64,000 bases of DNA, from NCBI GenBank assembly GCA_014860585.1, contig JACZJL010000134.1, positions 1-64,000 of the forward strand, read 5' to 3'. Position 1 is the stretch's first letter. Each line of letters begins with the position of its first letter. The DNA comes from Bacteroidales bacterium (GTDB lineage Bacteria; Bacteroidota; Bacteroidia; Bacteroidales; 4484-276). Positions 1 to 64,000 of this stretch are shown here, one piece after another. The notes below the pieces were generated by a model that ran no database searches, was not told where the DNA came from, and was given only the letters and a program-made list of their open reading frames with translations. Position numbers and translations under genes: made by a program.

Positions 1-450
1 GGGCGCCGGGAGCAATTAGCGGCACCACGGTAGCCGGCGGCAACGGATATGGCTCCAATGCCAATCAACTTGCTTATCCCTACGATGTTTTTGTGGATGG
101 CAGCGGTAACATTTTCATTGCTGATAGAAACAATCACCGCATCCAGAAATGGGCGCCGGGAGCAACCAGCGGCGCCACGGTTGCCGGCGGCAACGGATCT
201 GGCTCTGCTGCCAATCAACTTGCTTATCCTATTGGCGTTTTTGTGGATGGCGCCGGTACAATTTTCATTGCGGATCAAAGTAATCACCGCATCCAGAAAT
301 GGGCGCCGGGAGCAACAAGCGGCGCCACAGTAGCCGGCGGCAACGGATATGGCTCCAATGCCAATCAATTGTATTCTCCATTTGGTGTTCATGTTGACGG
401 CAGCGGTAACATTTTCATTGCTGATTATAGCAATCACCGCATCCAGAAAT
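1..450 (+). repeat. Three tandem 150-bp NHL-repeat units
   Basis: Three head-to-tail copies begin at 1, 151 and 301, each opening with GGGCGCCGGGAGCAA and closing with ATCCAGAAAT. The period is exactly 150 bp, or 50 codons. The copies are close to identical at the DNA level in the first third and diverge most in the middle. Each encodes one NHL-type beta-propeller blade. The array must extend upstream of the window because the first unit already starts at the edge. Confidence 0.9.
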
Positions 451-2228
451 GGGGCGGTACGTTCATTACCAGCTATACTCCTGTTGTGGGAGGTACGTAC
501 ATTGCTGTGGTAACAACTGCCTCCGGTTGCACTGTCGTCACCAACGAAATCGTTATTACTGAATTTTGCTGCACCAACCCCACCAACGGCGGCGAAATTG
601 CTGAAAGTCAGACCATTTGCTATGGCACTTTGACTGTGCCGTTCACCGGTGCTTCAGTACCTACAGGATACGTAGGCGATCTTGAGTACCAGTGGCAGAT
701 CAGCACAGCAAGCCCAACTTTTGCAGATATTCCGGGAGTTTTTTCCGAAACCTACACACATGTAGGGACAGTAACCCAAACCACCTGGTTCCGCAGGCTG
801 GCAAAGGTAACGTGTGAAACGGACTGGGTGGAATCGAATGTGGTGGAGATTACTGTTGACCCGCTCAGCGAAGGTGGAACAGTGACCAACGCCCAAACCA
901 TCTGCAGCGACGAAACGCCTGCCGATCTTGAACTGACCGGCCACGTTGGCAATGTGCTCAGATGGCAACGTTCTGCAAATGCGGCCTTCACTTCACCGGT
1001 GAATATTTCTGTAACAAGCACAACGCTATCAGGATCAACAATCGGCGCTGTAACTCAGGACACCTGGTTCAGGGCGGAAGTGCAAAGCGGTGTTTGCGAT
1101 CCGGCTTATTCAGATGCAGTGAAGATCACCATTGATACCAATCCACCGTACGCAACCCCAATCAACAACACCGTAGCTCTCAATCCCAGCGGCACTTACA
1201 CACTGGCAGTCAATGATTTGCTCTCTGTTTATGGCGACAACGAAAACAGTGTGGCATCCATCACCATGACTCCATCTACCTTCAACTGCACCAAATTGGG
1301 TCAAACCATCACGGTTGAAGTAAAAGTTGTGGATGAATGTAACAATGAAACGATAGTTTATTCTAACATCACCGTGCAGGAAGGTACCGGCTTACCAGCA
1401 CCCTGGCTCAACGCCAACACCCACGCCAGCGCCAACGGAACAGCCATTTATTCACCCTGCGATGATGAAGGCACTTTTATGCTCACCGCCACCGGCAAGA
1501 GCACGACAACCAAAGATGTTCATCATTTTGTGCATCAGCAGTTGTGTGGAAACGGAACTGTGATTGCCCGCCTCGATGAAGTGCAAAACGGCGGCTGGGC
1601 CGGTGTGATGATGCGTGAAAGCAATGCACACGCTTCCAAAGCCATCCTGTTTAAAACACGACTTTACAATCCTAACGTCATCATCGGCTACCGCACATCA
1701 ACAGGCAGCGCCATGCGCAACCTCAGCCAGGTAGCACAACTTATTCGATGGATGAAAATTCAGCGCAGCGGCAGCAACTTCAAGGTATTCACTTCCTACA
1801 ACGGAACTACCTGGCAGCAGCGCTACAGCGGAACCATCAGCATGAACAGTTGCATCCAGGCCGGTATTTTCACCGAGAGTGTGCTGGCTTCAAGAACTTC
1901 GGTTGCATGGTTCGACAACGTGGAGGTAGTTCCCTTCCTCAAGGCCGGCGACGACTTTGCCGGAGTTGATGTGATTGAAATGGATAAAGAACAAGTTCAG
2001 ATTGATCTCTATCCCAACCCTGCTGATGACCAGGTGACCATCTTCATCGCCGGCAATGAAAGCGAGGTCAGTTACCAGATCAGCGACATGGAAGGAAGAT
2101 TGATCGGACAATCCACCTTCACCGGCAGCGAATTCCTGCTCGATGTCAGCAACTACAAGCCGGGATTGTATGTTATCCGGTTTGAAATTGACGGAGAAAT
2201 ATTCACCAAAAGGCTGGTGGTGATGTAA
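1..2228 (+). CDS. Secreted NHL-repeat protein with T9SS C-terminal sorting domain (5' partial)
   Basis: The frame is open from base 3, so the N-terminus lies outside the window; the GTG at 93 is inside a repeat and is not the start. In order it contains NHL blades of 50 residues (each with an IFIAD-x-x-NHRIQKW core), two Ig-like segments of the kind seen in SprB-like surface proteins (WQxS and TWFRR/TWFRA patterns, roughly 580-1130), a concanavalin-like DUF1349-type domain (about 1395-1935, with GWAGVMMRES), and a terminal T9SS sorting domain starting at LYPNPADD and ending in KRLVVM. This points to a large surface or secreted protein exported by the type IX system, with the propeller probably binding protein or glycan. 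Ligand unknown. A perfect hairpin follows the stop. Confidence 0.85.
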   Translation, partial: APGAISGTTVAGGNGYGSNANQLAYPYDVFVDGSGNIFIADRNNHRIQKWAPGATSGATVAGGNGSGSAANQLAYPIGVFVDGAGTIFIADQSNHRIQKWAPGATSGATVAGGNGYGSNANQLYSPFGVHVDGSGNIFIADYSNHRIQKWGGTFITSYTPVVGGTYIAVVTTASGCTVVTNEIVITEFCCTNPTNGGEIAESQTICYGTLTVPFTGASVPTGYVGDLEYQWQISTASPTFADIPGVFSETYTHVGTVTQTTWFRRLAKVTCETDWVESNVVEITVDPLSEGGTVTNAQTICSDETPADLELTGHVGNVLRWQRSANAAFTSPVNISVTSTTLSGSTIGAVTQDTWFRAEVQSGVCDPAYSDAVKITIDTNPPYATPINNTVALNPSGTYTLAVNDLLSVYGDNENSVASITMTPSTFNCTKLGQTITVEVKVVDECNNETIVYSNITVQEGTGLPAPWLNANTHASANGTAIYSPCDDEGTFMLTATGKSTTTKDVHHFVHQQLCGNGTVIARLDEVQNGGWAGVMMRESNAHASKAILFKTRLYNPNVIIGYRTSTGSAMRNLSQVAQLIRWMKIQRSGSNFKVFTSYNGTTWQQRYSGTISMNSCIQAGIFTESVLASRTSVAWFDNVEVVPFLKAGDDFAGVDVIEMDKEQVQIDLYPNPADDQVTIFIAGNESEVSYQISDMEGRLIGQSTFTGSEFLLDVSNYKPGLYVIRFEIDGEIFTKRLVVM

Positions 2229-2236
2229 ATCTTTTC

Positions 2237-2269
2237 AACCCTGACAGGTTTTAGAAACCTGTCAGGGTT
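2237..2269 (+). terminator. Perfect 15-bp hairpin after the NHL gene
   Basis: AACCCTGACAGGTTT (2237-2251) pairs with AAACCTGTCAGGGTT (2255-2269) around a TAG loop. There is only a short T run on either strand, so it may be a dispersed intergenic palindrome as well as a terminator. A related, imperfect copy lies at 49098-49128. Confidence 0.6.
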
Positions 2270-2287
2270 TAGGTTTACGAAAATCAA

Positions 2288-2295
2288 TATCTTTG
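2288..2295 (+). promoter_or_regulatory. Candidate -7 box (TATCTTTG) for the M1 peptidase
   Basis: TATCTTTG fits the Bacteroidota -7 consensus TAnnTTTG and sits 21 bp before the ATG at 2317. No clear TTTG -33 element is visible at the right distance. The box overlaps the upstream TTG at 2293, which argues against that codon as the start. Confidence 0.45.
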
Positions 2296-2316
2296 CCCAT
2301 CAAATTGCAGCGAAAA

Positions 2317-4719
2317 ATGATTTTGCACCGGATTATCCTTTTTACTTTCCTGTTCGCTATTTACTTACCCATAAAATCACAGGATAAAACGATTACCTAT
2401 CTTTGGGATGCTTCCTACGAATTCAAGGATGTTGAGATAGAAATTCATCATTTAAAAGCCAATTTAAACATTAAACCTTACGACACCCTGGTAAAAGGCG
2501 AAGCTGAGTTTACGTTTACGACTCTGCGCGAACAAATTGATTCGCTTGTTTTTGACGCACGGGAACTACAAATTGACTGGATTAAGATTGATGGCCAGGA
2601 GGCGAAATTTTTTCTCCGAAAAAACAACCTGCTGGTTTATCCTCCTGCCAAACTTGGATGGCAAACCGAACATAAAATTTTATTTAAATACAGTTCAAAA
2701 CCCACTGACGGCCTTTACTTTGTCGGCTGGAACGATCCTCAGCAAATCAAACGGAAGCAAATCTGGGCACACCGGCCCAACCACTGGCTACCCTATGCTG
2801 CAGCAGTTTTAACCGTTGAAATGGCAGTCACAGTGCCTGAAGACCTGAAAGTCTTTTCAAACGGCGTGCGCGTGGATGTTGTGACCAATAAAGACAACAC
2901 TAAAACGTGGTACTACCGGATGAACCGACCACATCCCTTCTTCTCTACATGCCTCGTTATTGGCGATTACAATTACAAAAACCTTAAAACCAAGCGTGGA
3001 TTACCCGTTGAGCTCTGGTATTATCCGGACTGGGAAGACCATTTCGATCATGCGTACAAGTACCAGCTTGAGATGTTTGATTTTTTTGAAAAGGAATTCG
3101 GGTTTGAATATCCCTATGAACTTTACCGCCAGGCGCCGGTGATTGACTATATGTATGGAGCCATGGAAACTACCACTGCTACCGTATTTGGAGATTACCT
3201 GATGGTAGATGGACGGGGATTTCTCGGAAGAAATTATGTGAATGTGAACTCCCACGAGTTGGCCCATCAATGGTTTGGCAATTATATCTCCCACCTCAAG
3301 CATAAGGATGTCTGGTTAACAGAGAGTTTTGCAACCTATTGGGCAAAAAAATTTGAACAGCACATTTTCGGTGAAGATTATTACCAGTGGGAGCGCCACA
3401 AAGAACTGGAGGATACCTACCGGGCTGCACTGTCGAACAATTTCGGGGTGGGGCATGGGCGCGGTGGACGGGAACGCTGGTATCCAAAAGGCTCGCTGGT
3501 GATGGATATGCTCAGGGATGTACTTGGTGAAAATGAGTTTAGGGCCACGATCGGGTATTACCTTGAAAGTTATCCCTACCAGACTGCCGAAACCAGTGAC
3601 TTTTTGCAAGCCATCCGCAAAACAACAGGCCGGTCGCTCGAATGGTTTTTTGAGCAATGGATTTATCGTGGAGGTGAGCCTCAGTATGAAGTAAGTTATG
3701 AGCAGGTGAACAAGATTGTTGGAAGAGAAACCCGCATCAAAGTGGAACAAATGCATCCGACTGATCAGTTGATAGGGCTTTTCAAAATGCCCGTCTGGTT
3801 CGAAGTGTATTACTCCGATTCTACCACAGGTAAAAAAATGCAGTGGATTGAGAAAAAAACCGAAATCGTTTCCATCCCGAATCCAGGTAACAAACAGGTT
3901 GATTTTGTGCTTTTTGATCCCAACCGCAAGGTGTTGAAAAAGGTGAAATTTTCCCGGACATACGATGAACTTATCGCACAAGCCGCCAGAGCAAAAAACA
4001 TGATTGACCGATACGATGCGTTGGTGGCGTTAAGGCCAATCACTGTTGAACAGAAGAAGAAACACCTGCTGAATATCTATGAGCAAGAAACTTTTCACCT
4101 GACCAAAGGCGAAATCATTGCACAGCTTGCCGCTCAAACGGATAGCGATATTGAGCAACTAATTGCCAAAGCCATCAACGATCCGGACGACAAAGTCAGG
4201 CTGGCTGTGCTTCAACAGGTGAAGATCATACCTGAATCCCTGCGCGAAGAATATGAAAAGTTACTCAAAGATAAATCTTACCTAAACACAGAGCTGGCGC
4301 TGGAAAACCTGTGTCACTCTTTCCCTGAAAAATATGGCAAATACCTCGATCAGACCCAGGATGAAACCGGATGGCGAGGGAGAAACATACGCATCAAATG
4401 GCTTGAAATTGCCATTAGCAGGGGTGGTTGGGCTTTCGAACCGGAATTGAAAAATTACACCTCATCCAGCTACGAATTTGAAACCCGGATCAATTCGATG
4501 GAAGCATTGACGCGTCTTAACCTGTTAGACGAAAAAGTGACTTCAAATATGATGGAAGGACTTTTTCACTGGAATTTCAAAATTAGAAATGCTGCAAAGG
4601 AAAGTTTGATTTACTTTTACAGGCAAAATGATTTTCGAAAAATCATACACCAGGCGATGGAGTCTGAACTCTTCTCTAGTGAACAAAAAGCACTGATGAA
4701 AAGTTACTTTGAAAATTAA
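2317..4719 (+). CDS. M1 family zinc aminopeptidase with C-terminal HEAT-like region
   Basis: A secreted metallopeptidase that should release N-terminal residues from peptides in the periplasm or outside the cell. The N-terminus has a signal peptide (MILHRIILFTFLFAIYLP, ending near SQ). The exopeptidase motif is GAMET rather than the usual GAMEN. The zinc site is H313-E314-x-x-H317 with E336 in the WLTES motif. From about residue 560 the sequence is alpha-helical and HEAT-like, as in other bacterial M1 enzymes. The ATG at 2317 is preferred to a TTG at 2293 because the latter lies in a promoter-like box. The gene stands alone between two secreted T9SS proteins. Confidence 0.88.
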   Translation: MILHRIILFTFLFAIYLPIKSQDKTITYLWDASYEFKDVEIEIHHLKANLNIKPYDTLVKGEAEFTFTTLREQIDSLVFDARELQIDWIKIDGQEAKFFLRKNNLLVYPPAKLGWQTEHKILFKYSSKPTDGLYFVGWNDPQQIKRKQIWAHRPNHWLPYAAAVLTVEMAVTVPEDLKVFSNGVRVDVVTNKDNTKTWYYRMNRPHPFFSTCLVIGDYNYKNLKTKRGLPVELWYYPDWEDHFDHAYKYQLEMFDFFEKEFGFEYPYELYRQAPVIDYMYGAMETTTATVFGDYLMVDGRGFLGRNYVNVNSHELAHQWFGNYISHLKHKDVWLTESFATYWAKKFEQHIFGEDYYQWERHKELEDTYRAALSNNFGVGHGRGGRERWYPKGSLVMDMLRDVLGENEFRATIGYYLESYPYQTAETSDFLQAIRKTTGRSLEWFFEQWIYRGGEPQYEVSYEQVNKIVGRETRIKVEQMHPTDQLIGLFKMPVWFEVYYSDSTTGKKMQWIEKKTEIVSIPNPGNKQVDFVLFDPNRKVLKKVKFSRTYDELIAQAARAKNMIDRYDALVALRPITVEQKKKHLLNIYEQETFHLTKGEIIAQLAAQTDSDIEQLIAKAINDPDDKVRLAVLQQVKIIPESLREEYEKLLKDKSYLNTELALENLCHSFPEKYGKYLDQTQDETGWRGRNIRIKWLEIAISRGGWAFEPELKNYTSSSYEFETRINSMEALTRLNLLDEKVTSNMMEGLFHWNFKIRNAAKESLIYFYRQNDFRKIIHQAMESELFSSEQKALMKSYFEN

Positions 4720-4788
4720 GCACTAATCTCAACTTTAGATAATTATCTTAATCTTAACTATTATTCAAATTCTAAACAAACGCTGACC

Positions 4789-6498
4789 ATGAAAACGAGT
4801 TTACTTGTCCTGCTTGCCTCATTTATCATTACTGCAATGAATGCCCAGGTTTATCCTGATAAATATTTCGTTGCTTTTACCGACAAAAACAATTCACCCT
4901 ACTCAATTGAGAACCCTGAAGCCTACCTGTCACCAAGGGCTATCGAGCGTAGAAACAGGTTCAATATTCCAATTGATGTTCACGATCTGCCGGTAAACCC
5001 GCAATACCTTCAGGAGGTTGCAAACATTGGCGTTCAACTCATCAATCCTACGAAATGGATGAATGGGGTTACTATTTATACCACTGATCCTTCAAAAATC
5101 ACCCAGATTGAAGCATTACCTTTTGTTCAGAGTGTTTACAAAGCATCAAAGGCGCCCGCCGTACATCCTAAAACCAGGTTCGACCAGGAGGTCTCCCTTA
5201 ACAAACCCGGTCAGGCTAGCGAACTGATTGAGCCATCAGGCAGCATATTGAAATCTGCAAAAAAGATCCTATCTCTTAATTATGGTCTGGGTTATGACCA
5301 GATTAACCAAATCAATGGAATACCTCTGCACGATGATGGCTTCCAGGGGCAGGGGATGATCATTGCTGTTCTTGATGGAGGATTTTCATCCACTAACCAA
5401 ATGGCGGCATTTGACTCTTTGTATATGAATGGAAGAATCCTTGGTACAAGAGACTTCGTCAGCGGTGGAGAAAATGTTTATCAGGGAAGTGCTCATGGTA
5501 CTGCAGTTCTTTCGACCATGGGGGCCAACTTGCCCGGAGAACTTATCGGAACAGCGCCTCAAGCCAGCTATTATCTGATCAGAACTGAAGACACCGGTTC
5601 GGAATACATCATCGAAGAGTACAACTGGGCTTCCGGCGCCGAGTATGCTGACAGTGTAGGTGCAGACATTATCAATTCCTCCTTGGGTTACATTGATTTT
5701 GATGACCCATCGCAAAACCATCTCTATTCCCACATGGACGGTAACACTGCACCCTCAACTATAGCGGCCGACCGAGCCATTAGCCGGGGGATGATCGCTG
5801 TGAACAGTGCCGGAAATTCGGGAAATTCATCAACATGGCCATGGATTGGTGCACCGGCAGATGGCGACAGCGTTTTTTCCATTGGTGCGGTGGATGTGAA
5901 TGGCAATATCGCAGGATTTAGTTCTATCGGACCAACCTATGACGGAAGGCTGAAACCAAATGTTTCTGCACGCGGTTCATCAACCGTAATTGCTTCAACC
6001 AACGGTGGAACGGCAACTTCAAGCGGAACTTCTTTTTCTTCGCCAATCATTGCCGGAATGACAGCCTGCCTCTGGCAAATTGATCCAACAATCAGGAATA
6101 CACAAATTCTTGAAGCCATTCAGAACACCGGAAACTACGCTTTCAATCCTAATTATCAATACGGTTATGGCATCCCGGACTATAATCAAGCCAGGGCGGT
6201 ACTTACAACAATTAACCAGGGACTTGCAGAAAATCCGGGAGAAATGAGTGTTTTCCCCAATCCTTTTGAGGATAGAATAAATATAGTTTACAATTCTCTG
6301 GATACACAGAAGGTGTTTATCGAGATTTACGACCTGGTAGGTAAAAAAGTGTATTCGCAAGAATCGAAGCCGCTGAAATTCGGACATAATTATTTTGAAG
6401 TATCTAACCTGAGTAGTCTAAGAAAAGGAATTTACATGGTCAGTATTTATGTTGATGAAAAAATGGCTACTCAGAAAATTGTGAAATTGAATGACTAA
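4789..6498 (+). CDS. Subtilisin-like S8 serine peptidase with T9SS sorting domain
   Basis: The protein has 569 residues. A signal peptide (MKTSLLVLLASFIITAMNA) is followed by a propeptide-like region (about 20-130), in which SPRAIERR is typical of Bacteroidota S8 proteins. The catalytic domain has Asp196 (AVLDGGF), His236 (SAHGTAV) and Ser415 (SGTSFSSP). The last 80 residues form a T9SS type A sorting domain (VFPNPFEDRINI ... QKIVKL). It is probably an extracellular protease exported by the same system as the NHL protein. All catalytic residues are present, so it should be active. Substrate unknown. Confidence 0.9.
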   Translation: MKTSLLVLLASFIITAMNAQVYPDKYFVAFTDKNNSPYSIENPEAYLSPRAIERRNRFNIPIDVHDLPVNPQYLQEVANIGVQLINPTKWMNGVTIYTTDPSKITQIEALPFVQSVYKASKAPAVHPKTRFDQEVSLNKPGQASELIEPSGSILKSAKKILSLNYGLGYDQINQINGIPLHDDGFQGQGMIIAVLDGGFSSTNQMAAFDSLYMNGRILGTRDFVSGGENVYQGSAHGTAVLSTMGANLPGELIGTAPQASYYLIRTEDTGSEYIIEEYNWASGAEYADSVGADIINSSLGYIDFDDPSQNHLYSHMDGNTAPSTIAADRAISRGMIAVNSAGNSGNSSTWPWIGAPADGDSVFSIGAVDVNGNIAGFSSIGPTYDGRLKPNVSARGSSTVIASTNGGTATSSGTSFSSPIIAGMTACLWQIDPTIRNTQILEAIQNTGNYAFNPNYQYGYGIPDYNQARAVLTTINQGLAENPGEMSVFPNPFEDRINIVYNSLDTQKVFIEIYDLVGKKVYSQESKPLKFGHNYFEVSNLSSLRKGIYMVSIYVDEKMATQKIVKLND

Positions 6499-6577
6499 AC
6501 CGTCATCATCCAAATTCTTTCGATTTATTAGCTGAAATAGCTAACCTCATTGCCAGGATTAGGGAGTAACGAAAAAC

Positions 6578-6916
6578 TTACATAGTATCGCCATTCCAAC
6601 CCCAAAGATTGCACTGTACATCGGTAAATTCGATGAACATACGGGATTTGGATACACCGGTCTCTTTTTCGAGAAACTCCATTATTTTCATTGTAATATC
6701 ACCTGTTTTTTCCCCGGTTAACCCAATGCTTTTCAATTCAATGTAAAGTGCAGGTTCTTCGTTTGTCGAAAAAATCAATGATGAATTGGGATGAAAAATC
6801 ACCATCACGTACTTTTCGCTCTTGCCAAGAATCAATGCGATTTCTTTTGAAGCTTTTTTTATAAACAATTCCCTGTCTGAAACATCAATATTGGAGACGA
6901 TTTTAAATAATGGCAT
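6578..6916 (-). CDS. MIF-like tautomerase family protein
   Basis: This 112-residue protein aligns end to end with macrophage migration inhibitory factor (tautomerase superfamily). Pro2, which becomes the N-terminal catalytic base after Met removal, is present (MPLFKI). So are Lys32 (GKSEKYV), Ile64 in a SIG motif like that of MIF, and a C-terminal WGWNGDT matching VGWNNST of MIF. The positions equivalent to MIF Tyr95 and Asn97 are Phe94 and Glu96, and the CxxC oxidoreductase motif is absent. A keto-enol tautomerase activity is likely in principle, but the natural substrate is unknown. It has no signal peptide. It is monocistronic, convergent with the S8 peptidase gene. Confidence 0.85.
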   Translation of the reverse strand: MPLFKIVSNIDVSDRELFIKKASKEIALILGKSEKYVMVIFHPNSSLIFSTNEEPALYIELKSIGLTGEKTGDITMKIMEFLEKETGVSKSRMFIEFTDVQCNLWGWNGDTM

Positions 6917-7016
6917 GATGTATAAAATTTGAAATTAATATTCAATGATTTAAATTGCCAACGCCCAGCATCCAACCTCTCAACTCCTCAACGTCCAACT
7001 ATTTCCTGCCGCTTGT

Positions 7017-7451
7017 CTACCTGCATTTTTCAGTCCTGTCACTCATGTTCTCGCGACCAAATTCCTCCGCAGCAATCCAATCTTCACATGACTTGTTACG
7101 ATCACCTAAATAGAACCAACACAAGCCCCGATTGTAATAGGCATCGGCATAGTCATTTTTTATTTCAATTGCTTTTGTAAAATATTCGATAGCAGTTTGA
7201 TAAGCCTTGTAATTTTGATGAATGACACCAATGTAAAACCAGGCCTCCTGGTTTTTCGGATCAAGACGGGCCGCTTTTTCAAAATCCTGCATGGCTTCAT
7301 TCAACTGCATCCGGTAAAGTTTCGCCACACCATTCCTAACCGTTTTTCGGGATTCTATTTCATGATCTGTGCACTGAACAAAAGCAAAAAGCAATATCAA
7401 TCCAATAACCTTTAATATTACCGGAGTTTTTGGTTTATAGTGATTCATCAT
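7017..7451 (-). CDS. Small TPR-repeat lipoprotein
   Basis: A signal peptide ends in a lipobox (FAFVQC, Cys about residue 27). About three tetratricopeptide repeats follow (ALYRMQLNEAMQDFEKAARLDP-like, then EAWFYIGVIHQNYKAYQTAI and ADAYYNRGLCWFYLGD). It is probably a membrane-anchored protein-interaction adaptor in the cell envelope. It is the last gene of the run dapF, acetyltransferase, mltG, and starts 10 bp after the mltG stop, so it is likely co-transcribed with it. Two consecutive ATGs (7451 and 7448) could serve as start. No specific function can be assigned. Confidence 0.75.
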   Translation of the reverse strand: MMNHYKPKTPVILKVIGLILLFAFVQCTDHEIESRKTVRNGVAKLYRMQLNEAMQDFEKAARLDPKNQEAWFYIGVIHQNYKAYQTAIEYFTKAIEIKNDYADAYYNRGLCWFYLGDRNKSCEDWIAAEEFGRENMSDRTEKCR

Positions 7452-7461
7452 TAGAAATTAT

Positions 7462-8520
7462 TTATCTGTTCATCTGATTCAACACCGCCTGGTATTCACG
7501 CGCGTAGATGAGGTGCTGATTGTAATTGGTTGAAAAACGGTGATACCCTGACATATCAGGACTGGCAACAAAAAACATGTAATTGTGCTTTTCAGTGTTG
7601 AGCACAGCATCTATACTCGAAATGGAAGGCATGCAGATTGGCCCTGGCGGCAGACCGACATGAATGTATGTATTATAAGGTGAATCAATTTGCGTATGAA
7701 CTCTCAATACACGGTTGAGTGCGACACCGGTTTGCAGATAAACGGCGTAAACAGTTGTTGGATCGGCTTGCAACTTCCATCCCCTCCGCAGGCGATTGAG
7801 ATACACGCCTGCAATCCTCGCTTTTTCATCGTTTTTGTTGGTTTCCTTTTCTACAATGGAGGCAATGATCGAAACATCTTTCTGGGTCAGGTCGTGTAAT
7901 TCAGCTTTTAACTTTCGCTCAGTGGTCCAGAATTTATTGTACTCGTTGTACATCCGATCAAAAAAGCCCTCAGCTGAGGTGTTCCAGTAAAACTCGTAAG
8001 TGTTGGGAATAAAAATCGCAGGAGCTGACACTATTGTTAACCCAAATTTGGTCAGGTATTTTTCGTCATTAAAGAGTTTCATGATTGAGGCTGAATCTGC
8101 TTCCAGCTGTTTCGAAACCGCTCCAGCCAGTTGGGCAGGGAAGGTGATATTGTTGAAAATCACATTGAGTGGTTTCTGCTTGCCTGACCTAAGCATGTTG
8201 ATGATTTCATCATTACTCATTCCCGGTTTGAATTCATATCTGCCGGGATAAACATGCCGGTGCAGGTTTTTGCGGTTTGCAAGCCACTTAAATGTACTTA
8301 TGTTAATAAGTAACCCTGAATTTTCAACATTGAGCAAAAGGTCGTTGTAAGCAGAACCGGTTTTGACATATAAATAACCAGACTGATTTGCAGGTAAAGC
8401 TACATTGTTGCCAAATAAAGTCTTGTAAAAAATGTAGCCGGCTAATGCAACAGCCAGTATAACAATGGAAGCTATTGTAACCGTGATCCAAAGAAGCAGT
8501 TTTGTTCTTTTCCTTTTCAT
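7462..8520 (-). CDS. mltG: Endolytic murein transglycosylase MltG (YceG-like)
   Basis: This is an inner-membrane lytic transglycosylase that cuts nascent peptidoglycan strands and so limits glycan chain length. The 352 residues begin with one membrane anchor (LLLWITVTIASIVILAVALAGYIF). A LysM-like region comes next, then the YceG catalytic domain with the conserved glutamate in ASIVEKETN, RIAGVYLNRL, LQADPTTVYA and SPYNTYIHVGLPPGPI. It lies 11 bp after the acetyltransferase gene, in the dapF operon, which fits joint control with meso-diaminopimelate supply for the cell wall. Confidence 0.93.
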   Translation of the reverse strand: MKRKRTKLLLWITVTIASIVILAVALAGYIFYKTLFGNNVALPANQSGYLYVKTGSAYNDLLLNVENSGLLINISTFKWLANRKNLHRHVYPGRYEFKPGMSNDEIINMLRSGKQKPLNVIFNNITFPAQLAGAVSKQLEADSASIMKLFNDEKYLTKFGLTIVSAPAIFIPNTYEFYWNTSAEGFFDRMYNEYNKFWTTERKLKAELHDLTQKDVSIIASIVEKETNKNDEKARIAGVYLNRLRRGWKLQADPTTVYAVYLQTGVALNRVLRVHTQIDSPYNTYIHVGLPPGPICMPSISSIDAVLNTEKHNYMFFVASPDMSGYHRFSTNYNQHLIYAREYQAVLNQMNR

Positions 8521-8531
8521 TGCCAGGAAAC

Positions 8532-9050
8532 TTACGATTTGATCAATTGATACATATTTTCATCAGTCCAATGGTTGTTTATGAGCAACCAGTTTTTCCT
8601 GGTTCCGATCAGTTCAAACCCTTTTTTTGTAAAAAGTTGAATACTTTCGCTGTTGTCAGGTGTAATATTGCAAAAAACCTGATTTACCATTAATGTATTA
8701 AAACAGTAGTCAATCAGCAGGTTCAGCGCTTCGGAGGCTTTTCCTTTATTTCTTTCACTTTCAAGTATAAAAATCCCAATTCCGACCCTTCTGTGCATGG
8801 GTTCAAAATCAAATAGATCTGCAGTGCCGATTGTCTGCCCGCTGAATGAATCATCAATCATAAACCTGAGTTGTCTTGTATTGAAAATATCAAGGTGTGA
8901 GTTGAGAACGTATTGTTCGAGAACAAACCTGGAAAGTGGTGCAATAGTATTGCTGATATGCCAGATCCTCTGATCATTCTCCCATTCATACAACAGATCA
9001 ACATCTGAAGGTTCCAGCGCACGAAGTTTAATTTTTTGTCCTGCTTTCAT
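8532..9050 (-). CDS. GNAT family N-acetyltransferase (RimJ/RimL-like)
   Basis: The protein has 172 residues if started at the ATG at 9050. An upstream alternative start would overlap dapF and adds residues unlike the family, so it was rejected. It begins with the typical KIKLRALEPSDVDLLYEWEND stretch of RimJ/RimL/SpeG-like enzymes and has the acetyl-CoA binding pattern around GIGIFILESERNKGKASEAL. A late N-x-x-S-I-x-L-F-x-K-x-GF motif closes the fold. Substrate (a protein N-terminus or a small amine) cannot be told. It sits between dapF and mltG. Confidence 0.8.
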   Translation of the reverse strand: MKAGQKIKLRALEPSDVDLLYEWENDQRIWHISNTIAPLSRFVLEQYVLNSHLDIFNTRQLRFMIDDSFSGQTIGTADLFDFEPMHRRVGIGIFILESERNKGKASEALNLLIDYCFNTLMVNQVFCNITPDNSESIQLFTKKGFELIGTRKNWLLINNHWTDENMYQLIKS

Positions 9051-9093
9051 AAAGCTAAAATGGTTACGAACGAATCTTGCAGATTGTAATGTT

Positions 9094-9882
9094 TTAGAAT
9101 TGAATTTTCCCTTCAAAAACCCTTTCGGCAGGTCCCTCAAGCCAAATGTTGCTGAAATAATGATCTACTGCATTAAAATGAACTTTTAGTTGTCCACCGG
9201 GAGCATGAATTAATAACGGTGAATCAGTCATAAAACCATTTGAATACACAGCCAAAGCCATAGCAATAGCACCTGTCCCGCATGAAAGCGTTTCATTTTC
9301 AACACCGCGCTCGTAAGTACGACCATGAACATCTCCACTTTTCAACTCAACAAAATTCACATTTACCCCGTCAGTGCCCCATTTGCTCATTGTTCTTATT
9401 TTTCTCCCTTCGGCATTCACATCCAGGTCATTTACATTTTCAATAAAACGAACCAGGTGAGGAGAACCTGTGTCAAGAAAAAAGCCTTCGTCGAATTTTT
9501 GAATATTAACCACATCACTCATTTTGAGTTTAACGACTACTGATGTATCATATTCCGACAAAATTACAGCTACATGCCTCCCGTCAGCAGCAATAAAATT
9601 TGCATCACTTTTAACTAAACCGAGGAATCGCGCAAATGCAACACAGCACCTTCCACCGTTGCCGCACATCGTTGCTTCGCGACCATCAGAATTAAAATAC
9701 CGCATCCTGAAATCAGCTTCGGGATGATGCTCAAGTAAAATAAGTCCATCGGCTCCAATTCCAAAAAAACGATGACATAATTTCGTTATCGTTGTCGCTT
9801 CCGGATTAAAAAATCTCTCCCGGTTGTCAATCATGATAAAATCATTCCCGGCGCCGTGATATTTGTAAAACTTGAGTTCCAT
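9094..9882 (-). CDS. dapF: Diaminopimelate epimerase
   Basis: DapF converts LL- to meso-diaminopimelate, the last step before lysine and the cross-linking residue of peptidoglycan. The two catalytic cysteines are in MCGNGGRC and LSCGTGA, and the N-terminal signature is YHGAGNDF. The ATG at 9882 matches the family start and follows a TAGTTTTG box. A longer frame from 9903 would begin inside that box. It is the first gene of the run that includes mltG. dapD is also in this window (44957-45787), so both genes point to the succinylase branch of the pathway. Confidence 0.95.
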   Translation of the reverse strand: MELKFYKYHGAGNDFIMIDNRERFFNPEATTITKLCHRFFGIGADGLILLEHHPEADFRMRYFNSDGREATMCGNGGRCCVAFARFLGLVKSDANFIAADGRHVAVILSEYDTSVVVKLKMSDVVNIQKFDEGFFLDTGSPHLVRFIENVNDLDVNAEGRKIRTMSKWGTDGVNVNFVELKSGDVHGRTYERGVENETLSCGTGAIAMALAVYSNGFMTDSPLLIHAPGGQLKVHFNAVDHYFSNIWLEGPAERVFEGKIQF

Positions 9883-9900
9883 TGTTTTAGAATCTGGCTG

Positions 9901-9908
9901 CAAAACTA
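9901..9908 (-). promoter_or_regulatory. Candidate -7 box (TAGTTTTG) for the dapF operon
   Basis: Read on the minus strand, TAGTTTTG fits TAnnTTTG and ends 18 bp before the dapF ATG at 9882. A -33 TTTG is not evident. The rest of the region up to 10119 is AT-rich and shows no gene. Confidence 0.45.
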
Positions 9909-10119
9909 ATAATTTCGGAGGTGATGTTGGAAAATTTAGTTAATGATTTGAATTTCAAATTTATTCGAAATTCATTGCAGCTTCAATGTTCTCACTTTTC
10001 AGGATGAAAGAAATTGTTAACCGAATTAAGTGTTTCATTTTTAACTTTATTAAAACTTTTTCAGTAAAGTGTGGTTTAAATTTTGTTCAAGCCGGACAAA
10101 CTTTAAAAAACTAAATATT

Positions 10120-11571
10120 ATGAAAAGGTTCGCATCATTAATTTTGGTAGCAATGATTGGAGGGCTTTTCTCCATTGTAATTTACAAATTTTTTGAAAAG
10201 GAAGAGGCGCCAAAGACTGTTTACATGACCTCTCAGGAAGGAATCGCTCCTGTCAACACGCCTGGTTATCTTGCAAATTATCCGGTGCCGGAAAATGTTC
10301 CTGATTTCGTTGAGGCTGCCGATATGACAGTGCATGCGGTAGTGCATATTAAAACTGAAGTGAGCAGACGAAACTCTGTTTACGATGAGTTTTTCTATGA
10401 ATTTTTCGGGATGCCGCGTCAGCAAAATCAACCGCTTGTTGCAACAGGTTCAGGGGTAATAATTACCAGCGACGGATATATTGTTACTAACAACCATGTT
10501 GTTCAGAATGCCATCAGGTTGGAGGTTACACTCAACGACAAGCGTTCCTATGAAGCAAGTATCATTGGTACAGATCCTTCCACTGACCTTGCCCTTATCA
10601 AGGTTGAAGCATTAAATCTGCCCTATTTGCCCTATGGAGATTCTGATGCAATAAGGGTTGGCGAATGGGTGCTTGCTGTAGGGAACCCTTTTAACCTGAC
10701 CTCAACAGTCACAGCCGGCATCGTTAGTGCTAAAGCAAGAGATATCAATATTCTCGGAACTGCCGGCGCAATTGAGTCTTTTATTCAAACTGATGCTCCT
10801 GTAAACAGGGGTAATAGCGGTGGCGCCCTTGTAAATACAAGAGGTGAACTGATAGGGATCAACGCAGCCATTGCTTCCAACACCGGAAGCTATGCCGGTT
10901 ATTCCTTTGCTATACCCGTAAACATTGTTAAAAAAGTAGTCACCGATTTCATTACATTTGGTGAACTCCAACGGGCATATATTGGGGTGACCATTCGTGA
11001 CATTGACAGTCAGTTTGCAAAAGAAATTGGACTGGAATCCCCTCAGGGCATTTATGTTGTCTCGGTTGTGGAAAACAGTTCGGCTAACGACGCTGATATC
11101 CGTGCTGAAGATATCATTCTTGAAATTGATGGCAGATCAATCAACTCAGTCTCCAGTCTGCTCGAATCAATCGGTCAGCGTAACCCGGGTGATCGTGTGA
11201 TGGTTAAACTCAAACGCGGCAACAAAGTAATAGATAAAGAAGTTCTCCTGAAAAACAAGGATAACTCAACCGATATAATTGCAAAGAAGGATCAACGCGA
11301 CCTCACTGCATTAGGCGCAACTTTTGAGCAGGTGAGTACCGATGAATTAAGCAGGCTTGGAATTGAGCATGGCGTTCAGGTCAAAACCATACGTAGGGGA
11401 GAGCTATTGAACAAAGGTGTAAGAGAAGGGTTTATTATCACACACATTGATAAGGCGCCAGTGAAAACCACCGACGATATTGTTAAATTAACAGAAGGCA
11501 AACGCGGAGGGGTATTAATCGAAGGTGTTTATCCCAATGGCAAAAGATCTTATTATGCTTTAGGTCTTTAA
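10120..11571 (+). CDS. degP: DegP/HtrA-type periplasmic serine protease
   Basis: A trypsin-fold envelope protease that degrades or refolds damaged periplasmic proteins. The protein has 483 residues from the ATG at 10120, with an N-terminal hydrophobic segment (FASLILVAMIGGLFSIVIYKF) acting as signal or anchor. The triad is visible as His in TNNHVV, Asp in STDLALIKV and Ser in RGNSGGAL. Two PDZ domains follow (about 290-380 and 395-483), the second more divergent. It lies just upstream of rpoD but is separated from it by about 220 bp containing an rpoD promoter. Confidence 0.93.
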   Translation: MKRFASLILVAMIGGLFSIVIYKFFEKEEAPKTVYMTSQEGIAPVNTPGYLANYPVPENVPDFVEAADMTVHAVVHIKTEVSRRNSVYDEFFYEFFGMPRQQNQPLVATGSGVIITSDGYIVTNNHVVQNAIRLEVTLNDKRSYEASIIGTDPSTDLALIKVEALNLPYLPYGDSDAIRVGEWVLAVGNPFNLTSTVTAGIVSAKARDINILGTAGAIESFIQTDAPVNRGNSGGALVNTRGELIGINAAIASNTGSYAGYSFAIPVNIVKKVVTDFITFGELQRAYIGVTIRDIDSQFAKEIGLESPQGIYVVSVVENSSANDADIRAEDIILEIDGRSINSVSSLLESIGQRNPGDRVMVKLKRGNKVIDKEVLLKNKDNSTDIIAKKDQRDLTALGATFEQVSTDELSRLGIEHGVQVKTIRRGELLNKGVREGFIITHIDKAPVKTTDDIVKLTEGKRGGVLIEGVYPNGKRSYYALGL

Positions 11572-11575
11572 ATTA

Positions 11576-11607
11576 CTTGACAAAACTTATTATTTGTTAT
11601 ATTTTTG
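11576..11607 (+). promoter_or_regulatory. Candidate Bacteroidota-type promoter for rpoD
   Basis: CTTG at 11576-11579 and TATTTTTG at 11600-11607 are separated by 20 bp, close to the phylum consensus TTTG-N19-21-TAnnTTTG. Transcription would start near 11614, which gives an rpoD leader of about 180 bases. An AAGGAAGG stretch lies shortly before the ATG and could serve as ribosome binding site, unusual in this phylum. Confidence 0.6.
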
Positions 11608-11792
11608 CTAAAAATTTTCGTAAACAATCCTGCAACCAATACTTGCCGGATTGTTTACCGAAATTAATATTTCGTTAAATTAAAATACAATAATTCTAAC
11701 CGCCATTAGTTAGATTGAAGCTAATACCGGTAGGTCTAATCAAACAGCAAATTATCGAAGGAACTTTTTACTAATAAAACAAGGAAGGTTTA

Positions 11793-12659
11793 ATGAGACA
11801 GTTAAAGATCACAAAGTCGATCACAAATCGTGAAACGGCTTCTCTTGACAAGTATCTTCAGGATATTGGAAGGGAGGAGTTGATAACCGCTGAGGAGGAA
11901 GTTTTACTAGCGCAGCGTATCAAACAGGGCGACCAGACAGCGCTTGAAAAACTCACCAAAGCAAATTTACGTTTTGTGGTTTCAGTTGCTAAACAGTATC
12001 AAAATCAAGGACTTAGTCTTCCTGATCTTATCAATGAAGGAAATCTTGGTTTGATTAAGGCGGCACAGCGATTCGACGAAACACGTGGATTTAAGTTTAT
12101 TTCTTATGCCGTTTGGTGGATCCGCCAATCTATTCTGCAGGCACTGGCTGAACAATCAAGGATTGTCAGACTTCCTCTCAATCAGGTGGGTTCACTTAAC
12201 AGGATACGGAAAGAATCGTCAAAGCTGGAACAAAAATTTGAAAGACCCCCATCAGCCGACGAAATCGCTCAATCACTTGATCTGCCCGAAAACAAGGTGG
12301 ATAACGTGTTGAAAATTACTACCCGCACTGTTTCTATGGACGCCCCATTGACGCAGGATGAAGACATGAGCCTCCTTGATGTTTATGTCTCGGACGACAA
12401 TCCAACTACCGACAGAGAACTGATGAAAGAATCGCTGGCACGTGAGATCCAACGCTCGTTGGCCACGCTTACCAAGAAAGAGCGAGATGTCATCAATCTT
12501 TACTACGGAATTGGTATGAACCACGGACTGACTTTGGATGAAATCGCTATGAAATTTGACCTGACCCGCGAGCGCGTCCGTCAAATCAAAGAAAAAGCCA
12601 TTCGCAGGCTTAAACACACTTCAAGAAGTAAACTACTCAAAGCTTATTTAGGTCAATAG
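11793..12659 (+). CDS. rpoD: Primary RNA polymerase sigma factor RpoD (sigma-70)
   Basis: The housekeeping sigma factor. At 288 residues it lacks region 1.1 and the long non-conserved insert, as is normal for Bacteroidota. Region 1.2 is [16 protein letters not shown]. Region 2 has [27 protein letters not shown] and the -10 recognition segment [14 protein letters not shown]. Region 3 follows, and region 4 has [23 protein letters not shown]. It is expected to read the TAnnTTTG boxes seen through the window. It is monocistronic and followed by a good terminator. Confidence 0.97.
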
Positions 12660-12683
12660 TAGTTGTTTCGAAATAAATAAAGA

Positions 12684-12710
12684 AGCCCGGCAGTGATGCT
12701 GGGTTTTTTT
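12684..12710 (+). terminator. Rho-independent terminator of rpoD
   Basis: AGCCCGGCA (12684-12692) pairs with TGCTGGGTT (12697-12705) across a GTGA loop, with two G-U pairs, and runs into seven T residues (12704-12710). Confidence 0.85.
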
Positions 12711-12988
12711 GTTGGATGCCAGTCTATCTAAGCAGGGTAGGAAAGCCCCGCCGCAAAGATGAAGGTTGTTCAGCAAGACATTAAAAAAATTGGATTAACC
12801 ATTTGCATACCCAATGCATTATTACTCTGCGGTTCTTTGTATCTTCTTTGCTGAACCCTGGTGCAACAGAGAGCTGCAAAGCAACAAACCTGTTAACCAA
12901 TCTTTATATTCCAACCTTTATTGGTTATTGAAGCAAACGTATTGTCGCCTAATAGCATGAATAAAAAATTTTCAAAATCTCCCAAAAC
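12711..12988. other. Gene-free stretch between rpoD and the ECF operon
   Basis: With the flanking terminator and promoter this gap is about 375 bp. I find no convincing open frame, tRNA or structured RNA in it. It has degenerate AT-rich sequence and a few short purine-rich stretches. Confidence 0.5.
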
Positions 12989-13017
12989 TGTAACATTCGC
13001 TATTCCCGTTTGTCTTA
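12989..13017 (+). promoter_or_regulatory. Candidate ECF-type promoter (TGTAAC-N16-TGTCTTA)
   Basis: TGTAAC (12989-12994) and TGTCTTA (13011-13017) have a 16-bp spacer, the architecture of ECF sigma promoters (an AAC-containing -35 and a GTC-containing -10). Transcription would begin around 13022-13025, just before the sigma gene. This suggests autoregulation by the sigma factor encoded immediately downstream. Assignment rests on layout only. Confidence 0.5.
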
Positions 13018-13035
13018 GTATCAAAACAACAAAAG

Positions 13036-13593
13036 TTGAATACACCGGTGAAAGAATTGGATCACGAACTGATAGAGGCTTGTCGGAGTAATGACCGTGG
13101 TGCACAGGTCAGAATTTATGAAATGTTCTCTAATACAATTTTCAATACCTGCGTGAGAATTGTTGACAACAGCGCTGATGCGGAGGATTTGATGCAGGAA
13201 TCGTTCATTGAAGCTTTCAGGAAAATTGAGACGTTCAGGGGTGAAGGAGAATTTATTGGCTGGTTGAAACGGATTGCCATCAACAACTCAATTAACTTCA
13301 TCCGGAAACATAAAAAGCTGGTGAGTTTAGATGAATCAAATCTTGATATTCCAGATCCTTACGCTGGAGAAGAGGAAATATCGGAAAACATTTTTTGTCA
13401 ACTCGAAGAAATCAAAAGCGCGATGGACCAGCTGAAAGCAAACTACAAAATCGTCCTTTCGCTGCACTTGCTCGAAGGATATGATCATGACGAAATTGCT
13501 GAAATACTTGGAACCAGTAATGGGAATGTGCGCACCAGGTATTCAAGGGCAAAACAAAAGCTATTGCAAATCATTATGCATTCAAGAAATTAG
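13036..13593 (+). CDS. ECF-type RNA polymerase sigma factor
   Basis: About 185 residues, with sigma region 2 (DNSADAEDLMQESFIEAFRKIETFRGEGEFIGWLKRIAINN) and region 4 (NYKIVLSLHLLEGYDHDEIAEILGTSNGNVRTRYSRAKQKL). No ATG is available at the N-terminus. The frame can start at TTG 13036 or GTG 13048, and both lie after the presumed transcription start of the ECF-type promoter. It heads a five-gene run: membrane protein, then three beta-repeat envelope proteins. It probably directs that run in answer to an envelope signal, which is inference from context. Confidence 0.88.
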   Translation: MNTPVKELDHELIEACRSNDRGAQVRIYEMFSNTIFNTCVRIVDNSADAEDLMQESFIEAFRKIETFRGEGEFIGWLKRIAINNSINFIRKHKKLVSLDESNLDIPDPYAGEEEISENIFCQLEEIKSAMDQLKANYKIVLSLHLLEGYDHDEIAEILGTSNGNVRTRYSRAKQKLLQIIMHSRN

Positions 13594-13620
13594 ATACTTA
13601 AAATCAAAAAAATAAATATT

Positions 13621-14211
13621 ATGTCATTTTTAGAAAAGAAAATACGGGAAAATACAGGCTTCTTCGATGACAGGCAACCACCTGAAGGTCATCGGCAGCG
13701 GTTTCTTGAAAAGCTCGATCAAGTGACACGTGTTGAGGAGAAATCTGACCGGTACTTCAGTATTTTTAAAATTGCAGCTGTTGCGATGATTTTTGTTACA
13801 GCGTCATGGTTACTACTGTCGAAAAATCAAATGATTAGTTTCCTGTCAAACCAGGGTAGCCATGTGCTTTTGGAAGTTATAAAAATTGAATTTTCCGAAG
13901 AACTTAAAACCACCTTTGCCTATTATGATTCACAGGCTGAACCAAGAATTGATCAGATCAGTGAGTTTGCGCTAAATGATGAAGAGGCAGCACGAATTAA
14001 AGAGTTGGCAATGGAGAAATTGCAAAATATTGACGCTGACATGGCTGCTATTGAAAAAGAATACATGACAAACCCAGGCAACAAAAAGTTGGAAGCAGCC
14101 CTTATTAACCATAAGCGTCAAAAGGCTGAAATCATGGAAACCATACTGAAACAGTTAAACGCAGCCATACCATCGGTAAATAATAAAACAACAACAGATA
14201 AAAATTTGTAA
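13621..14211 (+). CDS. Single-pass membrane protein, putative anti-sigma factor
   Basis: The protein has 196 residues. The N-terminal 45 (MSFLEKKIRENTGFF, then PPEGHRQRFLEKL) would be cytoplasmic. One membrane helix follows (about 46-66, FKIAAVAMIFVTASWLLL), then a periplasmic, helical, charged C-terminal part (AARIKELAMEKLQNIDADMAAIEKEY). This topology, and its place 27 bp after an ECF sigma gene, are those of anti-sigma factors. No zinc-binding ZAS motif is present. The GHRQRF-x-x-KL segment resembles N-termini of Bacteroidota sigma-linked membrane proteins. Function is inferred from position and topology. Confidence 0.6.
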   Translation: MSFLEKKIRENTGFFDDRQPPEGHRQRFLEKLDQVTRVEEKSDRYFSIFKIAAVAMIFVTASWLLLSKNQMISFLSNQGSHVLLEVIKIEFSEELKTTFAYYDSQAEPRIDQISEFALNDEEAARIKELAMEKLQNIDADMAAIEKEYMTNPGNKKLEAALINHKRQKAEIMETILKQLNAAIPSVNNKTTTDKNL

Positions 14212-14214
14212 AAA

Positions 14215-15276
14215 ATGAAAACAATAAAATTTTTAACCACAATGATGCTTACGATCAGCTTCATGATCACAGGCGGAAACCTGATGGCACAGAAAACAAT
14301 AGAAAAAGTGCTTGCAGAGAAACAATTTAAGGTAGTGGATAATGCCACGCTACAAATTGACCACAAATATGGTAAAATTGTTTGTAAAAATCATGATTTG
14401 AACACTATCTACATTAAAGTTACGGCAAGCCTTGAAACAAAAGCCCAGGATAAAGCTGAGCAGATATTTGAAAGAATTGACCTGAGCATTACTGGCGATG
14501 AACTTAAAGTAAAAGTGAACTGTGAATTAAGTGACAAGATCGTCAGCAAAAATGATAATCTGACGGTGGATATAGAGATATTTTTACCTCAAACCATCAA
14601 CCTGGAAATTAACCAAATGTTTGGTAACACATACATTGAAAACGCCAGTGGCCGGGTTTCAGTAAACAACCGGTATGGATCTTTCCAGGCAAATGAAATG
14701 GTAAACAGCGACAATGATATTAAGGTTAGTTTCGGTAATGCTACCATCGGGGCTATCGAAGGTGGTGTAACCAAAATATCCTATGGAGATTTGACCATCA
14801 AAAAAGCTGGTCACATTGAACTTGCTGCAGAATATTCCAATACCAGGGTTACAGAGGCTTTGAGTATATTGGCCCAAAACGAAGGAGGAAGTCTGAAAAT
14901 CGGAACCATTGACATTTGTGTCCTAAATTCTAAATTTTCTGATAATGAAGTGGGTACATTGAACCAATCAATAAAAGCAAAGTCAGAGTACGGCTCACTA
15001 AAGGTTGAAAACATAGCAGCCAGTTTCTCCTCCGTTGACCTTACAAATAGTTTTGGAAGCAGCACCCTTGTTTTTGACAATAAAGCCGGATTCAATTTAG
15101 AAGCAGAGATGAGTTTTTGTGATTTGAAATACCCGGAAAATAAGGCCAATTTATCAGAGAAGGTGACAACAGCATTTAAAAGTAATTACAAAGGTAAGTT
15201 GGGATCTGCCGTCAACCCTGGCGCTTCCGTTTTTATCAAAAGCAGTTATGGTAACGTTGATATCAAATTTGAATAG
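14215..15276 (+). CDS. Secreted DUF4097-like beta-repeat protein
   Basis: The protein has 353 residues with a signal peptide (MKTIKFLTTMMLTISFMITGGNLMA). The rest is predicted beta-strand, with recurring short units such as KYGKI, RYGSF, SYGDL, EYGSL and SYGNV, the pattern of DUF4097/adhesin-like right-handed beta repeats. It starts 4 bases after the stop of the putative anti-sigma gene, so translational coupling is likely. Probably a periplasmic or outer-membrane structural or sensing protein. No catalytic motif is visible. Confidence 0.65.
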   Translation: MKTIKFLTTMMLTISFMITGGNLMAQKTIEKVLAEKQFKVVDNATLQIDHKYGKIVCKNHDLNTIYIKVTASLETKAQDKAEQIFERIDLSITGDELKVKVNCELSDKIVSKNDNLTVDIEIFLPQTINLEINQMFGNTYIENASGRVSVNNRYGSFQANEMVNSDNDIKVSFGNATIGAIEGGVTKISYGDLTIKKAGHIELAAEYSNTRVTEALSILAQNEGGSLKIGTIDICVLNSKFSDNEVGTLNQSIKAKSEYGSLKVENIAASFSSVDLTNSFGSSTLVFDNKAGFNLEAEMSFCDLKYPENKANLSEKVTTAFKSNYKGKLGSAVNPGASVFIKSSYGNVDIKFE

Positions 15277-15313
15277 TAATTCATACAAAATAAATAATTT
15301 AAAACTTTAGAAA

Positions 15314-16156
15314 ATGAAAAGCACAAAATTTAACCTGGCATCAATACTTGCAACCATGCTTGTATTCATTAGCTTAACTGCTCATGCTCAATTTTTTGGT
15401 GTTACTGGTAGTGGAAATGTTGTGAAACAGGAGCGTAATGTAGGTGATTTTTCCACAATAAAGATACTGGGATCAGCGGATGTAATTGTGACACAAGGCG
15501 ACCGGACAGTGGTTCAGGTGCAGGCTGACGACAATTTGCTTGAAAACATCATCACCAAAGTCAAAGGCGATGCACTGATAGTCGAAACTGAAGGGAGCAT
15601 AAGGAATTACAAAAAATTTGAAGTACTGGTAACCTTGAGCCGGCTGGATGGAATCGAAATCAATGGTTCTGGCGATTTGGAATCGGAAGGAGTAATTAAA
15701 GGGAACAGCCTGTCAATTTCTATCAACGGTTCCGGAGATGTAGAACTGGAGCTTAATTATAACCACCTTGAGGCACAGGTCAACGGTTCCGGAGATATTG
15801 AAATTTCAGGAATTACAGGCGATCTCGAACTGGATGTCATGGGCTCAGGTGATTTTTCTGCATCCGAATTGCGATTGAACACATGCAATTTGAGCATATT
15901 CGGTTCAGGTGATGTCAAACTGAATGGCAGTGCCAGCAGCGTTTCAGTCGATGTGTCTGCTTCAGGAGATGTGAACCTGTACAATCTTTCAGCACAGGAT
16001 GTGGAAGTCAGCAACAACGGGTCCGGAGATGTTATTGTTTCCGTTTCCGGTAAACTAAAGGCAAGATTGATGGGCTCGGGTGATTTGACCTACCGTGGTA
16101 CGCCAACAGGTGTAGATGTTTCATCATTAGGCTCCGGCTCGGTATACAAAAAATAA
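15314..16156 (+). CDS. Secreted DUF2807 (GIN-domain) beta-helix protein
   Basis: The protein has 280 residues with a signal peptide ending at AHA-Q. The mature part contains about nine GSGD/ASGD turns roughly 18-25 residues apart (NGSGDLE, NGSGDVE, NGSGDIE, MGSGDFS and so on), the hallmark of the head-GIN/DUF2807 beta-helix. It opens with GSGNVVKQERNVGDFSTI, also typical. It lies in the ECF operon next to a shorter paralogue. Such proteins are abundant in Bacteroidota but their role is not established. Confidence 0.8.
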   Translation: MKSTKFNLASILATMLVFISLTAHAQFFGVTGSGNVVKQERNVGDFSTIKILGSADVIVTQGDRTVVQVQADDNLLENIITKVKGDALIVETEGSIRNYKKFEVLVTLSRLDGIEINGSGDLESEGVIKGNSLSISINGSGDVELELNYNHLEAQVNGSGDIEISGITGDLELDVMGSGDFSASELRLNTCNLSIFGSGDVKLNGSASSVSVDVSASGDVNLYNLSAQDVEVSNNGSGDVIVSVSGKLKARLMGSGDLTYRGTPTGVDVSSLGSGSVYKK

Positions 16157-16176
16157 ATAAATCAAACAATAAAGTC

Positions 16177-16899
16177 ATGAAAATTAGGAAGTTTTCAATT
16201 AACCTGGCACTCCTGTTCATACCACTCATTATGATCAGCAGTTGTCAGTATGGAGTTGGAGTTGAAGGAAACGGGCAGATCACCAGCGAGACCAGAACCG
16301 TTAAATCATTTGACCAAATGGAAGTCTCAGGAGGGTTCAGTGTAATTCTTACTCAAGGACCCACGGAAGGTGTTGTGGTGGAAGCCGATGAAAATCTGAT
16401 GGATTTAATTTCAACAGAGGTCATGGGAGGCGTTTTGGAGATTAAATCCAGGGAAAATATCAGAGGCTCAAGAGACATCAAAATCTTTGTTTCAATGGTT
16501 AATTTATCACGAATCAAACTATCAGGCGCAGTGGATTTAAGCAGTGAAAATCAATTGAATCTCGAACACTTGTCTGTCAGAGGCAGCGGCGCCTCAACCT
16601 TAACTCTTAACCTAAATGTTAACAGTCTGGATGCAGAGTTATCAGGAGCCAACAACGTTACACTTGCAGGACAAGCGACCAGTTTTACAGCAAAGTTAAC
16701 TGGTGCGTCCGACCTGAAGGCATTTGAGTTTGATGTGAATAACCTCGAAATTAAAGTTACAGGTGCTGGTGATGCGAGGGTTTCAGCCATTGAATCACTT
16801 AAGGTTAACATATCAGGCGCCGGATCTGTGACCTATCAGGGAGATCCGTCAATCGAGCAAACCATTTCAGGCGCCGGCAGTTTATCGAAAAAACAATAG
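16177..16899 (+). CDS. DUF2807 lipoprotein, paralogue of the preceding gene
   Basis: The protein has 240 residues. The signal peptide ends in a lipobox (MISSC, Cys about residue 24), so it should be lipid-anchored, unlike its upstream paralogue. The repeat turns here are SGA/TGA/TGAGD instead of GSGD. The opening EGNGQITSETRTVKSFDQMEVSG aligns with the start of the previous protein. Last gene of the ECF operon, 20 bp after the preceding stop. Likely function: same envelope process as its paralogue. Confidence 0.8.
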   Translation: MKIRKFSINLALLFIPLIMISSCQYGVGVEGNGQITSETRTVKSFDQMEVSGGFSVILTQGPTEGVVVEADENLMDLISTEVMGGVLEIKSRENIRGSRDIKIFVSMVNLSRIKLSGAVDLSSENQLNLEHLSVRGSGASTLTLNLNVNSLDAELSGANNVTLAGQATSFTAKLTGASDLKAFEFDVNNLEIKVTGAGDARVSAIESLKVNISGAGSVTYQGDPSIEQTISGAGSLSKKQ

Positions 16900-16964
16900 A
16901 AGGTTACAAAAATTGCTTTTTGGATATCTATCGTGACCCAGGATTATGTAAAGGTTGTAAATTT

Positions 16965-18227
16965 TTATCTTCTCCAAAAATCAACGGCAATGTAATAAGG
17001 GCTTTTAAATTCCGGCAACCGGACAAGTTCATAATCATTGTCAGTATAAGGGTTTTCATTCTCAATAAAATCAAACCTTAATGAAACCCTTTTCCCCGCC
17101 TCGCCATAAACCCAGGTTTCGATATTGGTTCTTCGAAAAACCTGTTTTGGAGGGCCGAACACAATGTAGGTCATTCCCCTGTCGGTCTTCCATCCTTCTT
17201 TGTAAGAGGCAAAATGCAGGTTGGCAGTTTCAACACGGTCATAATATGATGCTATCAGTTCAATGGCACGCTTTTCATTTCCGGCTGTCTCAATCCAGAA
17301 TTTGTCGACAGCTGTTTTTGGATCATCACTCCCCGTGAGTTTCCTGAACTCCTCAGTCGAAGTAAGATAGCGCAGCGGCAATGGAAGCAGGCTGGGGTCA
17401 GTAATCATCGGATAATCGTCATGAAACCTGAAAACTGCTAATCCGCTCCGCAAAAGAGTATCTGTACGGAAATAAAAAATTCCTTCTTTTCCATATTGTA
17501 AAAGCTCCGTTGTTCCATTATTTAAAGCAACATTAAATGATTCCTTTGGTTTAAGATTATATACCGGAGGGTGCTCCAACGAAAAAGGTGGACGGGCAGC
17601 AGGAAAATCCCCGGAAAAGTATTGAACAAAAAGATTGTCGATCTCTTTTTTAGCTGATATAATCCGGAACTTTGTCTTCCAACCCAGCCAATCCTCAAAA
17701 ACTACTTCGTTCATTTCATCAACCACAAGGAAATTTTGTGCATTTAATTGATCATTCTTAGTTATGTGAATTGGATAGATAAGGGCGCTCTCTGTGTTAA
17801 GATCAGTAAACCTGAGCTCCATTACATAATTTTGAGAAAATACTGCTTTAAACGGGAAATTGTAAACAAGGGAAAGTTTGTTTTGATAATAAAGTGAATC
17901 GTACAAGAAAAATGTGCCACTGTCGAGCACCACATTGGCTTCATAATTCTGGAATAATTTGTAAGAAAAAGAGTATTCAGCTGTATGATATGCCCCACCC
18001 GGTTTTATTGCGTAGCGCAGGCTCGAAGGTAAGTAGCGGACGAAAATACGCGAAACACTGTCAGCTTCGTGAAAAACTTTTATTCCAGTAATGTCCGGTC
18101 CTTCATGTTCCTGGTACAATGCTGAAAAATTAACAATGGTGATCTGGTTACTAACCTTACATCCAACGACAATTAATGTAAAAGCAAGCAAAAATGCAGG
18201 GAGGAGCTTAGTGAACGTTCTTATCAT
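16965..18227 (-). CDS. GWxTD-domain lipoprotein
   Basis: The protein has 420 residues from the ATG at 18227, giving a clean signal peptide with lipobox (LIVVGC). An upstream alternative start at 18272 adds residues before it that do not look like a signal. Near the C-terminus is the defining GWxTD motif (GWKTDRGMTYIVFGPP). The family is common in Bacteroidota and Acidobacteria, and its biochemical role is unknown. It is transcribed divergently from the TonB-like gene. Confidence 0.85.
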   Translation of the reverse strand: MIRTFTKLLPAFLLAFTLIVVGCKVSNQITIVNFSALYQEHEGPDITGIKVFHEADSVSRIFVRYLPSSLRYAIKPGGAYHTAEYSFSYKLFQNYEANVVLDSGTFFLYDSLYYQNKLSLVYNFPFKAVFSQNYVMELRFTDLNTESALIYPIHITKNDQLNAQNFLVVDEMNEVVFEDWLGWKTKFRIISAKKEIDNLFVQYFSGDFPAARPPFSLEHPPVYNLKPKESFNVALNNGTTELLQYGKEGIFYFRTDTLLRSGLAVFRFHDDYPMITDPSLLPLPLRYLTSTEEFRKLTGSDDPKTAVDKFWIETAGNEKRAIELIASYYDRVETANLHFASYKEGWKTDRGMTYIVFGPPKQVFRRTNIETWVYGEAGKRVSLRFDFIENENPYTDNDYELVRLPEFKSPYYIAVDFWRR

Positions 18228-18339
18228 TTCCTGGTGTATTAAATTTTTCAGTAAAAATAGCAACAATTCCATAAACTGGCTTCCTTGAAAAAAAAGAGTA
18301 AATTTACACGCGTTAACATTAGAATAAAATTCGGTTGAA

Positions 18340-19158
18340 ATGTCTAAAATAAATCACTGGATGATCACTTTTGTATTTTCACTGGTTTTCAACGGTTTTG
18401 CCAGTGCTCAGTACTTTGAGCTGAAGCCTGCCCAAAATTTCGGAGGGAAGCAACAGCTTAATGATTATATTGCAGAGGAGATGGTTTATCCTGAAAAGGC
18501 AATGAAAGATAAAACTGAAGGAACTGTCATGATAACATGCATTGTAACCAAGGATGGAGATACGAAGGATATCAGGGTTAGCAACCCGGCGAGCCCTGAA
18601 CTTGATGCAGAGGCGCTGCGTATATTTAGTCATTTACTTTGGGAACCTTCCGTTTACCGTGGAATGAATTTGGATTCTGAAGCTATGATTGAAATCGATT
18701 TCAAAATAAAGAAGTACCTAAGGGCGGTAAAGAAGAGAGGATACGAAAAGATTAAGTATCCTTATGAGCCGGTGGATACGACTTTGATCGTTTACAAGAC
18801 CGGGCAACTCAACAAACCTCCAAAACCAGTCTTTGAAAAGCCTGGAATGCGTTTCGGTAACTTCATCAGTGAAAACATGGTTTATCCACAAGCTGCATTA
18901 AGCCAGGAGATTATGGGAACTGTAGCGTTATTTTTTGTTGTCGAACCATCAGGCAGGGTATCCAATATTAAAGTTGATAAAAGTGTGGGCGGAGGATGTA
19001 ATGAGGAAGCCATCAGGCTGTTGAAACTCATGAAGTGGGAGCCGGGTATCTCAGAAGACAAGGCAGTTCGAACCGAAATGATATTACATCTCACTTTCAA
19101 CCTTGCTGATTACGAAAATCTTCGTTACATACCTGCCAGCAATAATAACCAGTTCTAA
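18340..19158 (+). CDS. Periplasmic protein with two TonB C-terminal domains
   Basis: The protein has 272 residues: a signal peptide (MSKINHWMITFVFSLVFNGFASA) followed by two TonB-type domains (about 35-125 and 165-262). They share MVYPEKAMKDKTEGTVMI / MVYPQAALSQEIMGTVAL and the ...VSNPASPELDAEALRIF / VDKSVGGGCNEEAIRLL continuation. It has no retained N-terminal membrane helix and no proline-rich spacer, so it is not a classical TonB energy transducer. A periplasmic binding or scaffold role is more likely. Confidence 0.8.
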   Translation: MSKINHWMITFVFSLVFNGFASAQYFELKPAQNFGGKQQLNDYIAEEMVYPEKAMKDKTEGTVMITCIVTKDGDTKDIRVSNPASPELDAEALRIFSHLLWEPSVYRGMNLDSEAMIEIDFKIKKYLRAVKKRGYEKIKYPYEPVDTTLIVYKTGQLNKPPKPVFEKPGMRFGNFISENMVYPQAALSQEIMGTVALFFVVEPSGRVSNIKVDKSVGGGCNEEAIRLLKLMKWEPGISEDKAVRTEMILHLTFNLADYENLRYIPASNNNQF

Positions 19159-19165
19159 AACCAGG

Positions 19166-19657
19166 ATGAGAAAAATCGGTTTACTTTCCGACACGCACAG
19201 CAGTTTACCGAAACAGGCGTTTGATTTTTTCACTCAATGTGATGAAATATGGCACGCTGGTGATATCGGTTCTGTAAGATTAGCCGACGAAATCAATGCG
19301 TTCAGACCTTTAAGGGCTGTTTATGGAAACATTGACGGCCTGGAAATCAGGATGATTTACCCTGAAGTCGCCATTTTTACAATCGAAAAAGTTAAAGTGG
19401 TAATGATGCATATCGGAGGCTATCCCGGAAGGTGGGAGAGAAAGGCAAAAGAGGTGATCCTCAGCGAAAAACCTCACCTGTTTATAACGGGTCATTCTCA
19501 CATTTTAAAAGTGATTTTCGATCCTGCTTACCAGCTTTTACATGTCAATCCGGGTGCAGCCGGAAATTCAGGCCTTCATCAGAAAATAACTTTAGTCAGG
19601 TTTGAAATCAATCAGGATAAAATCGGGAACCTTGAGATTTTCGAAAAAGACCGATAA
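19166..19657 (+). CDS. YfcE/MJ0936-type metallophosphodiesterase
   Basis: The protein has 164 residues from the ATG at 19166, which directly precedes the conserved GLLSDTHSS. An upstream start at 19103 would overlap the TonB-like gene and adds non-family sequence. Further metal-binding motifs are HAGDIG, YGNID and TGHSH, then HVNPGAA. This is the calcineurin-like fold of small cytosolic phosphodiesterases. Physiological substrate unknown. It begins 7 bp after the preceding stop, so is probably co-transcribed. Confidence 0.9.
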   Translation: MRKIGLLSDTHSSLPKQAFDFFTQCDEIWHAGDIGSVRLADEINAFRPLRAVYGNIDGLEIRMIYPEVAIFTIEKVKVVMMHIGGYPGRWERKAKEVILSEKPHLFITGHSHILKVIFDPAYQLLHVNPGAAGNSGLHQKITLVRFEINQDKIGNLEIFEKDR

Positions 19658-19679
19658 AAATTATGATTCCACTGTTGAT

Positions 19680-20153
19680 CTAATCATCCATCAACAACCT
19701 CTCAAGTAATTCCAGTGTATTTTGATAGATCCCGGGAGCAAAACTTTCGCGGGGGCCAGCAATATTTAAATGCTTGATATTGTGCTGTACCAGCCATCTT
19801 TTAAATTTTCCAGGATCGTTGTTTTTATTTCCAATCATCCATACAAATAAAGGTTTTTCGTACAATCTTGCAAAATCCTGTGTCATCAGTGTTCCCTGGT
19901 CCATTTCATCGAAAATGATGATGAATGTTCCGTCGCAATCAATTACATTGAGTTCGGTTCGCAAGATAGGATTAGAAGAATACACCTGTCGCAGGGGGTA
20001 CCTGAAATTGATTGGCCCGTCTTCGGCGCCCCTGTTTTGAGGGCACCAGCCTGTACAATTGATATCATTACACAAGGCAAAATCCAGTGCAGCGCGATCA
20101 ACACCGGTTTGACCCCCAGAATGAATGACCACGTTATTTCTTGGAAATTTCAC
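19680..20153 (-). CDS. Putative molybdenum carrier family protein
   Basis: The protein has 157 residues with HSGGQTGVDRAALDFAL at the N-terminus, GWCPQNRGAEDG, and a Rossmann-like DGTFIIIF segment. These match the putative molybdenum carrier/YpsA-like lysine-decarboxylase-related fold, which binds nucleotides or small ligands. The start is GTG at 20153, 20 bp inside the upstream transporter gene. A second GTG at 20132, just after that gene's stop, would give a protein starting at VVIHSGG. The name describes a fold family, and molybdenum binding is not shown. Confidence 0.75.
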   Translation of the reverse strand: MKFPRNNVVIHSGGQTGVDRAALDFALCNDINCTGWCPQNRGAEDGPINFRYPLRQVYSSNPILRTELNVIDCDGTFIIIFDEMDQGTLMTQDFARLYEKPLFVWMIGNKNNDPGKFKRWLVQHNIKHLNIAGPRESFAPGIYQNTLELLERLLMDD

Positions 20154-22389
20154 TGATGAAGTCTCTTTGTGATTTTAACAGGTTGATTGAGTAAAGGAGC
20201 AGGTTTTTCGTTTCGGCCAAAAGATCAAAATAGAGCAAACTGGTGCGGGTGTGCAACTGTTTTTCTTTCAAACGTTTTACCTGGTTTTTACGGCTTTCAG
20301 CAATCAGTTGAAGCAGTTCCTGTTGTTTTAGAATAATCTGATCAAGATCGCTGTACTTTTTCGACTTGATCTTATTATTGATTTCGCTGTAGAGCAAAGA
20401 AATTCCCTCATAAATTGCATTGAATTCCTGCAATTGAAATTCATCTAAACCAGTGTGATTGTTGTCAATATGCTCATAAGCAGGATTGGTCATATAATTT
20501 AGACAGTGGGCAATTTCACGCAGGTAGTCTACACTCTGTACATAATAATGTCCGGTATCAATCTGGTCAATCTGGAGATGAACAACAGTATCGCTCACAT
20601 TATCCTTCAAACGTTTTGTTTTCTTGTTAAATTTCCTGATGTCTTTTTTCAATTCTTTCAGGATCATCCGGTCTTCCTGATGAAGACCTTTAATCAACTC
20701 TTCATAAAATCCGGGAACTTTTTCAAGGGTGCTTACTGTGTGCTTGATACATTTTTCAAAAACACTTGAGGCGCTTGTTATCTCTTCAATTTCAAGTTCT
20801 GCTGCGTCGGCAATTTTTTCTGATTGTGCTGATTTATGGGCACGATAGGTACGATAAATAAGCAAAATGACCAACAGGATCACGATTCCAATGGCGATCA
20901 TTCCACCCCAGTAAATGATGCACGCGATGATAAATGAAACGGTAAATGCGACGATCGCAGTAAGAAACCAGCCACCAATCACTGAAAACACTCCCTGAAT
21001 GCGGTATACAGCGCTGTCGCGACCCCATGCACGGTCGGACAGGGAAGTCCCCATAGCTACCATAAATGTTACATAGGTAGTGGATAATGGCAACTTTAAG
21101 GAAGTGCCCAAAGCAATAAGAACAGCAGCAACGACCAGGTTAACCGACGCCCTGATAACATCGAAGGATGCCATTTCCTTTGATGTGCCACTTTTCCGGA
21201 TGCTTTTGGGGATTTGAAACCTTTTATCTATCCGGCTTCTTATCAAATCAGGAATGAACGACGAAAACGATTTGTTCAGTGCCAGTGTACCTCTGACTAT
21301 GGTTCTTGATAAAGCAGAAGCACCAAAACGTTCATCTCCGCTTCCCTGCCTTGCCAAATTGACTGATGTATCAATGACAGATCTTGCTTTTTTCGAAAAC
21401 CATAGGGTTATTACCATAACAAAGCCAGCGAAGAGCAAATAAAGTGTGCTGGTATGGATTGGCCTGGAAAGCGACCCCATAAAAAATGCATCGGGGTTAG
21501 CTCCGGGTGTAGCAATAAAAGTTTTATACGACTCATAGCCTGCAAGCGGTACTCCGATGAAATTGACAAGGTCATTACCGGCAAATGCAAATGCCAGGGC
21601 GAATGTACCGAACAGGACAATTACTTTTGGGATACTAACTTTGAACAACATGTTTAATAATTGCAAAATCAGGGTCCAACCAATAAAACCATATATGATA
21701 ATGTGCATGGTATGTGTATCAAGCCATTGAGCCATAGCCTCGTTGATAAAGGATGCTCCTTTTGCTCCTTTTATTACCATAAAGTAAGTAATGGCTGTAA
21801 TGGAAAGCCCACCCCAGATGGAGCCATAATATTTTAATGTTTTTTCATAACTAAACGTGAAAACAAGCCGTGCAAGAAATTGAACAATTGCTCCGATTGT
21901 AAAAGAAATGAAGACTGAAAGCAGAATTCCTGAAATAATGGCCAATGCTTTTGCAGAGTTGATATATCTGCCTAATTCGGCCATGCTTTCGGAAGATTGA
22001 TAGATTTTGATGATGGAAACAGCTACCGCGGCGCCTAACAATTCAAAGACAATAGAAACCGTGGTTGAAGTGGGTAATCCAAAGGTATTGAACAAATCAA
22101 GAAGAATAATATCGGTAACCATCACAGCAAGGAAAATGACCATGATTTCGGAAAATGCAAATTCGCCTGGATGGAAAATGCCACTGCGCGCTACCTCCAT
22201 CAGACCGCTCGAAAATGTTGCCCCAATAGCGACACCAAGGCTGGCGACAATCATAATAACATGCATCGGGGCTACTTTTGATCCAACCGCCGAGTTTAAA
22301 AAATTTACGGCATCATTGCTTACACCAACCACAAGGTCTGAAATTGCAAATGCTACAAGTACGATTACAATAATAAGATAAATATCCAT
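20134..22389 (-). CDS. PiT family phosphate transporter with C-terminal PhoU-like domain
   Basis: An inorganic phosphate:cation symporter of 751 residues. About 12 hydrophobic segments include both PiT signatures (GVSNDAVNFLNSAVGSK near the N-terminus and GNDLVNFIGVPLAG in the second half, plus LPLSTTYVTFMVAMGTS). After the last helix (about 530) comes a cytosolic, charged, helical domain of roughly 200 residues resembling PhoU/DUF47, as in other Bacteroidota PiT proteins. It lies 26 bp after the Na/Pi cotransporter gene, suggesting joint expression for phosphate uptake or efflux. Confidence 0.9.
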   Translation of the reverse strand: MDIYLIIVIVLVAFAISDLVVGVSNDAVNFLNSAVGSKVAPMHVIMIVASLGVAIGATFSSGLMEVARSGIFHPGEFAFSEIMVIFLAVMVTDIILLDLFNTFGLPTSTTVSIVFELLGAAVAVSIIKIYQSSESMAELGRYINSAKALAIISGILLSVFISFTIGAIVQFLARLVFTFSYEKTLKYYGSIWGGLSITAITYFMVIKGAKGASFINEAMAQWLDTHTMHIIIYGFIGWTLILQLLNMLFKVSIPKVIVLFGTFALAFAFAGNDLVNFIGVPLAGYESYKTFIATPGANPDAFFMGSLSRPIHTSTLYLLFAGFVMVITLWFSKKARSVIDTSVNLARQGSGDERFGASALSRTIVRGTLALNKSFSSFIPDLIRSRIDKRFQIPKSIRKSGTSKEMASFDVIRASVNLVVAAVLIALGTSLKLPLSTTYVTFMVAMGTSLSDRAWGRDSAVYRIQGVFSVIGGWFLTAIVAFTVSFIIACIIYWGGMIAIGIVILLVILLIYRTYRAHKSAQSEKIADAAELEIEEITSASSVFEKCIKHTVSTLEKVPGFYEELIKGLHQEDRMILKELKKDIRKFNKKTKRLKDNVSDTVVHLQIDQIDTGHYYVQSVDYLREIAHCLNYMTNPAYEHIDNNHTGLDEFQLQEFNAIYEGISLLYSEINNKIKSKKYSDLDQIILKQQELLQLIAESRKNQVKRLKEKQLHTRTSLLYFDLLAETKNLLLYSINLLKSQRDFISEISKK

Positions 22390-22415
22390 TTTTTTACTAT
22401 TTAAATTGTGTCTGT

Positions 22416-24113
22416 TTAATTAGCCGAATAGATTGAATAATTGACATTATAAACATGATCGCCGATTTTTTCGAGTAACCCGAGCATATCATTATAAAAG
22501 ACTCCTGTCTGATAAGGGTATTCATTGTTTTTCAAGCCTTCGAGGTAAGCCTTCTTAAGTTGATTTCTCATTTCATTAATTTCTGATTCCATGATTTCAA
22601 ATTTTTCAACATCCACTTTACCAAATTCAGCATTTAAATTCTGGATCATCAATTTAAGCGACGACTCGATCAGGTTCATCAATTTATCAAGGTTACTGCG
22701 AAGCCCGGGTGTAAACCACGCTGCTGCTTCATTTTTCCGGGATATGGTTAAAGACATCTGAAAGCACATGTCAGAAATGCTTTCGAGGTTATCAATAACC
22801 TTTAGCATAGAGCGAAGCCGTCGTGATCCTTTTTCGCTGAGGTTGTTTTGAAACATTCTGGTGATGAATCCAGCAATATGCAATTCCAGTTTATCAATTC
22901 CATCCTCATAATTTTGAATTGCTTTAAGTTTTTTACTGAATTTCCGTTCATTTTTTTCAACCAACAGTTCGGGTATCAGGTTGAAAATGCGTAGTGTATG
23001 AGACCCCATTAGGGCAATTTCCATCTTAACCTGAACTACAGAAAGTTCGGAAACTGAGATGATCCCAGAATCGATATACTTCAGCTCAAAATCCTCTTTG
23101 TTGCCATTAGGTAAAAGCTTGTTGCAAAAATTGTCAAATTGATTGAAAAAAGTAACTAAAAGCAAGGTGTTCAAAACGTTAAAAGAAGTGTGAAAAAGTG
23201 CAATCCCTACCGGAATGATCGCTTCAGATGGCCGATCGGTTGCAATTTGTAAAAACTTAATAGACTCATGTATTGCAGAAACCAGGAAACTAAATAAAAT
23301 GAATGCCCAGATCACACCAATAACATTGAAAATCAGGTGAGCCAAAGCCGTTCTTTTTGCGGCACGATTAGCTACCATAGAGGCAATGACTGCCGTGAAA
23401 GTAGTTCCGATGTTTTCACCCAAAACCATGGCAAGAGCATCATCGAGAGAGAGCCAGCCCTGGGCAGCAAGCACCATAGTAAGTGCAATAGTGGCACTGG
23501 AAGACTGAAACATGATGGTGATGATTGTTCCAACTCCAATGAAAACCAGAGTATTGATAAATCGTGAAGCACTTAATGCATGAAGTACCTGAAACATCTT
23601 TGTTGTTTCATCAATCTGTGGAATGTGCTGCTTGAAAAGAAAAATTCCAATAAATAGAATTGCAAATCCCATGATGAACTCAGCCCGGAACCGATTCAGG
23701 TTTTTGGCCGATAGAAGAAGAGGTATTGAAAGGCCGATGAGCGGGAGTACAATCATGTAAAAGTCAAAACCACTGTTAATGCCTGCCAGACTCACGATCC
23801 AGGCAGTAACGGTTGTACCGATATTTGCTCCGAAGACTACGCCAAGTGATGATTTAAAGGAAATTAATCCGGCATTGACAAAACTAATCAGCATTACCGT
23901 AGTAGCTGAAGACGATTGAATAGTACCGGTGAGTAATGCACCGGCCAGAATACCTTTCCATGGGTTTGAAATTTTTCGGCTGAGCCAGTTACGAATCGTT
24001 GAACCGGCAAACTTTTGCAACGATTCGCTCATAACCTTCATTCCATATAGGAACAAGCCTATAGCACCAATTAATGTAAGTATCTGTATTACTGCCTGAA
24101 ATATCGCTGTCAT
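22416..24113 (-). CDS. Na/Pi cotransporter (NptA/PNaS family) with PhoU-like domain
   Basis: The protein has 565 residues. Its two inverted halves each carry the QSSSAT phosphate-binding motif (GTIQSSSATTVM and MFQSSSATIAL). From about residue 350 there is a soluble helical PhoU-like domain (VQVKMEIALMGSHTLRIF, ISDMCFQMSLTISRK). This is a sodium-phosphate symporter family unrelated to PiT. Finding both families side by side, each with a PhoU-type domain, suggests tight control of cellular phosphate. Part of the minus-strand run from yggS to the molybdenum-carrier gene. Confidence 0.92.
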   Translation of the reverse strand: MTAIFQAVIQILTLIGAIGLFLYGMKVMSESLQKFAGSTIRNWLSRKISNPWKGILAGALLTGTIQSSSATTVMLISFVNAGLISFKSSLGVVFGANIGTTVTAWIVSLAGINSGFDFYMIVLPLIGLSIPLLLSAKNLNRFRAEFIMGFAILFIGIFLFKQHIPQIDETTKMFQVLHALSASRFINTLVFIGVGTIITIMFQSSSATIALTMVLAAQGWLSLDDALAMVLGENIGTTFTAVIASMVANRAAKRTALAHLIFNVIGVIWAFILFSFLVSAIHESIKFLQIATDRPSEAIIPVGIALFHTSFNVLNTLLLVTFFNQFDNFCNKLLPNGNKEDFELKYIDSGIISVSELSVVQVKMEIALMGSHTLRIFNLIPELLVEKNERKFSKKLKAIQNYEDGIDKLELHIAGFITRMFQNNLSEKGSRRLRSMLKVIDNLESISDMCFQMSLTISRKNEAAAWFTPGLRSNLDKLMNLIESSLKLMIQNLNAEFGKVDVEKFEIMESEINEMRNQLKKAYLEGLKNNEYPYQTGVFYNDMLGLLEKIGDHVYNVNYSIYSAN

Positions 24114-24244
24114 TCAGTTAACGGGCGTTTTTTTTCTGTTCAAAAAGTGGTGCAAAATACCAATTTTTTCAGGGATTGACTCATCTTGCTGAAAAAAAAT
24201 TAATGATTTATTAATATCAGATGCTCCGGGATGGATTGATGAAC

Positions 24245-25204
24245 CTATCCGCGCCAAATCAGGAAACCGAAATAGCTAAAATAGATCAGCATCATTATAA
24301 ACCCTTCCAACCTGTTGATCTGTCTTCCTTTGCCAACAATTACAAAGAAAAAAACGGCCAGGTTGGCCAATGCCATCAATGTAACATCCAAATTGAGTAG
24401 TGATGAATAGTGCAGTGGTGTGATCACTGAGCTAACGCCCAGCACAAGAAAAACGTTTACTATGTTGGAACCTAAAGCATTACCGAGAGCAATCCCGGAG
24501 TTTTTTTTAAAAGCAGCAAGAATGGAGGTTACCAATTCGGGCAAAGAGGTAATTACGGCAACAATAGCAATCCCAACAATGGCCTGGCTCAGACCGAATT
24601 GAACCATCAGGTGATTTACACCCCCCATAACCCATTCGCCACCAAAATACAATCCGGCTATTCCTGCAATTACGTAAAGTAGGGAACGCTTCAATGTAAA
24701 TTCTTTTACCTCCTCAACATCGCTCTCTGTTTCGGTTCTTGCATAATACATCGAAAACACAAGAAACCCGATGAACAGTGCAAGAAAAAAGATACCTTCC
24801 CAACGACTGATGATAGCAAAAGGAGCATCAGAAGAGAAGTTGATCCAGGCAAAAAAAGCGAGAAGCAGCGCCGCCAGCAGGCTTATCGGTAAAAAAGTGT
24901 ACACTGTGCGGCGGCTGGGAACTATCGGAAAGATAAGCGCGGCAGCACCTATCACCAGGAGTGTGTTCATCGTGTTGCTTCCGACCACATTAGCTATGGC
25001 AAGGTCTGTTTTCTTACTGATACTGGCAAATATGTTAATAATCAGTTCAGGTAAAGATGTCCCTGCCGCCACGATTGTGAATCCAATGATGATTGACGAC
25101 ATGTTCAGTTTTCTACCGAGCGAGGAAGCTCCTTCGACAAGGTAGTTGGCGCCTAAGATCAATATAACAAATCCGGCGGCAAATGTGATGTAATGGACTA
25201 TCAT
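24245..25204 (-). CDS. Calcium/sodium antiporter (CaCA superfamily, YrbG-like)
   Basis: The protein has 319 residues from the ATG at 25204. An upstream alternative overlaps yggS and is less likely. The two alpha repeats carry GTSLPELIINI and ITSLPELVTSI, each followed by GSNTMNTLLVIG / GSNIVNVFLVLG, the ion-binding pattern of Na/Ca exchangers. Ten or so membrane helices. It would extrude Ca2+ or another divalent ion in exchange for Na+. Starts 13 bp after yggS and is followed, after about 130 bp, by phosphate transporters. Confidence 0.92.
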   Translation of the reverse strand: MIVHYITFAAGFVILILGANYLVEGASSLGRKLNMSSIIIGFTIVAAGTSLPELIINIFASISKKTDLAIANVVGSNTMNTLLVIGAAALIFPIVPSRRTVYTFLPISLLAALLLAFFAWINFSSDAPFAIISRWEGIFFLALFIGFLVFSMYYARTETESDVEEVKEFTLKRSLLYVIAGIAGLYFGGEWVMGGVNHLMVQFGLSQAIVGIAIVAVITSLPELVTSILAAFKKNSGIALGNALGSNIVNVFLVLGVSSVITPLHYSSLLNLDVTLMALANLAVFFFVIVGKGRQINRLEGFIMMLIYFSYFGFLIWRG

Positions 25205-25217
25205 TGTTTGGATCAAA

Positions 25218-25883
25218 TCAATTTCGTTCACCAAAAATCAAACTTCCTACACGAATGAGGGTGCTGCCTTCTTCGATAGCAACCTGGTAGTCGCCCGACA
25301 TGCCCATCGAAATTTCACTGAATGTGGGATCGGTGGCGAAATAGTTACTTTTTAATTTCTGAAATATCCTGTTGAGGTTTTTAAATTCGCGTCGCACTTG
25401 TTCTATCTCTTCGGTAAAAGTGGCCATTCCCATCACACCCTGAAGTTGAATATTTTTCATGGATTTGTATTCCTGGCCATTGAGCATTTGTTCAGCCTCT
25501 GCCAAATCGAGTCCGAACTTTGTCTCTTCTTCGGCAATATGAAATTGCAGCAGGCACGGAATAACTCTCCCGATGATTTCAGCCTGCCTGTTGATCTCCC
25601 GGAGCACTTTCAGTCGATCAACAGATTCGATCATAGCAACAAAAGGGGCAATGAATTTGACTTTGTTGGTTTGTAAATGCCCGATAAAGTGCCATTGGAT
25701 GTCGGCAGGCAATTCGGGCTGTTTGGCTATCATCTCCTGTACTTTGTTTTCGCCAAACAATCGTTGTCCGGCATCGTAAGCCTTCATGATTTCAGGTATG
25801 CCTTTGGTTTTGGAAACCGCAACCAATCTGACATGCAATGGGATTTCGCTCCTTATTTTAATAATGTTTTCAGTAATTTGCAT
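25218..25883 (-). CDS. yggS: YggS family PLP-binding protein (PLPBP)
   Basis: A cytosolic PLP-binding protein that keeps free pyridoxal phosphate and amino-acid pools in balance. It has no known enzymatic activity. The 221 residues show the PLP lysine in LVAVSKTK (Lys25), FGENKVQEM, WHFIGHLQTNK, and the phosphate-binding LSMGMSGDYQVAI plus GSTLIRVGS. The ATG at 25883 follows a TAACTTTG box by about 17 bp. First gene of the transporter run. Confidence 0.95.
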   Translation of the reverse strand: MQITENIIKIRSEIPLHVRLVAVSKTKGIPEIMKAYDAGQRLFGENKVQEMIAKQPELPADIQWHFIGHLQTNKVKFIAPFVAMIESVDRLKVLREINRQAEIIGRVIPCLLQFHIAEEETKFGLDLAEAEQMLNGQEYKSMKNIQLQGVMGMATFTEEIEQVRREFKNLNRIFQKLKSNYFATDPTFSEISMGMSGDYQVAIEEGSTLIRVGSLIFGERN

Positions 25884-25899
25884 TACAAAATATTTTTTA

Positions 25900-25907
25900 C
25901 AAAGTTA
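25900..25907 (-). promoter_or_regulatory. Candidate -7 box (TAACTTTG) for yggS and transporters
   Basis: On the minus strand TAACTTTG matches TAnnTTTG, ending 17 bp from the yggS ATG. No clear -33 element is visible. Confidence 0.45.
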
Positions 25908-25931
25908 GCAAGAATGGATTGAAGGTGATAG

Positions 25932-25981
25932 CTGCAAAAAGAAGAAACTCCCGGTGTAACCTCTATGGAATCCGGGAGCTT
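25932..25981 (-). terminator. Terminator of the synthase-phosphorylase gene
   Basis: Read on the minus strand, AAGCTCCCGG (25981-25972) pairs with CCGGGAGTTT (25954-25945), ten pairs with one G-U, followed by a T-rich stretch down to 25932. It lies 18 bp after the stop of the upstream gene. Confidence 0.8.
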
Positions 25982-25998
25982 CTGCAAATTGTTGAAAG

Positions 25999-28900
25999 TT
26001 ATATCCACTTCACCAGTGCAAAATCCTGCCTGTGCGGAATAAGTTTATGTTTAGGGAAAACCCTGAATCCATAATTGAATGTTCCCGCTTGTGATGCAGG
26101 GATATCCACAGTATATCTTGCCCGACTGTTGACTACCTCAAGGGGTGTCATTTCGCGGGTGAACAGAATTTTCCTCACACCACTGATATCTCTTTGAGAA
26201 AACAGGATTTCGACTCCAAGATGCTTTGGTGAAATACCATTGCTGTATAGAGTAACCTCGGCTGAAAAGGTGTCTTCAAGGTAAATTGGGCTTTCGGCGT
26301 CGGATATCATTAGTTTTTCCAGTTTGATCTCATGCCATTTTGAGCGGATCTCCTGCTTCCATTGTGCATATTCATCGGCAAGCCTGTAATTGCTTTGACG
26401 AATCATGTTGGTTCTTTCGATGAGTTTGCTGTAAAACCTGCCCTGGTAGTCCTCGAGCATTCGCTTCATTGTAAAATGAGGGGCAATGTCCGAAATTGTA
26501 TTCTTGATGTACTTCACCCATTTTTCAGGGATTCCGTCAGCGTTTACATCGTAATACAGCGGTAGAATGTTTTCTTCGAACACATTATAAATGATCTCAG
26601 AGTCAAGTTCATCCTGGAACTGCTGGTTGGCGTAAGTTCTGGCTTCCTGAATGGCAAAACCGGCATTTTCTTTAAAACCTTCAGCCCACCATCCATCGAG
26701 CACCGAAAAGTTGACCACGCCATTCATCACAGCTTTTTCGCCACTTGTTCCTGAAGCTTCGAGTGGTCGGGTAGGGGTATTCAGCCAAATATCAACCCCT
26801 GGAATGAGCATGTGAGCCAGTTCCATATCGTAGTTTTCCACAAAAATCACTTTCCCGATGAAGGCTTTGGTTTTGGAAATTTCGATGATTTTTTTAATCA
26901 GTTCCTGGCCTTCGGTATCTTTGGGGTGGGCTTTTCCGGCATAAATGAATTGAATAGGTCTTCCGGAGTTGTTCACGAGTTTTTCAAGACGTTCGAGATT
27001 GGAAAAGAGCAATTTTGCCCGTTTATAGGTTGCAAATCTTCTGGCGAATCCGATGGTAAGTGCGTTTTCGTTCAGCGATTCAACAGTTTGAATGACAAGT
27101 TTCGGGTTTTCCTGCCTTTTGGTCATCTCTTCACGGAGTCGCACCTTGAGGTAAGTGATCAGGTCTTTTTTCAGTTGTTTTCGTGAATTCCAAACTACTT
27201 TGTCTTCCACCTCATGCACAACCTGCCACATATCGAAATTGGTCTGCTTTTGTTTGTAGTCTTCACCGAAAATCTTTTTGTAAAGCTGCTTCCAGGGTTT
27301 TGACGCCCAGGTTGGAAGGTGAACTCCGTTGGTAACATATCCCACGTGCAATTCGGCAGGGTAGTAACCATCGTAAAGTTTTGCAAACATTTCCTGAGAA
27401 ACCCTTCCATGAATGCGGCTCACGCCATTGATTTCCTGCGAAAGCTTGGCTGCCAGCACACTCATCGAGAATTTGGTTTCCGCTCCGTTTTCAACCCATT
27501 TACCAAGATTCATAAACTCATCCCAGGTAAGGTTTAGCCGCTCGGGGTAGTGAGGGAAGTAGGTACGCAGCAAATCCTCGGTAAACACATCGTGTCCTGC
27601 AGGTACGGGGGTATGTGTTGTAAAAAGTGTTGATGAACGTACTACTTCGATGGCCTGATGAAAAGTAAGTTTTTCTTCCTGGATGAGATACCGGAGCCTC
27701 TCAAGCCCGATAAATGCTGAATGTCCCTCGTTACTGTGATATATTGTTGGCTCAATTCCTATCGCTTTGAGCACCCGGATACCTCCCACACCGAGCACCA
27801 ACTCTTGTTTTAGGCGATTCTCGGAATCGCCCCCATAAAGGTGATGGGTGATCTTACGATCAGTTTCTTCGTTTTCCGAAAAATCCGTATCAAGAAGGTA
27901 CAGGGGGATTCTCCCTACCCCGCAGCGCCAAACCCTTACGTAGAGCAGCCTGCCGGGTAGTCCGATCTGGATTTCGACCTGATTGCCATTTGCATCCAGT
28001 ACCTTTTCGATGGGGAGTTGTGAAAACTTCTGTGCCTGATACTCGGCCACCTGGTCGCCAAAGGCAGAGATACTTTGCTGAAAATATCCATATTTGTAAA
28101 TGAGGCCTATAGCGACAAGGTTTTCGTTGGAGTCGCTGGCTTCTTTCAGATAATCACCGGCCAACACTCCAAGCCCGCCGGAGTATAGTTTAAGGGACTG
28201 ATGCAGTCCATATTCCATGCTGAAATAAGCAATCTGTGCTTTAGGTTTATTCTTGCTTTCAGCAATATAGTCATTGAATTTGTTGTAGGACTCAAGGTAT
28301 TTTTCATGGAATACCTTATCGCTTTCCAATGCCCGCCATTGATCAATGTTCAACGAGTCGAGCAGCGCAATCGGGTTTTGTCCAACCTCTTTCCATATTT
28401 CGGGGTTAATGGTTTCAAACATATCCGTTGCTTTGAAATTCCATGACCACCAAAGATTTCTGGACAGTTTTTGCAACCCTTTGAGTTTCTCAGGTATTTT
28501 GGGTTCGATGACTACTTTTTTCCATACCGGGGCGTCCTGGTGGGGTGTCTCAGTTAGTTTTGTCTTACGTTTCAAAGGAGTCCTTACAGGGAAAGTTTCA
28601 ACCCGCCCTTCAACTTTTTCAAGCGCCAGGGAATAAAGCTCAAGATAGTGTTCGTTAAAATCCTGCCAGTCGGCTTTGCTTGCAATTTCCGAAGCATTTT
28701 CTCTAAGGTCAGTTTGTTGGTCAAAAGGCATCCTGGCAAACTTTTGAATCATCCCTGAGAGTTCATCAATTACCTGTGCATCATCATTGTCAGGTCGATT
28801 GATTACCGAAACTGACGGATGGTTATCCGGGAATTGATCGAGCACCCATTTTCCAAAACCTGCCTGCATGGTAGTAATGGTAGGAACCCTGAAAGCGATG

Positions 28901-30243
28901 CTTTCGAGGGGTGTGTACCCCCATGGCTCATAATAAGAGGGAAAAACCGACAGATCGAAACCCGGAAGCAGGTCGTAGTAAGAAAGATCAAAAATGCCGT
29001 CATCTCCATTAAGATAAGCGGGGACAAAGACAATCTTCACCTTTGATTCAGGCGCATTAGTCAACCCAGCTTTTTTAATCTCCTTCAGAATGGCATCCTC
29101 AGCAGGGTAATAAAGATCATGTGTAAGGTATTCACCGGCTATCGGATGCTCAAAATCAGTTTTTTTCATCCGTTCGAGTAGTCCTTTACAGGCGCCTGAA
29201 TGGTTAGCCGGAATTTTCACAAAAGCAATAATTTCCCTGTCGGGATTCTCCCTGGCAACCTTTCCGATCGCACTAATAAACAGGTTAATACCTTTATTTC
29301 TGAACTCGTATCTTCCACTGGTAATCGTCAGGAAGACATCTTCTGAAATCTTACAATTCAGGAGCGCTTCTACAACTTTTGCCATTCGTTTACGGGCTGT
29401 TTCCCGTTTCTTTAAAAATTTCTTCTCATCCAGAAAAAGTGATGCGGAGAGCCCGTTAGGTGTAACGAGATCAACCTTTTTTCCCAGCAATTTATCCGTC
29501 TCAACCGCTGTGATCGCGCTCACTGTTGAGAATGAATCGGCAGCAATAGCGCTCTTTTTTTCGAGAGAATACCTGGAAACAATCCCCAGTTGCCTGGCCA
29601 TGTCGTCTCCGTTGTATTCATTAATTTTACCATAAAGAGGCAATCCGTTTCCTGAAATCGAACGCCCAATTGTAGTGGCATGTGTTGTAAATACGGTGGC
29701 CACCTGCGGAGCAAATTCATTCAGGTAAAGGATACCAGAGCCGGTCATCCACTCATGGAAATGAGCCACAACCTTATCGGAGTAACTAAGATAATGATTG
29801 AAAAAACTTTCTATCACTTTCCCGGTAGCGTAACCAAACATGGCCGGCTCTACATAATCCCACTGACCACTGATGGAGTCTAGCTGGTAGCGCTCCCATA
29901 GTTTTGCGAAAATTTTATCTTTTTCCGGAAAAAGGGTTGTGAAATCAACAAGAACAGCGATGGGGCTGCTCTCAATGTTCCATCGCCCAATGCGGAAAAA
30001 GAGACCTGCTTCGGCGGCCGATTCGCGCCACTCGGCAAATAGGGCTTTATCTTCAGTAAAGGTCGGATTCTTGCGGGCTTCTTTCCAAACATCGGGACCA
30101 ATTGTGATGTACTGGTCACCGAATTCCTTTTTCATTATCGGGGCTTTTGTTGACAGTACGGTGTAAATACCGCCTATCATATTGCAAACTTCCCAACTCG
30201 TTTCGAACACATAGTTGGGCTTGAGTGATCTTTCTTCTGTCAT
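25999..30243 (-). CDS. Fusion of glycogen synthase (GT3-like) and alpha-glucan phosphorylase (GT35)
   Basis: The protein has 1414 residues. Residues 1-560 form a retaining GT-B glycosyltransferase resembling eukaryotic-type glycogen synthase: ETSWEVCNMIGGIYTV at 13-29 and the E-x7-E pair E439/E447 in YEPWGYTPLE. A charged linker follows (560-580), then a DUF3417-like segment (LQKLSRNLWWSWN) and a GT35 phosphorylase. The latter has YFSMEYGLHQSLKLYSGGLG, and its PLP-binding Lys1170 in GTSGEKAVMNG. A beta-rich tail ends the chain (1300-1414). Both active sites look intact, so one chain could extend glucan from a sugar nucleotide and also release glucose-1-phosphate. Fusions of this kind are found in Bacteroidota. 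It closes the minus-strand glycogen cluster but has its own promoter-like region and terminator. Confidence 0.9.
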   Translation of the reverse strand: MTEERSLKPNYVFETSWEVCNMIGGIYTVLSTKAPIMKKEFGDQYITIGPDVWKEARKNPTFTEDKALFAEWRESAAEAGLFFRIGRWNIESSPIAVLVDFTTLFPEKDKIFAKLWERYQLDSISGQWDYVEPAMFGYATGKVIESFFNHYLSYSDKVVAHFHEWMTGSGILYLNEFAPQVATVFTTHATTIGRSISGNGLPLYGKINEYNGDDMARQLGIVSRYSLEKKSAIAADSFSTVSAITAVETDKLLGKKVDLVTPNGLSASLFLDEKKFLKKRETARKRMAKVVEALLNCKISEDVFLTITSGRYEFRNKGINLFISAIGKVARENPDREIIAFVKIPANHSGACKGLLERMKKTDFEHPIAGEYLTHDLYYPAEDAILKEIKKAGLTNAPESKVKIVFVPAYLNGDDGIFDLSYYDLLPGFDLSVFPSYYEPWGYTPLESIAFRVPTITTMQAGFGKWVLDQFPDNHPSVSVINRPDNDDAQVIDELSGMIQKFARMPFDQQTDLRENASEIASKADWQDFNEHYLELYSLALEKVEGRVETFPVRTPLKRKTKLTETPHQDAPVWKKVVIEPKIPEKLKGLQKLSRNLWWSWNFKATDMFETINPEIWKEVGQNPIALLDSLNIDQWRALESDKVFHEKYLESYNKFNDYIAESKNKPKAQIAYFSMEYGLHQSLKLYSGGLGVLAGDYLKEASDSNENLVAIGLIYKYGYFQQSISAFGDQVAEYQAQKFSQLPIEKVLDANGNQVEIQIGLPGRLLYVRVWRCGVGRIPLYLLDTDFSENEETDRKITHHLYGGDSENRLKQELVLGVGGIRVLKAIGIEPTIYHSNEGHSAFIGLERLRYLIQEEKLTFHQAIEVVRSSTLFTTHTPVPAGHDVFTEDLLRTYFPHYPERLNLTWDEFMNLGKWVENGAETKFSMSVLAAKLSQEINGVSRIHGRVSQEMFAKLYDGYYPAELHVGYVTNGVHLPTWASKPWKQLYKKIFGEDYKQKQTNFDMWQVVHEVEDKVVWNSRKQLKKDLITYLKVRLREEMTKRQENPKLVIQTVESLNENALTIGFARRFATYKRAKLLFSNLERLEKLVNNSGRPIQFIYAGKAHPKDTEGQELIKKIIEISKTKAFIGKVIFVENYDMELAHMLIPGVDIWLNTPTRPLEASGTSGEKAVMNGVVNFSVLDGWWAEGFKENAGFAIQEARTYANQQFQDELDSEIIYNVFEENILPLYYDVNADGIPEKWVKYIKNTISDIAPHFTMKRMLEDYQGRFYSKLIERTNMIRQSNYRLADEYAQWKQEIRSKWHEIKLEKLMISDAESPIYLEDTFSAEVTLYSNGISPKHLGVEILFSQRDISGVRKILFTREMTPLEVVNSRARYTVDIPASQAGTFNYGFRVFPKHKLIPHRQDFALVKWI

Positions 30244-30277
30244 TTTCGTCTGTACAATTAATTTTAAATTGAGGGGG

Positions 30278-30318
30278 CAAAAATAGCTAAAACATTAATC
30301 AGACCTTTGTAATTACAA
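30278..30318 (-). promoter_or_regulatory. Promoter-like region with palindrome for the fusion gene
   Basis: On the minus strand TATTTTTG (30285-30278) fits the -7 consensus and lies about 35 bp before the ATG. A perfect 12-bp palindrome TTGTAATTACAA (30307-30318) covers the place where a -33 element should be, so it could be an operator. No regulator is known from the sequence. Confidence 0.4.
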
Positions 30319-30526
30319 GGTTTTACAAAGTACTTTCCTGTAAAATGAGGGTTATTCAGTTGAGGAACATTGGGTTAGATTAGGGATTTTTTTAGTTGTG
30401 AAAAAAGCAGACAATAATCAGTCAAATCTCAAAAGCTAACAGTTTTTGCACTAGTATGGACAGGCTGTCAAATTTTTAAAACGAGGATTATTTTCTACCA
30501 ATTTTACTTAAGAGATTGTTTGTAAA

Positions 30527-31330
30527 CTATTTACTCAATTCAAGAAGTTTTGATTTAATTTCAGGCGGCATTTTCCATGAAAAATCGTTTGCAATTTTGC
30601 TGTAAGCAGTTTCCCATTCTGCGGATTCCTTGTCGATCAACTTCTCTCTGTTGGCTCTCAGGTACCTGTGTATTTCATAAACCATGTTAAATCCATTGTA
30701 AGCATTCTCGCTGTTACTAAAAGCATGGATGGCATCATCAATATCTCTGGAAAGAAGAAATGAAAATCCTTTTGTTTGCCATTCCAAAGCAGTTTCAAAG
30801 TCTTTACTGGTAATGCTTTTCCCAGGAAGTATGATTTCAGGATTTATCAGCCGTTGATTGTTCTCCATTTGCTGTTTCAACATGCTGAGTTGCTCCTGGT
30901 GGTGAAGGTTATCATTGTCACCATCAAGGATTATTTGATTGTATTTTGCTCTTGTTATCGAATCGTTCACAAGAACAGGAGCGATATACTTTTGGTATTC
31001 TTTATCAACTTCGTTGTAATAGTCGTACCATCCTTTTTTCAATTTTTCAGAAGGTGTAACATAAGCAAAAAATTGAGCCAACATCCGTTTCTGCCCCGGT
31101 TCCTTATTCAGAACTATTAACTCGGTTACATATTTATCATACTGCTGCATTTCCTGCATACCGGCAGCCCTGTCGCGGAAGCCATAATCTATGACAGTAG
31201 TCATCACAACCAACGCTACGCTTCCGATAAACCATTTCAGTAATTCAATTTTTAACTTGTACTTTTCAAAATTGATTCCCTGATTATTTGTCTTATCAGG
31301 CTGATTATCATCAATTGTTTCGGTTTCCAT
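30527..31330 (-). CDS. Unrecognised single-pass membrane protein in the glycogen cluster
   Basis: The protein has 267 residues from the ATG at 31330. An upstream alternative at 31384 adds unrelated residues. A charged, Asn/Asp-rich N-terminus precedes one membrane helix (about 32-52, FIGSVALVVMTTVIDYGF). The remaining 210 residues are charged and helical, with possible coiled coil (HHQEQLSMLKQQMENNQRLI) and a TPR-like stretch (SRDIDDAIHAFSNSENAYNGF). I do not recognise a family. It sits between the GH57 gene and the synthase-phosphorylase fusion on the same strand, but a terminator precedes it, so a shared role is only possible. Confidence 0.6.
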   Translation of the reverse strand: METETIDDNQPDKTNNQGINFEKYKLKIELLKWFIGSVALVVMTTVIDYGFRDRAAGMQEMQQYDKYVTELIVLNKEPGQKRMLAQFFAYVTPSEKLKKGWYDYYNEVDKEYQKYIAPVLVNDSITRAKYNQIILDGDNDNLHHQEQLSMLKQQMENNQRLINPEIILPGKSITSKDFETALEWQTKGFSFLLSRDIDDAIHAFSNSENAYNGFNMVYEIHRYLRANREKLIDKESAEWETAYSKIANDFSWKMPPEIKSKLLELSK

Positions 31331-31401
31331 TTTATGGTTTCTTTTAGTTATCAATCTGGTTAGTAATTCATTTACAAATAGCATGATGTAAAATATTGTG
31401 T

Positions 31402-31443
31402 AAAAAAAACAGAGGCTGTCTTCATTTAAGAATAGAACCTCTG
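31402..31443 (-). terminator. Terminator-like hairpin after the GH57 gene
   Basis: CAGAGG (31443-31438 on the minus strand) pairs with CCTCTG (31415-31410), with an inner TCTT/AAGA pairing, followed by eight T residues on the minus strand (31409-31402). It shares the sequence AGAGGCTGTC with the long hairpin at 57924-58003. Confidence 0.6.
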
Positions 31444-31482
31444 CTCATTGTTCGTCTCTTCACGGTTAACTTTCAAGCTAAA

Positions 31483-33057
31483 TCATGAGAGGAACTTTGA
31501 AATCTTCTCTGCAATTTTCTTCCTGCTTTCAGCGATGTCGTTTTTGTTTATCTTTTTAATTTCACCGGCAAGCCGGTCATATTCAGCTTTTGCCGATTTG
31601 GTGAGGTTGGGCAGCACTTTGTCTCTCACTTCATCCGTAGCGTCTTTCAGCGCATAAAGCAGGTTTTGAGCGTCAATTTCCTTAAGCAGGGATTTTACCT
31701 TTGCATTCGATAGATCCTTGATATGGTCAAGATTGACGGACTCGGTTTTGGCAGAAGCAACCACTTCCTGAACTTTTTTGGTGGTGGCTTTTACTGCTTT
31801 CCTGGTGACATCGGAAATCTCCTTTCCTAATTCTCCGGCCTTTTCGATGATCTTTTCACCACCTGATTTTCCGCACTTTTCTTCAACCCTGATGGTGAAG
31901 TCGGAGAGTACGTTCATGTAGTTGATAAAAGCTTCATAGGGTGAATTGTAGGGATTGAAATATTTATGTACATCGCCGTCGGAGAACCACTTTGTACACA
32001 TATAATAGAAATGATCACTATTCTGTAGCCTGTACCAGTCGCTCATGATTTCGGGATCGTTGCACCCTTTAATTCTGGACTCAAGGGCATACAATTTACT
32101 AAAGGCTTCATCCTGCATTTCGTTACCAAGCCAGGCAGTGATATCACGCTCTTCATCTGCCCACGAAATGGGGTAGGGGACATGAATGGCCGAGATGGGT
32201 TGCAATTCCTTTTCCAGTTCGGAAGGTGTGGCAAATTTGAATTTTTTGGTTTTTAAAACTTTGGCCGGAAGTGAGGCCATAAAGTCAAAAATGCCGGTTT
32301 CGCGCCATTGATGCTCGCCGAAGGTTTCGTAGTCCATAAACAGGTTGATCACATCCTCATTTTTGTTGAGATCGAGGAGCCAGTCTGTGAATTTATCGGC
32401 TGTGAGCGGCCACTCACTCCACCCGTGGTTGGAAAACCTGAAAGCGATATCGTCGCTCAGGGTGTGGTTTTTGAGCAATACTTTCAACTTCGGGTTACGC
32501 GCGTTGCAATACATGAAGTTTGAGCTTTTCCAGCCAAGCACATGCTTTGCGCCTTCGGTGAGCATGAGTGTGTAGCCCATGTCGTGCACCATTTCGCCGA
32601 TTTCGTCCGAGTAGATCAATTCGGTGTTTCGGAAAGTAGTTGGCTTGACACCAAAAAGCGATTCAATTTTTTTACTGTGCAGTTCAACCTGTTCTGCAAA
32701 CTCAGTCTTGCTTCTGAGCGATGAAAGAGAATGCGCGTAGGTTTCGGCTAAAAACTCCACGTTACCTGTTTCTGCAAGCTTTTTAAAACTCTGGATTACT
32801 TCTGGTGCATAGGCCTCGAATTGTTCAAGCGCATGGCCTGTGATCGAAAAACTCACTTTAAAATCTTTTCCATGTTTTTTGATGAGTTTCAACAACAAGT
32901 CATTCATCGGCAGGTAGGATTTCTGAGCTACCCTGCTCATGATATGGCTGTTTTCGAAATCATTATAATAATAATGATCATGACCCATATTGAAAAAACG
33001 ATAGGTTTTTAACCTGAATGGCTGGTGAACCTGGAAATAAAAACAAATTGATTTCAT
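31483..33057 (-). CDS. GH57 alpha-amylase-like enzyme with FliG-C-like C-terminal domain
   Basis: The protein has 524 residues. Residues 1-390 are a glycoside hydrolase family 57 catalytic domain: HQP at 11-13, nucleophile Glu146 in FRNTELIYSDE, and acid/base Asp242 in MDYETFGEH. It should act on alpha-1,4 glucans in the cytosol (no signal peptide). After a Lys/Glu-rich helical linker (395-440), residues 443-520 resemble the C-terminal domain of flagellar motor protein FliG: LLKEIDAQNLLYALKDA aligns with LREIDGQELAKALKSV of FliG, with NLTKSAKAEY and DIAESRKKIAEKI also matching. It is 34 bp downstream of the glycosyltransferase gene and clearly part of the glycogen operon. Confidence 0.9.
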   Translation of the reverse strand: MKSICFYFQVHQPFRLKTYRFFNMGHDHYYYNDFENSHIMSRVAQKSYLPMNDLLLKLIKKHGKDFKVSFSITGHALEQFEAYAPEVIQSFKKLAETGNVEFLAETYAHSLSSLRSKTEFAEQVELHSKKIESLFGVKPTTFRNTELIYSDEIGEMVHDMGYTLMLTEGAKHVLGWKSSNFMYCNARNPKLKVLLKNHTLSDDIAFRFSNHGWSEWPLTADKFTDWLLDLNKNEDVINLFMDYETFGEHQWRETGIFDFMASLPAKVLKTKKFKFATPSELEKELQPISAIHVPYPISWADEERDITAWLGNEMQDEAFSKLYALESRIKGCNDPEIMSDWYRLQNSDHFYYMCTKWFSDGDVHKYFNPYNSPYEAFINYMNVLSDFTIRVEEKCGKSGGEKIIEKAGELGKEISDVTRKAVKATTKKVQEVVASAKTESVNLDHIKDLSNAKVKSLLKEIDAQNLLYALKDATDEVRDKVLPNLTKSAKAEYDRLAGEIKKINKNDIAESRKKIAEKISKFLS

Positions 33058-33091
33058 ATCTTATCTTAATATTTATCTTACTAATGATTAA

Positions 33092-34372
33092 TTACTTAAA
33101 TAAAGTGTCATATACCTGAACGATTTTGAAGGCAGCATTGTCCCATTTAAGGCTGTCAACTTCATCTTTTCCATATTTCTGAAAAGTTTTACGCAATGAG
33201 TCGTAGTGTAGCAAACCGTAAATCGAATCGGCCATGCCGTGCACATCCCAGAAGTCTACCTTGAGGGCATGTTTGAGAATTTCCGCAACGCCCGATTGTT
33301 TTGAAATGACCACCGGTACGTTGGATCGCATGGCCTCCAGCGGAACGATACCAAAAGGTTCTGACACCGAGGGCATCACGAACACGTCGCTAAGCAGAAA
33401 CATTTTATCTACATCAGCTCCTTTGAGAAAACCGGTAAAATGAAATTTCGTAGCGATTTTCAGCTGAGCAACGCGTTTAATCATTTTATTCATCAGGTCG
33501 CCCGACCCGGCCATAACGAACCTAACATTCTGATCCTGCTTCAGGATAAGGCTGGCGGCTTCGATGAAATACTCAGGGCCTTTTTGCTGAGTGAGTCTTC
33601 CGAGGAAAGTAACCACTTTTTCCTTTACATGCCGTTTCACATCATCCACCTCTTTATCAGTAGGTTCTACAGCATTGTGTACCGTGAAAACTTTATCGGG
33701 GTTAATTCCGTATTTTTCAATAACGGTAGTTCTCGTAAGATTACTTACCGTGATCACCCTGTCAGCTTCTTCCATTCCCTTACGCTCAATATCGTAGATG
33801 TTTTGGTTAACATTTACTCCTGAGCGGTCGAACTCTGTGGCGTGCATGTGAACAACAAGTGGTTTCCCGGTAACATTTTTGGCAGCAATTCCAGCTGAAT
33901 AAGTGAGCCAGTCGTGCGCGTGAATGAGGTCGAACTGGGATTTTTTTGCTATCCCTGCAGCCACCAGCGCATACCTGGAAACTTCAGCCATGAGGTCGGT
34001 GCCATAAGCGCCGGAAAAATTGAACTTTGTGCTTGTTACTTTTTGTTCTAACGAAACTCCTTCGAGCCTGTTTTCTTCTGCAATACGGGCAAATTCCTGC
34101 GGGCTGACATAAGGAATCAGGTTCGATCCGATCTCCATGTAGGTGATCTTCTTCCAGAACTCTTTGTAGTCCTCATCGGATGAATCAACCAATACATCGC
34201 TTGCATTCACAATTCGCACCGCCGATTCGTCCTCATCCCCGTATGCCTTTGGCACAACAAAGATCGTCTCTATGCCCTGATTGGCAAGGCCTTTTGTCAT
34301 ACCGTAACACGCAGTTCCTAAGCCCCCTGAAATATGGGGAGGGAATTCCCATCCAAACATTAATACTTTCAT
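33092..34372 (-). CDS. Glycosyltransferase (GT4/GT5 type), probable alpha-glucan synthase
   Basis: The protein has 426 residues from the ATG at 34372. The preceding TTG is less likely. GT-B fold: N-terminal VLMFGWEFPPHISGGLG with the sugar-binding glycines, a C-terminal retaining E-x7-E motif (SEPFGIVPLEAM), and TFLGRLTQQKGPEYFIEA between them. Because it lies between a debranching enzyme and a GH57 amylase it is probably involved in glycogen or maltodextrin synthesis rather than cell-surface glycosylation. Donor sugar nucleotide not determinable. Confidence 0.85.
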   Translation of the reverse strand: MKVLMFGWEFPPHISGGLGTACYGMTKGLANQGIETIFVVPKAYGDEDESAVRIVNASDVLVDSSDEDYKEFWKKITYMEIGSNLIPYVSPQEFARIAEENRLEGVSLEQKVTSTKFNFSGAYGTDLMAEVSRYALVAAGIAKKSQFDLIHAHDWLTYSAGIAAKNVTGKPLVVHMHATEFDRSGVNVNQNIYDIERKGMEEADRVITVSNLTRTTVIEKYGINPDKVFTVHNAVEPTDKEVDDVKRHVKEKVVTFLGRLTQQKGPEYFIEAASLILKQDQNVRFVMAGSGDLMNKMIKRVAQLKIATKFHFTGFLKGADVDKMFLLSDVFVMPSVSEPFGIVPLEAMRSNVPVVISKQSGVAEILKHALKVDFWDVHGMADSIYGLLHYDSLRKTFQKYGKDEVDSLKWDNAAFKIVQVYDTLFK

Positions 34373-34411
34373 GAGCAAATCCTGTTACTTCTTAATTTAT
34401 GTTGAATGTGA

Positions 34412-36355
34412 CTATTCATAATTTTTTATCATTTCAATGATTCTTAGCAGTTCGGCAACCGATGAAGCCATCGAGATGGCGCCTGAAGGGTGGTGCGGTG
34501 GATCACCGTCAAAAATTTCAGAAATAGTGCCTATGCCATAAGTTTGCATCTCGGGTTCCAGTCCATTGAACAGATTTTTGATGACAAACAGCCCGCCTTT
34601 TTTGTAAACTTTCAGGTAGGCTTCGGCATAATGCCCGATCAGCCATGCTACCACTGAACCCTGGTGATAAGCTTCATCACGTTCCTGCTCAGTTCCGCGG
34701 TAAACACCTTTGTATTTCAGACTTTTTGGTGTTAAAGACCGTAACCCTTTTGGAGTAAGTAATTCTCTTTCAACAACGTCAAGGATTCTTTTTTGCTGGA
34801 TATCACTCAACGGCGAATAAGGCATCGAAACAGCAAGCAGCTGGTTTGGACGTACCGACCAGTCCTTGAAGTTGCCATTGGTGTAGTCGGCAAGGTAACC
34901 TTTCTCCTGGTCCCAGAATTCAGCTTCGAATCCAGTTTTGATTTTTTCCGGAATACCTTTCCATTGACCTGTAAATGTTGAGTCTTTGGCTGCTTTGGCC
35001 AGCTCAAGACTAAACATTACAGCATTGTACCAAAGGGCATTTACTTCGACTGGCAGGCCTATTCGCGGTGTTACGGGTTTTCCGTTAACCAGGGCGTTCA
35101 TCCAGGTTATCGCATTTCCGGTTTCTCCTGCAAACAGCAGCCCGTTTTCCTGCATCTTAATATTATATTGTGTTCCATCCCGGTAAGCATTCAGGATGAG
35201 TTTCATTACATTTCTGTATTCATTCCATATTTTGGCTTTCTCGCCGGTTTTTTCGACATACTTTTGCAGCGCCCAGAAGAACCATAATTGAGTGTCAACT
35301 GAGTTGTAGTTTATCGTATGATTCTTAATAGTATTGTGGAAAAAAGGTCCTTGCATAGTCGAAATCATCGAATCAATGACTTCTTTGAAGGTTTTTGTAT
35401 CATCCCGGGTAAGCAAAAGACCCGGCAGCGACATAAATGTGTCGCGACCTATGCTGCCATACCATGGGTAACCGGCCAGCACTTCAACCTTATTCTCTTT
35501 TCGGATAACAAACTGTTGTGCTGCATTGATGAGACAGTTCTCGAATGAGTTTCTCGGGAGCCTTTTTTTCCCTTCTGCAACAAATCTTTGCTTTAAACCT
35601 GTTGGGTTAATTTCTGCAGTTCCGGCGGCAAGGATGACAGATTCACCTTTAGCAATTTCAATCTCAAAGTACCCGGGTACATAGAGGTCTTCAACTGAAT
35701 CATAACCTCTCAGACTCTCGTGCGTGTATTCAATATTGTAATACCAATCAGGCACATGCACATATTCTGTCTTTTTCGAAAATTGAATAAAAAGTGGTGA
35801 ATAGCCGTCATACATGGTAACCTTAATCCCATTTTTAACGGGCTCATATTTTTTATTGGCATCAATATTGGCTTTTGAAAGCTCATGAATGTTGCGGAAC
35901 GCAAGGAACGGCTTGAGCCTTAATTTAGTTGGTGAATTTGCTTCAGCCAACGTGTATTTGATGAGCACCTGATTTTCATGTGAAGAAAACAGAATTTCCT
36001 TTTCGAGAACGACACCACCTACCCTGTAAGTAATTTTTGGAGCGGGATCGAGTTCAAAATTCCTTACATATTTATGACCTTTTGGGGCATACACGCCATT
36101 TTGGTATTTGTGGATTCCCAGGTTAAAATCGGCATCATGCTGAATCACGGTCTCGTCGAGTGTAGAGAGCAGCACATGCGGGTCGTTACCGAATTGTGGT
36201 TGCGGTACAATGAGTAAACCATGGTATTTCCTGGTGTTGCAATTAATGATTGTGGTTGAAGCAAATGCACCAGAGCGGTTCGAGCGGAGGAGTTCACGTC
36301 GTAATGAATATTCGAGGTTAATTAACTGTGTTTTGTCAAACTTAATGTAGGCCAT
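34412..36355 (-). CDS. Glycogen debranching enzyme (amylo-alpha-1,6-glucosidase)
   Basis: The protein has 647 residues. A beta-rich N-terminal domain (NRSGAFASTTIINCNTRKYHGLL, about 1-260) is followed by an (alpha/alpha)6 GDE_C domain. The latter has WYGSIGRDTFMSLPGLLL, NHTINYNSVDTQLWFFWAL, ETGNAITWMNALVNG and AYHQGSVVAWLIGHYAEAY, which match amylo-1,6-glucosidases. It cleaves alpha-1,6 branches of glycogen. First gene of the minus-strand cluster. A TACTTTCG element (36424-36417), one mismatch from TAnnTTTG, lies about 60 bp upstream. Confidence 0.93.
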   Translation of the reverse strand: MAYIKFDKTQLINLEYSLRRELLRSNRSGAFASTTIINCNTRKYHGLLIVPQPQFGNDPHVLLSTLDETVIQHDADFNLGIHKYQNGVYAPKGHKYVRNFELDPAPKITYRVGGVVLEKEILFSSHENQVLIKYTLAEANSPTKLRLKPFLAFRNIHELSKANIDANKKYEPVKNGIKVTMYDGYSPLFIQFSKKTEYVHVPDWYYNIEYTHESLRGYDSVEDLYVPGYFEIEIAKGESVILAAGTAEINPTGLKQRFVAEGKKRLPRNSFENCLINAAQQFVIRKENKVEVLAGYPWYGSIGRDTFMSLPGLLLTRDDTKTFKEVIDSMISTMQGPFFHNTIKNHTINYNSVDTQLWFFWALQKYVEKTGEKAKIWNEYRNVMKLILNAYRDGTQYNIKMQENGLLFAGETGNAITWMNALVNGKPVTPRIGLPVEVNALWYNAVMFSLELAKAAKDSTFTGQWKGIPEKIKTGFEAEFWDQEKGYLADYTNGNFKDWSVRPNQLLAVSMPYSPLSDIQQKRILDVVERELLTPKGLRSLTPKSLKYKGVYRGTEQERDEAYHQGSVVAWLIGHYAEAYLKVYKKGGLFVIKNLFNGLEPEMQTYGIGTISEIFDGDPPHHPSGAISMASSVAELLRIIEMIKNYE

Positions 36356-36598
36356 GCTGATTAAATTCTTGAAAATTAATTTGTTAAAGTCAAATTTGCA
36401 ATAAAATTTCTGACCGCGAAAGTACTACTTTTAAAGCTATAAAAACCAGCAAATTAAAACTAATTAACATAAAATTAAATAGATAAAGCTCACAAGTTCA
36501 AAAACTGCTCAAAGGCATTCAAGAAATATCATCAAAATGGATAATGAATTAATTGTAATTTAGCCCCCGAAATCTTTCATTAATAGAGTTTGCGTCGC

Positions 36599-39500
36599 AT
36601 GGAATCATCAGCATCGAAAGAGCGCGTCGAGTTACAATTGTCTTTATTGCGTCAGGAACTGATGCAGGTCAGAGAGTCTCTAAAAGTCGCGCAGATGAAG
36701 ATTTCGGAGTATGAACAAATCACTGAAAACGCACAGTTAGCCATTATCAGGTTTTCTCCGGATGGCGCCATCGAATACCTTAATCCGTTTGCACAAACAC
36801 TTTTTAATCTGCATTCAGATCCCAAAGAACTTAAGTCAATTACCCGGTTAGTTGTTCCGGAATTTGGACAAATCCTGAAATCCTTCTCCGACCTTTTGCA
36901 TGAAATGGTTGAACAAGGTTTGAATTTCTATCAGCACGAAAAGAGATTGATTACCCGCGATAATCAAATTTTCTGGATTGGCTGGACCAATCAAATTCTG
37001 TTCGATCCCATGGGTAAAGTGACCGGCCTTGTGGCATTAGGCAGCGACATCACCAGTCTTAAATTAACCGAATTAGCATTGCGGCAGAGTGAGTTTAACC
37101 TGAAAAAAGCACATGAAGTTGCTAAAACCGGCAGTTGGGTCTGGGAGATAGGCAGCGACAATATTCAATGCTCTGAGCTGTTTTTCAGGATATTCGGCAT
37201 TGAAGAAATTTCGAGTTACAGCCAACTTCAATTACTAATCAAAGAAATCATTTTCCCTGAGTATCTCAGTTTTATCAAAACAAAAATTGACAGGGCTGTC
37301 AGAAAAGGCACTACGGAATCCTACTCTTACAGGATCAGGCATCCTTTGGGCGGAGTCAGGTGGATCATGGAAGAAGTTTGTTTGTTGGGGGATACCGAGA
37401 GTATTGGGCAGTTGCTTGTTGGTACCATCCGAGACATTACCGAACAAAAAGCCACCGAAGATAAACTTCGTGAATACCTGCTCATTGTTTCTTCATCCAG
37501 CGAACTAATGTCCCTGATTTCGCCGGACTACAGGTATATCAATGTCAACCAGGCTTATCTTGATGCCTACAAAAAGCCAATGAACGAAATTGAAGGGCAT
37601 ACTGTATCAGAGATGTTTGGTGACGAGGTTTTTAAAAAGTTGATAAAGCCCAATATTGACAGGTGTTTACTTGGTGAAACCATCAGTGATCAATACTGGA
37701 ATGTGTTTGCAGATGGCAAGAGAAGATTCATGGATGTAAAATACAACCCTGTTCGCGAATTTGATGGCACTATCTCAGGTGTGACCGTTAGTACAAGGGA
37801 TATCACCGAGTTGAAGAACACTGAGGAGCAGTTAAAAATCTTCAGGATGTTTGCAGAAGAATCGGGTGTTGGCTTTGGAATGGCCGACCTGGAAGGCAGG
37901 ATAACTTATGTCAATACCACGTTATGTCATCTCACCGGGTTCAACAAACCCAGCGAGGTGATCGGCAAGGAAATAAGGAAAACATACCTGAGAAATCACA
38001 TCAACCTGCTTAATAATGAGGTCATCCCCGCTGTTCATCATAAAAGTCATTGGACAGGAGAAATTGACCTTTTAAGGATTGATGGCAAGGTTGTGCACAC
38101 CATTCAAAATTTTTTCCTCATCCGGAACGATGATGGAGAGCCGGTTTCGTATGCTTTGAGTGTAACAGATATCTCGGATAGGAAAATTGCCGAAAAAGCC
38201 CTCCAGCGAAGCGAAACCAACTTTCGTTCGATTTTCACCAATGCTGCTATAGGGATTGATGTTGTGGACGAAAACGGAAAGTTCCTGCAGGTAAATGATG
38301 CAATGGCCGAAATGATGGGGTATACAAAGGAGGAGCTGACAGAACTAAATATCTCCGACATTACTTTTCCTGATGACAATGAATCGAGTGTTTGCTCCCT
38401 GGCAGATTTATTTCAGGGAAAAAGCGACTGCTACCGGCTCGAAAAGCGATATGTCCGTAAGGACGGCAGCATTTTTTGGGCTGACCTTTCAGTGACGGTT
38501 TACTATGACCCCATCAGCCACAGGCAATATGCCATCGGAACCATCATCGATATAACTCAGGCAAAAACACTGCAGCTCCAGTTGGAGCGATCGCGCGAAG
38601 AAGCCATAAAGGCAAACATGGCAAAATCAGAGTTCCTGGCTAACATGAGTCATGAAATCCGTACACCACTCAATGCTGTCATCGGTTTCACTGAGTTGCT
38701 CGAAACCCTTGTATCCGATAAAAAACAGATCAGTTACCTTGAATCCATTAAGTCTGGAGGTAAAAACCTTTTGCTGCTTATTAACGATATTCTGGACTTA
38801 TCGAAGATCGAAGCAGGGAAAATGAGTTTCAGGTTTGAACCCGTCAATCCTTATAGCCTGATCAATGAAATAAAGCAAATCTTTTCGCTGAAAATCAGCG
38901 AGAAAAACCTGGATTTCATTATTGATGTGGACGAAAATATCCCTGCCAGCCTTATCCTGGATGAGGTGAGACTGCGCCAGGTCATTTTTAACCTGATTGG
39001 CAACGCCATCAAATTTACTGATCTTGGCTATGTCAAATTTTCGGTAAAAAAAATAGAGCCTCCCGACGACACCAGCCGCATTGACCTCAAGGTGACCGTG
39101 GAGGACACAGGAATAGGTATTCCGGCTGATCAGCACGAGATCATTTTTGATGCATTTCAGCAGCAAAGCGGGCATAATACAAGGAAGTACGGAGGAACAG
39201 GACTTGGTTTATCCATCAGTAAGCGGCTTGTTGAAATGATGGGAGGAACCATCCATTTGACAAGCGAGGTAGGTAAAGGTTCAAAGTTTACTTTTACGCT
39301 TCATAATGTATTCATCGGCGCCTCAATAGATTTGCCAGATGATGAGGAAGATTTGAACTTTGCTGGGCTTGAATTTTATCGCGTCACAATCCTTATTGTT
39401 GATGATGTGTCTTCGAACCGAAAACTCCTGAAAGAGAATTTGATAAACCATAACTTTATGGTGATCGAAGCCGAAGATGGTAGTCAGGCCGTGCAACTTG

Positions 39501-40087
39501 CCGAATTGAAGAAACCGGAAATCATTTTTATGGATATCCGGATGCCTGTTATGGATGGCTTTGAAGCCTCCAAAATCATAAAAACAAATCCTGATAATCA
39601 AAATGTTAAAATCATTGCTTTAACTGCTTCATTCCGAAACGAAGCCCAGGAAGAAAACTACACCAGGTATTTCGATGGGTACCTGCATAAACCAGTTACA
39701 CGCTCTGAACTTTTTAAGGAACTCATGCGATTTGTTAACCACCGCCAAACAATTACAGATCATCAAGAAGGAAAGTTTTGCCAGAGTGAGTTAAATTTTA
39801 ATCTTAGCCTGACGCCAGGCGAGGAGACCGAATTGCAAGTGCTGATAGACGAGACGCTCATGCCAAAATGGGAAAGGGCTTACCGTCACCAACTATCCGA
39901 CGAAATGAAAACATTTGCTGACCTTGTGACCAAAGCAGGAATCGATTTTAACCTACATCCACTTAAGGACTTTGGAAGCCAGTTTCTGGTTGCTCTCGAT
40001 AGTTTTGAACTTGACCACATGGAAAATTGCCTAAAGAACTTTCCAAAGTTGATCAGCAAAATAAAGGATCAGTTGACTAATAAATAG
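36599..40087 (+). CDS. Hybrid sensor histidine kinase with five PAS domains and a receiver domain
   Basis: The protein has about 1162 residues from the ATG at 36599. A TTG at 36590 is the alternative. No membrane helix is evident, so it is probably a cytosolic sensor. Order: coiled coil, five PAS/PAC units (about 40-160, 165-285, 290-410, 415-535, 540-665), HisKA with His685 (MSHEIRTPLNAVIGF), HATPase (LNAIKFTD-like N box, DTGIGI, GGTGLGLSI), a receiver domain with Asp979 (IIFMDIRMPVMDG), and a roughly 100-residue tail without an evident Hpt histidine. Two further two-component genes follow on the same strand. Confidence 0.92.
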   Translation: MESSASKERVELQLSLLRQELMQVRESLKVAQMKISEYEQITENAQLAIIRFSPDGAIEYLNPFAQTLFNLHSDPKELKSITRLVVPEFGQILKSFSDLLHEMVEQGLNFYQHEKRLITRDNQIFWIGWTNQILFDPMGKVTGLVALGSDITSLKLTELALRQSEFNLKKAHEVAKTGSWVWEIGSDNIQCSELFFRIFGIEEISSYSQLQLLIKEIIFPEYLSFIKTKIDRAVRKGTTESYSYRIRHPLGGVRWIMEEVCLLGDTESIGQLLVGTIRDITEQKATEDKLREYLLIVSSSSELMSLISPDYRYINVNQAYLDAYKKPMNEIEGHTVSEMFGDEVFKKLIKPNIDRCLLGETISDQYWNVFADGKRRFMDVKYNPVREFDGTISGVTVSTRDITELKNTEEQLKIFRMFAEESGVGFGMADLEGRITYVNTTLCHLTGFNKPSEVIGKEIRKTYLRNHINLLNNEVIPAVHHKSHWTGEIDLLRIDGKVVHTIQNFFLIRNDDGEPVSYALSVTDISDRKIAEKALQRSETNFRSIFTNAAIGIDVVDENGKFLQVNDAMAEMMGYTKEELTELNISDITFPDDNESSVCSLADLFQGKSDCYRLEKRYVRKDGSIFWADLSVTVYYDPISHRQYAIGTIIDITQAKTLQLQLERSREEAIKANMAKSEFLANMSHEIRTPLNAVIGFTELLETLVSDKKQISYLESIKSGGKNLLLLINDILDLSKIEAGKMSFRFEPVNPYSLINEIKQIFSLKISEKNLDFIIDVDENIPASLILDEVRLRQVIFNLIGNAIKFTDLGYVKFSVKKIEPPDDTSRIDLKVTVEDTGIGIPADQHEIIFDAFQQQSGHNTRKYGGTGLGLSISKRLVEMMGGTIHLTSEVGKGSKFTFTLHNVFIGASIDLPDDEEDLNFAGLEFYRVTILIVDDVSSNRKLLKENLINHNFMVIEAEDGSQAVQLAELKKPEIIFMDIRMPVMDGFEASKIIKTNPDNQNVKIIALTASFRNEAQEENYTRYFDGYLHKPVTRSELFKELMRFVNHRQTITDHQEGKFCQSELNFNLSLTPGEETELQVLIDETLMPKWERAYRHQLSDEMKTFADLVTKAGIDFNLHPLKDFGSQFLVALDSFELDHMENCLKNFPKLISKIKDQLTNK

Positions 40088-40117
40088 TTTACCTCTTCCC
40101 ATTTTCACTAAAAATGA

Positions 40118-40150
40118 TACTTTTGAAACCTGACAGATTCGTCTGTTTTT
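40118..40150 (+). promoter_or_regulatory. Candidate promoter box and 5' hairpin for the REC-kinase gene
   Basis: TACTTTTG (40118-40125) fits the -7 consensus. Immediately downstream, ACAGA-TTCG-TCTGT (40133-40146) can form a small stem with a UUCG loop, followed by TTTT. It could sit at the very 5' end of the mRNA, or be a weak terminator for the kinase upstream. Confidence 0.4.
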
Positions 40151-40163
40151 CCACAGAATTTTA

Positions 40164-41279
40164 ATGGAACCAAAACCGAAGATATTGCTTGTTGACGACA
40201 ATCCGATAAACATAAGGGTTGCAGCCAATATCTTGCGTGATCACAACTACAACATCTCCTTTGCCCAATCGGGAAATGAAGCACTTCAAAAGGTGGAACT
40301 GGTTGACTTCGACTTGATTCTGCTCGATATTATGATGCCCGGTATTGATGGCTTTGAAGTATGTACCCTCCTCAAATCGAATCCTAAAACACGGCAAATC
40401 CCGATAATTTTCCTTACAGCAAAAACCGAGTCAGAAAATGTGGTAAAAGCATTTGACCTGGGTGGTGCTGACTATGTCACCAAACCTTTTCAAAGCAAAG
40501 AGTTGCTGGCAAGGGTCGAGACACAGATCCGGCTTAAAAAGAACCTCGATGCCATGGAATCCCTTAACATTAGACTCCAGGAAGCCAACGACACCAAAGA
40601 CAAGATGTTTTCGATCATCAGTCACGACCTTCTTGGCCCATTCGGAAACATCAGAGAATCGCTCGAAATCATTTCATCCGAACAGGTGGATATGGACCGT
40701 GAAAGCCTGGTTAAATTTATCAAAGCCATGCAAACTACTGCCGGTAATGCCTATTCGCTGCTTGAGAACCTGCTTTATTGGGCAAGAAATCAGCAAGGGA
40801 AAATGGTTTATATTCCAAAGTTGATCGGATTGAATCAATTAATACATGAAACAAACAATCTTCTTTCAGGTTTAGCCAAAAACAAAGACATCACACTGAA
40901 AACCAATTTAATAAAGGATTTCCAGGTTTTTGCCGATAAAAATGCAGTGAAGACTATTTTACGCAACCTGGTTTCCAATGCCATAAAGTTTACTATGCCC
41001 GGAGGGTTGATTACACTAAAAGTCAAAGAGACAGAAAATGATTTTCTTGAAATTTCTGTTACCGATACCGGAATTGGAATGAATAGTGAAACCGCCACGT
41101 CGGTTTTCAGTAAGTTCAAAAATGATCCGAAATGGGGCACAAAAGGGGAGAAGGGAGTTGGGCTCGGATTGGTCATTACAAAAGAATTTGTTGAAAAACA
41201 CAAAGGGAAAATTTGGGTCGAAAGCAAAGAAGGGGAGGGGAGTGCATTTTACTTTACGCTACCAATAACAAAATCTTAA
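40164..41279 (+). CDS. Receiver-histidine kinase protein (REC-HisKA-HATPase)
   Basis: The protein has 371 residues in the reversed order: receiver domain first (Asp55 in LILLDIMMPGIDGFEVC), then a short coiled coil, HisKA with His154 (KMFSIISHDLLGPF), and HATPase (NLVSNAIKFTMPGG, TDTGIGM, GVGLGLVITKEFV). Such orphan REC-kinases usually act as intermediates that receive phosphate from another kinase and pass it on. Its receiver is closely similar to that of the next gene, 3 bp downstream, suggesting duplication. Confidence 0.93.
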   Translation: MEPKPKILLVDDNPINIRVAANILRDHNYNISFAQSGNEALQKVELVDFDLILLDIMMPGIDGFEVCTLLKSNPKTRQIPIIFLTAKTESENVVKAFDLGGADYVTKPFQSKELLARVETQIRLKKNLDAMESLNIRLQEANDTKDKMFSIISHDLLGPFGNIRESLEIISSEQVDMDRESLVKFIKAMQTTAGNAYSLLENLLYWARNQQGKMVYIPKLIGLNQLIHETNNLLSGLAKNKDITLKTNLIKDFQVFADKNAVKTILRNLVSNAIKFTMPGGLITLKVKETENDFLEISVTDTGIGMNSETATSVFSKFKNDPKWGTKGEKGVGLGLVITKEFVEKHKGKIWVESKEGEGSAFYFTLPITKS

Positions 41280-41282
41280 TTT

Positions 41283-42143
41283 ATGCAAACAGAGAAATTT
41301 GAAAAGCGACACACCATTCTTATCGTGGATGATATTCCTAAGAATATCGAACTGGCTGCCAACATTCTGCAGTCCAAAAATTACAATATTACTTTTGCCA
41401 CAAGCGGCGATGCAGCACTCGAAAAAATCAAATCCATTGATTTTGACCTCATTTTGCTCGATGTGATGATGCCGGGTATGGACGGCTTTGAAGTATGTAA
41501 ACAGCTAAAGAACAATCCGAAAACAAAAGAAATTCCGATCATTTTCCTCACTGCCAAATCGGAAACCGAAAATGTGGTCAAAGGGTTTGAACTGGGCGCT
41601 GTGGACTATGTCACAAAGCCTTTTAGTACCGAAGAGTTGCTCGCCAGAGTGAAAACGCACATTGACATCAGACGTAAATTTGAAGAAAAAGCAAATCTTG
41701 AAAAGCAATTGCTTGATAAGGCAAAGCCAGGAGAAGAAAGTTCGAGGGAACAGCTTGAAAAACAACTCGAAGAAACCAAAAAAGAATTGGGTGATGTAAC
41801 ACTTTTCTATGAGTTGCGCAGTCAGCTGGATAAATTAATCCAGGATAAAAGCCCGGTGGCCCGCATGGAAATCCGCCATATCAAAGAGATGATTTCAAAC
41901 CTGTTCATCGATAAAAGCAACCAGGAGTTTCACAAATCGCTGAAAAGGGACTTCCCAAAGCTTACCTTCGATGACCTGCGTTTATGTTCATACCTGAAGC
42001 AGCGTTTCCTGAATGTAGAAATCGCTGAGTTTCTCGAAACATCGCCTGAGGCAGTTTATACACGCAAATCAAGGCTCCGGCAGAAACTCGAACTCAATCC
42101 TGATCAGGACATCAACGATTTTTTATCGAATTACAGGTTTTAA
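41283..42143 (+). CDS. Response regulator with coiled coil and LuxR-like HTH output
   Basis: The protein has 286 residues. Receiver domain (Asp60 in LILLDVMMPGMDGFEVC, Lys in VTKPFSTEEL), then a coiled coil (about 125-180, KLEKQLLDKAKP to KQLEETKKELGD), then a C-terminal segment of about 70 residues (DLRLCSYLKQRFLNVEIAEF ... EAVYTRKSRLRQKL). The last part matches the HTH seen at the end of Bacteroidota TPR-type regulators related to LuxR. Only 3 bp separate it from the REC-kinase gene, so it is probably the output of that relay. Target genes unknown. Confidence 0.85.
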   Translation: MQTEKFEKRHTILIVDDIPKNIELAANILQSKNYNITFATSGDAALEKIKSIDFDLILLDVMMPGMDGFEVCKQLKNNPKTKEIPIIFLTAKSETENVVKGFELGAVDYVTKPFSTEELLARVKTHIDIRRKFEEKANLEKQLLDKAKPGEESSREQLEKQLEETKKELGDVTLFYELRSQLDKLIQDKSPVARMEIRHIKEMISNLFIDKSNQEFHKSLKRDFPKLTFDDLRLCSYLKQRFLNVEIAEFLETSPEAVYTRKSRLRQKLELNPDQDINDFLSNYRF

Positions 42144-42164
42144 CAAATCCTGGTCGGTTCAAGG

Positions 42165-43328
42165 TTACTCTTTCTCATAACCTCCTTTTTGGAGCATTTT
42201 GTAATTACTGACCATCAATTTTCCCATAGCAATCAGGTAAGCGATCCGAAAGTCATTGTCAAGCAGCACCAAATCAGCATCATTACCCTTATGGATTCGA
42301 CCTTTGGACCGTAGTTTAAGAATATCAGCAACGGTGGAAGTGACCGGTTGTAGCGCCTTTTCTATTGGAATTCTTTCGATAAGTACAAGGTCTGAAAGTT
42401 CTGAAAGGATTGATTTAGGCAGCCCCATTTCTAAACGGATAAGATTTCCGTTTTGATCAAAATCAGGTAAAGACCCGCATGCATCAGAGGTTATCGTAAT
42501 GTGTCCAAGGGGAACGCCGGAATTCACCAGTTCAACAACAGCCTTCGAGGTCTTCACTTCGATGTCGGGATAATAGGGATAAGAGCTTGCTGTGAGGTCA
42601 ATGTATCCGGTTTTTCCAAAGGTTTTTGCGTCTTCAAAAATATACCTGTTGCGATTGCAATGTGTCGGTAAAAACTGTGAAAGTTTTATTTCACTGTGGT
42701 TTGCCACATCATAAAGTGGCCTGAATGGGTCTTTTGCGTCTCCCATGTGAATATTGATGATCCCGGCTTTATTTCCAAGCATTCCTCCTACGCGGGCTTT
42801 GGAAGCCAGTTGAATAAGTTCGTTCAGCGTTGGATAGCTGCTGCGATGATCCGAAAGTGCAATTTCACCAATTCCAATGACTTCGTCGATCATGGCGAGA
42901 TCTTTTGCAGGGTCTCCAAGTAGGGTAGGTGTCGGCACCTGGTATGAACCCGTGTACATGTATGCCGAAACACCCTCCTGGCGAAGGCTCTTGCATTTCA
43001 TCAATACCGATGCCGGATCACGTGTATAGCCATCGGTACCGAGGCAGCCAACCACGGTGGTGATTCCACCCTCGAGCAGCATACTTAGAGGCATTTCCGG
43101 AGTACGGGTTGCAGGGCCGCCTTCTCCACCTGCACCTGCAATATGAACATGGGCGTCAATCAGACCGGGAACAAGATTCAGCCCTTTTGCATCAATAACT
43201 TCGGCATCAAAACCAGATGAAAGCTCAAGAGTTTCACCTATTGCAACGATTTTGGTTCCTGCAATCAGTACATCTTTTTTTCCCAGAAAAGCAGGTGAAT
43301 AAAGGTTACAGTTTTTTATTAGAATCAT
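42165..43328 (-). CDS. iadA: Isoaspartyl dipeptidase (beta-aspartyl peptidase)
   Basis: A metal-dependent M38 amidohydrolase that removes N-terminal isoaspartyl residues from dipeptides, cleaning up damaged protein. At 387 residues it has the family length. Metal-ligand motifs are IDAHVHIAGAGGEGG, the ALSDHRSSYP segment, NIHMGDAK and ITITSDACGS, and the substrate loop is present. It is the last gene of the minus-strand run from dapD, 5 bp after the threonylcarbamoyl-AMP synthase gene. Confidence 0.92.
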   Translation of the reverse strand: MILIKNCNLYSPAFLGKKDVLIAGTKIVAIGETLELSSGFDAEVIDAKGLNLVPGLIDAHVHIAGAGGEGGPATRTPEMPLSMLLEGGITTVVGCLGTDGYTRDPASVLMKCKSLRQEGVSAYMYTGSYQVPTPTLLGDPAKDLAMIDEVIGIGEIALSDHRSSYPTLNELIQLASKARVGGMLGNKAGIINIHMGDAKDPFRPLYDVANHSEIKLSQFLPTHCNRNRYIFEDAKTFGKTGYIDLTASSYPYYPDIEVKTSKAVVELVNSGVPLGHITITSDACGSLPDFDQNGNLIRLEMGLPKSILSELSDLVLIERIPIEKALQPVTSTVADILKLRSKGRIHKGNDADLVLLDNDFRIAYLIAMGKLMVSNYKMLQKGGYEKE

Positions 43329-43333
43329 AATTT

Positions 43334-43897
43334 TTAATCTCTTATAATTTCAAAATCTCCCTTTTCAGATATCCTGATAATCCTCGAAGGTTTCATGGTT
43401 CTGATTTCGTTTTGGGAAAGATTAACGATATAATCCACCTGGCTGGTGATCTTTTCGGAAATTTGCTGAAACCTCAACGCCGGCGGCTCTCCCGAAAGGT
43501 TTGCCGAAGTAGACACAATGGCTTTACCGAATTGCCTGATTACCTCGCGACAAAATTCATCCTGTACCACACGTATTCCAATTGTTCTGTCCTCAGCAGC
43601 CACACCCTTTGCCACATTTTTAGCATCCTGGTAAATCACCGTGAGTGGCTTGTTATAATTTTTAACCAGATCGAAAACCACCGGACTTAAATTCCCGACA
43701 TAATCATGGATTCGCTCTGGAGTATCTACCAATATCAGCAGGCTTTTTCCTTCAATCCTCTGCTTGATTTTGTAAACCTTATCAACAGCCTTCTGGTTGG
43801 CGGCATCACAGCCGATTCCCCAGATCGTGTCGGTCGGATAAAGGATGGTTCCTCCGCGTTTTAATACCTGTACAGTCTTTTCAACTTCGTTTTGCAT
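43334..43897 (-). CDS. tsaC: L-threonylcarbamoyladenylate synthase (TsaC/Sua5 type)
   Basis: Makes threonylcarbamoyl-AMP from threonine, bicarbonate and ATP, the first step of the t6A37 modification of ANN-decoding tRNAs. The 187 residues are the short form (no C-terminal Sua5 domain), with KRGGTILYPTDTIWGIGCDA, KIKQRIEGKSLLILV and VSTSANLSGEPPA. trmO, which methylates t6A, lies at 51689-52165 in this window. Confidence 0.92.
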   Translation of the reverse strand: MQNEVEKTVQVLKRGGTILYPTDTIWGIGCDAANQKAVDKVYKIKQRIEGKSLLILVDTPERIHDYVGNLSPVVFDLVKNYNKPLTVIYQDAKNVAKGVAAEDRTIGIRVVQDEFCREVIRQFGKAIVSTSANLSGEPPALRFQQISEKITSQVDYIVNLSQNEIRTMKPSRIIRISEKGDFEIIRD

Positions 43898-43927
43898 ATC
43901 TCATTTGATCTGATGATGGACTCATTT

Positions 43928-44944
43928 TTATTGTACTCTCTTAAGTAATTTTTCTTTGGAAATATTCAAGGCACATTTAAAATGTCCTTCAGGACATGCC
44001 TTGTGGCCATGTAGCCCGCATGGCCGGCAATTTAGCGCTTCATCAACCTCAATTACCATCGAATTGTCGGAGAGCGGACCGAAACCGTAAGCGGGAACGG
44101 TAGAGCAAAAAACTGCTGTCAAAGGTGCATTCATGGCACTGGCAAAATGCTGTGGAGCTGAGTCGTTCACAAAATTCATGATGGCATGTTTCATCAAGGC
44201 TGCAGACTCTAAAAATGTCAATTTACCACTGAGGTTCATCGAATTGGCATGGCCTGATGCTGTAATAATCTGTTCGCACAGTTTCTTATCATGCTTCGAA
44301 CCCAGAAAATAGACCATCAGCGCTTTATCAATTGCTTGCAAAAATTCAGTCCATTTTTCTGGCGGATATTGTTTTGTAAACCACAACGAAGCCGGAGAAA
44401 TAGTAATGTACTGAATGGTTTTAAATTGTGATACCCTGGCAAAATCGGTTTGTGAGGGGTACAATCTAACCTGAAAATCACGGCTTTTATCAGTAATCAT
44501 GTCAATAACCGCAAGATTGCGATGCACCTCATGTTCACTTTTTTGAGGGTTTGATGAGATACGGTGTTTTTGGGATTTTGTAAAAAACACTGAAAATGGA
44601 TTTTTAGTAAACCCAAGTTTGATATCAGCACCGGAAAGTACTGTGATCAGTCCGGTTGATGTAAACCGCTGGAGGTTAACCACTGCATCATAGCGATGCC
44701 TCCTGATCAGTTTCACGAGGTCGAGTATCTCCCTATATTTTTGACCTGTCTTATCCCAAACCAAAACTCTATTTATCTTCGGATGGCCGATAAGCAATGA
44801 TTCGATACCCTTTTTTATCAGAAAATCAAGTTCGGCGTCGGGGTAAAAAGTTCTAAGCTTCTCCACCACTGGGGTTGCGAGCACCACATCTCCAATAGAT
44901 GCAGTCTGGATAATGAGAATTTTATGTATGGGGGTGTCTTTCAA
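43928..44944 (-). CDS. Glycosyltransferase family 9 (heptosyltransferase-like)
   Basis: The protein has 338 residues. It opens with ILIIQTASIGDVVLATPVVEKL, the N-terminal signature of GT9 ADP-heptose transferases. The C-terminal half has MNFVNDSAPQHFASAMNAPLTAVF and a Cys-rich tail (CRPCGLHGHKACPEGHFKC). Role: transfer of heptose or a similar sugar to lipopolysaccharide core. The start is TTG at 44944, the only codon close to the conserved N-terminus, 12 bp after the dapD stop. Confidence 0.85.
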   Translation of the reverse strand: MKDTPIHKILIIQTASIGDVVLATPVVEKLRTFYPDAELDFLIKKGIESLLIGHPKINRVLVWDKTGQKYREILDLVKLIRRHRYDAVVNLQRFTSTGLITVLSGADIKLGFTKNPFSVFFTKSQKHRISSNPQKSEHEVHRNLAVIDMITDKSRDFQVRLYPSQTDFARVSQFKTIQYITISPASLWFTKQYPPEKWTEFLQAIDKALMVYFLGSKHDKKLCEQIITASGHANSMNLSGKLTFLESAALMKHAIMNFVNDSAPQHFASAMNAPLTAVFCSTVPAYGFGPLSDNSMVIEVDEALNCRPCGLHGHKACPEGHFKCALNISKEKLLKRVQ

Positions 44945-44956
44945 AGTACAACTATT

Positions 44957-45787
44957 TTAAACCGGAACATCATACTCACGTAATGCTTCATTCAACGAAG
45001 TTTTCAAGTCGGTTGAGGGCTTGCGTTTACCGATGATCAGTGCGCAGGGTACCTGGAAATCACCGGCTGGGAAAGATTTTGTATATGATCCCGGAATTAC
45101 CACCGATCCTGCAGGAACAATCCCTTTCGATTCGATGGGAACTTCGCCGGTCACATCAATAATTTTGGTGGACTGGGTGATAACTACATTTGCTCCCAGT
45201 ACAGCAGCTTCCTCCACTCTGACCCCTTCAACCACAATGCATCGTGAGCCGATAAAACAGTGATCTTCGATGATCACCGGCGCTGCCTGCACCGGCTCAA
45301 GTACTCCTCCAATGCCAACGCCACCGCTCAGATGGACATTCCTGCCAATTTGTGCACATGATCCGACGGTTGCCCAGGTGTCAATCATAGTCCCGGTATC
45401 AACGTAGGCGCCTATGTTCACATAGGATGGCATCATCACCACACCTTTGGCCAAAAATGCGCCATAGCGCGCTACAGCAGGTGGTACCATTCTTACTCCT
45501 AATGTTTTATAATTATTTTTTAGTGGTATTTTGTCGTGAAACTCAAAAATTCCAGATTCACTGGTTTCCATGGTGCGGATCGGAAAATAGAGTATCACCG
45601 CTTTTTTAACCCACTCGTTCACTTTCCAGCTGTCGTCAACTTTCTCAGCACATCGTAACTGCCCGCTGTCCAGCATTCCGATCACAGTTTCGATAGCGGT
45701 TTGTGTCCGTTTGTCGGCTAACTTTTCACGATAATCCCATGCAATTTCTATTAATGCTCTCAGTTCTTCCATGTCCTGATTTTTCAT
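44957..45787 (-). CDS. dapD: Tetrahydrodipicolinate N-succinyltransferase
   Basis: Adds succinyl to tetrahydrodipicolinate in the succinylase branch of lysine/DAP synthesis. The 276 residues show an N-terminal helical domain (LIEIAWDYREKL), then the left-handed beta-helix of hexapeptide repeats (GAYVDTGTMIDTWATVGSCAQIG, GGVGIGGVLEPVQAAPVIIEDHCFIG). The ATG at 45787 is taken. An ATG at 45772 (MEELRAL) matches the E. coli start better and would leave a longer leader. First gene of its run, divergent from ruvX. Confidence 0.95.
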   Translation of the reverse strand: MKNQDMEELRALIEIAWDYREKLADKRTQTAIETVIGMLDSGQLRCAEKVDDSWKVNEWVKKAVILYFPIRTMETSESGIFEFHDKIPLKNNYKTLGVRMVPPAVARYGAFLAKGVVMMPSYVNIGAYVDTGTMIDTWATVGSCAQIGRNVHLSGGVGIGGVLEPVQAAPVIIEDHCFIGSRCIVVEGVRVEEAAVLGANVVITQSTKIIDVTGEVPIESKGIVPAGSVVIPGSYTKSFPAGDFQVPCALIIGKRKPSTDLKTSLNEALREYDVPV

Positions 45788-45793
45788 TCGGCT

Positions 45794-45828
45794 CAAAAGT
45801 ATTCAAAATAATTTTCTTTATACTTTTG
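45794..45828. promoter_or_regulatory. Divergent -7 boxes for dapD (minus) and ruvX (plus)
   Basis: TACTTTTG on the minus strand (45801-45794) faces dapD, and TACTTTTG on the plus strand (45821-45828) faces ruvX. The two identical boxes lie 19 bp apart. If the dapD box is used, the mRNA begins at or near the ATG at 45787, which favours the ATG at 45772. Confidence 0.45.
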
Positions 45829-45860
45829 CAGCATCACTTTTAACAATACCACATCGGATT

Positions 45861-46283
45861 TTGGGAAGAATCATTGCCATAGATTACGGTCAAAAGCGCG
45901 TCGGCCTTGCTGTGACTGATGAGTTACAGATCATTGCAACGGCGCTTGATACAGTGCATGTTAAAGATATCTTCGATTACCTGAAAGACTATATTCAGCA
46001 TGAAAATGTCGAGAAATTTGTAGTGGGGGAACCCCTTAATCTGAACAACACTCCTTCGGACTCACAGAGATTTACTGAACCATTTGTAAAAAAACTGAAA
46101 AAACAATTTCCTCAAATTCCTGTTTTTAGGGTTGACGAACGTTTTACTTCAAAAATGGCCAAAGATGTGATCCTTAATTCAGGAATCGGAAAAATGGCAA
46201 GACAAAACAAGGATATTGTTGATAAAGTAAGCGCAACCATAATGCTGCAATCTTTTATGCAACAACTTAACAGTGCTCATTAA
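45861..46283 (+). CDS. ruvX: RuvX/YqgF Holliday junction resolvase-like protein
   Basis: A small RNase H-fold nuclease (140 residues) implicated in 16S rRNA maturation. The motifs are IAIDYGQKRVGLAVTD, VGEPLNLNNTPS, VDERFTSKMA and DKVSATIMLQSF. It starts with TTG at 45861, and there is no ATG before the conserved IIAIDYG. Followed 20 bp later by def. Confidence 0.9.
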   Translation: MGRIIAIDYGQKRVGLAVTDELQIIATALDTVHVKDIFDYLKDYIQHENVEKFVVGEPLNLNNTPSDSQRFTEPFVKKLKKQFPQIPVFRVDERFTSKMAKDVILNSGIGKMARQNKDIVDKVSATIMLQSFMQQLNSAH

Positions 46284-46302
46284 CTGATCAAAATATTAGA
46301 AA

Positions 46303-46878
46303 ATGATATTACCTATTGTGGCTTACGGGCATCCGACACTTAAAAAAGTTGCCGAAGACATTGATGCCGATTATCCGGGGCTTGATGAACTGATTGCCAA
46401 TATGTTCGAAACCATGTATGCTTCCAATGGCATTGGACTTGCCGCCCCACAGGTTAATCAATCCATCCGCCTCTTCATTATTGATGCATCCCCATTAGCC
46501 GATGATCACCCTGAATTGGCAACTTTCAGAAAAATCTTCCTCAATCCCTATATTATTGAGGATTCAGGTGAAATAGTGACTGCTGAAGAGGGCTGTCTGA
46601 GCATTCCTAACATCAGGGAAAATGTTGATCGACATGATGTGGTTGTCCTTGAGTATTATGATGAAAACTGGAATTTTTTTGAAGAACGATTTGACGGGAT
46701 AAAAGCAAGAATCATCCAGCACGAATACGACCATTTGGAAGGGGTTCTTTTCATTGAAAAGATCAGTACATTGCGCAGAACATTGTTAACTCGCAAATTG
46801 AAAGATATTACGAATGGTAACATCAGTGTGGACTATCGTATGTTGTTTCCAGCAAAGAAAAAACTGAAAGTCACGTAA
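46303..46878 (+). CDS. def: Peptide deformylase
   Basis: Removes the formyl group from nascent protein N-termini. A metal enzyme with all three motifs: GIGLAAPQVNQ, EEGCLSIP (metal-binding Cys) and QHEYDHLEG (HExxH). The 191 residues include a C-terminal helical extension as in class I enzymes. The order ruvX, def, TPR lipoprotein with short gaps suggests an operon. Confidence 0.95.
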   Translation: MILPIVAYGHPTLKKVAEDIDADYPGLDELIANMFETMYASNGIGLAAPQVNQSIRLFIIDASPLADDHPELATFRKIFLNPYIIEDSGEIVTAEEGCLSIPNIRENVDRHDVVVLEYYDENWNFFEERFDGIKARIIQHEYDHLEGVLFIEKISTLRRTLLTRKLKDITNGNISVDYRMLFPAKKKLKVT

Positions 46879-46905
46879 AAATATAAACCAAATAAGTCCA
46901 TCACA

Positions 46906-47436
46906 ATGAAAAAAGTAACTGGAAATTTGATCTTCGCTTTGCTCCTGGTTTTGGTGTTAAGCAGTTGTAGCAGCCCAAGAAGTAAGGCTGTAACCCAAAT
47001 CGAAAGTATCGAGAGTGCATTGTTCAGCGAAGCCGGTATGATTGATAGAGAAAAGGTTGGCGAATTAATTGACGCCTACCTTCTGTTTGTCGAAACTTAT
47101 CCCACCGACACACTTGCACCTGTCTACCTCTTTAAAGCTGGCGATATGGCGATGAATACCAACCGTTCGGTACAGGCCATTCAATTCTATGGTCGGATTA
47201 TTGAAGAATATCCTGACTATCCTAAATTGCCGGAAGCCATGTTCCTGCAAGGATATGTCTATGAAAACAATCTTGGACGTGTTGATAAAGCCAAAGAAAT
47301 TTACGAGAAGTTCCTTGAGCTTTATCCTGAAAATGATTTTGCTGACGATGCAGAAGTTTCGTTGAAATATTTAGGGAAATCTCCGGAAGAATTAATTGAA
47401 ATTTTTCAGCAACAGGCTGCTCAGGAAGCGGATTAA
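46906..47436 (+). CDS. TPR-containing lipoprotein (YbgF/BamD-like)
   Basis: The protein has 176 residues, a signal peptide with lipobox (VLSSC), and about three TPR units (TLAPVYLFKAGDMAMNTNRS, IQFYGRIIEEYPDYPKLPEA, KEIYEKFLELYPENDFADDA). The repeats resemble the tol-pal YbgF/BamD type, in which each repeat ends in xYPxxxxAxxA. Role: probably envelope assembly or peptidoglycan-associated scaffolding. The stop overlaps that of cdaA on the other strand by 3-4 bases. Confidence 0.75.
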   Translation: MKKVTGNLIFALLLVLVLSSCSSPRSKAVTQIESIESALFSEAGMIDREKVGELIDAYLLFVETYPTDTLAPVYLFKAGDMAMNTNRSVQAIQFYGRIIEEYPDYPKLPEAMFLQGYVYENNLGRVDKAKEIYEKFLELYPENDFADDAEVSLKYLGKSPEELIEIFQQQAAQEAD

Positions 47437-48263
47437 TTCGCTTTTTCTTTCCCCTCAGGTTTTGTTAAATCCTGATTAAACTCACTGTCCAGAAAGTTTT
47501 TTAGTTGCGATGGCTTAACATTCAGCGTCAGTTCTCCGCGCTGGGCATAGGCAATCTGCCCGGTTTCCTCCGAAACAACCAACGCAAGGGCATCAGTTTT
47601 TTCGGTAATACCTACAGCGGCTCTGTGCCTTAACCCCAAGTCACCCGATAATTGTCGATTGCCTGATACCGGTATGATGGCACGTGCTTTATGGATTTTA
47701 TTGTTCAAAATAATTACTGCGCCATCGTGTAAAGGGCTATTTTTAAAAAAAATACTAATAAGAAGGTCTTCACTGATCTTTGCATCTAAAGAAAGACCAG
47801 TCTCGGCATATTGCCTTAATTCGTTCACCCTTGCAATAACAATAAGTGCTCCTGTTTTACTCAGTGCCATCTTGCGACAAGCTGAAACAATGTGATCAAC
47901 ATTCAATTCATTAAGACTTCCATTGGAAAACTTGAAAATACCAAAACGCTTGCGCATTTTATCCAGAAACCTTGGAGTGCCAATCAAAAGGAGGAATTGC
48001 CTGATCTCCGGCTGAAAAACAATGATTAATGCGATAAAACCCACCGAGATAAAAGCACCGAGGATTTGGCTAACCATTTCCATTTCAAGCAACAGTACGA
48101 CACGCCATAAAATAAAGATCGAGATAATACCCAGGAAAATGTTGATGGCTGCCGTACCCTTCACAAGATTATAAAGCACATAAATAAGCAATGCAACCAA
48201 AAAGATATCAATGAAATCAGTGAGTTTGATCTGAATGAACGCAGTGGTGAATAGTTCTGACAT
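47433..48263 (-). CDS. cdaA: Diadenylate cyclase CdaA
   Basis: Makes cyclic di-AMP from two ATP. Three membrane helices at the N-terminus (about 5-85) precede a cytosolic DAC domain with the DGA motif (LHDGAVIIL) and the RHR motif (GLRHRAAVGI). The ATG at 48263 is preferred to a start at 48284, giving 276 residues. It is monocistronic with its own TATTTTTG box. c-di-AMP commonly controls potassium and turgor, but no known receptor is in the window. Confidence 0.94.
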   Translation of the reverse strand: MSELFTTAFIQIKLTDFIDIFLVALLIYVLYNLVKGTAAINIFLGIISIFILWRVVLLLEMEMVSQILGAFISVGFIALIIVFQPEIRQFLLLIGTPRFLDKMRKRFGIFKFSNGSLNELNVDHIVSACRKMALSKTGALIVIARVNELRQYAETGLSLDAKISEDLLISIFFKNSPLHDGAVIILNNKIHKARAIIPVSGNRQLSGDLGLRHRAAVGITEKTDALALVVSEETGQIAYAQRGELTLNVKPSQLKNFLDSEFNQDLTKPEGKEKAN

Positions 48264-48281
48264 AATCTTGTTTTTACAGGC

Positions 48282-48289
48282 CAAAAATA
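48282..48289 (-). promoter_or_regulatory. Candidate -7 box (TATTTTTG) for cdaA
   Basis: On the minus strand TATTTTTG ends 18 bp before the cdaA ATG at 48263, a typical spacing for a short leader. A -33 element is not obvious. Confidence 0.45.
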
Positions 48290-48371
48290 ACTAAAACCTG
48301 CAACTTCCCGAACATTAACAAAAATGGGGCAAACAATTTTTTATTTTAAATGTTTACTATTCGTCAAGAAG

Positions 48372-48998
48372 ATGAAAAATACAATGACTGAAATACTTAA
48401 CAATTTCCCTCTTTTTCCAATAAGCATAATTGTACTTCCAGGTGAAATACAACCGCTCCATATCTTTGAGCCGCGTTACAAACAATTGATCCGCGATATG
48501 GAGGAAACCAAAGGTACTTTTGGAATACCTTTTATTGTTGATGGAAAACTTTGTCAATATGGTTCCGGAGTAGTTTTACACAAAATTCTGGCTGTAAGCC
48601 CTACCGGCGAAATGGATATTCTTGTAAAAGGAGTCAACATTTTCAGTATCGAAAGTATGGAGGAGCAACTTGCAGGCAAGCTCTATGGCGGTGGTACAGT
48701 TAAAATCCTCAATGAGATAAATAAACCTCCATCAAATGATTTACGTAAAAAATTTGAAGGCTATCAAAACCAGCTTTCCCGGATCAATAAAATGGATGCA
48801 ACCCCATCAACACTGCCCTTGAACCCTCTAATCCTTGATATCGCCGGCCAGATGCCTTTAGAACTCGAAGAGAAATACAAATTTATCAGGTTAGATTGCC
48901 ATGAGAAAAGAGAACATTTTCTCATGATTAAACTAAATTTTCTATTGATGATCAATAAAAAACTGGAAGAAGTCGGATACCGGTTTTATTTGAATTGA
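48372..48998 (+). CDS. LON substrate-binding domain protein
   Basis: The protein has 208 residues from the ATG at 48372. An upstream alternative at 48324 adds unrelated residues. It consists only of the N-terminal domain of Lon protease (PLFPISIIVLPGEIQPLHIFEPRYKQLI), without ATPase or protease parts. Stand-alone LON-N proteins are widespread and probably bind unfolded protein. Function otherwise unknown. It is divergent from cdaA. Confidence 0.85.
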   Translation: MKNTMTEILNNFPLFPISIIVLPGEIQPLHIFEPRYKQLIRDMEETKGTFGIPFIVDGKLCQYGSGVVLHKILAVSPTGEMDILVKGVNIFSIESMEEQLAGKLYGGGTVKILNEINKPPSNDLRKKFEGYQNQLSRINKMDATPSTLPLNPLILDIAGQMPLELEEKYKFIRLDCHEKREHFLMIKLNFLLMINKKLEEVGYRFYLN

Positions 48999-49097
48999 TC
49001 TCATCGTACCATTTTCCCTTTTTCACTTCAAACCATTTGCTTTTTGAATTGATTTAAAATACAGTCAATTAGATACTATTTTTGACAAGTCTTGAAG

Positions 49098-49157
49098 ACG
49101 TTGTCAGGTCAGGAAAACCTGTCAACGTGCGATACCCTGCATACGGGGCTTGCAGGG
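49098..49157. repeat. Two adjacent intergenic hairpins between convergent genes
   Basis: First stem: ACGTTGTCAGGT (49098-49109) with ACCTGTCAACGT (49117-49128), one mismatch. Second stem: CCCTGCA (49135-49141) with TGCAGGG (49151-49157). The first is related to the palindrome at 2237-2269. They lie between the convergent LON-domain and DUF6265-like genes and may terminate both. Confidence 0.6.
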
Positions 49158-49226
49158 ATAGACGCTGTGTTTAAAAAACTTCAATTCTTCGGTACATCTA
49201 TATTCAGCTTTTGAGCAAATCGGAAT

Positions 49227-49700
49227 TCATTCCTCACATTTGATTTTCTCTTCGATCCTTACAAACTCAAATCTCATCGAGCGGTATTGATTACCGATTT
49301 CGGCCACCAGATTTACTTCTGAAACCAAACTGTAGCTGATGAAAGTGGGAAAATCATGCTTTGTATTTTCACTGCGGAAGCTGTTTTCCGTGGTCGCTAC
49401 AATTTCAAAGGAAACCGGCTGCTGGTTTTGCGGCACGTCTGCTAAAAAGAAATAATGATCAGCAGTCTTCCTGATCAGCATTTGCTCTTTAAAAGTCGTA
49501 TCGCTTCCAGACAATGAGAAAGCGCTACCTGAAATTTTTCCATTGATGGTATCTACCACCCAGTGTTCATAATCGCCTGTTTCGGTGTTTTGCCAAGTTC
49601 CCATTAGCCATAAAAAATCGCTGGTTTTCAATTCCTTAGTCTGGCTGTTGCCTGCTAAATGAAGAAGCAGAATACTGATGATAAAGGTTAGACTTTTCAT
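49227..49700 (-). CDS. Secreted DUF6265-like protein
   Basis: The protein has 157 residues from the ATG at 49700. An open frame further upstream is an overlap with the CPBP gene and is rejected. Signal peptide (MKSLTFIISILLLHLAGNS) then a lipocalin-like beta domain with FLWLMGTWQNTETGDYEHW near the start, as in DUF6265 proteins. No catalytic motif. It begins 14 bp after the CPBP gene stop and is probably co-transcribed with it. Confidence 0.7.
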   Translation of the reverse strand: MKSLTFIISILLLHLAGNSQTKELKTSDFLWLMGTWQNTETGDYEHWVVDTINGKISGSAFSLSGSDTTFKEQMLIRKTADHYFFLADVPQNQQPVSFEIVATTENSFRSENTKHDFPTFISYSLVSEVNLVAEIGNQYRSMRFEFVRIEEKIKCEE

Positions 49701-49714
49701 AATGAATGTGCTTT

Positions 49715-50440
49715 TTAAATTAATCCAAAAGAAATTGCAATAAAACTTGGTCCGTTTAGTCCACCGTGCATGATTACCCCCACCCAGGAGTTTTTGGTGC
49801 GCTGCACAATGTACGATTGAATGAAAATGAGTGGAATTAAGGTAATCATCAGTTGCCAGCCGAAAGCGATGTGAAACAACCCCCAACCTACGCCATGAAT
49901 TAGCCAGGCATTCTTTCCGAAAGCCACTTCCTGGCGGGGAAGCATTACGCCGCGCCACAACAGTTCTTCGCCCATAATATTTAAAACCCAGTATGGAAGC
50001 CACACAGCCAGCAGCCAATAGCGTCCGGCACTTAAAGGTTCAAATGACATGAATGGTGGCGAGTGATCGAAGGCGCCGATGAAATATTCCAGTGTTTTGA
50101 GAACCAAGCCGCTTATTATTCCAACCACTAATAATCCTCCTATGCTCCAGATCAGATCGTTAGTAGTAATTTTCCTGAACCTGAGCCGGTCACTCCATGT
50201 TGCTTTCGAAAAATTTTCTCCTTCGGATTTTAAAATGAAAATCGCTGCCAAAATCAATGGGGTGAATATTCCCAACCCTGCAACCACGAACCAGAAAAAG
50301 ATATTCTCCATCCCGGTTTGCTCACTCAAAAAGGGAATCAAGTACTTTGTCAAAACAAACATCAGCAATGCAGCAGGAATGTAGATCACAAAAGATGCTA
50401 CATAGCCCATTTTCGGTAATTTATCGAGAGAGTAGTTCAT
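49715..50440 (-). CDS. CPBP family intramembrane metalloprotease
   Basis: The protein has 241 residues from the ATG at 50440. Seven to eight hydrophobic segments, with the CPBP motifs EELLWRG (EExxxR), GLFHIAFG and IMHGGLNGP. Such proteins cleave substrates in the membrane or process peptides. No bacteriocin genes are nearby, so its substrate is unknown. Followed by the DUF6265-like gene. Confidence 0.85.
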   Translation of the reverse strand: MNYSLDKLPKMGYVASFVIYIPAALLMFVLTKYLIPFLSEQTGMENIFFWFVVAGLGIFTPLILAAIFILKSEGENFSKATWSDRLRFRKITTNDLIWSIGGLLVVGIISGLVLKTLEYFIGAFDHSPPFMSFEPLSAGRYWLLAVWLPYWVLNIMGEELLWRGVMLPRQEVAFGKNAWLIHGVGWGLFHIAFGWQLMITLIPLIFIQSYIVQRTKNSWVGVIMHGGLNGPSFIAISFGLI

Positions 50441-50461
50441 TACGTTCAAATGATTTAATCA

Positions 50462-51649
50462 CTATTCTACAAACAAAACCAACCCTTTCAGGTATTGCCC
50501 TTCAGGGTGATAGATATTAATGGGATGATCGGCAGGCTGTGTCATTTGTTGCAGTATCCTCACCGGGCGACCAACAGCCGCTGCAGCAGCAAAAACAGAC
50601 AGCCGGAAATCATCCGGAGTGACCACCTGCGAGCAGGAAAAAGTAAAAAGTACCCCACCAGGTGTCAGTTTTCTGATTGCGGCTTCGTTTAGCCTCCGGT
50701 AGGCTTTCAGCGCATTATCAAGTGATTGACGGTGCTTTGCAAATGCTGGCGGATCAAGCACGATCACATCGTATTGACTGTTTTCATTTCTTAAAAAATC
50801 GAATACATCATCAGTCAGAAACCGGTGTTTTTCATGTTGCCCAAAGTTAAGTTCCATGTTGGTTTGTGCAAGATGCACTGCCTTCTCAGATGCATCAACA
50901 CTGTCAATCTGAATTGCCCTTCCCCTGCCGGCGTACACCGAAAAACCGCCGGTGTAGGAGAACAAATTGGCCACTTTTTTTCGGTTGCAGTAACCCTGCA
51001 GAAGTTTCCGGTTTTCGCGCTGGTCGATGAAAAATCCTGTTTTTTGTCCTTCACGGATGTCAATTTCAAATTGATTTCCATTTTCAAGTACGATCACTTT
51101 TTCGGCTGAACCTTTCAGAAAATCACCTGTGGCCTGCTCTCTTGCAGTATTCAAGGTGCCTTCGCTTTTGTCGTAAACGGCTGTAATTTGCTCTCCTAAA
51201 ATTTCTGTCAGGATTTCGGCAAACAGCTCCCTGTGCTGGTACATCCCTACCGAATGCGCCTGCAACACAGCCACACCATTGTAAAAATCGACAATTAACC
51301 CGGGGAAACCATCGCCCTCGCCATGGATCAATCTGAAGACGTTGGTTTCAGGGTTATCGAAAAAACCGATTGACCTGCGGAAGTTGATCGCCTTCAAAAA
51401 CTTTTCCTGCCAAAAAGTGTTGTCAGCTTCGGTTTTTTGAAAGGAAAAAATCCTGACCATAATGGAGCCATTTTGAAAATGACCCGTGGCCAGGTATTCG
51501 CCATTGTTGGAATAAACTTCAACAATATCTCCGTCGGATGGCTTTCCGGCAATGCTTTTTATTGCACCCGAAAAGACCCACAGGTGAAAACGCTCCAGCG
51601 ACCGTTCCCTACCGGATTTTAGTGTTACTTTTGGAAATTGAAAATGCAT
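50462..51649 (-). CDS. rlmI: RlmI-type 23S rRNA cytosine methyltransferase
   Basis: The protein has 395 residues from the ATG at 51649. A frame reaching 51790 is an extension without family similarity. N-terminal PUA-like domain (LKSGRERSLERFHLWVFSGAI, about 1-80), an EEHD-type region, then a class I SAM methyltransferase (VANLFSYTGGFSVYAGRGRA, VDASEKAVHLA, FDVIVLDPPAFAK-like, FTFSCSQVV). Members of this family make m5C in 23S rRNA. It lies 21 bp upstream of the CPBP gene start, same strand. Confidence 0.88.
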   Translation of the reverse strand: MHFQFPKVTLKSGRERSLERFHLWVFSGAIKSIAGKPSDGDIVEVYSNNGEYLATGHFQNGSIMVRIFSFQKTEADNTFWQEKFLKAINFRRSIGFFDNPETNVFRLIHGEGDGFPGLIVDFYNGVAVLQAHSVGMYQHRELFAEILTEILGEQITAVYDKSEGTLNTAREQATGDFLKGSAEKVIVLENGNQFEIDIREGQKTGFFIDQRENRKLLQGYCNRKKVANLFSYTGGFSVYAGRGRAIQIDSVDASEKAVHLAQTNMELNFGQHEKHRFLTDDVFDFLRNENSQYDVIVLDPPAFAKHRQSLDNALKAYRRLNEAAIRKLTPGGVLFTFSCSQVVTPDDFRLSVFAAAAAVGRPVRILQQMTQPADHPINIYHPEGQYLKGLVLFVE

Positions 51650-51688
51650 ACCTTGTATTTTGCTACAAATTAAATCAAAACTCTGGCA

Positions 51689-52165
51689 ATGGAAATAATC
51701 TATCAGACCATCGGATACCTCGTAACAGCATTTGACAACCCTGAAGAGATGCCGATACAACCCTGCAGCAGGTTGGTGAAGCCTGGTCATGCAGTGATCG
51801 AACCGGAATATTTTGAAGGGTTGAAGGACATAGAAACATTTTCACATGTCATACTAATTTATCATTTTCACAGGAGGACAAAAACATCACTCCGGGTAAA
51901 ACCATTTCTTGATCAGGAAGAGCGCGGGGTATTTGCCACAAGAGCTCCTGTCAGGCCAAATGCCATCGGTTTGTCAATCGTAAAATTGGTAAAAATTGAG
52001 GAAAACAGGTTGTATTTTGAAAATCTCGATATGCTCAACGGTACGCCATTGCTCGATATCAAACCTTATGTTCCGGAATTTGACCAGCCTTCAGAAGCAA
52101 CTTCAGGATGGCTGAGTGCCTTAAAAGATACGACAATGATTGTTTCGGACAAGCGGTTCGAATAA
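51689..52165 (+). CDS. trmO: TrmO family tRNA t6A37 N6-methyltransferase
   Basis: The protein has 158 residues with the compact TsaA/YaeB beta-barrel: IIYQTIGYLVTAF, SHVILIYHFHRR, GVFATRAPVRPNAIGLSIVKLV and LDIKPYVPEFD. TrmO methylates t6A37 to m6t6A using S-adenosylmethionine. The substrate-forming enzyme gene tsaC is at 43334-43897. Confidence 0.92.
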   Translation: MEIIYQTIGYLVTAFDNPEEMPIQPCSRLVKPGHAVIEPEYFEGLKDIETFSHVILIYHFHRRTKTSLRVKPFLDQEERGVFATRAPVRPNAIGLSIVKLVKIEENRLYFENLDMLNGTPLLDIKPYVPEFDQPSEATSGWLSALKDTTMIVSDKRFE

Positions 52166-52238
52166 TTGGGCAACAATTTACACTGGTTTGACAATTACTA
52201 TCTTTCAATTGCGTTCGCTTTGTCTTAATTTGAAAATT

Positions 52239-52994
52239 ATGGCTTTACAGGAAGAATTAGAAAAACAAGGTCTCTTTCTCTTTAAATACAGAAGCTACCT
52301 GCCATTGATTGTTTTGTTTATTGGCTTTGTACTTTACATGCGAACTGAAATGTATCCTGAGACATTTTTCCTGGAAGAAACTCCGTATGAAATCTATTTT
52401 GAGATGATTTGTTTAGTAATCAGCCTGTTTGGTCTGGTTATCAGGGTATACACGGTTGGTTACACTCCAAAAAACACTTCCGGAAGGAATACTAAAGAAG
52501 GCCAGGTTGCTGAAAGCCTGAACACAACAGGGATCTATTCTATGGTCAGGCATCCGCTTTATTTAGGGAACTTCCTCATGTGGTTGGGGCCGGCAATGCT
52601 TACTGGACATTTCTGGTTTATCATTGCATTTGTATTTTTTTATTGGGTTTACTATGAACGTATAATGTTCGCTGAGGAGCAATTTTTAAGAAAAAAATTT
52701 GGCCAGCAATATCTTGATTGGTCTGATGAAGTTCCAGCATTTGTTCCGGCATACAAAAAATTCAAAAAACCAAACCTGATGTTTAGCTGGAAAAAAGTAT
52801 TAAAGAAAGAGAAAAACGGCTTATTTGCTTTGTTTTTAATCTTTTTTGCTTTTGATGTTACCGGCGAGTTTATTGAGCGTGAGAACCATTTTAACCTTTT
52901 TTTAATCTACGCTGTGATATTAACAGGGTTTGGGTTTATCTTCCTGAAATACATCAAGCACAACACGCATTTACTTAATGAAACTGAAAGATAA
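52239..52994 (+). CDS. ICMT/PEMT-like integral membrane methyltransferase
   Basis: The protein has 251 residues from the ATG at 52239. The longer frame from 52140 overlaps trmO and is rejected. Five to six membrane helices. The C-terminal half has the isoprenylcysteine/phospholipid methyltransferase pattern MVRHPLYLGNFLMWLGPA ... ERIMFAEEQFLRKKFGQQYLDW. It transfers methyl groups to a membrane-bound or lipid substrate. Substrate unknown. Confidence 0.8.
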   Translation: MALQEELEKQGLFLFKYRSYLPLIVLFIGFVLYMRTEMYPETFFLEETPYEIYFEMICLVISLFGLVIRVYTVGYTPKNTSGRNTKEGQVAESLNTTGIYSMVRHPLYLGNFLMWLGPAMLTGHFWFIIAFVFFYWVYYERIMFAEEQFLRKKFGQQYLDWSDEVPAFVPAYKKFKKPNLMFSWKKVLKKEKNGLFALFLIFFAFDVTGEFIERENHFNLFLIYAVILTGFGFIFLKYIKHNTHLLNETER

Positions 52995-53113
52995 CTTAAC
53001 AGATTAAGCTCTTCAAATCGTCTGATCAATTTACGTTTTGTTCTAATTTAGAAGTGTGGCGATGACATTTTTCAATATCAATTCTATTTAAAAAACGACT
53101 TTTATAAATAGTT

Positions 53114-54127
53114 TCAGGTAGGAAGGTCATCTGATTGCGTCTCAATTTTAAAATCATTTAGCACTCGCCTGACTTCCCCTGCATTATTGGTTTCCATTAG
53201 TGCAGCGCGCAACCGGGCAGCTCCTTTAAAAGCATTGGTATAAATCTTGAAAAACCGCTTCAACGTTGCAAAATTCCGTTCAGTACCCCAGGTTTTGGTA
53301 AACAAATCCACATGATGCCAGAGCAGTTCCAGTTTGTCGTTAACTGTGATTTCAGGTTGTGGTAGGTTGAAAAACCATGGATTATGGAAGATCCCTCTAC
53401 CCACCATCACACCATCGGCGCCGGTTGCAACGCATTTTTGAAGGGCATCCTCCACACTCATCACATCACCATTGCCTATTATCGGTATGTTTTTTCCAGA
53501 TTGGTTACGCATCCCCACCGCTTTAGCGATTTCACGCCAGTCGGCATCCACTTCCGATTGGTCTTTCTGGGTGCGGGCGTGAAGGATAATGGCGGCCGGG
53601 TCTTGTTCCAGCAAAAACCCAATCCAGTTTTCGGTATCATGCTTTTTGAGCCCGGTTCGGGTTTTTATGCTGACAGGAATGTTGGATGCTTCCTTTGCAG
53701 CCTTGATGATCTCGGCTGCCAGTGCCGGTTGCCCGATCAATGCCGAACATCCGCCCTGCTTAACAATTTTCTTCACCGGACAACCCATGTTGATGTCAAT
53801 GCCATCGAATTGCATTTCAGCGCAGATTAGCCGGGTTGCTTCATAAAACTTCTCCGGGTTGGCGCCCCAAACCTGGGCAACTATCTTCATCCCCTTGCTC
53901 CTCAACACAGCCCTCTCCGTATCGTTGACCATCAGCCGGCTGATCACATTCGGCCGCCCCACCGGATGACACAATCCGTCGGTAGAAGTAAATTCGGTAA
54001 AGATCACATGAAAAAACCGTGGATCGGAAATTTCCATCACCAATTGCCGGAAAGAGGTATCGGTAACATCCTCCATCGGCGCAAGCGTGAACACCGGTTT
54101 GGGCAGTAAAGTCCAGAAATTATCCAT
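53114..54127 (-). CDS. tRNA-dihydrouridine synthase (Dus)
   Basis: FMN-dependent enzyme that reduces uridines in the D-loop of tRNA. The 337 residues begin at the ATG at 54127 (a frame from 54151 begins inside a promoter-like box). Motifs: LAPMEDVTDTSFR, GIDINMGCPVKK (Cys at the active site), VKTRTGLK-like IPVSIKTRTGL, ILHARTQKD, IIGNGDV and GADGVMVGRG. Monocistronic, with a TATTTTTG box just upstream. Confidence 0.93.
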   Translation of the reverse strand: MDNFWTLLPKPVFTLAPMEDVTDTSFRQLVMEISDPRFFHVIFTEFTSTDGLCHPVGRPNVISRLMVNDTERAVLRSKGMKIVAQVWGANPEKFYEATRLICAEMQFDGIDINMGCPVKKIVKQGGCSALIGQPALAAEIIKAAKEASNIPVSIKTRTGLKKHDTENWIGFLLEQDPAAIILHARTQKDQSEVDADWREIAKAVGMRNQSGKNIPIIGNGDVMSVEDALQKCVATGADGVMVGRGIFHNPWFFNLPQPEITVNDKLELLWHHVDLFTKTWGTERNFATLKRFFKIYTNAFKGAARLRAALMETNNAGEVRRVLNDFKIETQSDDLPT

Positions 54128-54150
54128 CAAGATCTGTAAAAAATAGTCCA

Positions 54151-54206
54151 CAAAAATAGTATTTCCGGACAGAGCGCTTTCGTAAGTCAGGAAGGAGTTA
54201 CATTTG
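54151..54206. promoter_or_regulatory. Divergent -7 boxes for dus (minus) and the nitroreductase (plus)
   Basis: TATTTTTG on the minus strand (54158-54151) lies 24 bp upstream of the dus ATG. TACATTTG on the plus strand (54199-54206) lies 39 bp before the nitroreductase ATG. Neither has a clear -33 TTTG. Confidence 0.45.
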
Positions 54207-54244
54207 CGGGTATTTTTATTTAATCATCTCCAACAGCATATACC

Positions 54245-54787
54245 ATGAATTTCTCTGATTTGATTCAGCAACGCTTCAGTGCCCGAAAATACCTAAACAA
54301 GCCAGTCGAGCCTGAAAAAATTACCCGCTGCCTTGAAGCCGCCCGCCTCGCCCCTTCAGCCAGCAATTCTCAGCCCTGGCGCTTTATTGTTGTCAACAAC
54401 CCCGGACTGAAAGAAAAAGTGGCAGCGGAAACGTACAGCACATTGCTGACTTTCAATAAATTTGTCCACCAGGCTCCGGTAATTGTTGTGTTTGTTATCG
54501 AATCACCGAAGCTGATCACTCAAATCGGCGGGCGCATCAAAAACAAGGAGTATTCATTGATTGATATTGGCATTGCTGCTGAACACTTTTGTCTGCAGGC
54601 CACCGAGGAGGGGCTTGGTACTTGTATGCTGGGATGGTACAATGAAAAGGCAATTAAAACCTTACTGAATATTCCTGCTTCGAGAACTATTGGTTTGCTG
54701 GTTACACTTGGCTATCCTGACTATGAGACTGTTCCATCAAAAAAACGGAAAACATTTGAATCGCTGGTGAGTTATAACAGTTACTAA
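54245..54787 (+). CDS. Nitroreductase family protein
   Basis: The protein has 180 residues, FMN-binding fold with QQRFSARKYLNKPVEPEKI, APSASNSQPWRFIVV, DIGIAAEHFCLQATEEGLGTCMLGWYN and GLLVTLGYPD. NAD(P)H-dependent reduction of nitro or quinone compounds is likely. Natural substrate unknown. It stands alone. Confidence 0.92.
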   Translation: MNFSDLIQQRFSARKYLNKPVEPEKITRCLEAARLAPSASNSQPWRFIVVNNPGLKEKVAAETYSTLLTFNKFVHQAPVIVVFVIESPKLITQIGGRIKNKEYSLIDIGIAAEHFCLQATEEGLGTCMLGWYNEKAIKTLLNIPASRTIGLLVTLGYPDYETVPSKKRKTFESLVSYNSY

Positions 54788-54950
54788 TGCATAGGGAACA
54801 AAGCGGTGAGTGCGGAACTGGAAATAGGGTCTGTTTTGATAAGGCAGCATGAACTTTTACTATTTTCTTGTTGTTTAACTTGATATAAAATTTCTTCAAC
54901 AGAGTTCAAATTAAAGAGCTCCAGATTATTTAAACTTCAATTTGGGTTAA

Positions 54951-55655
54951 ATGGAAAAGAAAACATTTCTTATTGTTGGCGGGTCTTCGGGCATAGGTCT
55001 TGAATTAACGAAAAAATTATCAGTCCGGGGTCACCAGGTTTTTGTATATTCAAGAAAAGGTGAAAACCTGATCGGAATGGAAAATGTGCATTTCCGCTCA
55101 CTTGATGTAACCGACGATGAAATTGATATGGGAGACCTTCCTGAGGTCATTGACGGACTGGTGTATTGTCCTGGTACTATTAACCTTAAACCATTCAGGA
55201 GATTAGATGAGAATGATTTTCTCAGCGATTTTAAAATAAATGTCACCGGTGCTGTCAAGGTGATTCAAAAAGCATACACTGCGCTTCGTAAGTCTGATCA
55301 GGCTTCTATCGTGATGTTCAGCACCGTGGCTGTAAAAGTGGGCATGAATTTTCACAGCAGTATTGCCGCCTCAAAAGGCGCCGTTGAAGGCTTGGTCAGA
55401 TCACTGGCAGCCGAATTTGCCCCAAAGATCAGGGTGAATGCCATTGCTCCTTCTCTGACGGATACCCCTTTGGCTGCTCCTCTTCTATCTACAGAGGCCA
55501 AAAAAAATCATTCATCTGAAATACACCCGTTAAAAAGGTACGGAAAAACTGAGGACCAGGTGAATGCAGCATTGTTCCTGCTTGGCGGGGAATCCTCCTG
55601 GATCACAGGTCAGATTTTGCATGTCGATGGCGGGTTGTCAGTGATTAAATCCTGA
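54951..55655 (+). CDS. Atypical SDR-family protein without the catalytic tyrosine
   Basis: The protein has 234 residues. The Rossmann fold has a dinucleotide motif GGSSGIGLE and the usual NVTGAVKVIQ segment. Lys142 of the YxxxK motif is present (ASKGAVEGL), but the tyrosine position is Ile138 and the usual serine aligns with Thr125 (FSTVAVKV). The C-terminal substrate and dimer region (RVNAIAPSLTDTPLAAPL, WITGQILHVDGG) is complete. A classical reductase mechanism is therefore unlikely. It may be a binding protein or use another mechanism. It lies 163 bp after the nitroreductase. Confidence 0.88.
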   Translation: MEKKTFLIVGGSSGIGLELTKKLSVRGHQVFVYSRKGENLIGMENVHFRSLDVTDDEIDMGDLPEVIDGLVYCPGTINLKPFRRLDENDFLSDFKINVTGAVKVIQKAYTALRKSDQASIVMFSTVAVKVGMNFHSSIAASKGAVEGLVRSLAAEFAPKIRVNAIAPSLTDTPLAAPLLSTEAKKNHSSEIHPLKRYGKTEDQVNAALFLLGGESSWITGQILHVDGGLSVIKS

Positions 55656-55716
55656 TCATATTTAGTGTCAGCAATAATGCCCCCCATTTTTCGTCTAAAG
55701 CATTTTCGATCCATTG

Positions 55717-55746
55717 TTTGCAGGTAAAAAGATTCTTATAACTTTG
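55717..55746 (+). promoter_or_regulatory. Full Bacteroidota-type promoter of the M3 peptidase gene
   Basis: TTTG (55717-55720), 18 bp spacer, TAACTTTG (55739-55746). Both elements match TTTG-N19-ish-TAnnTTTG. Leader of about 57 bases to the ATG at 55810. Confidence 0.65.
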
Positions 55747-55809
55747 CAGCCCTTACCTGATAACTCTCCTGATAATTTGAATGAATTTATCTCAACTAAC
55801 TTATAAATC

Positions 55810-57906
55810 ATGAGACACTATTTTTTTCTTTTAATTGCCATCGGTATGACGCTTTTTAGCTGTACTCAAAAGCCAGAGAACCCGCTACTGGCTGAATTCA
55901 AAACACCATTCGGGGCTCCGCCATTCGATCAAATTCAGAATGAGCATTTTATGCCTGCCTACAAGGAGGCTATTCAATTGCACAAGGCTGAAATTGACGC
56001 CATCACGAGTAATACATCGGCACCCGATTTCACAAATACAATCGAAGCTTACGACAATGCTGGGGAACTTCTTAACCAGGTCAGCAGCATTTTCGGAGGA
56101 CTGAACGGGGCGAATACGAACCCGGGTTTGCAGGAAATTGCCAAAGAAAGTACACCATTACTGTCGGCTCACCGCAATGACATTCGCTTCAACGAAAAGC
56201 TTTTTGAAAGAGTAAAAGCAGTTTATGATCAGCGTAATAATATAGGACTCGATCAGGAGCAACTGCGTGTTGTCGAGAAAATCTACGATGATTTTGCCCG
56301 GAATGGCGCTGCACTGCCCGAAGCCCAAAGAAACGAACTCAAAGCCATCAACGAGCGCATGTCGATGGTATCACTGCAGTTGAGTCAAAACCTGCTTGCC
56401 GAGAATAACGGTTTTAAATTGGTGATTGACAATGAACTTGATCTTGCCGGGCTCCCTGATGGAGTAATTGCAGCTGCAGCTGAAGAAGCCAAAGCAGCCG
56501 GTCAGGAAGGTAAATGGGTGTTTACCCTCGCAAAACCAAGCTGGACGCCGTTCCTTCAGTTTTCAGAGCGCCGTGACTTACGCGAAAAACTTTACAGGGC
56601 ATATTTCATGCGCGGTGACAACAACAACGAGACCGACAACAAGGCTTTATTCGTCGAATTGATGACCCTGCGCCAAAAAATGGCTGAATTGCTTGGCTAT
56701 ACAAATTATGCTGAGTTTTTTATCAGCGACCAGATGGCGGGATCTCCGCAAAACGTGTATGATTTTCTTTACCAGGTTTGGGAACCTTCTATTGTAAGGG
56801 CTAAAACAGAACGGGATGACATGCAGGCGATCATTAATCGGGAAGATAAAGATTTCACCCTTCAATCATGGGATTGGTGGTATTATGCTGAAATTGTCCG
56901 CGCAGAAAAGTATAACCTGAATGAGGATGAGTTGAAACCTTACTTTACACTGGATAATGTGCGGGAAGGAGTTTTTAAACTGACCAACAATCTTTTTGGC
57001 CTCACATACAACAGGCGAACGGATGTGCCGGTTTATCATCCGGAAGTAGAAGCTTTTGAAGTGATTGACAATGATGGCAGCCATCTTGGGCTACTTTATA
57101 TCGATCCACATCCCCGTCCAGGTAAGCGAAGCGGCGCCTGGTGCGGAACCTATCGTAACGGATCATGGAAAAATGGTGAAAAGATTGCCCCAATCGTTAC
57201 CATCGTGATGAACTTCACCCGCCCGACCGGAGATCAGCCTGCGCTGCTTAGCTGGGACGAAACTACCACCTATTTTCATGAATTCGGTCATGCCCTGCAC
57301 AATCTTTTTGCCAATGGTCATTTTAAAAGGACCAGCCGGAGTGTTCCACGCGACTTTGTGGAATTGCCTTCACAAATACTCGAAAACTGGGCAAGGGAGC
57401 CTGAATTACTCAAAACTTACGCCCTGCATTACCAGACCGGTCAACCCATTCCGGATGAATTGATTGAAAAACTTGATAACAGCAAGTACTTTAACCAGGG
57501 ATTTGATAACACAGAATACCTTGCTGCCGCTATTCTCGATATGGACTGGCATACCGGTAGTGTTACACAGGAAACTGATGTCAATGCTTTCGAAAAAGCC
57601 ACCCTTGACAGAATCGGCCTGATCCCCGAAATTGTTCCCCGTTACCGCACAACCAACTTTGGCCATATTTTCGGGTCGGGATACGCTGCAGGTTACTACG
57701 TTTATCGCTGGGCAGGTGTGCTCGATGCGGATGCTTTTGCTGCTTTTAAAGAATCAGGGGATATTTACAACCAGCAACTTGCTGCCAATTTTCGCAAGTA
57801 CATCCTGGCCGAAAACGCACTGTGGGAAGGGATGGATGCCTATGTAAAATTCCGTGGTCATGAACCTTCAATTGATCCTTTCCTGGAAAGAAGCGGTTTG
57901 AAATAA
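55810..57906 (+). CDS. M3 family peptidyl-dipeptidase (Dcp-like), lipoprotein
   Basis: Zinc oligopeptidase that cleaves short peptides. 698 residues with a lipobox (LFSC at residue about 18), so the enzyme should be membrane-anchored in the periplasm rather than cytosolic as in E. coli Dcp. Helical N-terminal region, then HEFGH (His490, Glu491, His494) with a downstream glutamate in LPSQILENWA, and GSGYAAGYYVYRWAG near the end. The family's usual length is about 680-700. Confidence 0.93.
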   Translation: MRHYFFLLIAIGMTLFSCTQKPENPLLAEFKTPFGAPPFDQIQNEHFMPAYKEAIQLHKAEIDAITSNTSAPDFTNTIEAYDNAGELLNQVSSIFGGLNGANTNPGLQEIAKESTPLLSAHRNDIRFNEKLFERVKAVYDQRNNIGLDQEQLRVVEKIYDDFARNGAALPEAQRNELKAINERMSMVSLQLSQNLLAENNGFKLVIDNELDLAGLPDGVIAAAAEEAKAAGQEGKWVFTLAKPSWTPFLQFSERRDLREKLYRAYFMRGDNNNETDNKALFVELMTLRQKMAELLGYTNYAEFFISDQMAGSPQNVYDFLYQVWEPSIVRAKTERDDMQAIINREDKDFTLQSWDWWYYAEIVRAEKYNLNEDELKPYFTLDNVREGVFKLTNNLFGLTYNRRTDVPVYHPEVEAFEVIDNDGSHLGLLYIDPHPRPGKRSGAWCGTYRNGSWKNGEKIAPIVTIVMNFTRPTGDQPALLSWDETTTYFHEFGHALHNLFANGHFKRTSRSVPRDFVELPSQILENWAREPELLKTYALHYQTGQPIPDELIEKLDNSKYFNQGFDNTEYLAAAILDMDWHTGSVTQETDVNAFEKATLDRIGLIPEIVPRYRTTNFGHIFGSGYAAGYYVYRWAGVLDADAFAAFKESGDIYNQQLAANFRKYILAENALWEGMDAYVKFRGHEPSIDPFLERSGLK

Positions 57907-57923
57907 TCTGAAAACTTCACACT

Positions 57924-58008
57924 AAAAGAGGCTGTCCTAAAAGTCTGGATTTTACCCGAACCGTTGAAAATCCAAATGAAAGACTTTTGAGACAGCCTCT
58001 TTTTTTTT
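57924..58008. terminator. Long hairpin between convergent genes, likely bidirectional terminator
   Basis: AAAAGAGGCTGTC (57924-57936) pairs with GACAGCCTCTTTT (57991-58003). An inner AAAAGTCT/AGACTTTT pairing and TGGATTTT/AAAATCCA extend it, with a 5-base bulge and a 13-base loop, and a T run follows on the plus strand. It sits between the M3 peptidase and MscS genes. It shares AGAGGCTGTC with the hairpin at 31402-31443, so it may belong to a small repeat family. Confidence 0.75.
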
Positions 58009-58021
58009 CAAGCGTCAACCA

Positions 58022-58906
58022 TCAGGGCATAGTTTTACTTTTTATCTCTATTCCGCCTTTAACATAGATATCTTGCTGCGGGAAAGGAATTTCGATATTG
58101 TGAGCTTTGAACTTTTCAAAGATGGCATAATACAGCTGGCTTTTCAGGACTTTTGGCTTATCGCTGTATGTTTGTGTCCACACACGCAAATTAAAATTAA
58201 GGCTACTGTCTCCGAATTCATCAAAAAGTACATCTGGTTCTGGGTTTTTGAGTACCTCCGGATTATCATTTGCAACCTCCAACAGCAGCTTTCTGATGGT
58301 TGCAGGGTCTTCCTTATAGGCCACACTCACCGGAAAGTTTAACCTTACATTACGATCGTTAAGGCTCCAGTTTATTACCCGTTCGTTGATAAAAGCTGAA
58401 TTGGGTACAATAACACTGATGTTATCATTGGTGATAATGGTTGTGGAGCGTGCTGAGATACTGGCAACAGTTCCTAAAATATCATCCACTTCCACACGGT
58501 CGCCTACTTTGATTGGGCGTTCAAACAGAATGATAACGCCACTGATAAAGTTGTTGGTGACATTCTGAAGGCCGAACCCAATACCAATTCCTAAAGCTCC
58601 GATAAGCAATCCCAAAGCACTCAGATCAATACCTGAAGTTTGAAAAATGATATACGTGCCCAAAAGAACCAGCACATAACGAATGATCGTAGCAATGGAT
58701 TGACTTACCCCAATATCGAGTTTATAGCGGGGGAAGATTTTATTTACCAGCAATTTCTTCAGTTTGGATGTCAGGTAAATCAATAAGAAGAGCGAAACTA
58801 CGACGATTGTCAATGATTTTAAAGTAAGTGGTGTGGAACCAAGTTTCAACAACTCAAAGTTCCAGATATCTCGAATTCGTTCCAGGATTGATTCAAACTG
58901 GTTCAT
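58022..58906 (-). CDS. MscS family mechanosensitive channel
   Basis: The protein has 294 residues. Three membrane helices, then the pore-lining TM3 region (LGLLIGALGIGIGFGLQNVTNNFISG) and the cytosolic beta domain (VGDRVEVDDILGTVASISARSTTI, NSAFINERVINW). It opens under membrane tension and releases small solutes. Its ATG overlaps the stop of the patatin gene by four bases, so the two should be translationally coupled. Confidence 0.92.
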   Translation of the reverse strand: MNQFESILERIRDIWNFELLKLGSTPLTLKSLTIVVVSLFLLIYLTSKLKKLLVNKIFPRYKLDIGVSQSIATIIRYVLVLLGTYIIFQTSGIDLSALGLLIGALGIGIGFGLQNVTNNFISGVIILFERPIKVGDRVEVDDILGTVASISARSTTIITNDNISVIVPNSAFINERVINWSLNDRNVRLNFPVSVAYKEDPATIRKLLLEVANDNPEVLKNPEPDVLFDEFGDSSLNFNLRVWTQTYSDKPKVLKSQLYYAIFEKFKAHNIEIPFPQQDIYVKGGIEIKSKTMP

Positions 58907-59655
58907 AGGGCAATTTTTAAATTTTTACAATATTCATAACCAATTTCAAACATCTCGTCAACATGTGATGTATTCAAGAGTTCAAACTTTGACAATTTTT
59001 CAGGCTCAATTAAAATATCACATTTGCCGTCAATCCCTTTGGTTGTTGCATTTACACTCAGTTGAAATGCCCTTGTAGCAGCATCTATAAGGTTTTGAAT
59101 TTTTAAAATTGTTTGTAACGGACTAATGTTTACAGCAATGATTTTCCGACATTTCCCTATCAACGGTTCAACCGGCAAATTGTCCATTATTCCTCCATCA
59201 GCATAAAGACTTTGACCAATTTTTACAGGTGAAAACAATACTGGTATTGACATGGAAGCCTGGATGATTGTTGTAAGATCACCTTTGTTGAAATACTCAA
59301 TTTTTCCCTCAAAGAGATTTGTAGTAGCCACATACAGTGGAATCTTCAGATCGGCAAAATCATCAACAGAAAGATGCTTTTTCAGTAATTCCCTGGTTCT
59401 ATCAAGGCTTAATAAGCCATTTTTTGGCACGATAACCTGCGCATAATCATTGAACTTGTTCTCCTTCATCATCGTAAAAATATCATCAGGTTTCATTCCT
59501 GATGCAATAAAAACACCGACGAGAGCTCCCGCACTCACTCCGGAAATAATATCCGGTTGAATGCCTTTTTCCTCTAACGCCTTCAGAACTCCAAGATGGG
59601 CAAATCCCCTTGCTCCACCCCCGCCCAATGCAATACCGATTTTATATTTTTTCAT
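58903..59655 (-). CDS. Patatin-like phospholipase
   Basis: The protein has 250 residues from the ATG at 59655. Upstream codons at 59703 and 59712 add sequence not seen in the family. Oxyanion loop GGGGARGFAHLG, nucleophile serine in GVSAGALVG, and the dyad aspartate in ADGGIMDN. No signal peptide, so probably a cytosolic or membrane-associated acyl hydrolase. Upstream partner of the MscS gene. Confidence 0.9.
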   Translation of the reverse strand: MKKYKIGIALGGGGARGFAHLGVLKALEEKGIQPDIISGVSAGALVGVFIASGMKPDDIFTMMKENKFNDYAQVIVPKNGLLSLDRTRELLKKHLSVDDFADLKIPLYVATTNLFEGKIEYFNKGDLTTIIQASMSIPVLFSPVKIGQSLYADGGIMDNLPVEPLIGKCRKIIAVNISPLQTILKIQNLIDAATRAFQLSVNATTKGIDGKCDILIEPEKLSKFELLNTSHVDEMFEIGYEYCKNLKIAL

Positions 59656-59972
59656 TTTCAATGATGTAAGTTGATTAAATATTTTTTCAATTTTGATGGT
59701 CATTGTATTCACAGTTTTGAATTATTTAATCAATCACAGGCTTTTTCAACGATTTGGACAAAGATAGCAAAAGAAATTTTCAGATAACTACAGATTTTAA
59801 AACGGATAGTTTCTCATTTAGCCCCTGGACTTATATGAGATATTGTTGAGCAGAACCTGACATCTTTATGTTTCAATCATGATATTATCCTAAAAAATTG
59901 AAAAATATATCAGATTATCAATAAATTAGCTTATTTTTGTCAAAATCGATTCCAAAAAATTAATTTTTAGTC
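59656..59972. other. Gene-free divergent region between the patatin and acetyltransferase genes
   Basis: About 317 bp, AT-rich. A minus-strand TATCTTTG at 59766-59759 and a plus-strand TATTTTTG at 59932-59939 fit TAnnTTTG and could drive the patatin and acetyltransferase genes. I see no open frame or structured RNA of note. Confidence 0.5.
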
Positions 59973-60422
59973 ATGTTTAAAGAGAAAGTATTTACCCCCG
60001 CAGACACGATTGCAACCAAAGAAAAAACTGATCTTGTTGATTTTTTATACGACCATCTCGAAGAATACGGGGACAAAAAAGAGCACATTACCAATTCAAT
60101 AGATTATGCCATGCACCATTACCCCCTTGCAGGTGGTTTTGTGTTGCAGGTAAATAAAGGTGAAGAGATCATTGGTGCAGTTGTGATGAACAAGACCGGA
60201 ATGGAAGGCTTCATACCTGAAAATGTATTGGTTTATATAGCTGTGCATCGCGATTACCGGGGAAAGGGTATAGGAAAAACCCTGATGGAAAAAGCAATAA
60301 GACTGGCCAAAGGTGATGTTGCATTGCACGTTGAACAAGATAATCCTGCAAATTTCCTTTACAAAAAATTAGGCTTTGTAAATCCGTATCTGGAGATGAG
60401 GTATTATAAAAATGGAAAATAA
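59973..60422 (+). CDS. GNAT family N-acetyltransferase
   Basis: The protein has 149 residues. The acetyl-CoA motif is VHRDYRGKGIGKTLMEKAI, followed by VEQDNPANFLYKKLGFV, the typical close of the fold. Substrate unknown. A TATTTTTG box lies 33 bp upstream and a terminator-like hairpin follows. Confidence 0.88.
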   Translation: MFKEKVFTPADTIATKEKTDLVDFLYDHLEEYGDKKEHITNSIDYAMHHYPLAGGFVLQVNKGEEIIGAVVMNKTGMEGFIPENVLVYIAVHRDYRGKGIGKTLMEKAIRLAKGDVALHVEQDNPANFLYKKLGFVNPYLEMRYYKNGK

Positions 60423-60427
60423 CCGGG

Positions 60428-60463
60428 AAGGTCCCTTCCTACTTGTTTCCAGACCTTTTTTTT
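60428..60463 (+). terminator. Terminator-like hairpin after the acetyltransferase gene
   Basis: AAGGTC (60428-60433) pairs with GACCTT (60452-60457), followed by a run of eight T. It lies just after the stop at 60422. Confidence 0.55.
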
Positions 60464-60484
60464 ATACTATCCTAAAATTGTAAA

Positions 60485-61636
60485 ATGCATTTTCCCTCAA
60501 TTATCGAGATCAGCAAATCCGCGCTGAGGCATAACATTTCATTTCTCCAATCCTATTTGCAACCGGGCGTCAGAATTTCCTCGGTTGTTAAAGCCAATGC
60601 ATACGGCCACGGTGTTTCTGTATTTGTTCCCCTCGCTGAAGAATTTGGCATTGATCATTTCTCCGTTTTTAGTCTTGATGAGGCTTTCAACGTCAGGAAG
60701 TCATTGAAAAATCACGCTGATATCATGGTCATGGGCTGGGTTGATCCGAAAGATATTCCCTGGGCAGTTGAGCATGATACTGAGTTTTATGTTTTTGAGA
60801 TGGATACACTACATGCTGCATTAAATGCGGCAAAATTCAATAGAAAACAAGCAAAAGTACATCTTGAAGTTGAAACCGGTATGAACAGAACCGGTCTCTC
60901 TGTCAGAGACCTCAAAAAAGCAATGAAGTTGATCACAGAAAACGTTGCATATTTTAATATCCGTGGGCTATGTACACACTACGCCGGTGCTGAGAGCATC
61001 TCCAATTATCTCAGGGTAATTCATCAATTGAAAAGATTTAACCAAAAACGAAAGTTGTTGCTGCACAACGGCATCGTTCCCGCATTTAACCATACGGCTT
61101 GCTCTGCAGCATGTGTCGCCTACCCGAAAACACAAATGGATATGGTAAGGATCGGTATCCTGCAATACGGCTTTTGGCCCAGTCCCGAGACTTTCATTCA
61201 CTACATCCATGGAAGGAATGACAAAACTGATCCCTTACAACGTGTCTTGAGCTGGAAAAGTAAAATCATGAGTATAAAGGATGTCAGTGAAGGGGAATTT
61301 GTCAGTTATGGTACGACCTACCTGGCAAAAAGTGATATGCGAATAGCCATTATTCCTGCCGGTTACTCGCATGGATACAGCCGTTCACTAAGTAATCAGG
61401 GCAGGGTGCTGATTAGCAATCAGCGGGTGGGAGTGATTGGTACTGTAAATATGAACATGCTGATTGCCGATATTACCGGACTTGAAGATGCCAAGATAGG
61501 AGATGAAGTGGTGTTTATTGGTCGTCAGGGTGATAAAGTGATTAATGTTTCCTCTTTTACTGAGTTAAGCGACCAACTGAATTATGAATTACTGGCCAGG
61601 CTTCCTATGAATATTCCACGAATAATTGTTGACTAA
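60485..61636 (+). CDS. alr: Alanine racemase
   Basis: PLP enzyme making D-alanine for peptidoglycan. 383 residues: PLP lysine in SSVVKANAYGHG, METGMNRTGL, the catalytic tyrosine region (VSYGTTY) and IPAGYSHGYSRSLSNQG, then GTVNMNMLIADIT. The ornithine-racemase-like gene starts 12 bp after its stop, so the two are probably co-transcribed. Confidence 0.93.
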   Translation: MHFPSIIEISKSALRHNISFLQSYLQPGVRISSVVKANAYGHGVSVFVPLAEEFGIDHFSVFSLDEAFNVRKSLKNHADIMVMGWVDPKDIPWAVEHDTEFYVFEMDTLHAALNAAKFNRKQAKVHLEVETGMNRTGLSVRDLKKAMKLITENVAYFNIRGLCTHYAGAESISNYLRVIHQLKRFNQKRKLLLHNGIVPAFNHTACSAACVAYPKTQMDMVRIGILQYGFWPSPETFIHYIHGRNDKTDPLQRVLSWKSKIMSIKDVSEGEFVSYGTTYLAKSDMRIAIIPAGYSHGYSRSLSNQGRVLISNQRVGVIGTVNMNMLIADITGLEDAKIGDEVVFIGRQGDKVINVSSFTELSDQLNYELLARLPMNIPRIIVD

Positions 61637-61648
61637 AAATCCAAACCA

Positions 61649-62722
61649 ATGGCATATGTTGAATTAAACAGGCGAAAGCTAAGGCATAATTACAAATTTC
61701 TTAAAGAACTCTTCGGCAAGCACAACATCAAATGGGGAGTAGTATCGAAGTTACTTTGCGGGAATAAAAAATTTATCCAGGAGGTTTTAGCTTTGAACCC
61801 ATTAGAAATTCACGACTCAAGAATCAGCAACCTCAAAACAATAAAAGAGCTGGCGCCCGACATGCAAACCGTTTACATCAAACCCCCTCCCAATGGATCA
61901 ATACCGGGTTTGGTGAAATATGCAGATGTCAGCTTTAATACAAGCTTTAAAACCATTAAGATGATCTCGGATGAGGCTGTATTGCAGAACAAGATCCATA
62001 AGATCATTATTATGATTGAGATGGGCGACTTACGGGAAGGGGTGATGGGTGATGAATTGATGAATTTCTACAAAAGGGTGTTTACTTTGCCAAACATCGA
62101 GGTAATAGGAGTTGGCGCAAATCTAAACTGTCTCAACGGCGTTATGCCGACACACGACAAACTCATTCAGCTAAGTCTTTACAAGCAACTCATCGAAGCC
62201 AGGTTCAATAGAAAAATCCCCTGGGTAACGGGTGGGTCTTCGGTGACAATACCCCTTGTTTTTAAAAAACTTATCCCAAAAGGGATCAATCATTTCAGGA
62301 TTGGGGAAACACTTTTCAGGGGGATTGATTTGTTCGAAGATAAATTGATTCCCGGAATGAAAGGAGATGTTTTCAGGTTACATACTGAGATCATTGAGCT
62401 GAGGGAAAAGCCAAAAATCCCCTCGGGTGAAATTGGAACAAATGTAGCAGGCGAAACACCCGAGATTGATGAAAATAATTATGGAAAAACTTCATTTCGT
62501 GCCATTCTCGACATCGGTTTGTTGGATATTAAACCTGTTGATCTTGTGTCTGAGGATAAATCAATAGAGTACTCCGGTGCCAGCTCCGATATGGTGGTGA
62601 TGGACTTGGGAAAAAATGAAAATAATTATAAAGTAGGTGACACAATCTCGTTCAAATTGAGCTATATGGGCATTCTGGCCATCATGAATTCAAATTACAT
62701 CAGCAAAGAGATTGTACAATGA
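61649..62722 (+). CDS. orr: Ornithine racemase-like PLP amino acid racemase
   Basis: The protein has 357 residues with the alanine-racemase N-terminal fold, closest in pattern to ornithine racemase of Clostridium: VVSKLLCGNKKFIQ (PLP lysine), DSRISNLKTIKEL, NKIHKIIIMIEMGDLREGV, GVGANLNCLNG, TGGSSVTIPL and GINHFRIGETLFRG. It should interconvert L- and D-forms of a basic or other amino acid. Ornithine is inferred from similarity only. Confidence 0.8.
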   Translation: MAYVELNRRKLRHNYKFLKELFGKHNIKWGVVSKLLCGNKKFIQEVLALNPLEIHDSRISNLKTIKELAPDMQTVYIKPPPNGSIPGLVKYADVSFNTSFKTIKMISDEAVLQNKIHKIIIMIEMGDLREGVMGDELMNFYKRVFTLPNIEVIGVGANLNCLNGVMPTHDKLIQLSLYKQLIEARFNRKIPWVTGGSSVTIPLVFKKLIPKGINHFRIGETLFRGIDLFEDKLIPGMKGDVFRLHTEIIELREKPKIPSGEIGTNVAGETPEIDENNYGKTSFRAILDIGLLDIKPVDLVSEDKSIEYSGASSDMVVMDLGKNENNYKVGDTISFKLSYMGILAIMNSNYISKEIVQ

Positions 62723-62799
62723 TTGCTTTGATTTTGTCGCAGATGTGAAACTATACGAACTTTAAGCCTTAAAGATAGATGACAAAAGGACACCTGGTA

Positions 62800-64000
62800 T
62801 CAATAACCGGCAAAAGCAGCCAAATTCAATGCAATGGAGTAGTGCAGGAATTGTTTTAGGAAGGTAGGGTTTTCATTTTGAGAAAGATCACTGACCATGA
62901 AAACGACGAGCAACTCATTTTGATCAATTTCCGCATTGAAATTCAGCATGATACTGTTTGTCTCATTAGCATAGCGGGTAATATAATAGCTTGCGTATTC
63001 CCATTCATCGTCTTCTTCAAAAAAATCAGCATCGTCTTCATCCATGTACCAGCTATCAGTGCTGCTTACAAATGGCATACTTAAAACGTGATTGAAAATT
63101 TTGTAAGCATTGGTTTTTGCATTTGCAAAATCACCCGCATCATAAATCATTGCATAGTAGTGTAGCGTATTGTTCTCGTTGGTAGTATAAAACCAACCGT
63201 TTGAGTAGTCCATGGTTTCACCGGCAGGAATGGTGATGGTTGCTCCAGTTTGGTAATCTTCATAAACGTCGTATCTTGTGTTGTTCATGTTCAGATTGAA
63301 CGCTGAAGTGATTTCAGATATATCATTTCTGTCTTCGACTTCCATTGTGGATAATATTTCCTGATAACTTGCACTCCAGGTCTTTGTTATTTCATTATCA
63401 CCAGAGCCAACTATGTTATATTTCACATCGTCTTCCATCATTTTATTTTGCATTTCATTTCCTGAATTATCAGGCACAACAGTGTAACTGGCATATAGAT
63501 TTGCCTGTAAAGATGCTGTTCCCGGGAATGGGTCGCTTGAAGCAAGAAGTTTGGGGATATAAAAACTGGCTGGGATGGCCCAATTCAAACGGGCAGTACC
63601 CGATCGAAGTCCACCGTCGGCAATTCCGATAACCTGACCGCTTTTTGTTAAAATCGGAGCTCCTGAATGACCAGGCTGGATGGTAGAACTAACACGTAAT
63701 ATCCTTACTTTTGATAAGGGATATCCCTGCTGTTCGTCAAGGATAAACTTGAAATCGGTATTGTTCACCAGGCTATTGAGTGTTGGGGGCGGATCAAGAC
63801 TTCGGGAAAACCGCACATCATCCCCTGCCATGTGGAAAATCCCGTGAGGATAACCCCAAATGAAAAACTCACCGGTTGAATTATGATCAACATCAGCAAG
63901 TGATAAGGGAGTAATCCCCAAATCGGTATCTAGCTCGAGCAATGCAAGATCAGCTTCCTTTAGCACCCTGACTACTTTGATTACGCCGCTTTCTTTTTGT
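62800..64000 (-). CDS. Trypsin-like serine protease, N-terminus outside window
   Basis: The frame is open beyond the window end, so the first residues, including the catalytic histidine, are missing. The aspartate is in ADLALLELDTD and the serine in QPGHSGAPIL, matching the S1 (HtrA-like) trypsin fold. After this come about 200 residues without a family I know, with an acidic stretch (DEDDADFFEEDDEWE). No PDZ domain is seen. Probably secreted. Confidence 0.8.
   Translation of the reverse strand, partial: QKESGVIKVVRVLKEADLALLELDTDLGITPLSLADVDHNSTGEFFIWGYPHGIFHMAGDDVRFSRSLDPPPTLNSLVNNTDFKFILDEQQGYPLSKVRILRVSSTIQPGHSGAPILTKSGQVIGIADGGLRSGTARLNWAIPASFYIPKLLASSDPFPGTASLQANLYASYTVVPDNSGNEMQNKMMEDDVKYNIVGSGDNEITKTWSASYQEILSTMEVEDRNDISEITSAFNLNMNNTRYDVYEDYQTGATITIPAGETMDYSNGWFYTTNENNTLHYYAMIYDAGDFANAKTNAYKIFNHVLSMPFVSSTDSWYMDEDDADFFEEDDEWEYASYYITRYANETNSIMLNFNAEIDQNELLVVFMVSDLSQNENPTFLKQFLHYSIALNLAAFAGY

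Follow-up and report, generated by a model that had tools for sequence, protein, structure and literature searches.

A glycogen synthase and a glycogen phosphorylase in one polypeptide: a putative bifunctional enzyme of glycogen turnover in Bacteroidia

Introduction

The making and degrading of one polymer are usually separated and oppositely regulated. Eukaryotic glycogen synthases like GYS1 and Gsy2 (8cvx, 4qlb) belong to the same family, GT3, as one half of the protein described here, which differs from them in being fused to a phosphorylase, and the solved phosphorylases of the TIGR02094 type (9l6i, 20yr) are stand-alone chains without a GT3 half. In Bacteroidales, adjacent GT3 and GT35 genes of the same families, order and strand as in the protein described here encode two separate proteins; Bacteroides is presumably an example of such a pair. 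A bacterial fusion of two enzymes of an alpha-glucan pathway is likewise described in a paper on the GlgE pathway, but that fusion, TreS-Mak, joins consecutive steps (PMC11046441), whereas the one presented here joins opposing ones. No paper describing a GT3-GT35 fusion was found in the literature searched. Here, we describe such a fusion from a draft genome of a Bacteroidales bacterium (GCA_014860585.1), together with its relatives in the host order and in other orders of the class.

Gene and domain architecture

The window, i.e., the whole stretch of 64,000 nucleotides that was analysed (contig JACZJL010000134.1), carries the fusion gene on its minus strand; the initial annotation gave no strand. 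The features are as follows:

25999..30243, minus strand: GT3-GT35 fusion gene, 1414 aa, ATG start
28609..30222, minus strand: GT3 glycogen synthase half, residues 8-545 (PF05693)
29311-29313, minus strand: R311 of the GT3 half (alignment with GYS1)
29293-29295, minus strand: K317 of the GT3 half (alignment with GYS1)
28927-28929, minus strand: E439 of the GT3 half (motif YYEPWGYTPLE; alignment with GYS1)
28903-28905, minus strand: E447 of the GT3 half (alignment with GYS1)
28504..28608, minus strand: linker, residues 546-580, of near-constant length and variable sequence
28192..28497, minus strand: DUF3417, residues 583-684, N-terminal part of the TIGR02094-type phosphorylase (Pfam)
26425..28233, minus strand: GT35 catalytic region, residues 671-1273 (TIGR02094)
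27037-27039, minus strand: R1069 of the GT35 half (sequence comparison)
27022-27024, minus strand: K1074 of the GT35 half (sequence comparison)
26734-26736, minus strand: PLP lysine K1170 of the GT35 half (motif GTSGEKAVMNG)
26002..26424, minus strand: C-terminal part of the phosphorylase half, residues 1274-1414 (alignment with the solved stand-alone chain 9l6i)

The initial annotation had described a GT3-like synthase and a GT35 phosphorylase in one chain, and the Pfam and NCBIfam scores bear this out, all of them far above chance: 313.7 bits for Glycogen_syn (PF05693; gathering score 27), 105.5 bits for DUF3417, 112.2 bits for Phosphorylase (PF00343), and 841.5 bits for the TIGR02094 alpha-glucan family phosphorylase over residues 671-1273 (cut-off 191.7). 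The phosphorylase half in full (DUF3417/TIGR02094 GT35) covers about residues 581-1414, and residues 567-1414 match the stand-alone phosphorylase over almost its whole length (922 bits). This open reading frame is the sole source of both GT3 and GT35 matches in the draft genome (194 contigs, 96% complete).

The positions given earlier for E439, E447 and K1170 match the 1414-aa translation exactly, and both active sites appear complete, as had been claimed. In the GT3 half, alignment with GYS1 places R311 and K317, which we take to be the donor-phosphate pair, and the E-X7-E pair E439 and E447, presumably the catalytic glutamates; the GRYEF-NKG Arg/Lys and YYEPWGYTP-E motifs are common to this half and the eukaryotic enzymes. 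The GT35 half contains K1170, which we take to be the PLP lysine, as well as R1069 and K1074, the presumed phosphate contacts by comparison with the muscle enzyme. The eukaryotic-type controls of GT3, whose roles we assume, were not seen in the fusion protein. Residues 349-372 (24 residues) face 71 residues in GYS1 (373-443), presumably the site of the tetramer insert, and the arginine cluster is not kept in residues 503-527, which hold only two arginines, R504, which is not conserved, and R514, which is Arg in 49/81 fused proteins. This arginine-rich stretch we take to be the glucose-6-phosphate site of eukaryotic GT3, though not one required of all GT3 enzymes.

The linker stretch as measured is 32-34 aa long in 93/101 fused proteins, and visual inspection of 22 linkers revealed no motif common to them. 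Both observations argue against a single translated chain that is later cut into two enzymes. This is very improbable, even though the linker is variable in sequence, Lys/Pro/Thr-rich in the window protein, and the stand-alone phosphorylase is a solved protein.

Distribution of fused and split forms

Among 393 evenly sampled genomes from the host order, 230 have the fusion in one open frame and 66 have the halves as neighbouring genes. A further nineteen fusions come from other orders of the class. The 51 split pairs that were read comprise the same two families in the same gene order and on the same strand. GT35-only genomes and genomes with remotely placed GT3 and GT35 genes also occur in the host order, and because such relatives exist, covalent linkage of the two halves is not essential. 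A compact form without DUF3417 is also among the natural variants.

The possibility, named earlier, that the join is a sequencing or assembly artefact is contradicted by its recurrence in the many assemblies counted above, and the chance of this is negligible. Although the draft genome consists of 194 contigs, the window sequence contains no N, the junction shows no break in composition, and a full-length relative with 80% identity (L035, RZYY01000045.1) comes from a separately deposited MAG. Some candidates were rejected as fusions. The open frames of 1449-1476 aa in seven genomes (G347, G413, G513, G584, G596, G698, and G761) are split pairs, since the DNA shows separate open reading frames with stops at the junction. 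An apparent triple GH57-GT3-GT35 fusion (L131, a 1891-aa frame) has its extra length from an overlapping open frame that is not the one encoding GH57.

Ancestry of the fusion

In the trees, the two-gene form is one clade nested inside the fused proteins, adjoining a fused family. An early GT3 tree set the fused proteins apart by a poorly supported branch (support 54), and a remotely split row with a branch length of 10 (L243), which represented a wrong reading frame, was left out of later trees. A first AU test, with 21 fused rows and none from family f85, did not reject a single clade of fused proteins (p 0.62). With f85 included, such a clade was rejected (p 0.0005) on 20/101 fused and 9/51 split rows, a set drawn from the host order. 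The choice of f85 followed a tree, as fused and GT35-only proteins both occur in this family, whose GT35-only row L204 is sister to the split clade; the group under test (all fused proteins) was named before the f85 rows were added. Because the split clade is nested in the fused proteins and the AU test rejects a single fused clade, the fusion appears to be the ancestral state, later split once. The two-gene form thus appears to be derived by one fission, which changes the evolutionary reading.

Conservation and selection in the two halves

The GT35 residues K1170, R1069, and K1074 are invariant in 101 in-order fused, 51 split, 8 GT35-only, and 19 fused proteins from other orders, and are hence intact in all fused proteins read (120/120). 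The four GT3 residues R311, K317, E439, and E447 are intact in 96/101 in-order and 19/19 other-order fused proteins (115/120 in total), so that the possibility of one active site being dead across homologues, also raised earlier, does not hold. dN/dS is low in both halves of close pairs (dN/dS 0.054/0.428 for GT3 and 0.059/0.548 for GT35 in L042/L168).

The initial annotation had asked whether one half is regulatory. The GT3 half could chiefly serve the phosphorylase as a module for glycogen binding or regulation, with synthesis secondary or lost; we regard this as unlikely. The losses do fall on GT3, as the four residues are altered in 5/101 in-order fused proteins vs. 0/51 split ones, but the difference does not reach significance (Fisher p 0.17; p 0.32 with 5/120). 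Any change at ten GT3 core positions is found in 12/101 vs. 0/51 (Fisher p 0.009), but these positions were picked after the alignment had been seen and the rows are related. At matched GT35 identity, without the three degenerate rows L124, L193, and L194, the GT3 halves of fused proteins are more conserved than those of split ones, which rules out a general decay of GT3 after fusion and, together with the 115/120 intact sites, stands against the module.

In favour of a regulatory GT3 half are the GT35-only genomes and two related proteins, L193 and L194, which have lost GT3 residues of about 265-530, i.e., the C-terminal catalytic domain including E439 and E447. They retain the GT3 N-terminal domain (64% aa identity, dN 0.26, dS 2.7, the latter near saturation), apparently under purifying selection and joined to an intact GT35 half. 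In general, the sequences do not bear out the idea of one regulatory half, but this lineage does have a non-catalytic GT3 remnant.

Proposed function

The fusion, its spread, the intact catalytic residues, the low dN/dS in both halves, and the split clade are read from sequence. On these grounds, we consider it probable (roughly 70%) that the protein is an ancient bifunctional glycogen-turnover enzyme of the class, presumably the Bacteroidia, with a net direction set by its substrates. We infer its activities, donor, control of direction, and linker role as follows. The N-terminal GT3 half would transfer glucosyl units from a nucleotide sugar onto the non-reducing ends of glycogen, and the C-terminal, PLP-dependent GT35 half would use phosphate to remove glucosyl units from the same chain ends as glucose 1-phosphate. 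The linker of near-constant length would keep the halves at a 1:1 ratio, and the gene would act within an operon-like cluster with a debranching enzyme, a GT4, and a GH57 protein. The levels of donor versus phosphate and glucose 1-phosphate would set the net direction, with some cycling tolerated, and a single split would have given the lineage with two genes its neighbouring pair. Futile cycling may simply be tolerated, because a published account reports simultaneous synthesis and breakdown of glycogen in many microbes of the rumen and elsewhere (PMC4432691).

A more far-reaching reading, possible but doubtful, is that glycogen in this class was ancestrally handled by the covalent synthase-phosphorylase, and that the GT3 half also serves the phosphorylase in a second, non-catalytic role, like glycogen anchoring or allosteric gating. 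This role would outlive synthase catalysis, as in L193 and L194, and the two-gene form would be a derived escape from coupling. If the GT3 half does anchor or gate the phosphorylase, futile cycling could also be prevented.

For the bifunctional enzyme, a long-conserved chain with both sites intact makes the control of futile cycling testable with one protein and two point changes, and the split pair, GT35 alone, the dead GT3 remnant, and the DUF3417-less compact form are ready comparisons.

Nucleotide-sugar supply and neighbouring genes

Six NTP_transferase genes were found in the host genome, none of which (0/6) is best matched by the GalU or GlgC model, a point against the proposed function. 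A PF01704 (UDPGP) search gave no match in this genome and none in any control either, so this absence says nothing about the glucosyl donor. The draft genome (96% complete) yielded no full GlgA plus GlgC of the GT5 ADP-glucose pathway, the only GT5 trace, outside the window, being a 301-aa GT5 N-domain.

Three putative partners lie upstream of the fusion gene:

31483..33057, minus strand: GH57 family glycosidase (Pfam)
33092..34378, minus strand: GT4-type glycosyltransferase (Pfam and NCBIfam)
34412..36355, minus strand: glycogen debranching enzyme, GDE_N/GDE_C (Pfam and NCBIfam)

Phosphorylases are reversible in vitro, and in vivo the phosphorylase half might work towards synthesis, in which case both halves would build glycogen without opposition. 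The neighbouring GDE and GH57 families, if we assume their roles correctly, could then serve breakdown. However, cellular phosphate usually favours phosphorolysis and the draft genome yielded no second GT35 for breakdown, which makes this reading very improbable.

None of the 52 loci classed as split, which include a fusion broken by a stop (L189), has GH57, GT4, or GDE in the fetched flanks, which reach at least 3 kb upstream in 31/52. In the fetched flanks of 57 fused loci, GH57 is found in 34, GT4 in 32, and GDE in 28, and all 134 of 134 cluster-gene matches (duplicate loci counted) lie upstream of the fusion on the same strand. The fusion gene thus often comes after the GDE-GT4-GH57 glycogen genes.

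Domain Architecture and Catalytic Residues

In the window, a single open reading frame joins a GT3 glycogen synthase (N-terminal half) to a GT35 phosphorylase (C-terminal half):

30243 down to 25999, minus strand, GT3-GT35 fusion ORF, 1414 aa

Pfam matches are Glycogen_syn at residues 14-347 and a second stretch (313.7 bits), DUF3417 at residues 583-684 and Phosphorylase at residues 836-1184, and the NCBIfam model TIGR02094 spans residues 671-1273 (841.5 bits). The nearest solved chains are eukaryotic glycogen synthases (4qlb, GYS1, Gsy2) for residues 4-350 and 373-548, and stand-alone alpha-glucan family phosphorylases (9l6i, 20yr) for residues 567-1414. No break in base composition was found at the junction of the two halves. 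The linker is variable in sequence; its length ranges from 29 to 37 aa across 101 fused proteins, 93 of which have 32-34 aa. One relative (L035, 'Sphingobacteriia bacterium') is 80% identical to the window fusion, and four others (L036-L039, 'Bacteroidales') are 48-52% identical. Por_Secre_tail and GWxTD domains also occur in the window and, together with these relatives, point to Bacteroidota as the phylum of the genome.

The initial annotation had placed active-site residues at E439 and E447 (GT3) and K1170 (GT35), and all three positions were confirmed; the residue roles at both sites are presumably those of the eukaryotic enzymes from which we carried them over. Conservation was assessed by ORF-level reading of 101 fused, 51 split (GT3 and GT35 as neighboring genes) and 8 GT35-only loci from the same order, after removal of five duplicate loci. 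Eleven checked GT35 positions, including K1170, R1069, K1074, and E1162, are invariant in all three groups, and ten of them are invariant in 19 fusions from other orders. The GT3 residues R311, K317, E439, and E447 are altered in 5/101 fused proteins of the order (L097, R311K; L266, R311S; L124, E439D; L193 and L194, region deleted), 0/51 split proteins and 0/19 other-order fusions, and the fused-split contrast is not significant (Fisher p 0.17 for 5/101; p 0.32 for 5/120). Across ten core GT3 positions, changes occur in 12/101, 0/51, and 0/19 proteins, respectively (p 0.009 for 12/101; 0.019 for 12/120), with positions picked after the alignment had been seen and with related rows.

In close pairs, dN lies far below dS in both halves, for example with dN and dS of 0.020 and 0.434 (GT3) and 0.013 and 0.391 (GT35) for L036/L038, and 0.072 and 1.10 (GT3) and 0.055 and 1.30 (GT35) for L063/L067. 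Between the window gene and L035 synonymous sites are saturated (dN 0.168 and 0.104). Pairs with a GT35 identity of 0.60-0.65 have a mean GT3 identity of 0.581 if fused (235 pairs) and 0.535 if split (529 pairs).

A Lineage Without a Complete Synthase

Two genomes of one genus encode shortened fusions of 1157 and 1188 aa:

L193, 3980-7450, open frame, shortened fusion
L194, 1063-4626, open frame, shortened fusion

Both lack the GT3 C-terminal region (about 265-530) and retain the GT3 N-terminal domain, in which several core residues are also altered, the stretch that aligns to the final helix preceding the linker, and an intact GT35 half. Between the two, identity is 64% for the GT3 N-terminal domain (dN 0.26; dS 2.7, near saturation) and 77% for the GT35 half; two further members of the genus (L195, L196) still have full GT3 halves. 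Judged from these sequences, a non-catalytic GT3 domain seems to be retained in the lineage, which suggests that the domain serves a structural or regulatory function in these two proteins; alternatively, the remnant may represent decay in progress.

Futile Cycling and Glycogen Genes of the Genome

How a protein with two opposing activities would avoid futile cycling had been raised in the initial annotation. Control of eukaryotic GT3 enzymes presumably involves G6P and a tetramer insert. GYS1 has 71 residues where the GT3 half of the fusion has 24, and its arginine-rich stretch is missing from the GT3 half, which makes control of the eukaryotic type unlikely. Analogy with the simultaneous glycogen synthesis and breakdown mentioned for many rumen and other microbes (PMC4432691) suggests that cycling may be tolerated or substrate-controlled in the fusion.

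All GT3 and GT35 matches of the draft genome (4.73 Mb, 194 contigs, 96% complete) fall in the fusion ORF. Beyond the window, GlgA-like sequence is limited to a remnant, a 301-aa GT5 N-domain, which fits the remark in a review that Bacteroidetes retain a fragment of GlgA-GT5 (PMC11046441). Eight of the frames with a GH13 match were classified, and they include one GlgB-like protein and one type I pullulanase. For none of six NTP_transferase matches was GalU or GlgC the best model; GlgC is absent from Bacteroidetes according to a statement in another review (PMC10395257). One of the six, a 302-aa nucleotidyltransferase without class assignment (L214:1096-2001, minus strand), is a possible sugar-donor source.

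Distribution of Fused and Split Forms

The terms 'order' and 'class' denote kinship ranks of the search, which we infer to correspond to Bacteroidales and Bacteroidia. In an even sample of 393 same-order genomes, 352 had a match and 41 had none, and 351 of the 352 were sorted into types. Essentially full-length one-frame fusions number 230, including a few that end short (e.g., G521, beginning at residue 108) and four stop-flagged rows counted as fused because reading gave stop-free frames. Another 24 are partial with the junction crossed in one frame, mostly at contig ends and some with internal gaps, and two are broken by a stop. The remainder are split and adjacent (66), GT3 and GT35 apart (10), GT35 only (14, one of which, G764, has a GT3 match on another contig) or other fragments (5). 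In two draft genomes (L050, L189) an in-frame stop, either real or a sequencing error, interrupts the fused ORF. Some genomes of the order carry a distant GT3 (L228-L233, 609-629 aa, about 30% identical), which accompanies the fused gene in G449, G652, and G716 and a separate GT35 in G465, G567, and G658, these last three, with the distant GT3 only, being counted among the ten.

Among 395 evenly drawn genomes of the class, 40 match at E 1e-100, and reading from DNA showed fusions in 19 genomes beyond the order. Two of these fusions are compact (L270, 1173 aa; L271, 1149 aa), without DUF3417 and the phosphorylase C-terminal part. In a phylum sample of 395 genomes, only the window's own gene spans both halves among the matches listed. 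Among the titles and abstracts retrieved by searches of the open PMC literature, none describes a GT3-GT35 fusion; subscription papers and database annotations lay outside the scope of this search, and the fusion may well be annotated somewhere already.

Evolutionary History

In all 51 split loci GT3 lies upstream of GT35 on the same strand, with gaps of 19-205 nt in the 31 measured (19 later-read loci were left out, as was L139, where a long upstream open frame yielded a false negative gap). A FastTree phylogeny built from GT35 halves (101 fused, 51 split, 8 GT35-only, and 6 outgroup rows) places every split row in a single clade (support 100). The sister group of this clade is fused family f85 together with its GT35-only member, L204 (99), and one change between the fused and split states suffices. 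IQ-TREE with a mixture model recovered the same placement from 33 rows (97 and 100), and an AU test rejects a single clade of all fused proteins plus L204 (p 0.0005); without f85, a single fused clade is not rejected (p 0.62). In the GT3-half tree f85 adjoins the split clade (94), with a distant outgroup; an earlier GT3 FastTree without f85 set the fused proteins apart from the rest by a weakly supported branch (54). With other-order fusions added under a simple model, the early branches are fused proteins and an other-order GT35-only row (L010). The best reading of these phylogenies is that fusion came first and was probably followed by a single fission; transfer between lineages is also compatible with the trees.

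Gene Neighborhood

Upstream of the window fusion, on the same strand, lie genes for GDE, GT4, and GH57, followed by a further ORF:

30527-31384, minus strand, 285-aa ORF between GH57 and the fusion

This ORF has no Pfam or NCBIfam match, and none of the other loci compared carries an ORF like it; its presence accounts for the GH57-to-fusion spacing of about 1.2 kb in the window, which is often <100 nt elsewhere. The flanking sequence of 57 fused loci contains GH57 in 34, GT4 in 32, and GDE in 28, and each occurs in seven of the eight GT35-only loci; none occurs in the fetched flanks of the 52 loci classed as split (broken fusion L189 included). The upstream flank reaches at least 3 kb in 51/57 fused, 8/8 GT35-only and 31/52 split loci, so the absence of the cluster from split loci holds for the fetched flanks only. 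All 134 GH57, GT4, and GDE matches at fused and GT35-only loci, duplicate and short-flank loci included, are upstream on the same strand. In the window's GH57 protein (31483-33057, minus strand), the C-terminal part matches FliG_C (45 bits).
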